A DNA stretch of 36,430 nt from Streptosporangium minutum (GTDB taxonomy: Bacteria; Actinomycetota; Actinomycetes; Streptosporangiales; Streptosporangiaceae). Numbering within the stretch: the stretch's first letter is position 1; each line of letters begins with the position of its first letter. This document shows positions 1 to 36,430 of the stretch, in pieces. The stretch lies in contig NZ_NGFP01000063.1 of NCBI RefSeq assembly GCF_002149035.1, forward strand, positions 1 to 36,430. Direction: 5' to 3'. A program made the translations under genes and the position numbers. The notes below the pieces were generated by a model. That model ran no database searches. It had not been told where the DNA came from and worked only from the letters and a program-made list of their open reading frames with translations.

Positions 1-619
1 GCGCCAGCTCGCCCCACCCGGTGCCGATCTCCAGCAGCCGGGTGCCCGGACCCACCCCCGCCTGGTCCAGCAGCCGGTCGATCTTGGCACGCTGGGCGCC
101 GGCGAGGGTCTCCCACGACGCGGGGCCGTCGAACAGCGCCGCGGAGTAGGTCAGCGTCTCGTCCAGGAACTCGGCGAACAGGTCGTTGGACAGGTCGTAG
201 TGGCGGTGGACGTTGCGCCGGGTGTCCTCCCGGCCGCCCAGCTCGTCGCGGGGCACGCGCCGTACGGCCAGCCGCCGCAGCCGCTGCAGCCCGGGCGGGA
301 TGAGCGTGGCCAGCCGCTCGGCCATCACCGTGAGCACGGCGGGCAGGTCGTCCGCCTCCCAGTCCCGCGCCATGTATGCCTCGCCGAACCCGATGAGGCC
401 GCCCGCCCCGACCCGCCGGTAGAACGCCTCGGGATGCCGCAGCCGCATCACCGGGCCGCCCGCGCCCAGCCGCCGCCCTCCGGGCAGCTCCACGGTCAGG
501 GGCAGCCGCCGTACGGCGTGCAGGAACAGGCGCCGCGCGAGCGCGCCGCGCAGCCGTGAGGGGGGGACGGTGCCGACGCCGGGCCGGAACGCGGCGGACC
601 GGTCGGTCGTGAGGGTCAT
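1..619 (-). CDS. Cyclopropane-fatty-acyl-phospholipid synthase (N-terminal part)
   Basis: SAM-dependent methyltransferase of the CFA synthase family, which transfers a methylene group from S-adenosylmethionine to the double bond of membrane phospholipid acyl chains. The first 206 residues are visible; the rest lies beyond the left edge. Translation from the ATG at 619 begins MTLTTDRSAAFRPG. A typical CFA N-terminal domain follows, then a HYDLSNDLFAEFLD stretch and the SAM-binding motif LLEIGTGWGEL close to the edge. The ATG overlaps the stop of the DUF1365 gene as ATGA (616-619), so the two are translationally coupled and this is the third gene of the operon. Family assignment is firm; substrate is inferred. 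Confidence 0.93.
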   Translation of the reverse strand, partial: MTLTTDRSAAFRPGVGTVPPSRLRGALARRLFLHAVRRLPLTVELPGGRRLGAGGPVMRLRHPEAFYRRVGAGGLIGFGEAYMARDWEADDLPAVLTVMAERLATLIPPGLQRLRRLAVRRVPRDELGGREDTRRNVHRHYDLSNDLFAEFLDETLTYSAALFDGPASWETLAGAQRAKIDRLLDQAGVGPGTRLLEIGTGWGELA

Positions 620-1302
620 CTGGGTCCTCCTGGGGGAAAGGTCTTCAGGCCGCGCAGGTAAAGGCCGATTCCCTGGCGGCGGATCCTGGCGCTGCCCACG
701 AGAGGAGCCAGGGGATGCTTGGCGGCCATGCGGTACAGCCAGGGCCCCGTCGCCGGCCTGCGGCGGCCCCGGACGCTCGCCACGAAGGGAGGCTGTCCCT
801 CGCGGTGCAGGGTGACGGTGAGCGCGAGCCGCTCGCCGGGCTCGGGAAGGCTGAGCCGGTAGCGGCCGTCCACCGGGTGGAACGGCGAGACGTGGAACTC
901 CTTGGCCACCTCGTGCTCGCCGGGACGCAGCAGGTAGCGGTGGCGTCCGCCGTAGGTGTTGTGCACCTCGGCGACCACGGCCACGCCCTCGCCGGTGTGG
1001 CACCAGTAGACGGTCAGCGGGTTGAACACGTGGCCGAGCACCCGGGCGTTGGTCAGCATCGTGATCCGGCGGGCGGTGACGCCGTGCGCGGCGAGGAAGG
1101 CGTCGACGTTCCGCCTGATGCTCAGCCCGGGGTCGCCCATGTGGTCACGGGCGTGGAAGGCGGCCAGCCACCGGTTCTCCGGCAGCCGGTCGAGGTCGAC
1201 CAGCCACAGGTACGACCCGTAGCCGAAGCGGTTGCGGATCGGCGCGGACCGCACATGGGTGATCACGCACTCGTACAGCGCGGGCGGCTCCGGACCGGTC
1301 AC
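616..1302 (-). CDS. DUF1365 family protein
   Basis: A 228-residue protein of the DUF1365 family (motifs VITHVRSAPIRNRFGY near the N-terminus, LTNARVLGHVFNPLTVYWCH in the middle, EFHVSPFHPVDGRY later). The biochemical role is not established. The family is regularly encoded between an FAD amine-oxidase-like protein and a CFA synthase, so a role in lipid modification is inferred from context. The start is the GTG at 1302, which overlaps the upstream gene's TGA by 4 nt (GTGA). The stop overlaps the next ATG by 4 nt. The frame stays open much further upstream but that part is antiparallel shadow of the oxidoreductase. Confidence 0.9.
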   Translation of the reverse strand: MTGPEPPALYECVITHVRSAPIRNRFGYGSYLWLVDLDRLPENRWLAAFHARDHMGDPGLSIRRNVDAFLAAHGVTARRITMLTNARVLGHVFNPLTVYWCHTGEGVAVVAEVHNTYGGRHRYLLRPGEHEVAKEFHVSPFHPVDGRYRLSLPEPGERLALTVTLHREGQPPFVASVRGRRRPATGPWLYRMAAKHPLAPLVGSARIRRQGIGLYLRGLKTFPPGGPR

Positions 1303-2540
1303 CAGCGCCCTCCGAGCGCCTCGGCCGCCCGGAGGCCGGAGCGGCAGCCGTCCTCGTGGAACCCCCAGCCGTGGTAGGCCCCGGCGTAGGCGACCACCCC
1401 GCTGTCGAGCCGGGGCAGCCGCTCCTGGGCCGCGACCGACTCGGGGGTGTAGACCGGGTGCTCGTAGACCATCCGGGCGATCACGTGCTCGTCGGGGATC
1501 TCGTCGCCCAGGGTGACGAGGTGGCTGCCTGGCGCGTCCAGCCGCTGGAGCCGGTTCATGTCGTAGGTGACCCGGACGCCGCCGCCGCCGGCCGCGCAGG
1601 TCTCGGTCCGGTAGTTCCACGAGGCCCGCGCCCGCCGCGCCCGGGGCAGCACCGACGGGTCGGTGTGCAGGGTCGCGGGGTTGCGGGAGTAGCGGAAGGC
1701 GCCGAGCACCCGCCGCTCGTCCGGGGTGGGGTCGGCCAGCAGGCGCAGCGCCTGGTCGGGGTGGGTGGCGACGACCACCGCGTCGAACCGGTGCGGGACG
1801 TCGTCGGCGACGATCTCCACCCCCTCCCCGGTACGGCGCAGCGCCTGGACCGGTGTCGAGGTGTGCACGGCGGTGAGCGTCTTGGCGATCTTCTCGACGT
1901 AGCTGCGCGAGCCCCCGGTGACGGTCCGCCACCGAGGGGATCCGGAGACGCCGAGCATCCCGTGGTTGGCCAGGAACGCGAACAGGTAGCGGGCCGGGTA
2001 GAGCCCGGCGGCGGAGGGGGGACACGACCAGACCGCCGACACCAGCGGGGTCGTGAAGTGGGAGACGAAGTACGGCGAGAAGCCGGCGAGGGTCTCCTCC
2101 AGCGTGCGGTCGTCGCCGCACTCCAGCACCTCGCGGGCCATCCGGTGGAAGCGCGGCACCTCGGTGAGCATCCTCAGGTACGGCACGCGGAACGCGCTGG
2201 AGGGCCGGGCGAACAGGCCCGGCGCCTTCTTCCCGCCCGCGTACTCCAGGCCGCAGCCCCCGCAGGAGACCGACATGCTCATGTCGGAGGGCTGGGTCCG
2301 CACGCCCAGCTCGCCGAACAGGCGGACCAGCGTCGGGTAGGTCCGCTCGTTGTGCACGATGAACCCGCTGTCCACCGCCAGCGTCCGGCCGTCGCCACCG
2401 GCCACGTCATGGGTGTGGGCGTGCCCGCCGATCCGGTCGTCGGCCTCGAAGACGGTGACGTCGTCGGCCCGTTGCAGTACGTACGCCGCGGTGAGACCGG
2501 CCACCCCGCTGCCGACCACGGCGATCTTGCGCCTTGCCAT
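1299..2540 (-). CDS. FAD-dependent oxidoreductase (amine oxidase-like)
   Basis: A 413-residue flavoprotein. The N-terminus has the dinucleotide-binding fingerprint VVGSGVAGLTAAYVL followed by the acidic end of strand 2 (VFEADDRIGGHAHT), typical of the amine oxidase/phytoene desaturase/protoporphyrinogen oxidase superfamily. It is the first gene of a three-gene operon with DUF1365 and CFA synthase. That arrangement suggests oxidation of an unsaturated or methylated fatty acyl chain, but the substrate is not known. The start is the ATG at 2540, with a GAGAGGAC purine stretch upstream. No frameshift or missing core motif seen. Confidence 0.9.
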   Translation of the reverse strand: MARRKIAVVGSGVAGLTAAYVLQRADDVTVFEADDRIGGHAHTHDVAGGDGRTLAVDSGFIVHNERTYPTLVRLFGELGVRTQPSDMSMSVSCGGCGLEYAGGKKAPGLFARPSSAFRVPYLRMLTEVPRFHRMAREVLECGDDRTLEETLAGFSPYFVSHFTTPLVSAVWSCPPSAAGLYPARYLFAFLANHGMLGVSGSPRWRTVTGGSRSYVEKIAKTLTAVHTSTPVQALRRTGEGVEIVADDVPHRFDAVVVATHPDQALRLLADPTPDERRVLGAFRYSRNPATLHTDPSVLPRARRARASWNYRTETCAAGGGGVRVTYDMNRLQRLDAPGSHLVTLGDEIPDEHVIARMVYEHPVYTPESVAAQERLPRLDSGVVAYAGAYHGWGFHEDGCRSGLRAAEALGGRW

Positions 2541-2555
2541 CGTTGGGACGTCCTC

Positions 2556-2753
2556 TCAGACCACGGGCCTGGGCAGCCCGGCGGCCGCTCCCCGGAAGGC
2601 GTCCGCGACCGGTCCCGCCTCAGCCGGCCGATCAGGGGTCAGAAGGGTGAAGGGGGTCATCCCGGACCGGGCGGACCGGGCTGGGCCCGTGGGCGCGCGG
2701 CCGGCGGCGCGCCCGGCGTGCGGGATCAGGACAGCGAAGGCGGGTCGGGTCAT
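2556..2753 (-). CDS. Possible small ORF upstream of the oxidoreductase
   Basis: A 65-codon frame beginning MTRPAFAVLIPHAG, with an ATG at 2753 preceded at good spacing by GAGGGG. It ends 15 nt before the oxidoreductase start. The product is Pro/Ala/Arg rich with no recognisable domain, which is also what a random frame in GC-rich DNA looks like. Only the Shine-Dalgarno and position support it. It could be a leader ORF or nothing. Confidence 0.25.
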   Translation of the reverse strand: MTRPAFAVLIPHAGRAAGRAPTGPARSARSGMTPFTLLTPDRPAEAGPVADAFRGAAAGLPRPVV

Positions 2754-2817
2754 ATGGGGCCCCTCAGGTCGGTTTGACCTCTTATTCGGAGCCGTCGATG
2801 ATCCGGATGCCCCCTTC

Positions 2818-2833
2818 ACTAAGAACCCTTAGT
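2818..2833. promoter_or_regulatory. 16-bp dyad, candidate operator
   Basis: Perfect inverted repeat ACTAAG-AACC-CTTAGT in otherwise GC-rich DNA, about 280 bp upstream of the oxidoreductase operon. A 6-4-6 dyad of this size fits a dimeric repressor site (for example MarR, TetR or MerR type). No promoter hexamers are convincing next to it, and no cognate regulator is visible in the window. Confidence 0.4.
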
Positions 2834-3213
2834 TTTCTCGGAGAAAGGATCGCCCCCGCCCTCCCGGAGCCTTCCGCGGCCTTTCCTCCGCCTTTTCCCA
2901 GGTCACCGCCGGGCGGGCGGCCCGGAGCGCGGCCCCGCGCTCCCCTGCCGCCAGATGCGGAGAAACCCGACAGGGCGCCTGACCTGCCTCTTCCCTACCC
3001 CTACCGGTACATCTGGCAGTAAGGGTTGGACAGAAGCGCCTCGTCCCCGCACGATGGCGTGGGGGGACTCATGCCAATCCAGCGGTCTGGCCGTGGATCG
3101 CCCCGGCCGGACAGGTATGATCATCAAAATCCGGGAGCCACCCGGGCCGAAGATGCCAAAGATCCTTAAAATCCGGGTATATAAGGCTGGGACTGGAACT
3201 GCAGGAGGCCCCC
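2834..3213. other. Intergenic stretch, no gene seen
   Basis: About 380 bp between the minus-strand lipid operon and the plus-strand small membrane protein. No frame here has family resemblance or a good ribosome site. Just upstream of the small protein lies an AT-rich TATATAAG (3178-3185) that could contribute to a promoter, without a clear -35 partner. A CTGCC..CAGATG / CATCTGGCAG imperfect inverted repeat spans about 2946-3019. Confidence 0.4.
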
Positions 3214-3375
3214 ATGCAGGTCAAGAAGGTCGCTACCTACGTAGCGGTGGCGTTCGTGGCCTTTTATCTGTTCACCAAACCCGCTCAGGCGGCGGACGCG
3301 GTGACCGGAGTCTTCGACGGGATTGTGAGGGGAGCGGACCAACTGGCCCTGTTCTTCACACGAGTACTGAGCTGA
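3214..3375 (+). CDS. Small membrane protein, 53 aa
   Basis: Short gene with an excellent ribosome-binding site: AGGAGG at 3203-3208, five bases before the ATG. The product begins MQVKKVATYVAVAFVAFYLF, a short basic N-terminus followed by one hydrophobic helix (residues 6-20). An amphipathic tail (residues 28-53) with Asp/Arg and aromatic residues ends in FFTRVLS. It is likely a single-pass membrane or secreted micro-protein (KPAQA-AD resembles a signal-peptidase site near residue 29). Function unknown. It stands alone, with a GC-rich hairpin downstream at 3426-3453. Confidence 0.75.
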   Translation: MQVKKVATYVAVAFVAFYLFTKPAQAADAVTGVFDGIVRGADQLALFFTRVLS

Positions 3376-3425
3376 CCACCGGCGGGGGCCACCCCGCCAT
3401 GACCTTCTTGCCGGTTTTCTCCTCG

Positions 3426-3453
3426 GCGCTCCCGCCTGACCGCGCGGGAGCGC
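3426..3453. terminator. GC-rich hairpin after the small protein
   Basis: GCGCTCCCGC (3426-3435) pairs perfectly with GCGGGAGCGC (3444-3453) across an 8-nt loop, 51 nt after the small gene's stop and before the glutamine synthetase-like gene. There is no T run, as is common for actinobacterial terminators, so termination is likely but not certain. Confidence 0.45.
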
Positions 3454-3523
3454 GGACCTCTCGCAGTGCCGAGCACCGTGCGATGTGCTTCCCCTGTCCG
3501 CGAGGACATGTTACGCAGGGAGC

Positions 3524-4933
3524 ATGGGAGATCGTCACAGCGTCACAGGAGTTGATCGGCTCGGCCCGGCGGGTCTTCGCGTCGTCGAACACGCCGAGAC
3601 GGAGCACGTCGAGCTGATCCGTTTTCTCTACGCCGACCACGGCGGAGTGATCCGGGGCAAGGCGACCTCGCGCTCCCGGCTGGCCGAACGGCTCGTCTCC
3701 GGCATCGGGCACACCGTGGCGATGATGGCGATGAACATGCTCGACCAACTCCAGGAGGTCGAGCGGCTCGGCCCGGTCGGCGAGGTCCGCCTCGTCCCCG
3801 ACCCGGCCACGTTCGTCGCCCTCCCCTACGCCCCCGGCGCGGCGGCCATGCTGTCGGACCTGCGCCAGGTCGACGGCTCCCCCTGGCCCGCCTGCCCGCG
3901 CACCTTCCTGCGCGAGGCGATCGCCACCCTGGCCGGCGAGGGCCTGGTCGCCGTCGCCGCCTACGAACCCGAGTTCACCCTCGGCCGCCGCGTGGCCGAC
4001 CCCGGCGGGGGCCTGGACCGGCTGGTCCCCGTCGACGACAGCCTCTGCTACGCCACCACCGGCTTCGACCAGGCCCACGACTACACGATGAGCCTGATCC
4101 ACGCCATGGAGACCCAGGGGCTGCGGGTGGAGCACTACCACCCCGAGCTCGGCCACGGCCAGCAGGAGTTGTCCATCCGCCACGCCTCCGCCATGCGCGC
4201 CGCCGACAACCAGGTGCTCTACCGCGAGACCGTCCGCGGCGTCGCCCTCCGCGCGGGGCTGTGGGCCTCCCTCGCCCCCAAGCCGCTCGCCGATCAGGCC
4301 GGCAACGGCGCCCACCTGCACCTGTCCCTGTGGGATCCCGACCTGCGGACCAACCTTTTCAGCGACCCCGCGGACCGCCACGGCCTGTCGGCCACCGCCT
4401 ACCGCTTCATCGGCGGCCTGATCGCCCACCTCCCGGCGCTCACCGCGCTGACCTGCGGCTCGGTGAACAGCTTCCGGCGGCTGGCGCCGAAGATGTGGTC
4501 GAGCGCCTACGCCTGCTACGGCATGGACAACCGGGAGGCGGCGGTGCGGATCTGCTCCCCGGTCGGGGAGGACGCCGCGGCGTCGGCCAACCTGGAGATC
4601 AAGCCCTCCGACTCCTCGGCGAACCCCTACCTGTCGCTCGGCGCCGTCATCCACGCCGGCCTGGACGGCATCCGCCGCGACCTCGACCCCGGCGAGGCCC
4701 TAGACGTCGACCCCGCCACCCTCGGCGAGAGCCGGCTCTCCGCCCTGGGCGTGCGCCGCCTGCCCTCCACCCTCGACGAGGCCCTGGACGCCCTGGAGGC
4801 CGACGACCTCCTCATGGACGCCCTCGGCCCCCTGCGCGGCTCCGCCTACCTGGCCGTCAAACGCTCCGAGTCCCGCGCCTTCGCCGCCGAGGACCTCTCC
4901 TACGAGCTGTTCCACCACATGCGCGTCTTCTAG
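3524..4933 (+). CDS. Glutamine synthetase family protein (gamma-glutamyl-amine synthetase-like)
   Basis: A 469-residue ATP-dependent ligase of the glutamine synthetase fold. Visible catalytic landmarks in order: YEPEFTLG (metal-binding Glu), ELGHGQQELSI (second metal-site Glu cluster), NGAHLHLSLW (His-containing nucleotide/metal loop), NSFRRLAP (substrate Arg) and NREAAVRI (phosphate-binding Arg region), then SSANPYLSLGA. Length and motif wording resemble GlnA-like proteins that ligate glutamate to amines, such as GlnA3/GlnA4 of Streptomyces, rather than housekeeping GlnA. The true amine is unknown. The start is the ATG at 3524; an upstream in-frame start at 3485 adds residues unlike the family. 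No linked polyamine or ethanolamine genes are present. Confidence 0.85.
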   Translation: MGDRHSVTGVDRLGPAGLRVVEHAETEHVELIRFLYADHGGVIRGKATSRSRLAERLVSGIGHTVAMMAMNMLDQLQEVERLGPVGEVRLVPDPATFVALPYAPGAAAMLSDLRQVDGSPWPACPRTFLREAIATLAGEGLVAVAAYEPEFTLGRRVADPGGGLDRLVPVDDSLCYATTGFDQAHDYTMSLIHAMETQGLRVEHYHPELGHGQQELSIRHASAMRAADNQVLYRETVRGVALRAGLWASLAPKPLADQAGNGAHLHLSLWDPDLRTNLFSDPADRHGLSATAYRFIGGLIAHLPALTALTCGSVNSFRRLAPKMWSSAYACYGMDNREAAVRICSPVGEDAAASANLEIKPSDSSANPYLSLGAVIHAGLDGIRRDLDPGEALDVDPATLGESRLSALGVRRLPSTLDEALDALEADDLLMDALGPLRGSAYLAVKRSESRAFAAEDLSYELFHHMRVF

Positions 4934-4939
4934 GAACCA

Positions 4940-4956
4940 CCGCCCGGGCCGGGCGG
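4940..4956. terminator. Short GC hairpin after glutamine synthetase-like gene
   Basis: CCGCCCG-GGC-CGGGCGG, a perfect 7-bp stem with a 3-nt loop, 7 nt beyond the stop codon. No U tract. A plausible weak terminator separating the gene from the toxin-antitoxin pair. Confidence 0.35.
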
Positions 4957-4986
4957 CAATCCCTACCCATCGGCCAACATCCGAAC

Positions 4987-4992
4987 TACTGT
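4987..4992 (+). promoter_or_regulatory. -10 element of a leaderless toxin-antitoxin transcript
   Basis: TACTGT fits TANNNT and lies 7 nt before the ATG at 5000, the distance expected when transcription starts at the A of the start codon. No Shine-Dalgarno sequence precedes that ATG. No convincing -35 element is seen. Confidence 0.35.
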
Positions 4993-4999
4993 GGATGTC

Positions 5000-5473
5000 A
5001 TGACTATGGCCTACGAGGATGTGCCCTTCAGCGAGCTGCTCCATCATCCCGCCGCAACCACGCGCAGGCTGGACACTGTCCGCGCGCTACGGCTGAGGCG
5101 ACGCGACGCGGGAGACCTCGCGCTGATGCGCGTCGACCAGATGGAGCGAGACGCCGCGGTCGTAGACTTCACCTCACGCCTGCTGGCCGGGCTGGTGCGG
5201 ACCGAGAACATCGCCGCCCTGCGCCAAGCGCTACCCGAGGCCCTGCCGTGGAGCACGTTCTTGCCCGCCGAGGACGTCGACACCCTGCTCTCCGAACTGG
5301 TGGACACGGCACGCGGCGCGGCGGCTCTGGACAACCTCACCCCGATCGCGCTCCTGCTCACCCAGTGGAAGCACAGCGCCGAGATCTACGCAGACCCCGC
5401 CCTGTTCGCCATCCTCACCCGCGAGCCAGACGGCGACCTCGGATCGGTCTCGGTGTCAGAGGTGACGGAGTGA
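5000..5473 (+). CDS. PHD-like antitoxin of a toxin-antitoxin pair
   Basis: A 157-residue protein beginning MTMAYEDVPFSELLHHP. The N-terminal half (EDVPFSELL, then TVRALRLRRRDAGDLALM) reads like the prevent-host-death fold with its short strand-helix start and a basic stretch. The C-terminal half is helical and acidic, as expected of a toxin-binding region. It overlaps the downstream toxin by GTGA, the classic coupled antitoxin-then-toxin order. The ATG at 5000 is preferred over the GTG at 4991 because of a -10 box placed for a leaderless start. Assignment as antitoxin is by context and fold impression. Confidence 0.7.
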   Translation: MTMAYEDVPFSELLHHPAATTRRLDTVRALRLRRRDAGDLALMRVDQMERDAAVVDFTSRLLAGLVRTENIAALRQALPEALPWSTFLPAEDVDTLLSELVDTARGAAALDNLTPIALLLTQWKHSAEIYADPALFAILTREPDGDLGSVSVSEVTE

Positions 5474-5823
5474 GCCCGAAGCGCGGAGACCGGGCCGCGC
5501 CACCCCCGACTGGCGACGAGTACGACCTCCGTTTCGCCAACACCGAGGCCGCCGACGGTTGGGAACACCTCTGTCGCCAGGCAGCGGGCAACCTGCGCCG
5601 CGCCTTCGAGAAGATCCGCGCCACTCCACGCGCCGCCGACAACCCCGATCGTCAGCACCGGCTCAAGGGCAAGCTCGGTACCGGCACTTTCAAGGGCCAT
5701 CAGCTGGAACGCTGGCAGTACGAGGTAACCGGTGGCGGACGCATCTGGTACCTGCTCGACGACGCCAACCGCATCGCCTGGATCACCTACGCCGGCACCG
5801 GCCATCCCAAGGCCACAGACTGA
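5470..5823 (+). CDS. RelE/ParE-family toxin
   Basis: A 117-residue basic protein with the RelE/ParE layout. An N-terminal helical region (WEHLCRQAAGNLRRAFEKIR) is followed by the C-terminal beta sheet motif RHRLKG-like (QHRLKGKLG), ERWQYEVTGGGRIWYLLDD and a terminal ITYAGTGHPK. The conserved Arg in GGRIWYL and the terminal HPK are typical positions. RelE members cut ribosome-bound mRNA and ParE members poison gyrase; which applies cannot be decided here. The start is a GTG at 5470 overlapping the antitoxin stop. Decayed genes lie immediately downstream. Confidence 0.78.
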   Translation: MSPKRGDRAAPPPTGDEYDLRFANTEAADGWEHLCRQAAGNLRRAFEKIRATPRAADNPDRQHRLKGKLGTGTFKGHQLERWQYEVTGGGRIWYLLDDANRIAWITYAGTGHPKATD

Positions 5824-6128
5824 GCGTCTCCCCGCACCCGCAGGTGGAGAGCCGGGTGATCCGGCTGACAAGGCCCACCTGCAAGAAATCGACGCCGGGA
5901 CGCTCACGCTGCCACTGGCCGATCAGGATGTCCGTCGCGCCGTCCATCCACTCTCCTGTATGGCAGACCCCGGCCTCGGCCGGCCCGGCCGCAGAAGGGC
6001 TGCGCGGAGTTATCTCAATGTTGAGTTGATCAATCGGGGATCTCTCCGCGGGCGCGATGACCGACCGACCGACGGGCAGGACCAGGGCCGGTTCCGGCAG
6101 GCCCCAGCTCTGCGCCGGCACTGCCGAC
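5824..6128. other. Non-coding stretch next to gene relics
   Basis: About 300 bp between the toxin gene and the hisF relic with no frame that resembles a protein. It contains two adjacent palindromes in AT-richer sequence: CTCAATGTTGAG (6014-6025) and TTGATCAA (6026-6033). These could be a leftover operator, for example of the decayed regulator further on. Otherwise nothing recognised. Confidence 0.4.
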
Positions 6129-6188
6129 GGGATGAACATCTACTCGGCCGTCCACCTGACCATGTCGTACACCGTCGACCGATCGGAG
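6129..6188 (-). pseudogene. hisF relic (60-bp fragment with in-frame stop)
   Basis: This 60-bp block matches 7888-7947 inside the intact hisF with 54 of 60 identical bases and no gap; all six differences are transitions. Read on the minus strand in the hisF frame it gives SDRSTVYDMVRWTAE, then TAG, then MFIP. The intact gene gives [20 protein letters not shown], so a Gln codon has become a stop. Similarity fades outside the block. It is a fragment of a duplicated or acquired hisF that has decayed and cannot encode an enzyme. Confidence 0.85.
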
Positions 6189-6226
6189 ACCGTCCGGCTC
6201 AAGATCAGTCAAGGCGCATAAGGCGA

Positions 6227-6445
6227 TCAGTTCGGAGACAGCTCGGCCCACACCGCGTGCCCCGGCAGCCGACCTTGACGGCCAGGGCCGCCACCACGGC
6301 CAGGCCCCGCCCGTTCTCGGCCAGCGGATCCGCTTCCCTTCGCCGGTTGAACCTGGGTGTGCCGCCCCAGCCGCAGTCGTAGACGGTGACCCGAATAGCG
6401 GCGGTCTTGCGAATCCAGGTCGCCAGGGTGATCTCCAGCGCCAAG
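6227..6445 (-). pseudogene. Remnant of an RsbW-like ATP-binding (HATPase_c) protein
   Basis: On the minus strand one frame reads IRVTVYDCGWGGTP, then ADPLAENGRGLAVVAALAVKVG. This is the G1 and G2 nucleotide-binding boxes of anti-sigma-factor-type histidine-kinase ATPases (D-x-G and ESGRGL-like). The expected ending GHAVWAEL appears in a neighbouring frame at about 6240, ending in TGA at 6227, so a frameshift separates the G2 box from the C-terminus. The N-terminal half and its N box are missing. Such proteins normally bind and inhibit sigma factors; this one is dead. Confidence 0.7.
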
Positions 6446-6883
6446 CGCGATGTGGGTGCTCTCCGCCTCCTCGATCGCGCCACCGACCTGGCCAGCAGAG
6501 GACAGAGACAGTCTGACCTCCCCCACCTCTTCTGGCTCACCCCGGATCGTGTCGCTTCCTACGGAACGTTCTGTCTCACCGAACTCAAACAGTCCAGCCG
6601 GGCGATATCCGAAGCGTGTCGGAGGCTCGCGGCAATGGGGTCCGACTCCGTCCGGGAACGGGGCATCCTGCAGTTGGAATACGCCGCCGCGCTGGTCCAG
6701 AAACGCGAGATCACCGAGGCCGCCGTGATGATCGGCGAGGCCACCCAGATCGTCGTAGGTCACAGTTCCGCCAGGCTCGCCCACTCCGTGCGGCAGGCCC
6801 GTGCCCGCCTCCAGCCCTGGGAGGACAACAAACATGTCCGGGCCCTGGACGAACGACTTCGCGCACTGGCCATCGTCCACTGA
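6386..6883 (+). pseudogene. C-terminal fragment of a TPR-containing HTH regulator
   Basis: An open frame of up to 165 codons. From about 6455 it reads ALRLLDRATDLA, then WLTPDRVASYGTFCL and ILQLEYAAALVQKREI, ending HSVRQARARLQPWEDN with RALDERLRAL. This is the helical-repeat C-terminus typical of XRE-type transcriptional regulators of actinomycetes. The N-terminal helix-turn-helix domain is absent. The first 20 codons of the open frame are antisense to the HATPase remnant and not part of the family. A short expressed protein cannot be excluded, but a truncated regulator is the best reading. Confidence 0.6.
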
Positions 6884-7143
6884 AGGCCTGTCGATCAGGC
6901 AGTGAGCGTCTCGCACCACCGGCCCGGCCCTGTCCGCCTGACGATCGCCCCTGAAACCCCCGCAAAATCACAATTTCCCCACGCCTACGGCGCCCGGCCC
7001 TGAGCTCCTTTCCGCAGAGGTGCTTCAGCGACGGTGATCAACCCTGAACGGACCCGCACGGGCGCTTCAGCGTCAGGACGCACCCCGGGCGGCCGGAGAC
7101 GGAGCGGCTACGGTCCGCATGCCGTACGGCGAGACGGAGTGGC
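6884..7143. other. Intergenic region, no gene seen
   Basis: Downstream of the decayed regulator, with no recognisable coding frame. The only structure is a short direct repeat, GCTTCAGCG, at about 7023 and 7063. It borders the inverted-repeat element at 7144-7271. Confidence 0.4.
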
Positions 7144-7271
7144 GCGGAGGTGGGCCGGTGTTCCGGACGGCGTATAAAAGGACCGCGACCACCGCGCCCG
7201 CCAGGCCGGAGGCCTGAAGAGACCAGAGATCAACTGCGACGGCCGGCCGGAACACCGGCCCACCGCAGCGC
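7144..7271. repeat. Long inverted-repeat element between relics and hisF
   Basis: GTGGGCCGGTGTTCCGG at 7151-7167 is the exact reverse complement of 7247-7263. Pairing continues imperfectly outward to about 7143/7271 and inward through CGGC/GCCG. The 79-nt interior holds a second hairpin, CAGGCC-GGA-GGCCTG (7202-7216), and a TATAAAAG. No coding frame fits. It could be a small non-autonomous transposable element (MITE-like), a structured RNA or a two-way transcription barrier downstream of hisF. No clear target-site duplication is seen at the ends. Confidence 0.6.
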
Positions 7272-7346
7272 GAACGGCCCTCAGCGCCGCCCATCAGCGG
7301 CCAACCCCAAATAAACCGGCTTCCACGTCCGCCCCGGCCGACAGGG

Positions 7347-8117
7347 TCAGCGGACCGGATGCCCCGCCCCCCGCAGCGCGTCCTTCACCTCGGAGATCTT
7401 GAGCTGCCCGAAGTGGAACACCGACGCCGCCAGCACGGCGTCCGCCCCCGCCTCCACAGCCGGGGCGAAGTCCTTCAGCGAACCGGCCCCACCACTGGCG
7501 ATCACCGGAACCGACACCGCGGCCCGCACGGCCCGGATCATCTCCAGGTCGTAGCCGTCACGGGTGCCGTCGCCGTCCATGGAGTTGAGCAGGATCTCGC
7601 CCACGCCCAGCTCCTCGCCCCGGCGGGCCCACTCCACCGCGTCGATCCCGGTCCCCCGGCGGCCACCGTGGGTGGTCACCTCGAACCCGGACGGCGTCGG
7701 CGGGCCGTCGACCACCCGGCGGGCGTCCACCGACAGCACGATGCACTGCGCGCCGTAGCGCTGCGACGCCTCGGTCAGCAGCTCCGGCCGGGCGATCGCC
7801 GCGGTGTTCACGCCCACCTTGTCCGCGCCCGCGCGCAGCAGCGTGTTGACGTCCTCGACCGAGCGCACTCCCCCGCCGACCGTCAGCGGGATGAACACCT
7901 GCTCGGCCGTCCGCCTGACCACGTCGTACATCGTCGACCGGTCGGAGCTGGAGGCCGTGATGTCGAGGAACGTCAGCTCGTCGGCCCCCTCCGCGTCGTA
8001 GCGGCGGGCCAGCTCGACCGGGTCTCCGGCGTCACGGAGGTTCTCGAAGTTGACGCCCTTGACGACCCGCCCGGCGTCCACGTCCAGGCAGGGGATCACT
8101 CGTACCGCGACACTCAT
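7347..8117 (-). CDS. hisF: Imidazole glycerol phosphate synthase cyclase subunit HisF
   Basis: A 256-residue TIM-barrel cyclase that joins HisH. It uses the ammonia HisH releases to convert PRFAR into imidazole glycerol phosphate and AICAR. Both catalytic aspartates are visible: [15 protein letters not shown] near the N-terminus and VLSVDARR in mid-barrel, plus the phosphate-binding loops TVGGGVRS and VIASGGAGS. The start is the ATG at 8117 ([12 protein letters not shown]), with GAGGAG/AAAGAG upstream; the longer frame adds six non-family residues. It is the last gene of the his operon, 14 nt after the RidA-family gene. A 60-bp decayed copy of its middle lies at 6129-6188. Confidence 0.97.
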
Positions 8118-8131
8118 CTCTTTACAGCTCC

Positions 8132-8539
8132 TCACTCACGGTAGGCCTCGACCTCGGCCTCGACAAGCATGCGCGGGTCGATCAGGCCCGCCACCCGGAC
8201 TCCGGTGCAGGTGGGGCGGACCTCGCCGAACAGCTCGGCGTGCGCGCGGCCCACCTCGTCGTAGTGCTCGTCGTCGACCACGAAGTAACGGACCCGGACC
8301 ACGTCGTGTCGGGACAGGCCCGCCTTCTCGATGGCGTCCAGCGCGACCCCGAAGGCGGTCAGCGACTGCCGGTAGGCGTCGCCGACGTGCTGGACCTCAC
8401 CGCCGACGGTGGCGGTGCACCCCGAGACGATCACCCATGGTCCCGCCACCACCGCGCGGGCATAGCCGTAGCGCTCCTCCCAGACACCGCCGCTGAACAC
8501 CCGGGTGCCCGAACGGTGGCTCCCCCCGCCCCCTGTCAC
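8132..8539 (-). CDS. Rid (YjgF/YER057c/UK114) family protein
   Basis: About 135 residues with the Rid fold: [22 protein letters not shown] at the start and [12 protein letters not shown] plus [10 protein letters not shown] at the end. Classical RidA hydrolyses reactive enamines/imines released by PLP enzymes. By eye, the position of the catalytic Arg105 of E. coli RidA is Cys here (RPTC), so deaminase activity of the RidA type is doubtful and another Rid subfamily is likely. It lies inside the his operon between priA and hisF. The start is uncertain: GTG 8539 is chosen, TTG 8548 directly follows the priA stop, and GTG 8500 is also possible. Confidence 0.85.
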
Positions 8540-8549
8540 GTGCGGCAAC

Positions 8550-9272
8550 CTACGAACTCACCGCGGCCAGGGCCTCTTCGAGGGTGAAGGCGTGCGCGTA
8601 GAGGGCCTTGCCGACGATCGCGCCCTCGACGCCGATCGGCACCAGCGAGGCCAGGGCACGCAGGTCGTCCAGCGAGGACACGCCGCCACTGGCGACCACC
8701 GGCTTGGCGGTACGGGCGCAGACCTCGCGGAGCAGGTCGAGGTTGGGGCCGCGCAGGGTGCCGTCCTTGGTGACGTCGGTGACGACGTAGCGGGGGCAGC
8801 CGTCGGCCTCGAGGCGGTCAAGCACCTCCCACAGGTCGCCGCCCTCCTTGGTCCAGCCGCGGGCGGCGAGGGTGGTGCCGCGGACGTCGAGACCGATGGC
8901 GATCCTGTCACCGTACTCAGCGATGATCTTGGAGCACCAGGTGGGGTTCTCCAGGGCGGCGGTGCCGATGTTCACGCGGCGGCAGCCGGTGGCCAGGGCG
9001 GCCTCCAGGGAGGCGTCGTCACGGATGCCCCCCGACATCTCCACCTTGATGTCGAGGGCGTCCACGACGGTGGCCAGCAGCTCGCGGTTGGAACCGCGGC
9101 CGAAGGCGGCGTCGAGGTCGACCAGGTGGATCCACTCGGCGCCGGCCTCCTGCCAGGCGAGCGCCGCCGACAGAGGGTCGCCGTAGGAGGTCTCGGTGCC
9201 GGCCGCCCCCTGGACCAGGCGGACCGCCTGGCCGTCGGCGACGTCCACGGCGGGCAGCAACTCTAGCGACAT
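8550..9272 (-). CDS. priA: Phosphoribosyl isomerase (HisA/PriA)
   Basis: A 240-residue TIM barrel that isomerises ProFAR to PRFAR in histidine synthesis. Actinobacterial members (PriA) often also carry out the TrpF reaction. Landmarks are [18 protein letters not shown] (first catalytic Asp and phosphate region), [24 protein letters not shown] (second catalytic Asp) and [13 protein letters not shown]. The PriA-type wording favours dual function; the absence of a trpF gene elsewhere cannot be checked. The ATG at 9272 has GGAGGT nine bases upstream, so the longer frame beginning at 9299 is rejected. It sits 4 nt after the small membrane-protein gene. Confidence 0.95.
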
Positions 9273-9276
9273 CTGA

Positions 9277-9618
9277 TCAAGACCTCCGGTCGAAGACAAG
9301 GGTGACGAAAAGCGGCACGAAGAGCACCGAGAGAACCAGCACGCCGAGCCGCGCGGTCCACGACGACCACAGCAGCCAGGCGATCACCTGGACGATCAGG
9401 AACAGGACGGCCACGAGGCCGTTCTGCGCGCGGCGGCGCCGGGCCATGATGCCGCCCTGGACGGCGACCCGGACGGGCCTGCGGGGCAGGAGGGCGGTGA
9501 CCCGGCCGACGCGCTCGCGCCGCCGGGCCAGGCGGGCCTCGCGCTCGGCGCGCAGGGCTGCCTGGCGCGCCTGCTCCGCCTCACGCTCGGCCCTGCGTCT
9601 GGCCCGTTCCTTGCTCAC
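9277..9618 (-). CDS. Two-helix membrane protein in the his operon
   Basis: A 113-residue protein of unknown function. Residues 1-45 are extremely basic and helical ([19 protein letters not shown], then [16 protein letters not shown]), probably a cytoplasmic coiled or nucleic-acid/lipid-facing segment. Two hydrophobic helices follow ([18 protein letters not shown] and [19 protein letters not shown]). The start is a GTG at 9618 with AGGTGA upstream. It lies between hisH (32 nt) and priA (4 nt), so it is co-expressed with histidine biosynthesis genes. Nothing in the sequence shows a metabolic function. The reading frame continues upstream but there it is the hisH shadow. Confidence 0.75.
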
Positions 9619-9649
9619 CTGCGGCTCACCTGACAGCTCATCCAGCGGC

Positions 9650-10279
9650 TCACTTGACGGTGCCGAGCCAGTTGGTGAGCAGCTGGGCTCCGGCGTCGCC
9701 CGACTTCTCCGGGTGGAACTGGGTCGCCATGAGCGGGCCGTTCTCCACCGCCGCGACGAACGGCACGCCGTGCTCGGCCCAGGTGACCAGGGGGTCGGTG
9801 AAGCCCGGCCCGGCCTGCAGCTCCCAGTCGCGCACGCCGTAGGAGTGGACGAAGTAGAAGCGCGTGTCCGGGTCGATCCCGTCGAACAGCACGGTGCCCT
9901 CGGGCGCCGTGACCGTGTTCCAGCCCATGTGGGGCAGGACCGGCGCGTCGAGCCGCTTGACCGTGCCGGGCCACTCCCCGCAGCCCTCGGTCGTGACGCC
10001 GTGCTCGACGCCCGTCTCGAACAGGATCTGCATGCCGACGCAGATGCCCAGGACGGGCCGGCCGGCCGACAGGCGGCGGTCGATGATGCGGTCGCCACGT
10101 ACGGCGCGCAGCCCGGTCATGCAGGCGGCGAACGCGCCGACCCCCGGGACCACGAGGCCGTCGGCCTCCATGGCCGCCTCGTAGTCGGAGGTCACCGTGA
10201 CATTCGCCCCGACCCGGGCCAGTGCCCGCTCCGCCGAGCGGAGATTGCCGGATCCGTAGTCGAGAACGGTTATGTTCAC
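9650..10279 (-). CDS. hisH: Imidazole glycerol phosphate synthase glutaminase subunit HisH
   Basis: Class I glutamine amidotransferase of 209 residues that feeds ammonia to HisF. The triad is visible: nucleophile Cys in VLGICVGMQ near residue 80, and His and Glu in [10 protein letters not shown] near residue 190. The oxyanion loop PGVGAF and the N-terminal VLDYGSGNL are standard. The GTG at 10279 overlaps the upstream small membrane gene's TGA (GTGA); the GTG one codon earlier (10282) is an alternative. Confidence 0.96.
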
Positions 10280-10431
10280 CACCAGAGCACCGCCGCGGTA
10301 GTCGCCAGGGCGGCGAGGGCGGCCAGCAGCACCGCGCCCGCCTTCAGACCCTGTTTGTAGAAGGAGACGATCCCGCCGACCAGGAAGAGAGCGATGAAGG
10401 CCATCGCGACGGCGGTCCAGTTGTCGCTCAT
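10276..10431 (-). CDS. Small membrane protein, 51 aa, in the his operon
   Basis: Starts [20 protein letters not shown] with a strong GGAGGG ribosome site directly upstream. It holds two hydrophobic segments (about residues 5-22 and 30-50) separated by [10 protein letters not shown] and ends VLWW. The stop overlaps the hisH start by 4 nt and the start follows hisB by 40 nt, so it is firmly embedded in the operon. Function unknown; together with the 113-aa protein it is the second membrane protein inserted among the his genes. Confidence 0.75.
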
Positions 10432-10471
10432 GAGCCCTCCCCCGCCGGCCGCGCGGGCACGCCGGGCCCGC

Positions 10472-13534
<3,063 letters not shown>

Positions 13535-13633
13535 CCGTCCAGTCTACGGACGTCCGGCACCCGGTCTCGTTCCGTCCACCATCCGGACATAGCCTTTACA
13601 ATGTAGATTTTAATCAGACAGTAAGCTTCGCCC
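13535..13633. promoter_or_regulatory. Divergent promoter region hisD / ybaK
   Basis: 99 bp between the two divergent starts. An unusually AT-rich segment at about 13591-13625 contains TTTACA (plus strand), with CAGTAA 18 nt downstream as a candidate ybaK promoter. On the minus strand TTACTG, TACATT and TATGTC are candidate hexamers for the his operon. The elements overlap, so the exact promoters cannot be fixed. No His-rich leader peptide was found upstream of hisD. Confidence 0.35.
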
Positions 13634-14134
13634 GTGAGCAAGAGCAAGAGCAAGGGAGGCCAGGGGACCCCGGCGACGGTGGCGCTGACCCAGGCCAAGG
13701 TGGATTTCACCCTTCACCCCTACGAACACGACGCCGGTGCCCAGGCCTACGGCGAGGAGGCCGCCGACGCGCTCGGCCTGCCGTACGGACAGATCTTCAA
13801 GACGCTCGTGGCCGAGGTGGAGGACGGGCTGGCCGTCGCGGTGGTGCCGGTGGCGGGCAAACTGGACCTGAAGGCGTTCGCGGCGGCGCTCGGGAGCAAG
13901 CGGGCGGCGATGGCCGACGCGGCCAAGGTGGAGCGGGTCACCGGCTACGTGGTCGGCGGGATCAGCCCGCTGGGGCAGCGCAGACGGCTGCCGACCGTGA
14001 TCGACGCCTCCGCGCTGGACTTCGCGACGATCTACTTCTCGGCCGGCCGGCGCGGGCTGCAGATCGAGACCGCCCCGGCGGAGCTGGTACGCCTGACGGG
14101 GGCGGTCACCGCCCCCATCGGCAGAGCGGGCTAG
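13634..14134 (+). CDS. ybaK: Cys-tRNA(Pro) deacylase YbaK/EbsC-type
   Basis: A 166-residue trans-editing protein that hydrolyses cysteine wrongly attached to tRNA-Pro. The catalytic lysine is K56 in GQIFKTLVAEVEDG. The rest follows the family: VALTQAKVDFTLHPYEHD at the N-terminus, VPVAGKLDLKAFAAALG, VTGYVVGGISPLGQ and the closing loop. The first nine residues are Ser/Lys rich. Start GTG 13634. It is divergent from the his operon with no functional link to it. Confidence 0.93.
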   Translation: MSKSKSKGGQGTPATVALTQAKVDFTLHPYEHDAGAQAYGEEAADALGLPYGQIFKTLVAEVEDGLAVAVVPVAGKLDLKAFAAALGSKRAAMADAAKVERVTGYVVGGISPLGQRRRLPTVIDASALDFATIYFSAGRRGLQIETAPAELVRLTGAVTAPIGRAG

Positions 14135-14229
14135 TCCCCCCGGCCGTGCCGTTGTCGAAGGTTGCCGACGCGGGCGGCGGCGGCCTTCGGCCAGACTCGG
14201 AGCGGGCCGTACCGTGATCGGGGGAGCAG

Positions 14230-15621
14230 ATGTTTTACCTGACCGCTACCGAGATGCTCGAACTGCTGCGCACCAGGCAGGTCAGCGCGGTCGAGCTGCT
14301 GCGGGCGCACCTGGGCCGGATCGAGGAGGTCAACCCGCGGGTCAACGCGGTCGTCACCCTGGTGGCCGAGCGCGCCCTGCGGGAGGCGCAGGAGGCCGAC
14401 CGGGACCTGGCGAGGGGCCGGTGGCGCGGGCCGCTGCACGGGCTGCCGGTCGCGCACAAGGACCTGGCCGACACCGCCGGCATCCGCACCACGTACGGCT
14501 CGCCGCTCTTCGCCGACCACGTCCCGGACGCCGACTCCCTGATCGTGCGGCGGATGCGCGAGGCCGGGGCGATCACGGTCGGCAAGACCAACACCCCGGA
14601 GTTCGGCACCGGCTCGCACACCGTGAACGAGATCTTCGGCGCCACCCGCAACCCGTACGACCTGTCGAGGTCGGCGGGCGGCAGCAGCGGCGGGGCCGCG
14701 GCGGCGCTGGCGTCCGGGATGGTGCCCCTGGCCGACGGCTCGGACATGGGCGGCTCGCTGCGCAACCCGGCCTCCTTCTGCAACGTGGTCGGGCTGCGGC
14801 CGACGCCCGGACGGGTGCCGTCGCCCTCTCCGACGGCGGCGTGGTTCACCCTCGGCGTGCCGGGCCCGATGGCCCGCACCGTCGAGGACCTGGCGCTGCT
14901 GATGAGCGTGGTCGCCGGGTTCGACGCCGCCTCTCCCCTGGCGGTCGCCGGGAGCGGAGCGGTCTTCACCGAGCCCCTGGAGCTGGACCTGACCGGGCTG
15001 CGCGTCGCGTGGAGCCCCGACCTGGGCGGGCTGCCGGTGGACGTGGAGACGGCGAAGGTCACCGCCCAGGCCCCCGCCGTGCTCGCCGGCCTGGGCGCGC
15101 GGGTGGAGCGGGTGGAGCTGGACCTGTCGGACGCCGAGGACGCGTTCCGGACCTACCGGGCGTGGCACTACGCGCTGTCCTACGGCGACCTGCCCCAGGA
15201 CCGCCTGGGACCGAACGTCCGCTGGAACGTCGAGCGGGGACGCGCGGTCACCGGGGCGGACCTGGCCAGGGCGGAGCGGCTGCGCAGCGGCCTCTACCGG
15301 CGGATGACCGCCTTCTTCGGCGCCTACGACTTCCTGATCGCGCCGGTCAGCCAGGTGCCGCCGTTCCCGGTGGACGCGCCGTACGTCTCGGAGATCAACG
15401 GGGAGGCGCTGCCGGACTACCTGGCGTGGATGCGCTCGGCCTACTGGATCAGCGTGCTGCACGCCCCCGCGGCGTCGGTGCCGTGCGGGTTCACCTCCGG
15501 AGGGCTGCCGGTGGGGGTGCAGATCGTCGGGCGCCCCTTCGCCGACCTGGAGGTACTGCGGCTGGCCCACGCCTTCGAGCGGGCCACCGGGCACGGCGCG
15601 CGCAGGCCTACTTTCCGCTGA
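14230..15621 (+). CDS. Amidase (amidase signature family)
   Basis: A 463-residue amidase-signature hydrolase. The Ser-cisSer-Lys triad is visible: K77 in VAHKDLADT, the Ser-rich motif SAGGSSGGAAAAL (about 149-160) and nucleophile S176 in SDMGGSLRNPAS. Substrate (amide, nitrile-derived amide, drug-like amide) cannot be predicted. The GatA subunit is unlikely because no gatB/C accompany it. Strong GGGGGAG ribosome site before the ATG at 14230. Its last 14 nt overlap tail-to-tail with the convergent membrane-protein gene. Confidence 0.92.
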   Translation: MFYLTATEMLELLRTRQVSAVELLRAHLGRIEEVNPRVNAVVTLVAERALREAQEADRDLARGRWRGPLHGLPVAHKDLADTAGIRTTYGSPLFADHVPDADSLIVRRMREAGAITVGKTNTPEFGTGSHTVNEIFGATRNPYDLSRSAGGSSGGAAAALASGMVPLADGSDMGGSLRNPASFCNVVGLRPTPGRVPSPSPTAAWFTLGVPGPMARTVEDLALLMSVVAGFDAASPLAVAGSGAVFTEPLELDLTGLRVAWSPDLGGLPVDVETAKVTAQAPAVLAGLGARVERVELDLSDAEDAFRTYRAWHYALSYGDLPQDRLGPNVRWNVERGRAVTGADLARAERLRSGLYRRMTAFFGAYDFLIAPVSQVPPFPVDAPYVSEINGEALPDYLAWMRSAYWISVLHAPAASVPCGFTSGGLPVGVQIVGRPFADLEVLRLAHAFERATGHGARRPTFR

Positions 15622-16171
15622 TGTCGTAGGCGGACAGCGGCCCGTAGGGGTCCTGCCCGCCGAACGGGCGGCGCAGCGGCGAGTCGCGGTAGCCCGCGAC
15701 GCCCTCCAGGGCGAAGAAGAGACCGACGGCGAGCAGCGGCCAGGCGCACATCACCCCCGGGGCGGTCAGCTCCAGCGGGCCGGGGGTCACGGTCATCCCC
15801 GGCCCGGCGGCGGTGACGCTCTGCGCGCCGAGGTTGACCGCCCGGCCGACCACCAGCGTGAGGTATCCGCCGAGCAGCCCGCCGGCGGCCAGGCCGAGCA
15901 CCACCGCGAGCGGGCGCCCCCGGCGCGACAGGAGGTAGCCGGCGGCGCCGCAGGCCAGCCCGAGCACGCCGGTGACGACGGCGAACCAGCCGTCGGCCGC
16001 GATGAGCGCCTGGGTGGAGGGGTCGGCGAGCAGCGGCCCCTGCTTGGTCATGACGTACGGCGGGCGCGGCGCGAGAAGCGACCACAGGACACCGGCGGCC
16101 CCTCCCAGGAGGCCGAGCACGAGCACCGTGACGGCGAAGTCGCGCGCATGCCGCAATGTGTTTCCCCTCAC
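15608..16171 (-). CDS. Four-helix membrane protein (DUF2567-like)
   Basis: About 187 residues with four hydrophobic helices: VTVLVLGLLGGAAGVLWSLLAP, FAVVTGVLGLACGAAGYLL, LAVVLGLAAGGLLGGYLTLVVG and PLLAVGLFFALEGVAG. The loop ADPSTQALIAADGWF after helix 1 resembles the DUF2567 family of actinobacteria. No function known. The start is uncertain: GTG 16171 has no spaced Shine-Dalgarno, while the TTG at 16156 has GAGGGG at good distance. It converges on the amidase and is divergent from murA. Confidence 0.75.
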   Translation of the reverse strand: MRGNTLRHARDFAVTVLVLGLLGGAAGVLWSLLAPRPPYVMTKQGPLLADPSTQALIAADGWFAVVTGVLGLACGAAGYLLSRRGRPLAVVLGLAAGGLLGGYLTLVVGRAVNLGAQSVTAAGPGMTVTPGPLELTAPGVMCAWPLLAVGLFFALEGVAGYRDSPLRRPFGGQDPYGPLSAYDISGK

Positions 16172-16242
16172 CCTCTGTACTGGTGTGCCCGATGTTACCG
16201 ACCCTCCGGCCCGTGCTCCCCGAGACTTCGACCGAATCCCGT

Positions 16243-16248
16243 TAGTCT
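16243..16248 (+). promoter_or_regulatory. -10 element for leaderless murA
   Basis: TAGTCT matches TANNNT and ends 6 nt before the GTG at 16255. Transcription would then begin at or next to the start codon. No Shine-Dalgarno sequence precedes that GTG. No good -35 seen. Confidence 0.4.
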
Positions 16249-16254
16249 GTCCGG

Positions 16255-17571
16255 GTGAACGAAGAGGTATGGCTGATCGAGCCCTCCGGGCCGCTCCGCG
16301 GCGACGTCGAGGTCCGCGGGTCCAAGAACGGCGTCTCCAAGCACATGGTCGCCGCGATGCTGGGCATCGGTGAGAGCACGATCCACAACGCCCCCGACGT
16401 CGGCGAGGTCGGGATCACCGCGCAGATGCTCCGGGCGCTGGGCATCAACGTGGAGATCACGCCCCGGGAGATCAGCATCGCCCAGGGGCCGCAGATCAAC
16501 CCGCACGTGCCCGCCGCGTTCACCGGCCTCAACCGGATCCCCATCCTGATGCTGGGCCCGCTGCTGCACCTGGCGGGCGAGGCGTTCGTGCCGCTGGTGG
16601 GCGGCGACCCGATCGGACGCCGGCCCGTCGACTTCCACGTCGAGGCGCTGCGCGCCATGGGGGCCGAGGTCGAGGTGAGCGACACCGGCGTCTACGCCAA
16701 GGCCAAGCGGCTGCGCGGGACCCGGCTCGAACTGCCCTACCCGAGCGTGGGCGCCACCGAGACGATCCTGATGTCGGCGGTGCTGGCCGAGGGCAAGACC
16801 GTGCTCAAGGGCGCGGCCATGGAGCCCGAGGTGGTGGAGCTCGCCCTGTTCCTGCAGCGCATGGGCGCGCGCATCGAGCTCAGCCCCGACCGGCGCATCG
16901 TGATCGAGGGCGTGGAACGGCTGCGCGGCGCCTCCACCTGGCTCAACGGGGACCGGATCGAGGCGTTCTCCTACCTGGCGGCCGGCCTGATCACCGGTGG
17001 CGAGGTGCGGGTGCACGGCTGCCCGCAGGACCGGCTGGTCACCGCGATCACCACCCTGGCCCGGATGGGCGCCGAGATGGACATCACCGACGACTACGTG
17101 TCGGCGTCGGCGCCGGACGGGCTGCGGGCGGCGGCCGTGCAGACCGACACGCACCCGGGCTTCATGACCGACTGGCAGACGCCGCTGATGGTGCTGTTCA
17201 CCCAGGCCCAGGGCATGTCGGTGCTGCACGAGACGGTGTTCGAGAACCGGCTGGTCTACGTGCCCGCCCTGCAGCGGATGGGCTGCGAGATCGAGGTCTT
17301 CGACGTGTGCCTCGGCGGCCCGGCGTGCCGCTACCACGACACCAACGCCAAGCACTCGGCGGTCGTGCGGGGCGTGTCCAAGCTGCGCGGCGCCGACGTG
17401 ACTCTGCCCGACATCCGGGCCGGCTTCTCCGCCGTGCTCGCCGCGGCGGCCGCGGAGGGCACCTCCACGTTGCGCGGGGTGCACCACATCGAGCGGGGCT
17501 ACCACCGCCCCTTCGAGCAGTTCGCCTCGCTGGGCCTGAAGGTCAGCCGGGAAGAGGCTCCACAAGAGTAA
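16255..17571 (+). CDS. murA: UDP-N-acetylglucosamine 1-carboxyvinyltransferase (MurA) with Asp at the fosfomycin site
   Basis: A 438-residue enolpyruvyl transferase, the first committed step of peptidoglycan precursor synthesis (PEP plus UDP-GlcNAc). Active-site residues by alignment to E. coli: K24-N25 (GSKNG), RPVDFH after the loop, D306 (MTDWQ), R332 (FENR) and R388 (DIRAG). The flexible loop reads GGDPIGRRP, so the Cys115 position is Asp118. Asp at this site is known in Mycobacterium and Chlamydia MurA and gives fosfomycin insensitivity without loss of catalysis. It may be one of two murA genes. A class A PBP follows 52 nt downstream, an apparent cell-wall pair. Confidence 0.92.
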   Translation: MNEEVWLIEPSGPLRGDVEVRGSKNGVSKHMVAAMLGIGESTIHNAPDVGEVGITAQMLRALGINVEITPREISIAQGPQINPHVPAAFTGLNRIPILMLGPLLHLAGEAFVPLVGGDPIGRRPVDFHVEALRAMGAEVEVSDTGVYAKAKRLRGTRLELPYPSVGATETILMSAVLAEGKTVLKGAAMEPEVVELALFLQRMGARIELSPDRRIVIEGVERLRGASTWLNGDRIEAFSYLAAGLITGGEVRVHGCPQDRLVTAITTLARMGAEMDITDDYVSASAPDGLRAAAVQTDTHPGFMTDWQTPLMVLFTQAQGMSVLHETVFENRLVYVPALQRMGCEIEVFDVCLGGPACRYHDTNAKHSAVVRGVSKLRGADVTLPDIRAGFSAVLAAAAAEGTSTLRGVHHIERGYHRPFEQFASLGLKVSREEAPQE

Positions 17572-17615
17572 AGTTTTCCACCCGGATGTTTGTGCCCGAT
17601 CATCCGGCCGCACTT

Positions 17616-17621
17616 TACTAT
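17616..17621 (+). promoter_or_regulatory. -10 element upstream of the PBP gene
   Basis: TACTAT fits a -10 box just after murA. It ends only 2 nt before the GTG at 17624, so if used, transcription would begin about 17628 and translation would need the next in-frame GTG (17645 or 17663). This makes the annotated start of the PBP uncertain. Confidence 0.35.
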
Positions 17622-17623
17622 CT

Positions 17624-19921
17624 GTGACTTCGCGACGACATGAGGTGAGGCGCGACCCCCTCGTGTGCCTGGGCGGGCTGCTGGCCTGCGGCGTGCTCGG
17701 CGGCCTGTTGGCGGCGGCAACGGCGCTGCCGCTGGTCGGCAGCGCCGGGATCACCGCCAACAACGTCGCGCGCACCGTGACCGACCTGCCTCCCAGCCCC
17801 CGGGAGGATCCTCTCCCGCAGCGCACGGTGCTCCTGGACAAGAACGGCAAGCAGTTCGCCCAGTTCTACACCGAGAACCGGACGATCGTTCCCCTCGGCA
17901 AGGTCGCCCCGATCATGCGGCAGGCGATCGTGGCGATCGAGGACTCCCGCTTCTACGAGCACGCGGGCCTCGACGTCAAGGGGACGCTGCGGGCGCTGGT
18001 GACCAACACGCAGGCGGGCGGGGTGCGGCAGGGCGGGTCCTCGCTCACCCAGCAGCTCGTCAAGAACATCCTGGTCGAGAACGCCCAGACCGGCGCCGAA
18101 CGCGCCCAGGCCCGGGCGCCGAGCCTCAAGCGCAAGATCACCGAGCTGCGCTACGCGCTGGCGATGGAGAAGAAGTACACCAAGGCCGAGATCCTGGAGC
18201 GCTACCTCAACATCGCCTACTTCGGCGCGGGGGCGTTCGGGATCGAGGCGGCGGCCCAGCGCTTCTTCTCGGTCCCGGCGTCGGCCCTGTCCCTGCGGCA
18301 GGCCGCGGCGCTGGCCGGCGCGGTGCGCACGCCGTACGCGACGGACCCGTCGCTGGACGAGCGGCGCCGCGCCCGCCTGCGGGAGCGCAGGGACACCGTG
18401 CTGGACCGGATGGCCCAGGTGGGGAACATCACCCAGGCCCAGGCCGACACGGCCAAGAAGAGCCCCCTGGGCATCCGGCTGAAGCCCGAGCCCGGCGGCT
18501 GCGCGGAGAGTTCCTACCCCTACTTCTGCATCTACGTCCACAAGGAGCTGCTGACCAACCCGGTGTTCGGCCACACCCGCGCCGAGCGGGAGCGCCGCCT
18601 GGCCAGGGGCGGGGTGGTGCTGCGCACCACCGTGGACCCGGTCGCCCAGCGGGCGGCGCAGCGGGCCATCTCCGCGCGGGTCGACCCGCGCGACACCGAG
18701 GTCGCGGCCGAGGCGATGATCGAGCCGGGGACTGGGCGGATCCGGGCGATGGCCGCGAGCAAGAAGTACGGCCGCAACTCCGGCAACACCAACAACGGCC
18801 CCCGGACCACCTACAACCTGCCCGCCGACGTGGCGCACGGCGGCGGACAGGGCTTCCAGGCCGGATCCACGTTCAAGGTGTTCACCCTGACCACCGCGCT
18901 GAACAAGGGCTGGCGGTTCGACGAGGGCTTCATGACGCCGGGCCGGTTCGTGCCCGACTCGGGATACGTCGACTGCCGGGGCCGCAAGGTCAACGACCCG
19001 AACGCCGAGGTCTTCAACGCCAGCGGCGAGGGCAAGGGCGGCCCGCAGAGCATCTCCACCGGCACCTGGAAGTCGGTGAACATCTTCTACATGATGCTGG
19101 AGCGGCGCGTGGGCCTGTGCCCGGTGGTCAGGACCGCCAAGGCGCTCGGCATCGTCCGGGCGGACGGCAAGCCGCTGCGCGAGGTCCCGACGTTCACCCT
19201 CGGGGTCAACGAGATGGACCCGGTGACGGTGGCGGGGGCGTTCGCCGCGCTCGCCGCGCGGGGGCGCCAGTGCCAGCCGATGGCCATCTCCGACATCGTC
19301 CAGCGGAACGGCAGGCGGGTCCAGGTGCCGCCGAGCTGCACGCAGGCGATCGACCGCGAGGTGGCCGACGCGGTCAACCACATCCTGTCGGGGGTGTTCA
19401 CCAAAGGCACCATGACGGGCCAGGGCATCGGCCGCGACGCGGCGGGCAAGACCGGCACCAACAACGGCTACACCTCGGCGTGGTTCGCCGGATACACCCC
19501 CGACCTGGCCGCCGCGGTCAGCGTGGGCGACATCCGCGGCTCCTACCGCCACCCGCTGCGCGACGTGCGGATCGGCGGCGAATACTACGGCGCGGTGCAG
19601 GGCGCCTCCCTGCCCGGCCCGATCTGGGTGTCGTCCATGTCCGCCGCCCTGGAGAACGTCCCGCCGTCCTCCTTCCGCCACCCGGACATGGGACGTTTCG
19701 GCGGCGGCTTCACCCCCGGCATGGAGAAGGACAAGGACGAGAAGGACGGGGACGGCGAGCGCCGCGCCGCCGGGCGGCGCGGCGGCTGGGGGCACCCGAC
19801 CGGTCAGCGTACGGGTGCCCGCCCGCACCAGCGGAACGCGCGGGACCAGGTCGGATACGGTGACCGCGCCCACCGCCCGTACCGGGGGTGGCGGGACGGG
19901 CCGCATCGCGGCCGCCGCTGA
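17624..19921 (+). CDS. Class A penicillin-binding protein (glycosyltransferase/transpeptidase)
   Basis: A 765-residue bifunctional peptidoglycan synthase. One N-terminal transmembrane helix (about 13-40) precedes the GT51 domain with IEDSRFYEHAG (catalytic E106) and GGSSLTQQLVKN. The transpeptidase domain has S415-x-x-K418 (AGSTFKVF), S484-V-N486 (WKSVNIF) and K609-T-G611 (AAGKTGTNNG). All catalytic motifs are intact. The C-terminal 70 residues are a disordered Lys/Asp then Arg/Gly/His-rich tail facing the cell exterior. It follows murA. The start may be the GTG 17624 or a GTG 7 or 13 codons later. Confidence 0.94.
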   Translation: MTSRRHEVRRDPLVCLGGLLACGVLGGLLAAATALPLVGSAGITANNVARTVTDLPPSPREDPLPQRTVLLDKNGKQFAQFYTENRTIVPLGKVAPIMRQAIVAIEDSRFYEHAGLDVKGTLRALVTNTQAGGVRQGGSSLTQQLVKNILVENAQTGAERAQARAPSLKRKITELRYALAMEKKYTKAEILERYLNIAYFGAGAFGIEAAAQRFFSVPASALSLRQAAALAGAVRTPYATDPSLDERRRARLRERRDTVLDRMAQVGNITQAQADTAKKSPLGIRLKPEPGGCAESSYPYFCIYVHKELLTNPVFGHTRAERERRLARGGVVLRTTVDPVAQRAAQRAISARVDPRDTEVAAEAMIEPGTGRIRAMAASKKYGRNSGNTNNGPRTTYNLPADVAHGGGQGFQAGSTFKVFTLTTALNKGWRFDEGFMTPGRFVPDSGYVDCRGRKVNDPNAEVFNASGEGKGGPQSISTGTWKSVNIFYMMLERRVGLCPVVRTAKALGIVRADGKPLREVPTFTLGVNEMDPVTVAGAFAALAARGRQCQPMAISDIVQRNGRRVQVPPSCTQAIDREVADAVNHILSGVFTKGTMTGQGIGRDAAGKTGTNNGYTSAWFAGYTPDLAAAVSVGDIRGSYRHPLRDVRIGGEYYGAVQGASLPGPIWVSSMSAALENVPPSSFRHPDMGRFGGGFTPGMEKDKDEKDGDGERRAAGRRGGWGHPTGQRTGARPHQRNARDQVGYGDRAHRPYRGWRDGPHRGRR

Positions 19922-19950
19922 GCCGGTGACGGGCGGCTGGTGTCCCGGCG

Positions 19951-20012
19951 GAGCCCTCGGAAGATCTCCCTAGAACTCCGGTCGCCGCGGGTGAGCCCTC
20001 GGACGATCTCCC
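19951..20012. repeat. Short tandem duplication between convergent genes
   Basis: The 20-mer GAGCCCTCGGAAGATCTCCC at 19951-19970 recurs at 19993-20012 with one mismatch. Looser similarity continues after each copy, indicating a roughly 42-bp duplication. It lies between the ends of the PBP gene (plus) and the anti-sigma gene (minus). No hairpin or T run marks a clear terminator. Confidence 0.5.
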
Positions 20013-20019
20013 GGGGAGT

Positions 20020-20853
20020 TCAGCCGCCGGCGGGTGCCTCGGCGTCCTTCCCCTCGTCCCCGCCGTCGGCGGCGGGCGCTTCGCTGGTCGTCCCCGGGTC
20101 CCCGTCGGTGGCGGTAAGGCCTTCGGCGATCTTCTTCAGCTCGCGCTCGACCGCTTCCCGGGTGCCCAGATCCTTGACGAAGACCGGGCTGAACATGATC
20201 TCGGCCATCCGTTCGGGACCCATGTCGAGGAACATCGTGGGGGTGCCCTTGCCGCCGTCCTCGCCGACCCACTGGGTGACCAGGTAGCCGGTCCGGTCGC
20301 CGATGGTCGCCTCCTCGCCGTCGGACTTGTCGCGGTAGGACTGCACGGCCTCGCGGGACCGCTGGGCGGCCTGGCCTTCCTGGACGAAGATCTGAACGCA
20401 GTAGAAGCCGTTCTTGTCGCCGTCGTAGTTCCACGAGGTCGTGTACGCGTCACCCCAGTCGCTCGACCGGTGGGACCACTGCAGGCCGTCGGGCAGGTAT
20501 CCCACCTTGACGCGCCCGAAGGCCTTACCGTCGCCCAGGTCCCCGAAGTCGAGGGTGGGCGACGGGGTGGGCAGCGGGGGCGGTTCGAAGGGCTGCGGCA
20601 CGGCGGATCCGGTGGTGTCGGGCGACACCACCGCGGCCGCGGGCCCGGACACGGCCGCGGGCCCGGAGGCGAGGGTCAGACCGGTGGGGATCGTGATCCC
20701 CACGACGGCCGCCGCGGCGACCACCGCGACGTACCTGGTCCGCACCGTCCTCCTGCGCCGTGAGGAGCGGATGACCCGGTCCACCAGGTCGGGCGCGGCG
20801 CGCAGCCGCGCCGTCTCGTCCGCCATGATCTGGCGGAGGTCGTCCTCAAGCAT
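20020..20853 (-). CDS. Membrane-bound anti-sigma-like protein partnered with the SigE-family sigma factor
   Basis: A 277-residue single-pass membrane protein: cytoplasmic N-terminus (MLEDDLRQIMADETARLRAAPDLVDRVIRSS and a basic stop-transfer stretch), one helix at about residues 39-60, then a Pro-rich linker and an extracytoplasmic domain. A charged Gly/Ala tail ends the protein. No ZAS zinc motif is visible. Position and topology, directly behind and overlapping the ECF gene by 8 nt, argue for an anti-sigma or sensor role, inferred not shown. The second ATG (20853) is chosen because AGGA stands 6 nt upstream; ATG 20859 is the alternative. Confidence 0.75.
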   Translation of the reverse strand: MLEDDLRQIMADETARLRAAPDLVDRVIRSSRRRRTVRTRYVAVVAAAAVVGITIPTGLTLASGPAAVSGPAAAVVSPDTTGSAVPQPFEPPPLPTPSPTLDFGDLGDGKAFGRVKVGYLPDGLQWSHRSSDWGDAYTTSWNYDGDKNGFYCVQIFVQEGQAAQRSREAVQSYRDKSDGEEATIGDRTGYLVTQWVGEDGGKGTPTMFLDMGPERMAEIMFSPVFVKDLGTREAVERELKKIAEGLTATDGDPGTTSEAPAADGGDEGKDAEAPAGG

Positions 20854-21361
20854 GGACATTCCTGATCAGCCCTTCCACTGATTCGGCGCCGAGCGCCGAC
20901 CGGAGCTTGGTGAGCGCCTTCGACGCCTGGCTCTTCACGGTGCCCGCCGAGCAGCCGAGGATCTCCGCGGTCTGGGTCTCGCCGAGGTCCTCCCAGTAGC
21001 GCAGGACGACCACCGCGCGCTGCCGGGGCGGCAGGGCCCGCAGGGCGTCCATGAGCACGTGGCGCAGGTCGACGTCGGTCTCCCTGACCGGCAGCTCGGG
21101 CGGGGTGTGCGTCGGGAGGATCCGCAGGATCGCCCGGCGCCGGGCGCGGCTGATGGCGGTGTTGACGATGATGCGGCGGACGTAGGGCTCGGGGTTGTCA
21201 TGACGCACCCGGTCCCATTTGCGGTAGGTGCGCTCCAGCGCCGTCTGCAGCAGGTCCTCCGCGTCCCGGTCGTCGCCGCACGCGAGGTAGGCGACCCGCA
21301 GCAGGCTGGTGCCGCGCGCGGCGACGAACGCGGCGAACCCGTCGTCATCGGGGCCGATCAC
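20846..21361 (-). CDS. SigE-family ECF RNA polymerase sigma factor
   Basis: A 171-residue ECF sigma factor. Region 2 is FAAFVAARGTSLLRVAYLACGDDRDAEDLLQ with ALERTYRKWDRV and the RIIVNTAISRARR segment. Region 4 is ALRALPPRQRAVVVLRYWEDL followed by the helix-turn-helix TAEILGCSAGTVKSQASKALTKLR. The wording matches the SigE family of actinomycetes. Start GTG 21361. It is divergent from a CU044_5270-like gene, and both have an identical CGGGCAACG-N16-CGTATTAG promoter, so autoregulation is probable. The gene behind it is the likely anti-sigma factor. Confidence 0.93.
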   Translation of the reverse strand: MIGPDDDGFAAFVAARGTSLLRVAYLACGDDRDAEDLLQTALERTYRKWDRVRHDNPEPYVRRIIVNTAISRARRRAILRILPTHTPPELPVRETDVDLRHVLMDALRALPPRQRAVVVLRYWEDLGETQTAEILGCSAGTVKSQASKALTKLRSALGAESVEGLIRNVHA

Positions 21362-21386
21362 GCCTGTTCATCCGATTTCATGCCCT

Positions 21387-21419
21387 CTAATACGCCCGGG
21401 CCGGACAAACCGTTGCCCG
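21387..21419 (-). promoter_or_regulatory. ECF-type promoter of the sigma factor gene
   Basis: On the minus strand CGGGCAACG (21419-21411), a 16-nt spacer and CGTATTAG (21394-21387) lie 25 nt before the sigma factor start. The layout (GCAAC-like -35, CGT-containing -10, 16-nt spacer) fits an ECF sigma promoter. The identical bipartite motif stands in mirror image at 21458-21490. Confidence 0.7.
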
Positions 21420-21457
21420 CATCAGCCTCCCCGATTCCAGGAAATTCATGGACTCAC

Positions 21458-21490
21458 CGGGCAACGTCCCGGACGGCCCAGGCGTATTAG
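21458..21490 (+). promoter_or_regulatory. ECF-type promoter of the CU044_5270-like gene
   Basis: CGGGCAACG (21458-21466), a 16-nt spacer and CGTATTAG (21483-21490), 5 nt before the ATG at 21496. Hexamers and spacing equal those in front of the divergent sigma gene, while the spacers differ, as expected of two sites for one sigma factor. The short distance implies a leaderless or near-leaderless mRNA. Confidence 0.7.
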
Positions 21491-21495
21491 CTGGC

Positions 21496-22485
21496 ATGCG
21501 AACTGATCATTCGAAGGACCGGACGACGCGCCCTGCCACGCCGATCCGCCGGTTGACCGCGATCGGGATCGGCCTGGCCGCGGTGGGCGCCATCGCGCTG
21601 TCGAGCCCGCAGCCCCTGCCGGCTCTCCGGCTCGCGGCCGCCGCTCAGGCGGTGACGGCTCCGGCGGAGGGCGCCTACTGGCACACCCGGACCCTCTGGA
21701 AGGGCACCTACTCCCACCAGCTCGGGCGTGGGAAGAACCGTTACTGGGTGGAGGAGCAGAAGGTCTCGGAGCGCTGGACCGCACTCGACGGCAGAACCTG
21801 GCGGGGATACCGGGAGCTCGGCGTGCGTCCGAAGAGCGCCGCGGACGAGCGGGCATGGCGCCGCGACGGCTCCCCGACCACCTGGACCCGCACCGCGAAC
21901 GGCATGACGGCCTCCCTGTCCACCAAGCCGGACAAGGGCATGGTCATCCTCAACCTGGACGCAAAAGGCGCCCCCCTGATCGGGTTCGACCTGGTCGACC
22001 GGATGCTGTCATACGAACAGGCCCAGGCTATGCCCACGGACCCGGCCGGGCTGAAGGCCTGGATCGACAAGGCGTCGCGGGATCCGAACTCCGGCGTTTC
22101 CGACGACGGCCGCGAGAGCTATGTGAGGGGGCAGCTGGTCGGCATACTGTCCGACGCTCCGGTGAAGGAGGTCCGCGCCGCGGCGTACGAGGCGCTGCCG
22201 ACGATACCCGGCGTCCGTTCCCTGGGGAAGGTCGAGGACCCGCGGGGCAGGACCGGCCAGGGCTTCCTCGTCGACCTCGGCTGGGGCAAGGGCTCCGGCG
22301 GATCCCGGCAGAAGCAGTTCACCGACACCGAGCGGCTGATCGTCGACACCGGCACGATGACGCCCCTGGCCTCCGAGGTGAAGTACGGCGGCGAGCCGCT
22401 CCGCGCCAAGACCTCGACCGCGACCACGGTCACGCTCCAGATCGGCTGGACCGACGGCAAGCCGTCGGTGCCCGCCCTCCCCTAG
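21496..22485 (+). CDS. CU044_5270-like membrane-anchored/secreted protein
   Basis: A 329-residue protein. After a basic N-terminus one hydrophobic helix (LTAIGIGLAAVGAIALSS, about 22-39) anchors or exports it. The rest reads like the actinomycete CU044_5270 family: AYWHTRTLWKG, then ALDGRTWRGYRELG, PTDPAGLKAWIDKA, VRAAAYEALPTIPGV and TERLIVDTGTMTPLASE, ending LQIGWTDG. Function of the family is unknown; members commonly sit beside SigE-type sigma factors. The ATG at 21496 is preferred because it lies just after the ECF promoter; an upstream frame start at 21448 lies within that promoter. Confidence 0.8.
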   Translation: MRTDHSKDRTTRPATPIRRLTAIGIGLAAVGAIALSSPQPLPALRLAAAAQAVTAPAEGAYWHTRTLWKGTYSHQLGRGKNRYWVEEQKVSERWTALDGRTWRGYRELGVRPKSAADERAWRRDGSPTTWTRTANGMTASLSTKPDKGMVILNLDAKGAPLIGFDLVDRMLSYEQAQAMPTDPAGLKAWIDKASRDPNSGVSDDGRESYVRGQLVGILSDAPVKEVRAAAYEALPTIPGVRSLGKVEDPRGRTGQGFLVDLGWGKGSGGSRQKQFTDTERLIVDTGTMTPLASEVKYGGEPLRAKTSTATTVTLQIGWTDGKPSVPALP

Positions 22486-22807
22486 GGCGTCGCGCTCCGG
22501 AGCCGACCGGCGGGCCGGAGAGGGCCGTGGCCGGTCCCGCGGGGGCGGGCCGGCCGTTCAGGTGCAACTTGATTCAGGTGCAAAGGGAAAAAGATACCCT
22601 CCGGGGTCGGTCAGGTGCATACTGGAGCGATTCGCCGATCATGGCGGTACGTTCCTCTCCGGAATACGACAAGGTGACGCCCCGATCCGGCTTGCCCAAC
22701 CGCTGTCCCACGGGAGCGGTGATCACAAGAGGATCGAGCGGGCACCGGTCCGACCGGAGCAACCCCCCGGACACCGACAGCCCTCAGGGCAGTGGAGATC
22801 GTCAACA
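22486..22807 (+). promoter_or_regulatory. Promoter and long leader of the RDD gene
   Basis: 322 bp without a gene. TTGATT (22569-22574) and GATACC (22593-22598), spaced 18 nt, are a plausible vegetative promoter. TCAGGTGCA occurs three times as a direct repeat (22558-22566, 22574-22582, 22611-22619) around it, suggesting an operator. If the promoter is right, the leader is about 200 nt with several possible stems. I do not recognise a known riboswitch core in it. Confidence 0.4.
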
Positions 22808-23383
22808 ATGACCGCTGAACCCCCCAACCACGGCGCGTACGGACAGGCCCCCTACGGATCCGTCCCTCCCGCTCCCCCCGTCCTGGCCGTCTGGTGGGAG
22901 CGTCTCGTCGCCCGCCTGATCGACTCCGTCATCCTGGGCGTCGTCGTCATGGTGATCATCACCCCGATCATCCTCGGGCCGTTCACCACCACCGAGCAGG
23001 TCACCCTGCTCGGCACCACCGTGGAGGTGCCGGTCACCTCGTTCCTCGGGCTGCTGATCTCGGCCGTCGTGGGATTCCTGATCTACTCGGCCTACGAGTA
23101 CTTCCAGATCACCCGTGACGGGCAGACCCTGGGCAAGAAGATCATGAAGATCCGCATCACCACGGTGGGCGCGGGGCTCCAGGGCGGCCTGGACTCGCAG
23201 AGCGCCCTCAAGCGGATCGGTGTGCTCTACGGGCCGCAGCTGCTCGGCTTCCAGACGTTCCTCAACCTCATCGGCTCCGTCTTCAGTCTGGTGAACGTCC
23301 TGTGGCAGTTCTGGGACAAGCCGCTCCAGCAGTGCCTGCACGACAAGGTGGCCAACACCGTCGTCGTGAAGATGCCCCGCTGA
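22808..23383 (+). CDS. RDD family membrane protein
   Basis: A 191-residue protein of the RDD family, named for conserved Arg-Asp-Asp residues. Here WWERLVARLIDSVILG carries the Arg and Asp of helix 1. A Pro/Gly/Tyr-rich cytoplasmic N-terminus (NHGAYGQAPYGSVPPAPP) precedes helices at about 38-58, 77-100 and 143-165. GQTLGKKIMKIRITT is the usual loop, and QCLHDKVANTVVV the usual ending. The role of the family is uncertain (transport or ion homeostasis suggested). The ATG at 22808 is chosen by family length; the frame is open further up without family similarity. Confidence 0.88.
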   Translation: MTAEPPNHGAYGQAPYGSVPPAPPVLAVWWERLVARLIDSVILGVVVMVIITPIILGPFTTTEQVTLLGTTVEVPVTSFLGLLISAVVGFLIYSAYEYFQITRDGQTLGKKIMKIRITTVGAGLQGGLDSQSALKRIGVLYGPQLLGFQTFLNLIGSVFSLVNVLWQFWDKPLQQCLHDKVANTVVVKMPR

Positions 23384-23422
23384 CCGCCTGACCCACAGGC
23401 CCGGCCTCTCTCCGTGAGAGGT

Positions 23423-23460
23423 TCCCGTTCCCGTACGGCGCCCGCCGTACGGGAACGGGA
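23423..23460. terminator. Strong hairpin between convergent genes
   Basis: A 17-bp perfect stem: 23423-23439 (TCCCGTTCCCGTACGGC) with 23444-23460, and a GCCC loop. It lies between the ends of the RDD gene and the serine hydrolase gene, so it probably stops transcription from both sides. No T run, as usual in high-GC actinobacteria. Confidence 0.75.
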
Positions 23461-23552
23461 GGCTCGGCGCGGCACCGCCGGCGAGGACGCCCCGCGCACC
23501 GGCGGGGCCGGGGCCCCGAGCCGGCCGGCGGACCGGCCGCGGGAGCGGGCGG

Positions 23553-24845
23553 CTATCTCTTGACCAGGACCTGCTGGGTCGGGAAGGGCGTGAGCGTCCG
23601 CCCGCCCTTCGCCAGGGGCGCGGCGGGGCCGCACAGGGCCTGGAGCATGTGGTCCCCGATCGCGAAGTCGATCGCGTGGGGCTGGAGAACGCCGTTCTCG
23701 TCGATCCGCTGGTACTTCATCAGGTTTATCCCCAAGGAGAGCTGGCGGCGGCCGTCCGGGCTGGACAGCGAGAACGTGCCCATCCCGAACACCCCTCCGT
23801 CATGGCCCCAGAACCGGCCGCACGGCAGGTCCTGGGCGTAGAGGCCGAGCCCGTAGTTCATCAGGACGTTGCCCTCGCCGTCGGTGACCGGCACCGTGGT
23901 CTGCATCTGGGCGAGCTGCGCGGGGCCGAGGAGCCTGCCGCCCAGCAGCGCCCGGTAGAACCGGTTGAGGTCGTCCATCGTCGAGACGACCGCGCCCGCC
24001 GTGCCCGCCCAGGACATGTCGTAGACGCTGTAGTCGCGCGGCGGGTCGATGTAGCCGTAGAACGACTCGTAGGCCTTGGAGTGCGGCCCGGGGATCAGCG
24101 GCGTGCGCGGGAAGGAGGTGTCGCGCAGCCCGGCCTTGCGGATCACGTGCCGGGTGATGTACGGCTCGGCGGCGACGCCGGTCACCTTCTCCAGCAGCAG
24201 GCCGGCGATGATGTAGTTGGTGTTGGAGTAGGACCAGTTCTGTCCCGGCTCCCCCGTGGACGGCGCCTCCAGGCCGAACCTCACCAGCTCCTCGGGGGAG
24301 AAGTCGCGGAAGCGGTTGTCGTCCAGGCTGGCGGTGGAGCCCTGCTGGAACGAGGGGAAGGCGCCGGAGACGTAGTCGCCGATGCCGCTGGTGTGGTTGA
24401 GCAGCATCCGCACCGTGATCTTCTGGCCGCGCTCCCCCGGGATCAGCTCGGGCAGGTAGCGCGCGACGGGCGCGTCCAGCTCGATCTTCCCCCGTTCGGC
24501 CTGCTGGAGGAGCGCGACCGCCGTGAAGGTCTTGGTGATGCTGCCGACCCGGTGGAGCATCCGGGGGTGGACCGGCCGCTTGGTGCGCACGTCGGCGACC
24601 CCGGCCGCCCCGCTCCAGTCCGCGCCGGCGTCCCGCACGGCGGAGTAGGCGCCGTACATCCCGGCCTCGCGGATCGCGTCGAGGCCGCGCCGGAGCGCCT
24701 CACGGTCGAGTCCGGCCGACGCGGCCGCCGGCCCGGCCAGGGGGGCGGCCGTCGCGGCGGGCGCGGCGGCCCAGGTCACGAGCACAGCGCTCAGCCCGAG
24801 TCCGGCGATCGTCCGTCCACGGTGGTGGGGTCGCGCGAGAGTCAT
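23553..24845 (-). CDS. Secreted serine hydrolase (class C beta-lactamase/DD-peptidase-like)
   Basis: A 430-residue penicillin-recognising enzyme. A signal peptide spans about residues 1-33 (LGLSAVLVTWAAAPAATAAP). Catalytic motifs: S102-I-T-K105 (VGSITKTF), Y206-S-N208 (WSYSNTNY) and H348-D-G350 (WGHDGG). These fit the AmpC/D-Ala-D-Ala carboxypeptidase/esterase group; true activity (peptidase, esterase or beta-lactamase) cannot be told. GAGGAG precedes the ATG at 24845 at slightly long spacing. Upstream lie repeated ATGAC-N4-GTCAT dyads that may be its operator. Confidence 0.9.
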   Translation of the reverse strand: MTLARPHHRGRTIAGLGLSAVLVTWAAAPAATAAPLAGPAAASAGLDREALRRGLDAIREAGMYGAYSAVRDAGADWSGAAGVADVRTKRPVHPRMLHRVGSITKTFTAVALLQQAERGKIELDAPVARYLPELIPGERGQKITVRMLLNHTSGIGDYVSGAFPSFQQGSTASLDDNRFRDFSPEELVRFGLEAPSTGEPGQNWSYSNTNYIIAGLLLEKVTGVAAEPYITRHVIRKAGLRDTSFPRTPLIPGPHSKAYESFYGYIDPPRDYSVYDMSWAGTAGAVVSTMDDLNRFYRALLGGRLLGPAQLAQMQTTVPVTDGEGNVLMNYGLGLYAQDLPCGRFWGHDGGVFGMGTFSLSSPDGRRQLSLGINLMKYQRIDENGVLQPHAIDFAIGDHMLQALCGPAAPLAKGGRTLTPFPTQQVLVKR

Positions 24846-24971
24846 CGCCCGTCAGCTCCTCAGGTCCGGAGAAATACGACATGACGATCATCGCAATCCG
24901 GACACCGTCCTCCCTCCTCTCCTTGGATGATCCGGCCTTCATCCGCCGGTACGAAGCCGCCTCGATGTCAC

Positions 24972-25008
24972 ATGACAACCGTCATCCATCCGGTATGACA
25001 GCCGTCAC
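24972..25008. promoter_or_regulatory. Twin dyads upstream of the serine hydrolase gene
   Basis: ATGACAACCGTCAT (24972-24985, perfect ATGAC-N4-GTCAT) and ATGACAGCCGTCAC (24995-25008, one mismatch), 23 bp apart, about 130 bp before the gene start. A related ATGACGATCAT lies at 24881-24891. Spacing near two helical turns suggests a dimeric repressor binding both. The second copy overlaps the 3' end of the propeller gene. The regulator is not identified. Confidence 0.45.
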
Positions 25009-25973
25009 CGGACGGCCACCGGGGAGGACGCCCCGCGCACCAGCGGGGCCGGGGCGCCGGAGCCGTCGGCGGGGACCGACCAGACGTCCCCTCCCCTGGC
25101 GTAGGCCACCGTGCGCTCGTCGAGCCAGACCACCTGGTCGTCGACGCTGGCGGGCTCGGCCAGCGGCGTCTCCCGCATGGTGGCCAGGTCCAGCAGGTGC
25201 AGGCGCCACATCCGGTCGGGGTCGTCGGAGACACGCTTCTTGAACACCAGGCGGGTCCCGTCGGGGGAGAGCGACGGGCACTCTGCGTTCTCCCTGAGCG
25301 TGCGGGCCTGCCACCTGCCGTAGTCGCCCTCAACGAGGTAGGTCTTCCCCTTCGTGGCCACGGTCGCGTAGAACCGGTTGTCGTCGGCGGCGAAGGTGAC
25401 CCCCCAGTAGTTCACGTCGGCGGCGTGGTAGCGGCGGCCGTTCAGGGTCAGGGGGATGTCCTCGATGTTGGTCACCGCGTAGCCGGTGCGGGTGTCCAGG
25501 ATCCCGGTCCAGGTGGAGAAGCCGCCCTCGCTGTAGGAGTCGCCGGTGACGAACACCGTCCACGAGGCCATCCGGCCGCTCTGCGACATCCTGGCCCGGT
25601 TGGGGATGCCGGCCAGCTTGAGCCGGCGGGTCTCCCGCATCGAGCGGTCGAGGATCACCGCGTGCGTGGTGGCCACCGGTCCCGGCCGGGCCACCAGGCA
25701 GATCGAGGTCCCGCCGCCCGTGGAGAAGCGGTCGCAGGCCAGGCCGCTGCCGGTGGGCGCGGCGGAGGTGTCCCCCAGCGGCACCCCGGCGACCCGGCCG
25801 GCCGCCGTACGGAACATCAGCTGCCCGGGACGGAGCACGCCGCCCTGCCCCGCCTGCCCCGTCTGGGCCGGGACGGGGTCACGGCGCGCGGCCCAGGCCG
25901 CGTAGCCGGCCGCCGCGCCGCCGAGGACGGCGAGGGCGGCCAGCAGCACCAGCAGGCGCCGTACCGGGGTCAT
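25005..25973 (-). CDS. Membrane-anchored TolB-like beta-propeller protein
   Basis: A 322-residue protein with an N-terminal signal-anchor helix (LLVLLAALAVLGGAAAGYAAWAA, residues 7-29; no lipobox). An extracytoplasmic domain follows, with repeated strand-turn units such as CPSLSPDGTRLVFKKR, WRLHLLDLATM, VVWLDERTVAYARGGDVWSV, typical of WD40/TolB-type propellers. Ligand unknown. The ATG at 25973 has GGGGAGG upstream and overlaps the stop of a small repeat ORF as ATGA; a longer frame from 26135 would merely read through the repeats. It is probably the last gene of the phosphoesterase-MFS transcript. Confidence 0.8.
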   Translation of the reverse strand: MTPVRRLLVLLAALAVLGGAAAGYAAWAARRDPVPAQTGQAGQGGVLRPGQLMFRTAAGRVAGVPLGDTSAAPTGSGLACDRFSTGGGTSICLVARPGPVATTHAVILDRSMRETRRLKLAGIPNRARMSQSGRMASWTVFVTGDSYSEGGFSTWTGILDTRTGYAVTNIEDIPLTLNGRRYHAADVNYWGVTFAADDNRFYATVATKGKTYLVEGDYGRWQARTLRENAECPSLSPDGTRLVFKKRVSDDPDRMWRLHLLDLATMRETPLAEPASVDDQVVWLDERTVAYARGGDVWSVPADGSGAPAPLVRGASSPVAVR

Positions 25974-26107
25974 GGACGCCTCCCCGTCACCGGCCGGAGA
26001 CCGGATGCCCGTGTCACCGTCACCGTCACCGGCCGGAGACCGGATGCCCGCGTCACCGTCACCGTCACCGGTCGGAGACCGGATGCCCGTGTCACCGTCA
26101 TGGTCAC
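25970..26107 (-). CDS. 45-aa ORF made of three 13-residue repeats
   Basis: Starts at GTG 26107 (or ATG 26101) directly behind a GAGGAGGAGGAC ribosome site and ends in a TGA that overlaps the propeller ATG (ATGA). The unit reads TVTRASGLRPVTV, three times. The two sites that vary between copies (ACA/ACG and CGA/CGG) are silent third positions in this frame but change amino acids in the alternative longer frame, weak support for selection on this reading. Possible roles are translational coupling only, or a short peptide. No known family. Confidence 0.45.
   Translation of the reverse strand: MTMTVTRASGLRPVTVTVTRASGLRPVTVTVTRASGLRPVTGRRP
25986..26102. repeat. 39-bp tandem repeat, three copies
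   Basis: Units at 25986-26024, 26025-26063 and 26064-26102, each beginning GTCACCGG[C/T]C and containing GGAGACCGGATGCCCG. Copies are near identical, with isolated transitions, so the array is recent. Unit length is a multiple of three, keeping frames open. There are no spacers, so this is not a CRISPR array. Confidence 0.9.
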
Positions 26108-26148
26108 GTCCTCCTCCTCGGCGCCCGGCGCCCACGTCATCGGCGGGG

Positions 26149-27369
26149 TCACGCGTGCCTCCTCACGACGGACCAGGCGCCGAGCACGCACACCGCGAGC
26201 CCGGCGGCCATGGCGGCGAGTCCCTGCGTGCTCCCCCACACCGTCCAGACGGCGCCGAACAGGACTGAGGAGAACAGCCGGGCGGTCGCCTGGCCGGTCT
26301 GGAGCAGGGCCAGGCCGCTGGTACGCAGGTGGGCGGGGAGCATCGGCCCCGCCACGGCCATCAGCACACCGTCGGTCGCGGCGTAGAAGACCCCCTGCAG
26401 GGCCAGCACCGCGACGAGCCACCCCGGCCCGATGAGCACGAGGTAGGCGGCGATCAGCGCCACGTGCCCGGCCAGGAAGACCGGGATCCGGCCCACCCGG
26501 TCGGCGAGGCGGCCGACCGGCACGGCCAGCAGGAGGTAGACGGCGGCCGTGCCGATCGGCAGCAGCGGGAAGTACTCGGCGCCGAACCCGCCGCGCTTCT
26601 GCAGGAGCAGGTAGACGAACGCGTCGCTGAGCGTGACCAGGCCCAGGGCCGCGGCCACCACGCACACCCGCCGGAACGCCGCCTCGCGCAGCAGTCCGAA
26701 GGCCGCGCGCGGCGAGGTCGCCGACCGCGGGCCCGGCAGCGGCATGCGCTGGTCGCGGACGTACATGACCATGAGCAGCACGCCGAGCACGGCCACGCAG
26801 AAGCTGACCACGAACACCGCGTCGTAGGCCCCGCCGGTGCCCATCAGGACGGCGAACGCCACCAGCGGGCCGAGCAGCGCGCCGAAGGTGTCCATGGCGC
26901 GGTGCACGCCGAACGCCTGCCCGAGCCCGTCCGGCGGGACGCTCAGCGAGATCAGCGCGTCACGCGGAGCCGTCCGCAGCCCCTTGCCGGTCCGGTCCAC
27001 GGCGATCACCGCGCCCAGCGCCGCGACCGAGCCGCCGGCCGCGAGCAGGGCCGGCTTGCAGAGCGCCGACAGCCCGTATCCGACGCCGGCGACCAGCTTG
27101 CGCCGCTGCCACCGGTCGGCGAGGTTGCCGCCGGCCAGGCGGACCAGCGCCGTCACCCCGAAGGAGAGCCCGTCCAGCAGGCCGAACTGCAGCAGGTTGA
27201 GTCCGAGGGAGAGCGTCAGGTAGAGCGGCAGCACGGCCGTGACCATCTCCGAGGAGATGTCGGTGACCAGGCTGACCGTCCCGAGCGCGAGCACGTTCCC
27301 GGGGACCGCCCAGGAGAGCCGGGACCGCGGACGTGCTCCGTCCGCGGCCCGGCTTGCCGAGATGTACAT
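26149..27369 (-). CDS. MFS transporter
   Basis: A 406-residue major facilitator with about 12 hydrophobic helices. LALGTVSLVTDISSEMVTAVLPLY opens helix 1, the A-type loop is GGNLADRWQRRK between helices 2 and 3 (GxLxDRxGRR-like), and its counterpart in the second half is VGRLADRVGRIP. DRTGKGLRTAPRDALI resembles loops of uncharacterised actinobacterial MFS proteins. Substrate unknown. The ATG at 27369 directly abuts the TAG of the phosphoesterase gene, so the two are co-translated. Uptake of phosphate-ester breakdown products or export of a metabolite are both possible. Confidence 0.9.
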   Translation of the reverse strand: MYISASRAADGARPRSRLSWAVPGNVLALGTVSLVTDISSEMVTAVLPLYLTLSLGLNLLQFGLLDGLSFGVTALVRLAGGNLADRWQRRKLVAGVGYGLSALCKPALLAAGGSVAALGAVIAVDRTGKGLRTAPRDALISLSVPPDGLGQAFGVHRAMDTFGALLGPLVAFAVLMGTGGAYDAVFVVSFCVAVLGVLLMVMYVRDQRMPLPGPRSATSPRAAFGLLREAAFRRVCVVAAALGLVTLSDAFVYLLLQKRGGFGAEYFPLLPIGTAAVYLLLAVPVGRLADRVGRIPVFLAGHVALIAAYLVLIGPGWLVAVLALQGVFYAATDGVLMAVAGPMLPAHLRTSGLALLQTGQATARLFSSVLFGAVWTVWGSTQGLAAMAAGLAVCVLGAWSVVRRHA

Positions 27370-28728
27370 CTAGTGGCAGGTGTAGGTGGGGCTGCTGTCC
27401 TTGACCGCGCCGTCGGTCCCGATGAGCTGCGAGGAGAAGGTGTCGGGGCCGAGCTTCAGCTTGAGCACGCCGTAGACGTCCTGCAGCCGCTTCAGGCTGT
27501 TGGGCTGGACGTTCTCGATGTTGTACGGCGAGGCGCCGCCCATGCCGCCGAGGATCTCCACGATGCCGTCGGGGGTGGCCTGGGCGTCGGGGTTCTGCGG
27601 GGCGAACCGCTCGTAGTGGTGGTCGTGGCCGTTGAGCACCAGGTCGGCGCGGGCGTCGTAGAGGATCTTCCAGACCGGCTTGCTCACCGGGTCGTTGCCG
27701 TGCTCACCGGAGCTGAACAGCGGGTGGTGCCAGTAGGCGGCGATGCAGCTCTTGGTGTTCGCGGCCAGGTCGGCCTTGAGCCAGTTGATCTGGGCCGTCT
27801 GGTCGAAGTAGTTGGAGTCGAGGGCGACGAAGTGCCAGTTGCCCCGGTCGTAGCTGTAGTAGGTCTTGCCCTGCGGGGTGGCGATGGAGCCGAAGTAGCC
27901 CTTGTATCCGGCGTAGGTCCCGGCCGGGTCGTAGGTCTCGTGGTTGCCGGCGACCGGGCGTGTCTTGCTCTTGAACTTGCCCCAGGTCTTGTCGTAGTAG
28001 TTCTGGAAGTCCGAGAGCCGGGCGTCGTCGTACTGGTTGTCGCCCATGGTGATGACGAACTCGGGGTTCATCGCCTGGACCTGCGCCGCCGTCTTGGGAT
28101 GGGCGCAGGAGCTGGAACTCGCGGTGCACTGGGCGGCGATGTCACCGGCCGCCGCGACGACGAAGGAGTCGCCCGGGTTCACGGTCGGGGTCACCGTCGG
28201 GGTCGGGCTGGGCGTGGCGGTGCCGCCGCCGAACACCTGGAACTCGTACAGGGAGTAGCCGTACTCGGTGCCCCTGGCCGTGCCGTACATGCGGACGTAG
28301 CGCCCGGAGCCCGACAGGCCCGTCAGGTCGTCCTCGCCGCCGTCTCCGCTGCTCGTGGAGTAGACGGTCGTCCAGGTGGCGGCGTCGTCCGAGACCTGGA
28401 TCTTGTAGGCCTCGCCGTACGCCTCCTCCCAGAACAGCTTGACCCGGGAGATCGGGGAGACCGCGCCCAGGTCGACGCGGATCCACTGCGGGTCGCTGCC
28501 CTCCAGGGAGGCCCAGCGGGTGGAGGTGAGGTTGCCGTCGACCGCCTTGCCCGAGCTGTAGGAGGAGCCCTCCTTGGACGAGGAGGCGGCGGGCTTCCCC
28601 TGCGACAGCAGGGTCTCGGCCGCTTCGGCGCGGCCGGTGGCGACGAGGACTCCGGCGAGGAGGGCGGCGAGCGCCGCGAGGACCGGCAGGAGGCGGTGGG
28701 GGACGGATCGGGGCGTCGTTGAAGACAC
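27370..28728 (-). CDS. Secreted metallophosphoesterase with N-terminal discoidin domain
   Basis: A 452-residue exported protein. Signal peptide 1-37 (LLPVLAALAALLAGVLVATGRAEA); F5/8-type C (discoidin/CBM32) domain about 40-168 (SSKEGSSYSSGKAVDGN, TRWASLEGSDPQWIRVDLG, YEFQVFG); Ser/Thr/Pro linker 169-187. The calcineurin-like phosphatase domain follows with AAGDIAAQ (D196), MGDNQYDD (D230), GNHETYD, YWHHPLFSSG and LNGHDHHYERF. All metal-ligand motifs are present. The substrate is probably an extracellular phosphoester bound via the carbohydrate-type domain. Start GTG 28728 after AGGAGA. A palindrome and a TTGACA promoter lie upstream. Confidence 0.92.
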   Translation of the reverse strand: MSSTTPRSVPHRLLPVLAALAALLAGVLVATGRAEAAETLLSQGKPAASSSKEGSSYSSGKAVDGNLTSTRWASLEGSDPQWIRVDLGAVSPISRVKLFWEEAYGEAYKIQVSDDAATWTTVYSTSSGDGGEDDLTGLSGSGRYVRMYGTARGTEYGYSLYEFQVFGGGTATPSPTPTVTPTVNPGDSFVVAAAGDIAAQCTASSSSCAHPKTAAQVQAMNPEFVITMGDNQYDDARLSDFQNYYDKTWGKFKSKTRPVAGNHETYDPAGTYAGYKGYFGSIATPQGKTYYSYDRGNWHFVALDSNYFDQTAQINWLKADLAANTKSCIAAYWHHPLFSSGEHGNDPVSKPVWKILYDARADLVLNGHDHHYERFAPQNPDAQATPDGIVEILGGMGGASPYNIENVQPNSLKRLQDVYGVLKLKLGPDTFSSQLIGTDGAVKDSSPTYTCH

Positions 28729-28864
28729 GTGCTGTCTCCTGAGGGGGGTGAGAGACGGAGATCACGGCGTCGACCGCGACGCCGTGCGACACGCGGCCGG
28801 GGCAGCACATCTCTCGCTGAGCGCGTCACGTCCCGGGGGACGCCGCGCCAAGCCGCTCATCGGC

Positions 28865-28894
28865 ATACTGGCAAGCGGCCGGGCGCGGTGTCAA
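28865..28894 (-). promoter_or_regulatory. Vegetative promoter of the phosphoesterase operon
   Basis: A consensus -35 TTGACA (28894-28889), an 18-nt spacer and CAGTAT (28870-28865) on the minus strand. Transcription would start near 28858, giving a leader of about 130 nt before the GTG at 28728. A perfect palindrome stands 3 nt upstream of the -35. Confidence 0.6.
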
Positions 28895-28897
28895 CGG

Positions 28898-28920
28898 AAG
28901 TTAGGAAGGTTTCCTAACTT
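28898..28920. promoter_or_regulatory. Perfect 10-3-10 palindrome, candidate operator
   Basis: AAGTTAGGAA (28898-28907), a GGT spacer and TTCCTAACTT (28911-28920). It is AT-rich in a GC-rich genome and sits immediately upstream of the -35 box of a secreted, carbohydrate-domain protein gene. That placement fits a binding site for a dimeric regulator, such as ROK- or LacI-type sugar regulators. It could alternatively form a hairpin just after the dnaE stop (28932), but no T run follows. Confidence 0.6.
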
Positions 28921-28931
28921 GTATCCGACCG

Positions 28932-31900
28932 TTAGGCGCCGAGACACGCGGGGCCCAGGAGTTGCTTCAGATCACCCATCAGCGCCGGGGAGGGCGCCAC
29001 GCGCAGGCGGTCGTCCAGGCGCACGATGGTGGTCTTCGGGCCGTTGTGGACCTGGAGGTGGACCTCGGTGGTGCCGGGATGGGCGGTCAGGACCTCCTTG
29101 AGGCGGCCGACCACCGGAGGGGTGCAGCGGGTCAGGGGGAGGCTGACCGCCAGGGGGCCGCCGCTCTCGCGGGTCAGGTCGGGAGCAGTCACCTCCATGG
29201 CGATGATCTTCCCGACGTCCTCGCGCTTGTCCAGGCGGCCCTTGACGAAGACGATGGCGTCCTCGGCGAGCACCGTCGCGCACAGCTGGTACGCCGAAGG
29301 GAAGATCATCACCTCGATGGCGCCCTCCAGGTCCTCCAGCATGGTGAGGACCCAGGTGTCGCCCTTCTTGGTGACCTTGCGCTGGACGCCGCTCAGGATG
29401 CCGCCCACCGTGACGACCTGGCCGTCGGCGCGGTTCTCGTCCTGGAGCGCGGCGATCGAGCAGTCGGCGCCGGAGGCGAGGATGTGCTCCACGCCGAACA
29501 GCGGGTGGTCGGAGACGTAGAGGCCGAGCATCTCCCGCTCGAACTGGAGCAGGGTGGTCTTGTCCCACTCCCCGGGCGGGATCTGCACGTCGAAGGTCTG
29601 GTCCTCGGCGCCCTCGACCGCCCCGAACAGGGAGTCCTGCCCCTGTGCCTCGTTCTTCTTGATCCCGATGATGCTGTCGACGGCCTGCTCGTGGACCATC
29701 ACCAGGCCCTTGCGCTCGTGCGCGAACGAGTCGAAGGCGCCCGCCTTGATCAGCGACTCGATGACCCGCTTGTTGCAGACGACCATGGGGACCTTGCGCA
29801 GGAAGTCCTTGAAGTCGGCGAAACGGGTCTTCTCCCTGCGCGCGGCGATGATCCCGTCGACCACGTTGCCGCCGACGTTGCGGATGGCCGACAGGCCGAA
29901 CCGCACGTCGGTGCCGCGCGGGGTGAAGTCGAAGTCGGAGTCGTTGACGTCCGGCGGGAGCACCTTGATGCCCATGCGCCGGCACTCGTTGAGGTAGAGG
30001 GCCGACTTGTCCTTGTCGTCCTTGACGGAGGTCAGCAGGCCGGCCATGTACTCGGAGGGGTAGTTGGCCTTGAGGTAGGCGGTCCAGTAGGAGACCAGGC
30101 CGTAGGCGGCGCTGTGCGCCTTGTTGAAGGCGTAGTCGGAGAAGGGGAGCAGGATGTCCCAGAGGGTCTTGATCGCGGCGGCCGAGTAGCCGTTGTCCTT
30201 CATGCCCTGCTCGAAGGACTCGAACTGCTTGTCCAGCTCCGACTTCTTCTTCTTGCCCATCGCGCGGCGCAGCAGGTCGGCCTTGCCGAGGGAGAACCCG
30301 GCGACCTTCTGCGCGATGGCCATGACCTGCTCCTGGTAGACGATCAGGCCGTAGGTCGTGCCGAGGATCTCCTGCAGCGACTCCTCGAACTCGGGGTGGA
30401 TCGGGGTGATGTCCTGCAGGCCGTTCTTGCGCAGCGCGTAGTTGGTGTGGGAGTCGGCGCCCATCGGCCCCGGCCGGTACAGCGCGCCGACGGCGGAGAT
30501 GTCCTCGAAGTTGTCGGGCTTCATCAGCCGCAGCAGCGACCGCATGCCGCCGCCGTCCAGCTGGAACACGCCCAGGGTGTCGCCGCGGCCCAGCAGCTCG
30601 TAGGTCTTGCGGTCGTCCAGCGGCAGCTTCAGCAGGTCGATCTTGTTGCCGGTGTTGGCCTCGATCATCTTCAGGCAGTCGTCGATGATCGTGAGGTTGC
30701 GCAGGCCCAGGAAGTCCATCTTGAGCAGGCCGAGCGTCTCGCAGGTCGGGTAGTCGAACTGCGTGATGATCACGCCGTCGGAGTCGCGGCGCATGATCGG
30801 GATGTAGTCGGTCAGCACCTCCGAGGACATGATCACGCCGGCGGCGTGCACGCCGGTCTGCCGGATCAGGCCCTCCAGGCCCCGGCCGAGGTCCATCGCC
30901 GACTTGACGTCGACGTCCTCGTCGTACAGCTTGCGCAGCTCACCGGCCTCGTTGTAGCGCGGGTGGTCCTTGTCGAAGATGCCCGACAGCGGGATGTCCT
31001 TGCCCATCACCGCGGGCGGGAACGCCTTGGAGACCTTGTCGCCCAGCGCGTACGGATGGCCGAGGACGCGGGCGGCGTCCTTGATGGCCGCCTTCGCCTT
31101 GATGGTGCCGAAGGTGGCGATCATGGCGACCTTGTCGGCGCCGTACTTCTCGGTCACGTAGCGGATCACGTCGCCGCGCCGGCGCTCGTCGAAGTCGATG
31201 TCGACGTCGGGCATGGAGACGCGGTCGGGGTTGAGGAACCGCTCGAAGATCAGCCCGTGCGGCAGCGGGTCGAGGTCGGTGATGCCCAGCGCGTACGCCG
31301 CCAGCGAGCCGGCCGCCGAGCCACGGCCCGGACCGACCCGGATGCCGTTGTTCTTGGCCCACATGATGAAGTCGGCGACCACGAGGAAGTAGGAGGGGAA
31401 CCCCATCTGCAGGATGACGTTCATCTCGAACTCGATCTGGGCGCGGTGCTCCTCGTCGACGCCCTCGGGGAAGCGCCGCTCCATGCCCTTCCAGATCTCC
31501 TTGCGGAACCAGCTCTCCTCGCTGTCCCCCTCGGGGATGGGGAAGGTCGGCATCAGGTTCTTGAAGCCGAACATGCCGGTCGGGTCGACCTTCTCGGCGA
31601 CCAGGAGCGTGTTGCGGCAGCCCTCGGCCCACAGGTCGGAGGAGTCGACCGCGCGCATCTCGTCGGCGGACTTGATGTAGTAGCCGCTGCCGTCGAAGCG
31701 GAACCGGTCGGGGTCGGCGAGCTGCTTGCCGGTCTGGATGCACAGCAGCGCGTCGTGGGAGGTCGCGTCCGACTCGTAGGTGTAGTGGGAGTCGTTGGTG
31801 ACCAGCGGCGGGATGTTCAGCTCTTTGGAGATGCGGGTCAGGCCGTCGCGGACCCGGCGCTCGATGTCGAGCCCGTGGTCCATGATCTCCAGGTAGTAGT

Positions 31901-32453
31901 TGTCCCTGCCGAACAGCTCCTGGAACCTCGCCGCCGCCGCGAGCGCCTCGTCGTACTGCCCCAGGCGCAGGCGGGTCTGGACCTCACCCGACGGGCAGCC
32001 GGTGGTGGCCATCAGCCCCTCGGAGTGCTCGGCGAGGGTCTCGGCGTCCATCCGGGCCCACTTGCGCACGAAGCCCTCGGTGTAGGCGCGCGAGGAGAGC
32101 TTCATCAGGTTGGTCAGACCCTTGGCGTTCTTCGCCCAGATCGTCATGTGGGTGTAGTAGCCGCCGGCCGACACGTCGTCGCGCTTCTGGTGGGGCTCGC
32201 CCCACAGCACCGGCTTCTTCTGGTGGCGGGAGGCCGGCGCCACGTAGGCCTCGATGCCGATGACCGGCTTGATCCCGGCGCCGGTCGCCTGCTTGTAGAA
32301 GTCGTAGGCGCCGTGCATGTTGCCGTGGTCGGTGATCGCGATGGCGGGCATGCCCAGGTCACCGACCTGTTTGAACATCTGCTTCAGACGAGCGGCTCCA
32401 TCAAGCATGGAGTACTCCGTGTGAACGTGAAGATGCACAAACGAGTCGGACAT
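28932..32453 (-). CDS. dnaE: DNA polymerase III alpha subunit DnaE1
   Basis: The 1173-residue replicative polymerase. The N-terminal PHP domain keeps all nine metal ligands: H9, H11, D18, H43, E68, H102, C153, D221 and H223. These match the set that gives M. tuberculosis DnaE1 its 3'-5' proofreading activity, shifted by five positions. The catalytic core shows [23 protein letters not shown] (D418, D420) and [15 protein letters not shown] helix-hairpin region, an OB-fold domain ([19 protein letters not shown]) and a C-terminal tail follow. Start ATG 32453 with a GAGGAACGGGG upstream. No sign of an intein or truncation. Confidence 0.98.
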
Positions 32454-32635
32454 GCGTCCCCGTTCCTCCCCTAGTCGCGTGTCGGCGTGGGAAGCCTACG
32501 CGTGTTTGCCACCCGCCGCCGCACCCCCCGGCACACACTTTGCCACCACTCGGACCCCCCGTCGTCGCACACTCTGAGCGACGATCGGCTACTTTGGGTG
32601 ACGGTGTTTCTGAGCTGGGCGTACGGGGGGAACAT

Positions 32636-34015
32636 GTGAAGACCGACGAGGGCTACAGCCACGCGCTCGGCAACCGCCAGGTGCAGATGATCGCGATCGG
32701 CGGCGCGATCGGCGTCGGGCTGTTCCTCGGGGCCGGCGGGCGGCTCCAGGCGGCCGGTCCGGCACTGGTGCTGTCGTACGCGGCCGCCGGGCTCGCGGCG
32801 TTCTTCGTCATGCGGGCCCTCGGCGAGCTCGTGCTCTACAAACCGACCTCGGGCTCCTTCGTAGAGTACGCCGCCGACTTCGTCGGACCGTGGGCGGCCT
32901 TCGCCAGCGGCTGGATGTACTGGATCAACTGGGCCTTCACCGGAATCGCCGAGCTGACCGCGATCTCCATCTACGTGAGCCTGTGGGCCCCGCAGTTCCC
33001 CCGATGGCTGACCGCGCTCATCTCGCTGGCGTTCGTGCTGGCCGTCAACCTGCTGTCGGTGCGGCTCTTCGGCGAGCTGGAGTTCTGGTTCGCCCTGCTG
33101 AAGGTCCTGGCCATCTGCGCGTTCCTGGTGACCGGCCTGGCGCTGGTGATCTTCGGTTTCGAGCTGGGCGGCAGCACCGCGGGGGCGGGGAACCTCGTCG
33201 CGCACGGCGGATTCTTCCCCAACGGCTTCCCGATGGCGCTGATGAGCCTGCAGTCGGTGATCTTCGCCTACTCCTCGATCGAGCTGGTCGGCATCGCCGC
33301 GGGCGAGACGGAGAACCCCCGGGAGATCATGCCCAGGGCGATCAACGGCGTGATCTGGCGGATCGTGGTCTTCTACGTCGGCTCGGTCCTGCTGCTGGCC
33401 ATGGTCCTGCCGTGGACCGCCTACGGCCCCGGCCAGTCCCCGTTCGTGACGGTCTTCGCCGCGCTCGGCATCCCCTGGGCCGCCGACGCGATGAACCTGA
33501 TCGTCATCACCGCCGCCCTGTCGTCGTGCAACTCCGGCCTCTACTCCACCGGCCGGATCCTGCGGGCCATGGCCCAGAAGGGCGAGGCCCCCGCCTTCGC
33601 CGGGCAGCTCAGCTCCCGCCAGGTCCCCTACGGGGGCATCCTCATCACGGCGACCGTGTTCGTCGCCGGGGTCGTCCTCTACTACTTCGTCCCGGAGCGC
33701 GCCTTCAACATCGCCACCGCGATCGCCTCGCTCGGCGTGATCACCACCTGGGGCACCCTGCTCTACTGCCAGATCCGGCTGCGCCGCGCCGCCGAACAGG
33801 GCCTGCTCGAACGCCCCGCCTTCCGGATGCCGGGCTCGCCCTACACCGGCTGGCTCACCCTGGCCTTCCTCGCGCTGGTGATGCTGCTCATGGCGTTCGC
33901 CGACGCCGACCAGCGCATCGCCTTCTTCTGCATCCCCCTGCTGGTCGCCGCCATCGCCGCCGGCTGGCGGATCGTCGACCCCCGCCGCCGGCGCGCCGGT
34001 GCGTCCCTCGACTGA
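32636..34015 (+). CDS. Amino acid permease (APC superfamily)
   Basis: A 459-residue permease with about 12 transmembrane helices. It opens with HALGNRQVQMIAIGGAIGVGLFLGAGG, the signature of the AAT family (GabP/AnsP/CycA/PheP type), with the GxGxGLF substrate-binding break in helix 1. SSIELVGIAAGETENP marks helix 6 and its loop. Specificity within the family (GABA, asparagine, aromatic, D-Ala/Ser) cannot be read with confidence. The start is the GTG at 32636 with GGGGGG five bases upstream; the frame opens further up but those residues are not family-like. Divergent from dnaE across 182 bp. Confidence 0.92.
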   Translation: MKTDEGYSHALGNRQVQMIAIGGAIGVGLFLGAGGRLQAAGPALVLSYAAAGLAAFFVMRALGELVLYKPTSGSFVEYAADFVGPWAAFASGWMYWINWAFTGIAELTAISIYVSLWAPQFPRWLTALISLAFVLAVNLLSVRLFGELEFWFALLKVLAICAFLVTGLALVIFGFELGGSTAGAGNLVAHGGFFPNGFPMALMSLQSVIFAYSSIELVGIAAGETENPREIMPRAINGVIWRIVVFYVGSVLLLAMVLPWTAYGPGQSPFVTVFAALGIPWAADAMNLIVITAALSSCNSGLYSTGRILRAMAQKGEAPAFAGQLSSRQVPYGGILITATVFVAGVVLYYFVPERAFNIATAIASLGVITTWGTLLYCQIRLRRAAEQGLLERPAFRMPGSPYTGWLTLAFLALVMLLMAFADADQRIAFFCIPLLVAAIAAGWRIVDPRRRRAGASLD

Positions 34016-34034
34016 CGCCCGGCGCGGGCACGCG

Positions 34035-34077
34035 CCGCGGCCGGCCGGCCCCCTTCGCGAGCCCGCGGCCGGCCGGC
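34035..34077. repeat. GC-rich direct repeat between convergent genes
   Basis: CCGCGGCCGGCCGGC at 34035-34049 and again at 34063-34077, each followed by a CCCTTC-like stretch. CCGGCCGG is self-complementary, so several hairpins are possible. It lies between the ends of the permease gene and the chorismate mutase gene and may help terminate both. Confidence 0.4.
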
Positions 34078-34121
34078 ACCCTTCCCCTTCGCGGGCGCGC
34101 CGCGCCCGTCCGGGACCCGGG

Positions 34122-35054
34122 TCAGTCCTGACCGCTCGCCCTGCGCTCCTCCGCCAGGTGCAGGCCCGCCTCGATGACGGCGTTCATGATGGGCGCCAGC
34201 CGTACCTCCCCCAGGCCGGGGGCGCGGCGGGCCATCTCGGCGACCAGGCGGCGCTCGCGGTCCATGTCGCGGCCGGCGAAGCCGCCGACGGGCTTGAGCC
34301 GCTGGATGGTGCCGGCGAGCTCGGCACGGCGTTCGAGGAGGACCGCCAGGGCCGCGTCGACCCGGTCGACGGCGCCGCGGGCGGCGAGGACGGAGTCGGG
34401 GGTCTCGCGGCGGGTGACCGCGCCGACGATCCTCACGGCCTCCTGCGCGGCGAGGACAGCCCGCTCGCCGGCGCCGGGGGCCAGCAGCAGGCCGTCGGCG
34501 CCGGCCGCGACGGCGGCGGCGGCCAGTGCGGGGTCCTCACCGAGATCGGCCAGGACGGGGCGGCCGGACTTCTCCCGGGCGGCGCGCATCAGGGCCAGGT
34601 CGAGGGTCACCCCGGCCAGGTGCGTACGGCTGCCGCTCTCACAGAGCACGACCTGGTCGTTGCCCTCGGCCACGCAGTAGTCGGCGATGGCCAGCCACTC
34701 CTCCAGAGTCGCGGCAGGGCCGCGCTGGACGAGCACCGGCAGCCCCAGGCGGGCGACCGCGCGGACCAGCCGGAAGTCCTGCATCCAGGCCGCGCCGACC
34801 ACCACGCCGTCGGCGCTCCCGGCGATCTCCGGCAGGTCCGCCGCCGAGAACGGCTCCACCAGGATCGGCCCGGCCCACTCGGCGCGGACCGCCGCCACCG
34901 CCTCGGCGGCGGGCACCCTCCCGTGGTGGTCGCGCAGGTTGACCCAGCGGGCGTCCGCGCCCGGGCCACCGACCACCACGGCCGGTCCGGCCCCCACCGT
35001 GAGCGTCCCCAGCTTCACGGCCCCGCGCTCCAGGTGTGCGGTCAACAAGGACAT
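34122..35054 (-). CDS. Chorismate mutase (AroQ) fused to a degenerate DAHP synthase-like domain
   Basis: A 310-residue fusion. Residues 12-225 follow the class I DAHP synthase layout (FSAADLPEIAGSADGVVVGAAWMQDFRLV, VLVQRGPAATLEEWLAIADY, GNDQVVLCESGSRTH, AVAAGADGLLLAPG). The catalytic signatures have changed: the AGPC cysteine segment is GGPGAD, the KPRTSPYSF loop is missing, KRG is QRG, the DPSH metal site is ADLGED and the VHP metal site is LAPG. It is probably catalytically dead. Residues 225-305 are an AroQ chorismate mutase (RGAVDRVDAALAVLLERRAEL, QRLKPVGG, RDMDRERRLV) with its Arg/Lys/Glu set present, converting chorismate to prephenate for Phe/Tyr. GAGGAG precedes the ATG. An attenuator-like leader lies upstream. 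Confidence 0.85.
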   Translation of the reverse strand: MSLLTAHLERGAVKLGTLTVGAGPAVVVGGPGADARWVNLRDHHGRVPAAEAVAAVRAEWAGPILVEPFSAADLPEIAGSADGVVVGAAWMQDFRLVRAVARLGLPVLVQRGPAATLEEWLAIADYCVAEGNDQVVLCESGSRTHLAGVTLDLALMRAAREKSGRPVLADLGEDPALAAAAVAAGADGLLLAPGAGERAVLAAQEAVRIVGAVTRRETPDSVLAARGAVDRVDAALAVLLERRAELAGTIQRLKPVGGFAGRDMDRERRLVAEMARRAPGLGEVRLAPIMNAVIEAGLHLAEERRASGQD

Positions 35055-35105
35055 CTCGGCTCCTCATGCTCAGCCGGCACCCATCCGCGAGCCGGCGAAT
35101 CGTCA

Positions 35106-35138
35106 GAAACAAAAAAGGCAGAGACTGGGTCTCTGCCT
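35106..35138 (-). terminator. Intrinsic terminator of the chorismate mutase leader (attenuator)
   Basis: On the minus strand AGGCAGAGAC, a CCA loop, GTCTCTGCCT and then TTTTTG form a 10-bp stem with a T tract, the only textbook intrinsic terminator in the window. It lies about 50 nt upstream of the chorismate mutase start and 35 nt beyond the leader peptide stop, so it would end transcription before the gene unless prevented. Confidence 0.85.
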
Positions 35139-35141
35139 CGT

Positions 35142-35197
35142 GCCGGCTCCGGATGGTCGCTAGATCACGCTGTCACGACCGGCCCTCCGGAGCCGGC
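35142..35197 (-). promoter_or_regulatory. Competing hairpin of the attenuator leader RNA
   Basis: GCCGGCTCCGGA and TCCGGAGCCGGC (plus-strand 35142-35153 and 35186-35197) are a perfect 12-bp inverted repeat. One arm lies within codons 9-13 of the leader peptide; the other abuts the terminator stem. The latter arm can also pair through AGCCGGCAC with GTGCCGGCT next to the gene's ribosome site (plus-strand 35072-35080 and 35140-35148). These mutually exclusive pairings are what a ribosome-controlled attenuator requires. Confidence 0.65.
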
Positions 35198-35223
35198 TCG
35201 ATAAACGCGAAATAGCAAGTCAT
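35173..35223 (-). CDS. Attenuator leader peptide, 16 aa, Tyr-Phe-Ala-Phe
   Basis: ATG at 35223, TGA at 35175-35173; the peptide is MTCYFAFIEPAPEGRS. Codons 4-7 are TAT TTC GCG TTT: one Tyr and two Phe codons in four positions, just before a stretch that forms one arm of an RNA hairpin. The next gene makes prephenate, the precursor of exactly these two amino acids, so stalling at scarce Tyr/Phe-tRNA would relieve termination, as in pheA/trp leaders. The ATG lies 7 nt after a TATCGT -10 box, so it is probably leaderless. Confidence 0.75.
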   Translation of the reverse strand: MTCYFAFIEPAPEGRS

Positions 35224-35230
35224 GATATTG

Positions 35231-35236
35231 ACGATA
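35231..35236 (-). promoter_or_regulatory. -10 element of the chorismate mutase leader transcript
   Basis: TATCGT (minus strand, 35236-35231) matches TANNNT and places the transcription start at or next to the ATG of the leader peptide (35223). The -35 region (TGGCGT around 35259-35254) is poor. Confidence 0.45.
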
Positions 35237-35369
35237 GGCCATCTCCCCACCACACGCCACCTGCTGGACAACACGTCTCGGATTGTGGACACTCAGGTCG
35301 CGCGGGAGTCGATCACCCTTCTCGGCCTATGAGAGTATTCGGGGGTTTAGAAAGGGGTAGGTGCGGTTG

Positions 35370-36430
35370 ATGGCCGAAGCACAGTCTTCTGAGGGACGTC
35401 GCATTGCCGCCCGCTACCACCTGCGCGAGCCCATCGGCCGGGGTGGCATGGGCATCGTCTGGCGGGCCCACGACGAACTCCTGGACCGCGAGGTCGCGGT
35501 CAAAGAGGTCCGCTACGCGGACATGCTCGGCGAGGACAACCAGGAAGACTTCAACCGGCGCACCAAGCGCGAGGCGCGTGCCGCCGGGCGGCTGACGCAC
35601 CCGAACGTGGTGGTCGTCCACGACGTGGTCGAGGAGGACGGGCGCCCCTGGATCGTCATGCAGCTGGTGGAGTCCCGCTCCCTCGGCAAGGTCCTGCGGC
35701 AGGACGGCCCACTGCCCCCCGAGCAGGTGGCGGAGATCGGCCTCCAGATGCTGGACGCGCTGCGCGCCGCGCACGCCCAGGGAGTGCTGCACCGGGACGT
35801 CAAGCCTGAGAACGTGCTGATGGCCCATGACGGCCGGGTGGTGCTGACCGACTTCGGCATCGCGACGCTGGAGACCGAGACCGCGCTGACCATGACCGGC
35901 ATCGCGGGCACGCCCGCGTTCATCCCGCCGGAGCGGATCAAGGGCGGCAGCGCGCAGCGCGAGTCGGACCTGTGGTCGCTCGGGGCGACGCTGTACGCGG
36001 CCGTGGAGGGCAAGCCCCCGCACGACCGGGGCGGGGCGCTGCCGACCATGCACGCCGTGCTGAACGACGAGCCGGAGCCGCCGGTCCGCGCCGGACGGCT
36101 GCTGGCCACGGTGCTCGACGGGCTGCTGCGCAAGGACCCGGCCCGGCGCATGTCCTACGACGAGGCCGCGAGGCTGCTGCACGAGGTGGCCGACGGCGGC
36201 AAGCAGCGGGCCGCCAAGCCTGCCAAGCCCGCCAAGACCGCGGTCATGCCGGCCTTGACCGCCTCGGCGACGGCCGAGACCGATCCCGGGATCAAATACG
36301 AGCCGGAGGGCTTCCCCGCGACCGGCGTGCAGCTGGGTTCCGCCGCGCCCGCCCCCGCGAAGAGCTCGCCTTCCGCGGCGCCGGCGCCGCGGGAGCCCGT
36401 CGTGGAGGTACGGCAGGAGCCCGCCCCCAG
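35370..36430 (+). CDS. Serine/threonine protein kinase (PknB-type, C-terminus beyond window)
   Basis: At least 353 residues, open to the right edge. A eukaryotic-type kinase domain spans about residues 15-275: IGRGGMGIVWRAHD (glycine loop), EVAVKEV (ATP-binding Lys), HRDVKPENVL (catalytic loop), TDFGIA (metal site), GTPAFIPPER (activation segment, with Thr in TMTGIAGTP) and DLWSLGATLY. After the kinase comes a low-complexity Ala/Pro/Lys stretch (KPAKPAKT, then PAPAKSSPSAAPAP), the usual juxtamembrane linker, so a transmembrane helix and sensor domain may follow outside the window. Start ATG 35370. Divergent from the attenuated chorismate mutase gene. Confidence 0.93.
   Translation, partial: MAEAQSSEGRRIAARYHLREPIGRGGMGIVWRAHDELLDREVAVKEVRYADMLGEDNQEDFNRRTKREARAAGRLTHPNVVVVHDVVEEDGRPWIVMQLVESRSLGKVLRQDGPLPPEQVAEIGLQMLDALRAAHAQGVLHRDVKPENVLMAHDGRVVLTDFGIATLETETALTMTGIAGTPAFIPPERIKGGSAQRESDLWSLGATLYAAVEGKPPHDRGGALPTMHAVLNDEPEPPVRAGRLLATVLDGLLRKDPARRMSYDEAARLLHEVADGGKQRAAKPAKPAKTAVMPALTASATAETDPGIKYEPEGFPATGVQLGSAAPAPAKSSPSAAPAPREPVVEVRQEPAP

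Follow-up and report, generated by a model that had tools for sequence, protein, structure and literature searches.

In Corynebacterium glutamicum, aroF is preceded by a leader peptide, AroR, that carries Phe-Tyr-Phe (available excerpt of PMC4046766), and a review states in its accessible portion that stalling under phenylalanine limitation raises aroF transcription and that tyrosine is without effect (PMC11802643, citing Neshat 2014). The Escherichia coli trpL leader and, going by a partial account of it, the pheL leader resemble the locus described here in placing control codons, a helix, and a terminator ahead of an aromatic gene. In Streptomyces lividans, trpL1, leuL2, and ilvL are short leaderless ORFs with control codons and an apparent Rho-independent terminator, but none of the eight leaderless peptides in the available part of that report is one for Phe or Tyr (PMC8079986). 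The available text of a survey of Actinobacteria by Seliverstov et al. (2005), which posed the same search question as we do here, states that none of the conserved RNA structures it sought was observed upstream of phenylalanine/tyrosine operons (PMC1262725). In the accessible sections of a 2026 paper on attenuation in Mycobacterium tuberculosis, the only passage retrieved by aromatic terms concerns ilvB1 (PMC13236596). A Phe/Tyr attenuator ahead of an actinobacterial chorismate mutase was not found among the titles and abstract openings of the openly licensed literature.

Here, we describe a candidate for such a leader in Streptosporangium minutum. The window is the whole stretch of DNA analyzed, 36,430 nt (positions 1 to 36,430 of contig NZ_NGFP01000063.1, assembly GCF_002149035.1), and the leader is read on its minus strand (Table 1). 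A preliminary description of this DNA had proposed a -10 box, a 16-codon ORF containing TAT TTC GCG TTT, a 12-bp hairpin, and an intrinsic terminator, and each of these is present in its proposed place. The terminator had been given as a 10-bp stem followed by T6; the T6 run stands (35116-35111), but the stem has 9 bp (35137-35129 with 35125-35117) and reaches 10 only with a flanking A-U pair. Arms A and B form the 12-bp helix A:B, arm A being built from codons of the leader ORF itself. Compared with shuffled sequence, the folding of the leader has a z-score of -6.0, which none of 200 shuffles reaches, and in a fold of the RNA that ends with the terminator, both A:B and the terminator are present, one beside the other. 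The ORF, which starts 7 nt behind the -10 box, is probably leaderless; this distance is 7 nt in 35 and 6 nt in 11 of the 46 aligned leaders introduced below. Ahead of the -10 box, a stretch at 35240-35285 (minus strand) that by eye resembles TGAGAC...GTCC..AGGTGGCG is kept in many genera and may represent a -35 region or the binding site of a regulator.

Table 1. Features of the leader and its downstream gene (window coordinates; changes on both sides of base pairs are given for the 46 aligned leaders and, where stated, for the wider set)
Feature	Position	Strand	Remarks
-10 box TATCGT, leader promoter	35231..35236	-	TAnnnT in 46/46 aligned leaders, 6-7 nt upstream of the start codon
Leader ORF, 16 codons + TGA, MTCYFAFIEPAPEGRS	35173..35223 (ATG 35223 to TGA 35173)	-	Start-to-TTT distance 18 or 21 nt in 46/46
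Near-invariant Phe codon TTT (codon 7)	35203..35205	-	Followed by arm A after 5 nt
Helix arm A (leader codons 9-13)	35186..35197	-	35197-35186 pairs with 35153-35142; both-sided changes in 5/12 A:B pairs, 7/12 in the wider set
Inner helix H2 (GGTCG 35180-35176 with CGACC 35159-35155)	35155..35180	-	ORF stop just 3' of the H2 5' arm
Helix arm B	35142..35153	-	Ends 4 nt ahead of the terminator
Intrinsic terminator GGCAGAGAC-CCA-GTCTCTGCC + T6	35111..35137	-	Both-sided changes in 3/10 pairs, 10/10 in the wider set
GC-rich arm past the terminator, 35096-35081 (possible partner of B), with its own hairpin partner 35078-35073	35073..35096	-	Not universal
SD-like GAGGAG	35065-35060	-	Ahead of the gene start at 35054
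310-aa gene, partial DAHP synthase I domain (54-171) and chorismate mutase type II domain (226-297)	34122..35054	-	PF00793, PF01817

The gene behind the leader had been taken for a chorismate mutase. Its mutase domain is present (PF01817, 34.3 bits), but it is not a plain chorismate mutase, as part of a DAHP synthase domain is fused on (PF00793, 58.2 bits, profile positions 80-200 of 270). The N-terminal part of the domain is missing from this synthase half, as are several conserved motifs. The LLKRG and THST motifs have catalytic roles in DAHP synthase. When the protein is aligned with the DAHP synthase/chorismate mutase chain 3nvt_A, the synthase part starts only at query residue 56, LLKRG corresponds to LVQRG, and the THST stretch lies opposite a gap in the query; for these reasons the synthase half is probably inactive. 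It is possibly a pseudo-enzyme retained as a regulatory domain. A chorismate mutase found under the same type of leader at L189 has an N-terminal half that is even less recognizable, its match to the window protein being confined to residues 190-302. The leader's other neighbor is a protein kinase gene that runs divergently from 35361 on the plus strand. An amino-acid permease gene at 32540-34015 (plus strand) is convergent with the chorismate mutase gene; its best NCBIfam match is an L-asparagine permease, below the cut-off.

The preliminary description had pointed to an alignment of relatives as the way to check the leader, and this came out in its favor. A search for related loci gave 74 named ones, which by their titles belong mostly to Streptosporangium, Nonomuraea, Microbispora, and their kin, and the leader profile matches 68 of them. 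Five of the six misses (L093, L097, L100, L101, and L103) lie on contigs that start after the place of the leader, and one (L087) is a real miss. After removal of near-duplicates (>96.5% similarity), 46 distinct leaders made up alignment A1. Left out by script were L038, L052, L066, and L104 (no terminator) and L070, L084, and L091 (no ORF); all of these except L038 entered alignment A4. In the 46 leaders, 97.3% of cells pair and 9 of 27 pairs show changes on both sides, A:B and the terminator stem both covarying; the covariation score was reached by none of 500 shuffles and by no slid version of the structure. Three A:B pairs are G-U wobbles in 13, 13, and 17 of the 46 leaders, which speaks for an RNA structure rather than a DNA palindrome, since frequent G-U would be unexpected in a DNA operator. 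When Rfam 15 families were run against the leader, none reached its gathering threshold; the best, GA-cis, scored 21.1 bits against a threshold of 34.7, and this near-match was taken as chance. In Streptosporangium amethystogenes (L038, 2615-2928), the leader ORF stands apart from arm B and the terminator because of a long insertion, a natural disruption. In the Sphaerisporangium leaders L091 and L084, the Phe codon is gone (GCC and GTC instead), and L091 looks decaying. Some lineages thus do without the Phe codon or the intact layout of the element.

The reading frame of the leader is also kept. The start codon is ATG in 42 and GTG in 4 of the 46 leaders, and its distance to the TTT codon, 18 nt in 39 leaders and 21 nt in 7, is always a multiple of three; the distances from TTT to arm B fall into all three classes modulo three (17, 14, and 15 leaders). 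At the key position stands TTT in 45 leaders and TTC in 1. The TTT and TAT codons of the window's leader stand out because four large ORFs of the window have 84 TTC but a single TTT, and 59 TAC but no TAT. Conserved Tyr and Phe codons had been expected in relatives, and this was borne out for the last Phe, which is near-invariant, but not for Tyr, which occurs in only 32 of 46 leaders; Tyr or Phe besides the last Phe is found in 39 leaders, and in the remaining 7 the last Phe is the sole Tyr or Phe. As far as the available accounts of AroR go, a near-invariant last Phe with variable Tyr fits the Phe-only response reported for that leader.

Spacing was measured in 73 leaders, the set from which we also built a broader covariance model (R2). 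The TTT codon stands exactly 5 nt ahead of the helix in 58 of them. Ten leaders give 2 nt, a value that counts outer pairs past a mismatch, and their unbroken helix begins at 5 nt; one gives 3 nt, one (L091) is degenerate, and in L061 (TTC), L070 (TTC), and L084 (GTC) the codon lies by eye 5 nt from the helix. Given the 5-nt spacing, a ribosome at the last aromatic codon would leave A:B at its mRNA entry. Arm B is followed by the terminator after 2-6 nt in 72 of 73 leaders and after 8 nt in one. In 72 of 73, arms A and B enclose the stop codon, the lone exception being misframed by the script, and therefore a ribosome at the stop would sit in the loop of the helix.

Searches with covariance models show that the leader is by no means confined to this gene. 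The model built from the 46 A1 leaders has a single site in the genome to which the window belongs (a second match is the same place on the opposite strand), and it matches 178 of 249 genomes of the order and 49 of 296 genomes of the class, at least 2 of the latter being partial or false. R2 matches 141 of 201 genomes in another family; in the class it matches 58 of 296, of which at least 3 were taken as false. At 75 of 76 fetched loci, the best tblastn match is a DAHP synthase or chorismate mutase (single or fused) that follows the leader on the same strand. The loci were best matches together with a spread over genera rather than a random draw; ten sites were counted twice and one (L190) is the seed site L090, so that 65 of 66 distinct sites have the expected gene. 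At the 75 loci, the first aligned enzyme residue lies 43-229 nt past the leader, and the one exception is a 739-base contig end. The wide alignment had been fitted to the structure; in it, both sides change in 21 of 27 pairs, and 0 of 500 shuffles reached the score. Among seven held-out loci, the expected gene is present at four; the other three (L259, L260, and L261; 25.7 bits or partial matches) lack it and were taken as false positives. Two genomes of one family (G416 and G443 of f21) carry two leaders each (L188/L189 and L156/L172), one before a DAHP synthase gene and one before a chorismate mutase gene, and the chorismate mutase leader peptides begin MRTYTAF... and MRTFLDF....

DAHP synthase supplies tryptophan, tyrosine, and phenylalanine, and chorismate mutase only phenylalanine and tyrosine. 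We scored Trp in the leader peptides up to the conserved aromatic codon, with counts for the 17 further chorismate mutase sites, the 27 DAHP synthase sites, and the other family made by eye. L173 (gene cut off) and L190 (the same site as L090) were left out; the peptides of L190 and L191 read YYAF and YFAF by eye. No Trp was found in any of the 63 chorismate mutase leaders (46 aligned and 17 further sites), nor in the held-out leader L262, and Trp is present at 13 of 27 DAHP synthase sites (Fisher P = 1.2e-8, relatedness ignored). In the DAHP synthase leaders of the other family, Trp occurs in 19 of 20 (YWRF, YFWF, RYWF, and the like), and full-length DAHP synthase matches in two families outside the model have it in 3 of 3 (WYAYF twice and WYWRF). 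Because DAHP synthase stands ahead of three end products and chorismate mutase of only two, the control codons match the place of the enzyme in the pathway, and the Trp pattern fits the branch point. The preliminary description had noted that the leader's amino acids match the end products of the enzyme, and Tyr and Phe without Trp before chorismate mutase agree with this.

We also looked for the published Corynebacterium leader among our genomes. A 19-nt stretch of a published aroR primer matches 1 of 201 genomes (L263); since the other primers tried have no exact match there, this is a relative, probably a close one, and not the published strain. Its leader, MFAARFYFMSGS... (MFAARFYF...), places its final TTT 5 nt ahead of a helix directly adjoining the terminator, and its stop codon lies in the helix loop (partly by eye). 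Judged by the layout of L263, the AroR-aroF leader is like the window's family in its Phe/Tyr codons, the last of them 5 nt from the helix, and in the position of the helix beside the terminator, but its gene encodes a DAHP synthase rather than a chorismate mutase. Model R2 matches L233 and L234 but gives no match on the C. glutamicum-type L263, where the letters of helix and terminator differ.

On these comparisons, the element is likely to set the expression of chorismate mutase by ribosome-mediated transcription attenuation, in response to charged tRNA-Phe and, with less strictness, to charged tRNA-Tyr. The ribosome-mediated Phe/Tyr attenuator of the preliminary description thus remains the best reading, with the comparative test positive and the family extending to DAHP synthase, where Trp is added. 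That description had also called the attenuator complete. An antiterminator that would exclude the terminator, however, was not found in the window's clade. In our test, approximate ribosome footprints were removed, the RNA was ended before the second arm of the terminator, and the upstream pairing of the first arm was averaged. First-arm pairing was used because the equilibrium probability of the terminator, which is 0.94-1.00 (mean 0.99) in every ribosome state, is flat for E. coli trp as well (0.84-0.86). The E. coli trp antiterminator was detected as a positive control, with 0.06 in the free RNA, 0.56 and 0.56 in the stalled states, and 0.01 at the stop. In 59 leaders of the clade, the values were 0.58 free, 0.29 Tyr-stalled, 0.38 Phe-stalled, and 0.45 at the stop; since stalling does not raise the pairing, the clade, unlike E. 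coli trp, gives no antiterminator signal.

Several candidate pairings were considered individually. The preliminary description had offered arm B two partners. Pairing with leader codons 9-13 is upheld by strong covariation; the segment near the gene's start, which wins over A when the whole leader with its post-terminator arm is folded to minimum energy, lies past the terminator and cannot prevent termination. As an antiterminator, this post-terminator arm would be transcribed too late, and by eye it is absent from several Microbispora leaders (L065, L072, and L098). A local hairpin A:A' (H1) can pair in 99% of cells but has 0 pairs with changes on both sides, which leaves it without support as an alternative fold in the clade. 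Pairing of the UUU codon with the 5' arm of the terminator was scored in two registers, and the covariation scores were reached by 32 and 97 of 500 shuffles.

A classical attenuator, in which a pairing of arm B or the leader with the 5' arm of the terminator exists and was missed, is the strongest rival reading, and we consider it unlikely. The geometry of control codon, helix, and stop is the classical one, UUUAYC can pair with GGCAGA in 92.6% of cells, and in some DAHP synthase leaders (L197, L244-L247, and L250) arm B can alternatively pair with a downstream CCGGCUC, a hairpin that excludes A:B and suggests that arm B is the switching strand of the family. The pairings of UUU with the terminator, however, lack covariation clearly beyond that of shuffles and would be covered by a ribosome at UUU, and the test that detects the E. 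coli trp antiterminator detects none in the window's clade. The element, with its ORF and terminator, appears to be a variant that works like an attenuator rather than a classical ribosome-mediated one.

For a variant attenuator of this kind, we propose the following steps. When Phe and Tyr are plentiful, the ribosome would reach the stop codon inside A:B and open the helix, and the terminator would form freely. When Phe is scarce, the ribosome would halt with UUU in the A site and A:B at its mRNA entry, and RNA polymerase would read through. In the most speculative step, A:B would fold out the intervening RNA and bring the stalled ribosome to within a few nucleotides of the 5' base of the terminator, where it might sterically keep the hairpin from closing in the exit channel of the polymerase. 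As a tentative generalization, actinobacterial aromatic attenuators may work in this way without a competing antiterminator, a helix 5 nt ahead docking the stalled ribosome beside the terminator and blocking its closure, with Trp, Tyr, and Phe in the peptide marking the place of the enzyme in the pathway.

The sign of A:B could also be the opposite. The helix would then promote termination, for example as a pause hairpin, and a ribosome stalled at UUU would block its lower half and cause read-through, which we rate as less likely still than a missed antiterminator. By the toeprint rule, a ribosome with UUU in the A site may cover up to 5 bases of arm A, and some folds then show a short hairpin, GCC:GGC, in the stretch from B to the terminator. 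In frameshift signals, however, a 5-nt spacing is needed for a helix directly ahead of the ribosome, and the spacing found here suits such a helix. This model does not tell the two states apart, since A:B would be opened by a ribosome at the stop as well, and GCC:GGC is impossible in the mycobacteria-like leader L162, where only two loop bases would be left.

It is very improbable that the RNA is a metabolite riboswitch or is bound by a protein, with the ORF fortuitous. The strong conservation of the structure and the lack of an Rfam family at threshold speak for such an RNA, but indels preserve the frame, the change from TTT to TTC in L061 and L070 is synonymous, the loops are variable, and the aromatic codons track the position of the enzyme in the pathway. 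Terminators are common between genes, but an ordinary terminator of the upstream gene with a chance ORF is hardly credible, because the kinase gene runs divergently and cannot be served by it, and conservation and covariation span genera and families.

As judged from sequence comparison, the element is a real, conserved aromatic attenuator of a known general kind, with predicted regulation. What appears to be new is its chorismate mutase target, its wide distribution, which the titles and abstract openings searched did not show in print, and a link from ribosome to terminator that seems to differ from the classical one. One predicted leader and one described Corynebacterium attenuator thereby become a large, recognizable class across Actinomycetes, where RNA control of Phe/Tyr genes had not been seen in the 2005 survey. 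The peptides themselves are a natural experiment, with Trp present before the shared first enzyme and gone past the branch point. Fixed spacings among codon, helix, and terminator, together with no antiterminator found, allow a direct test of how the position of a ribosome reaches RNA polymerase, and the leaders are ready-made parts for engineering of the aromatic pathway.
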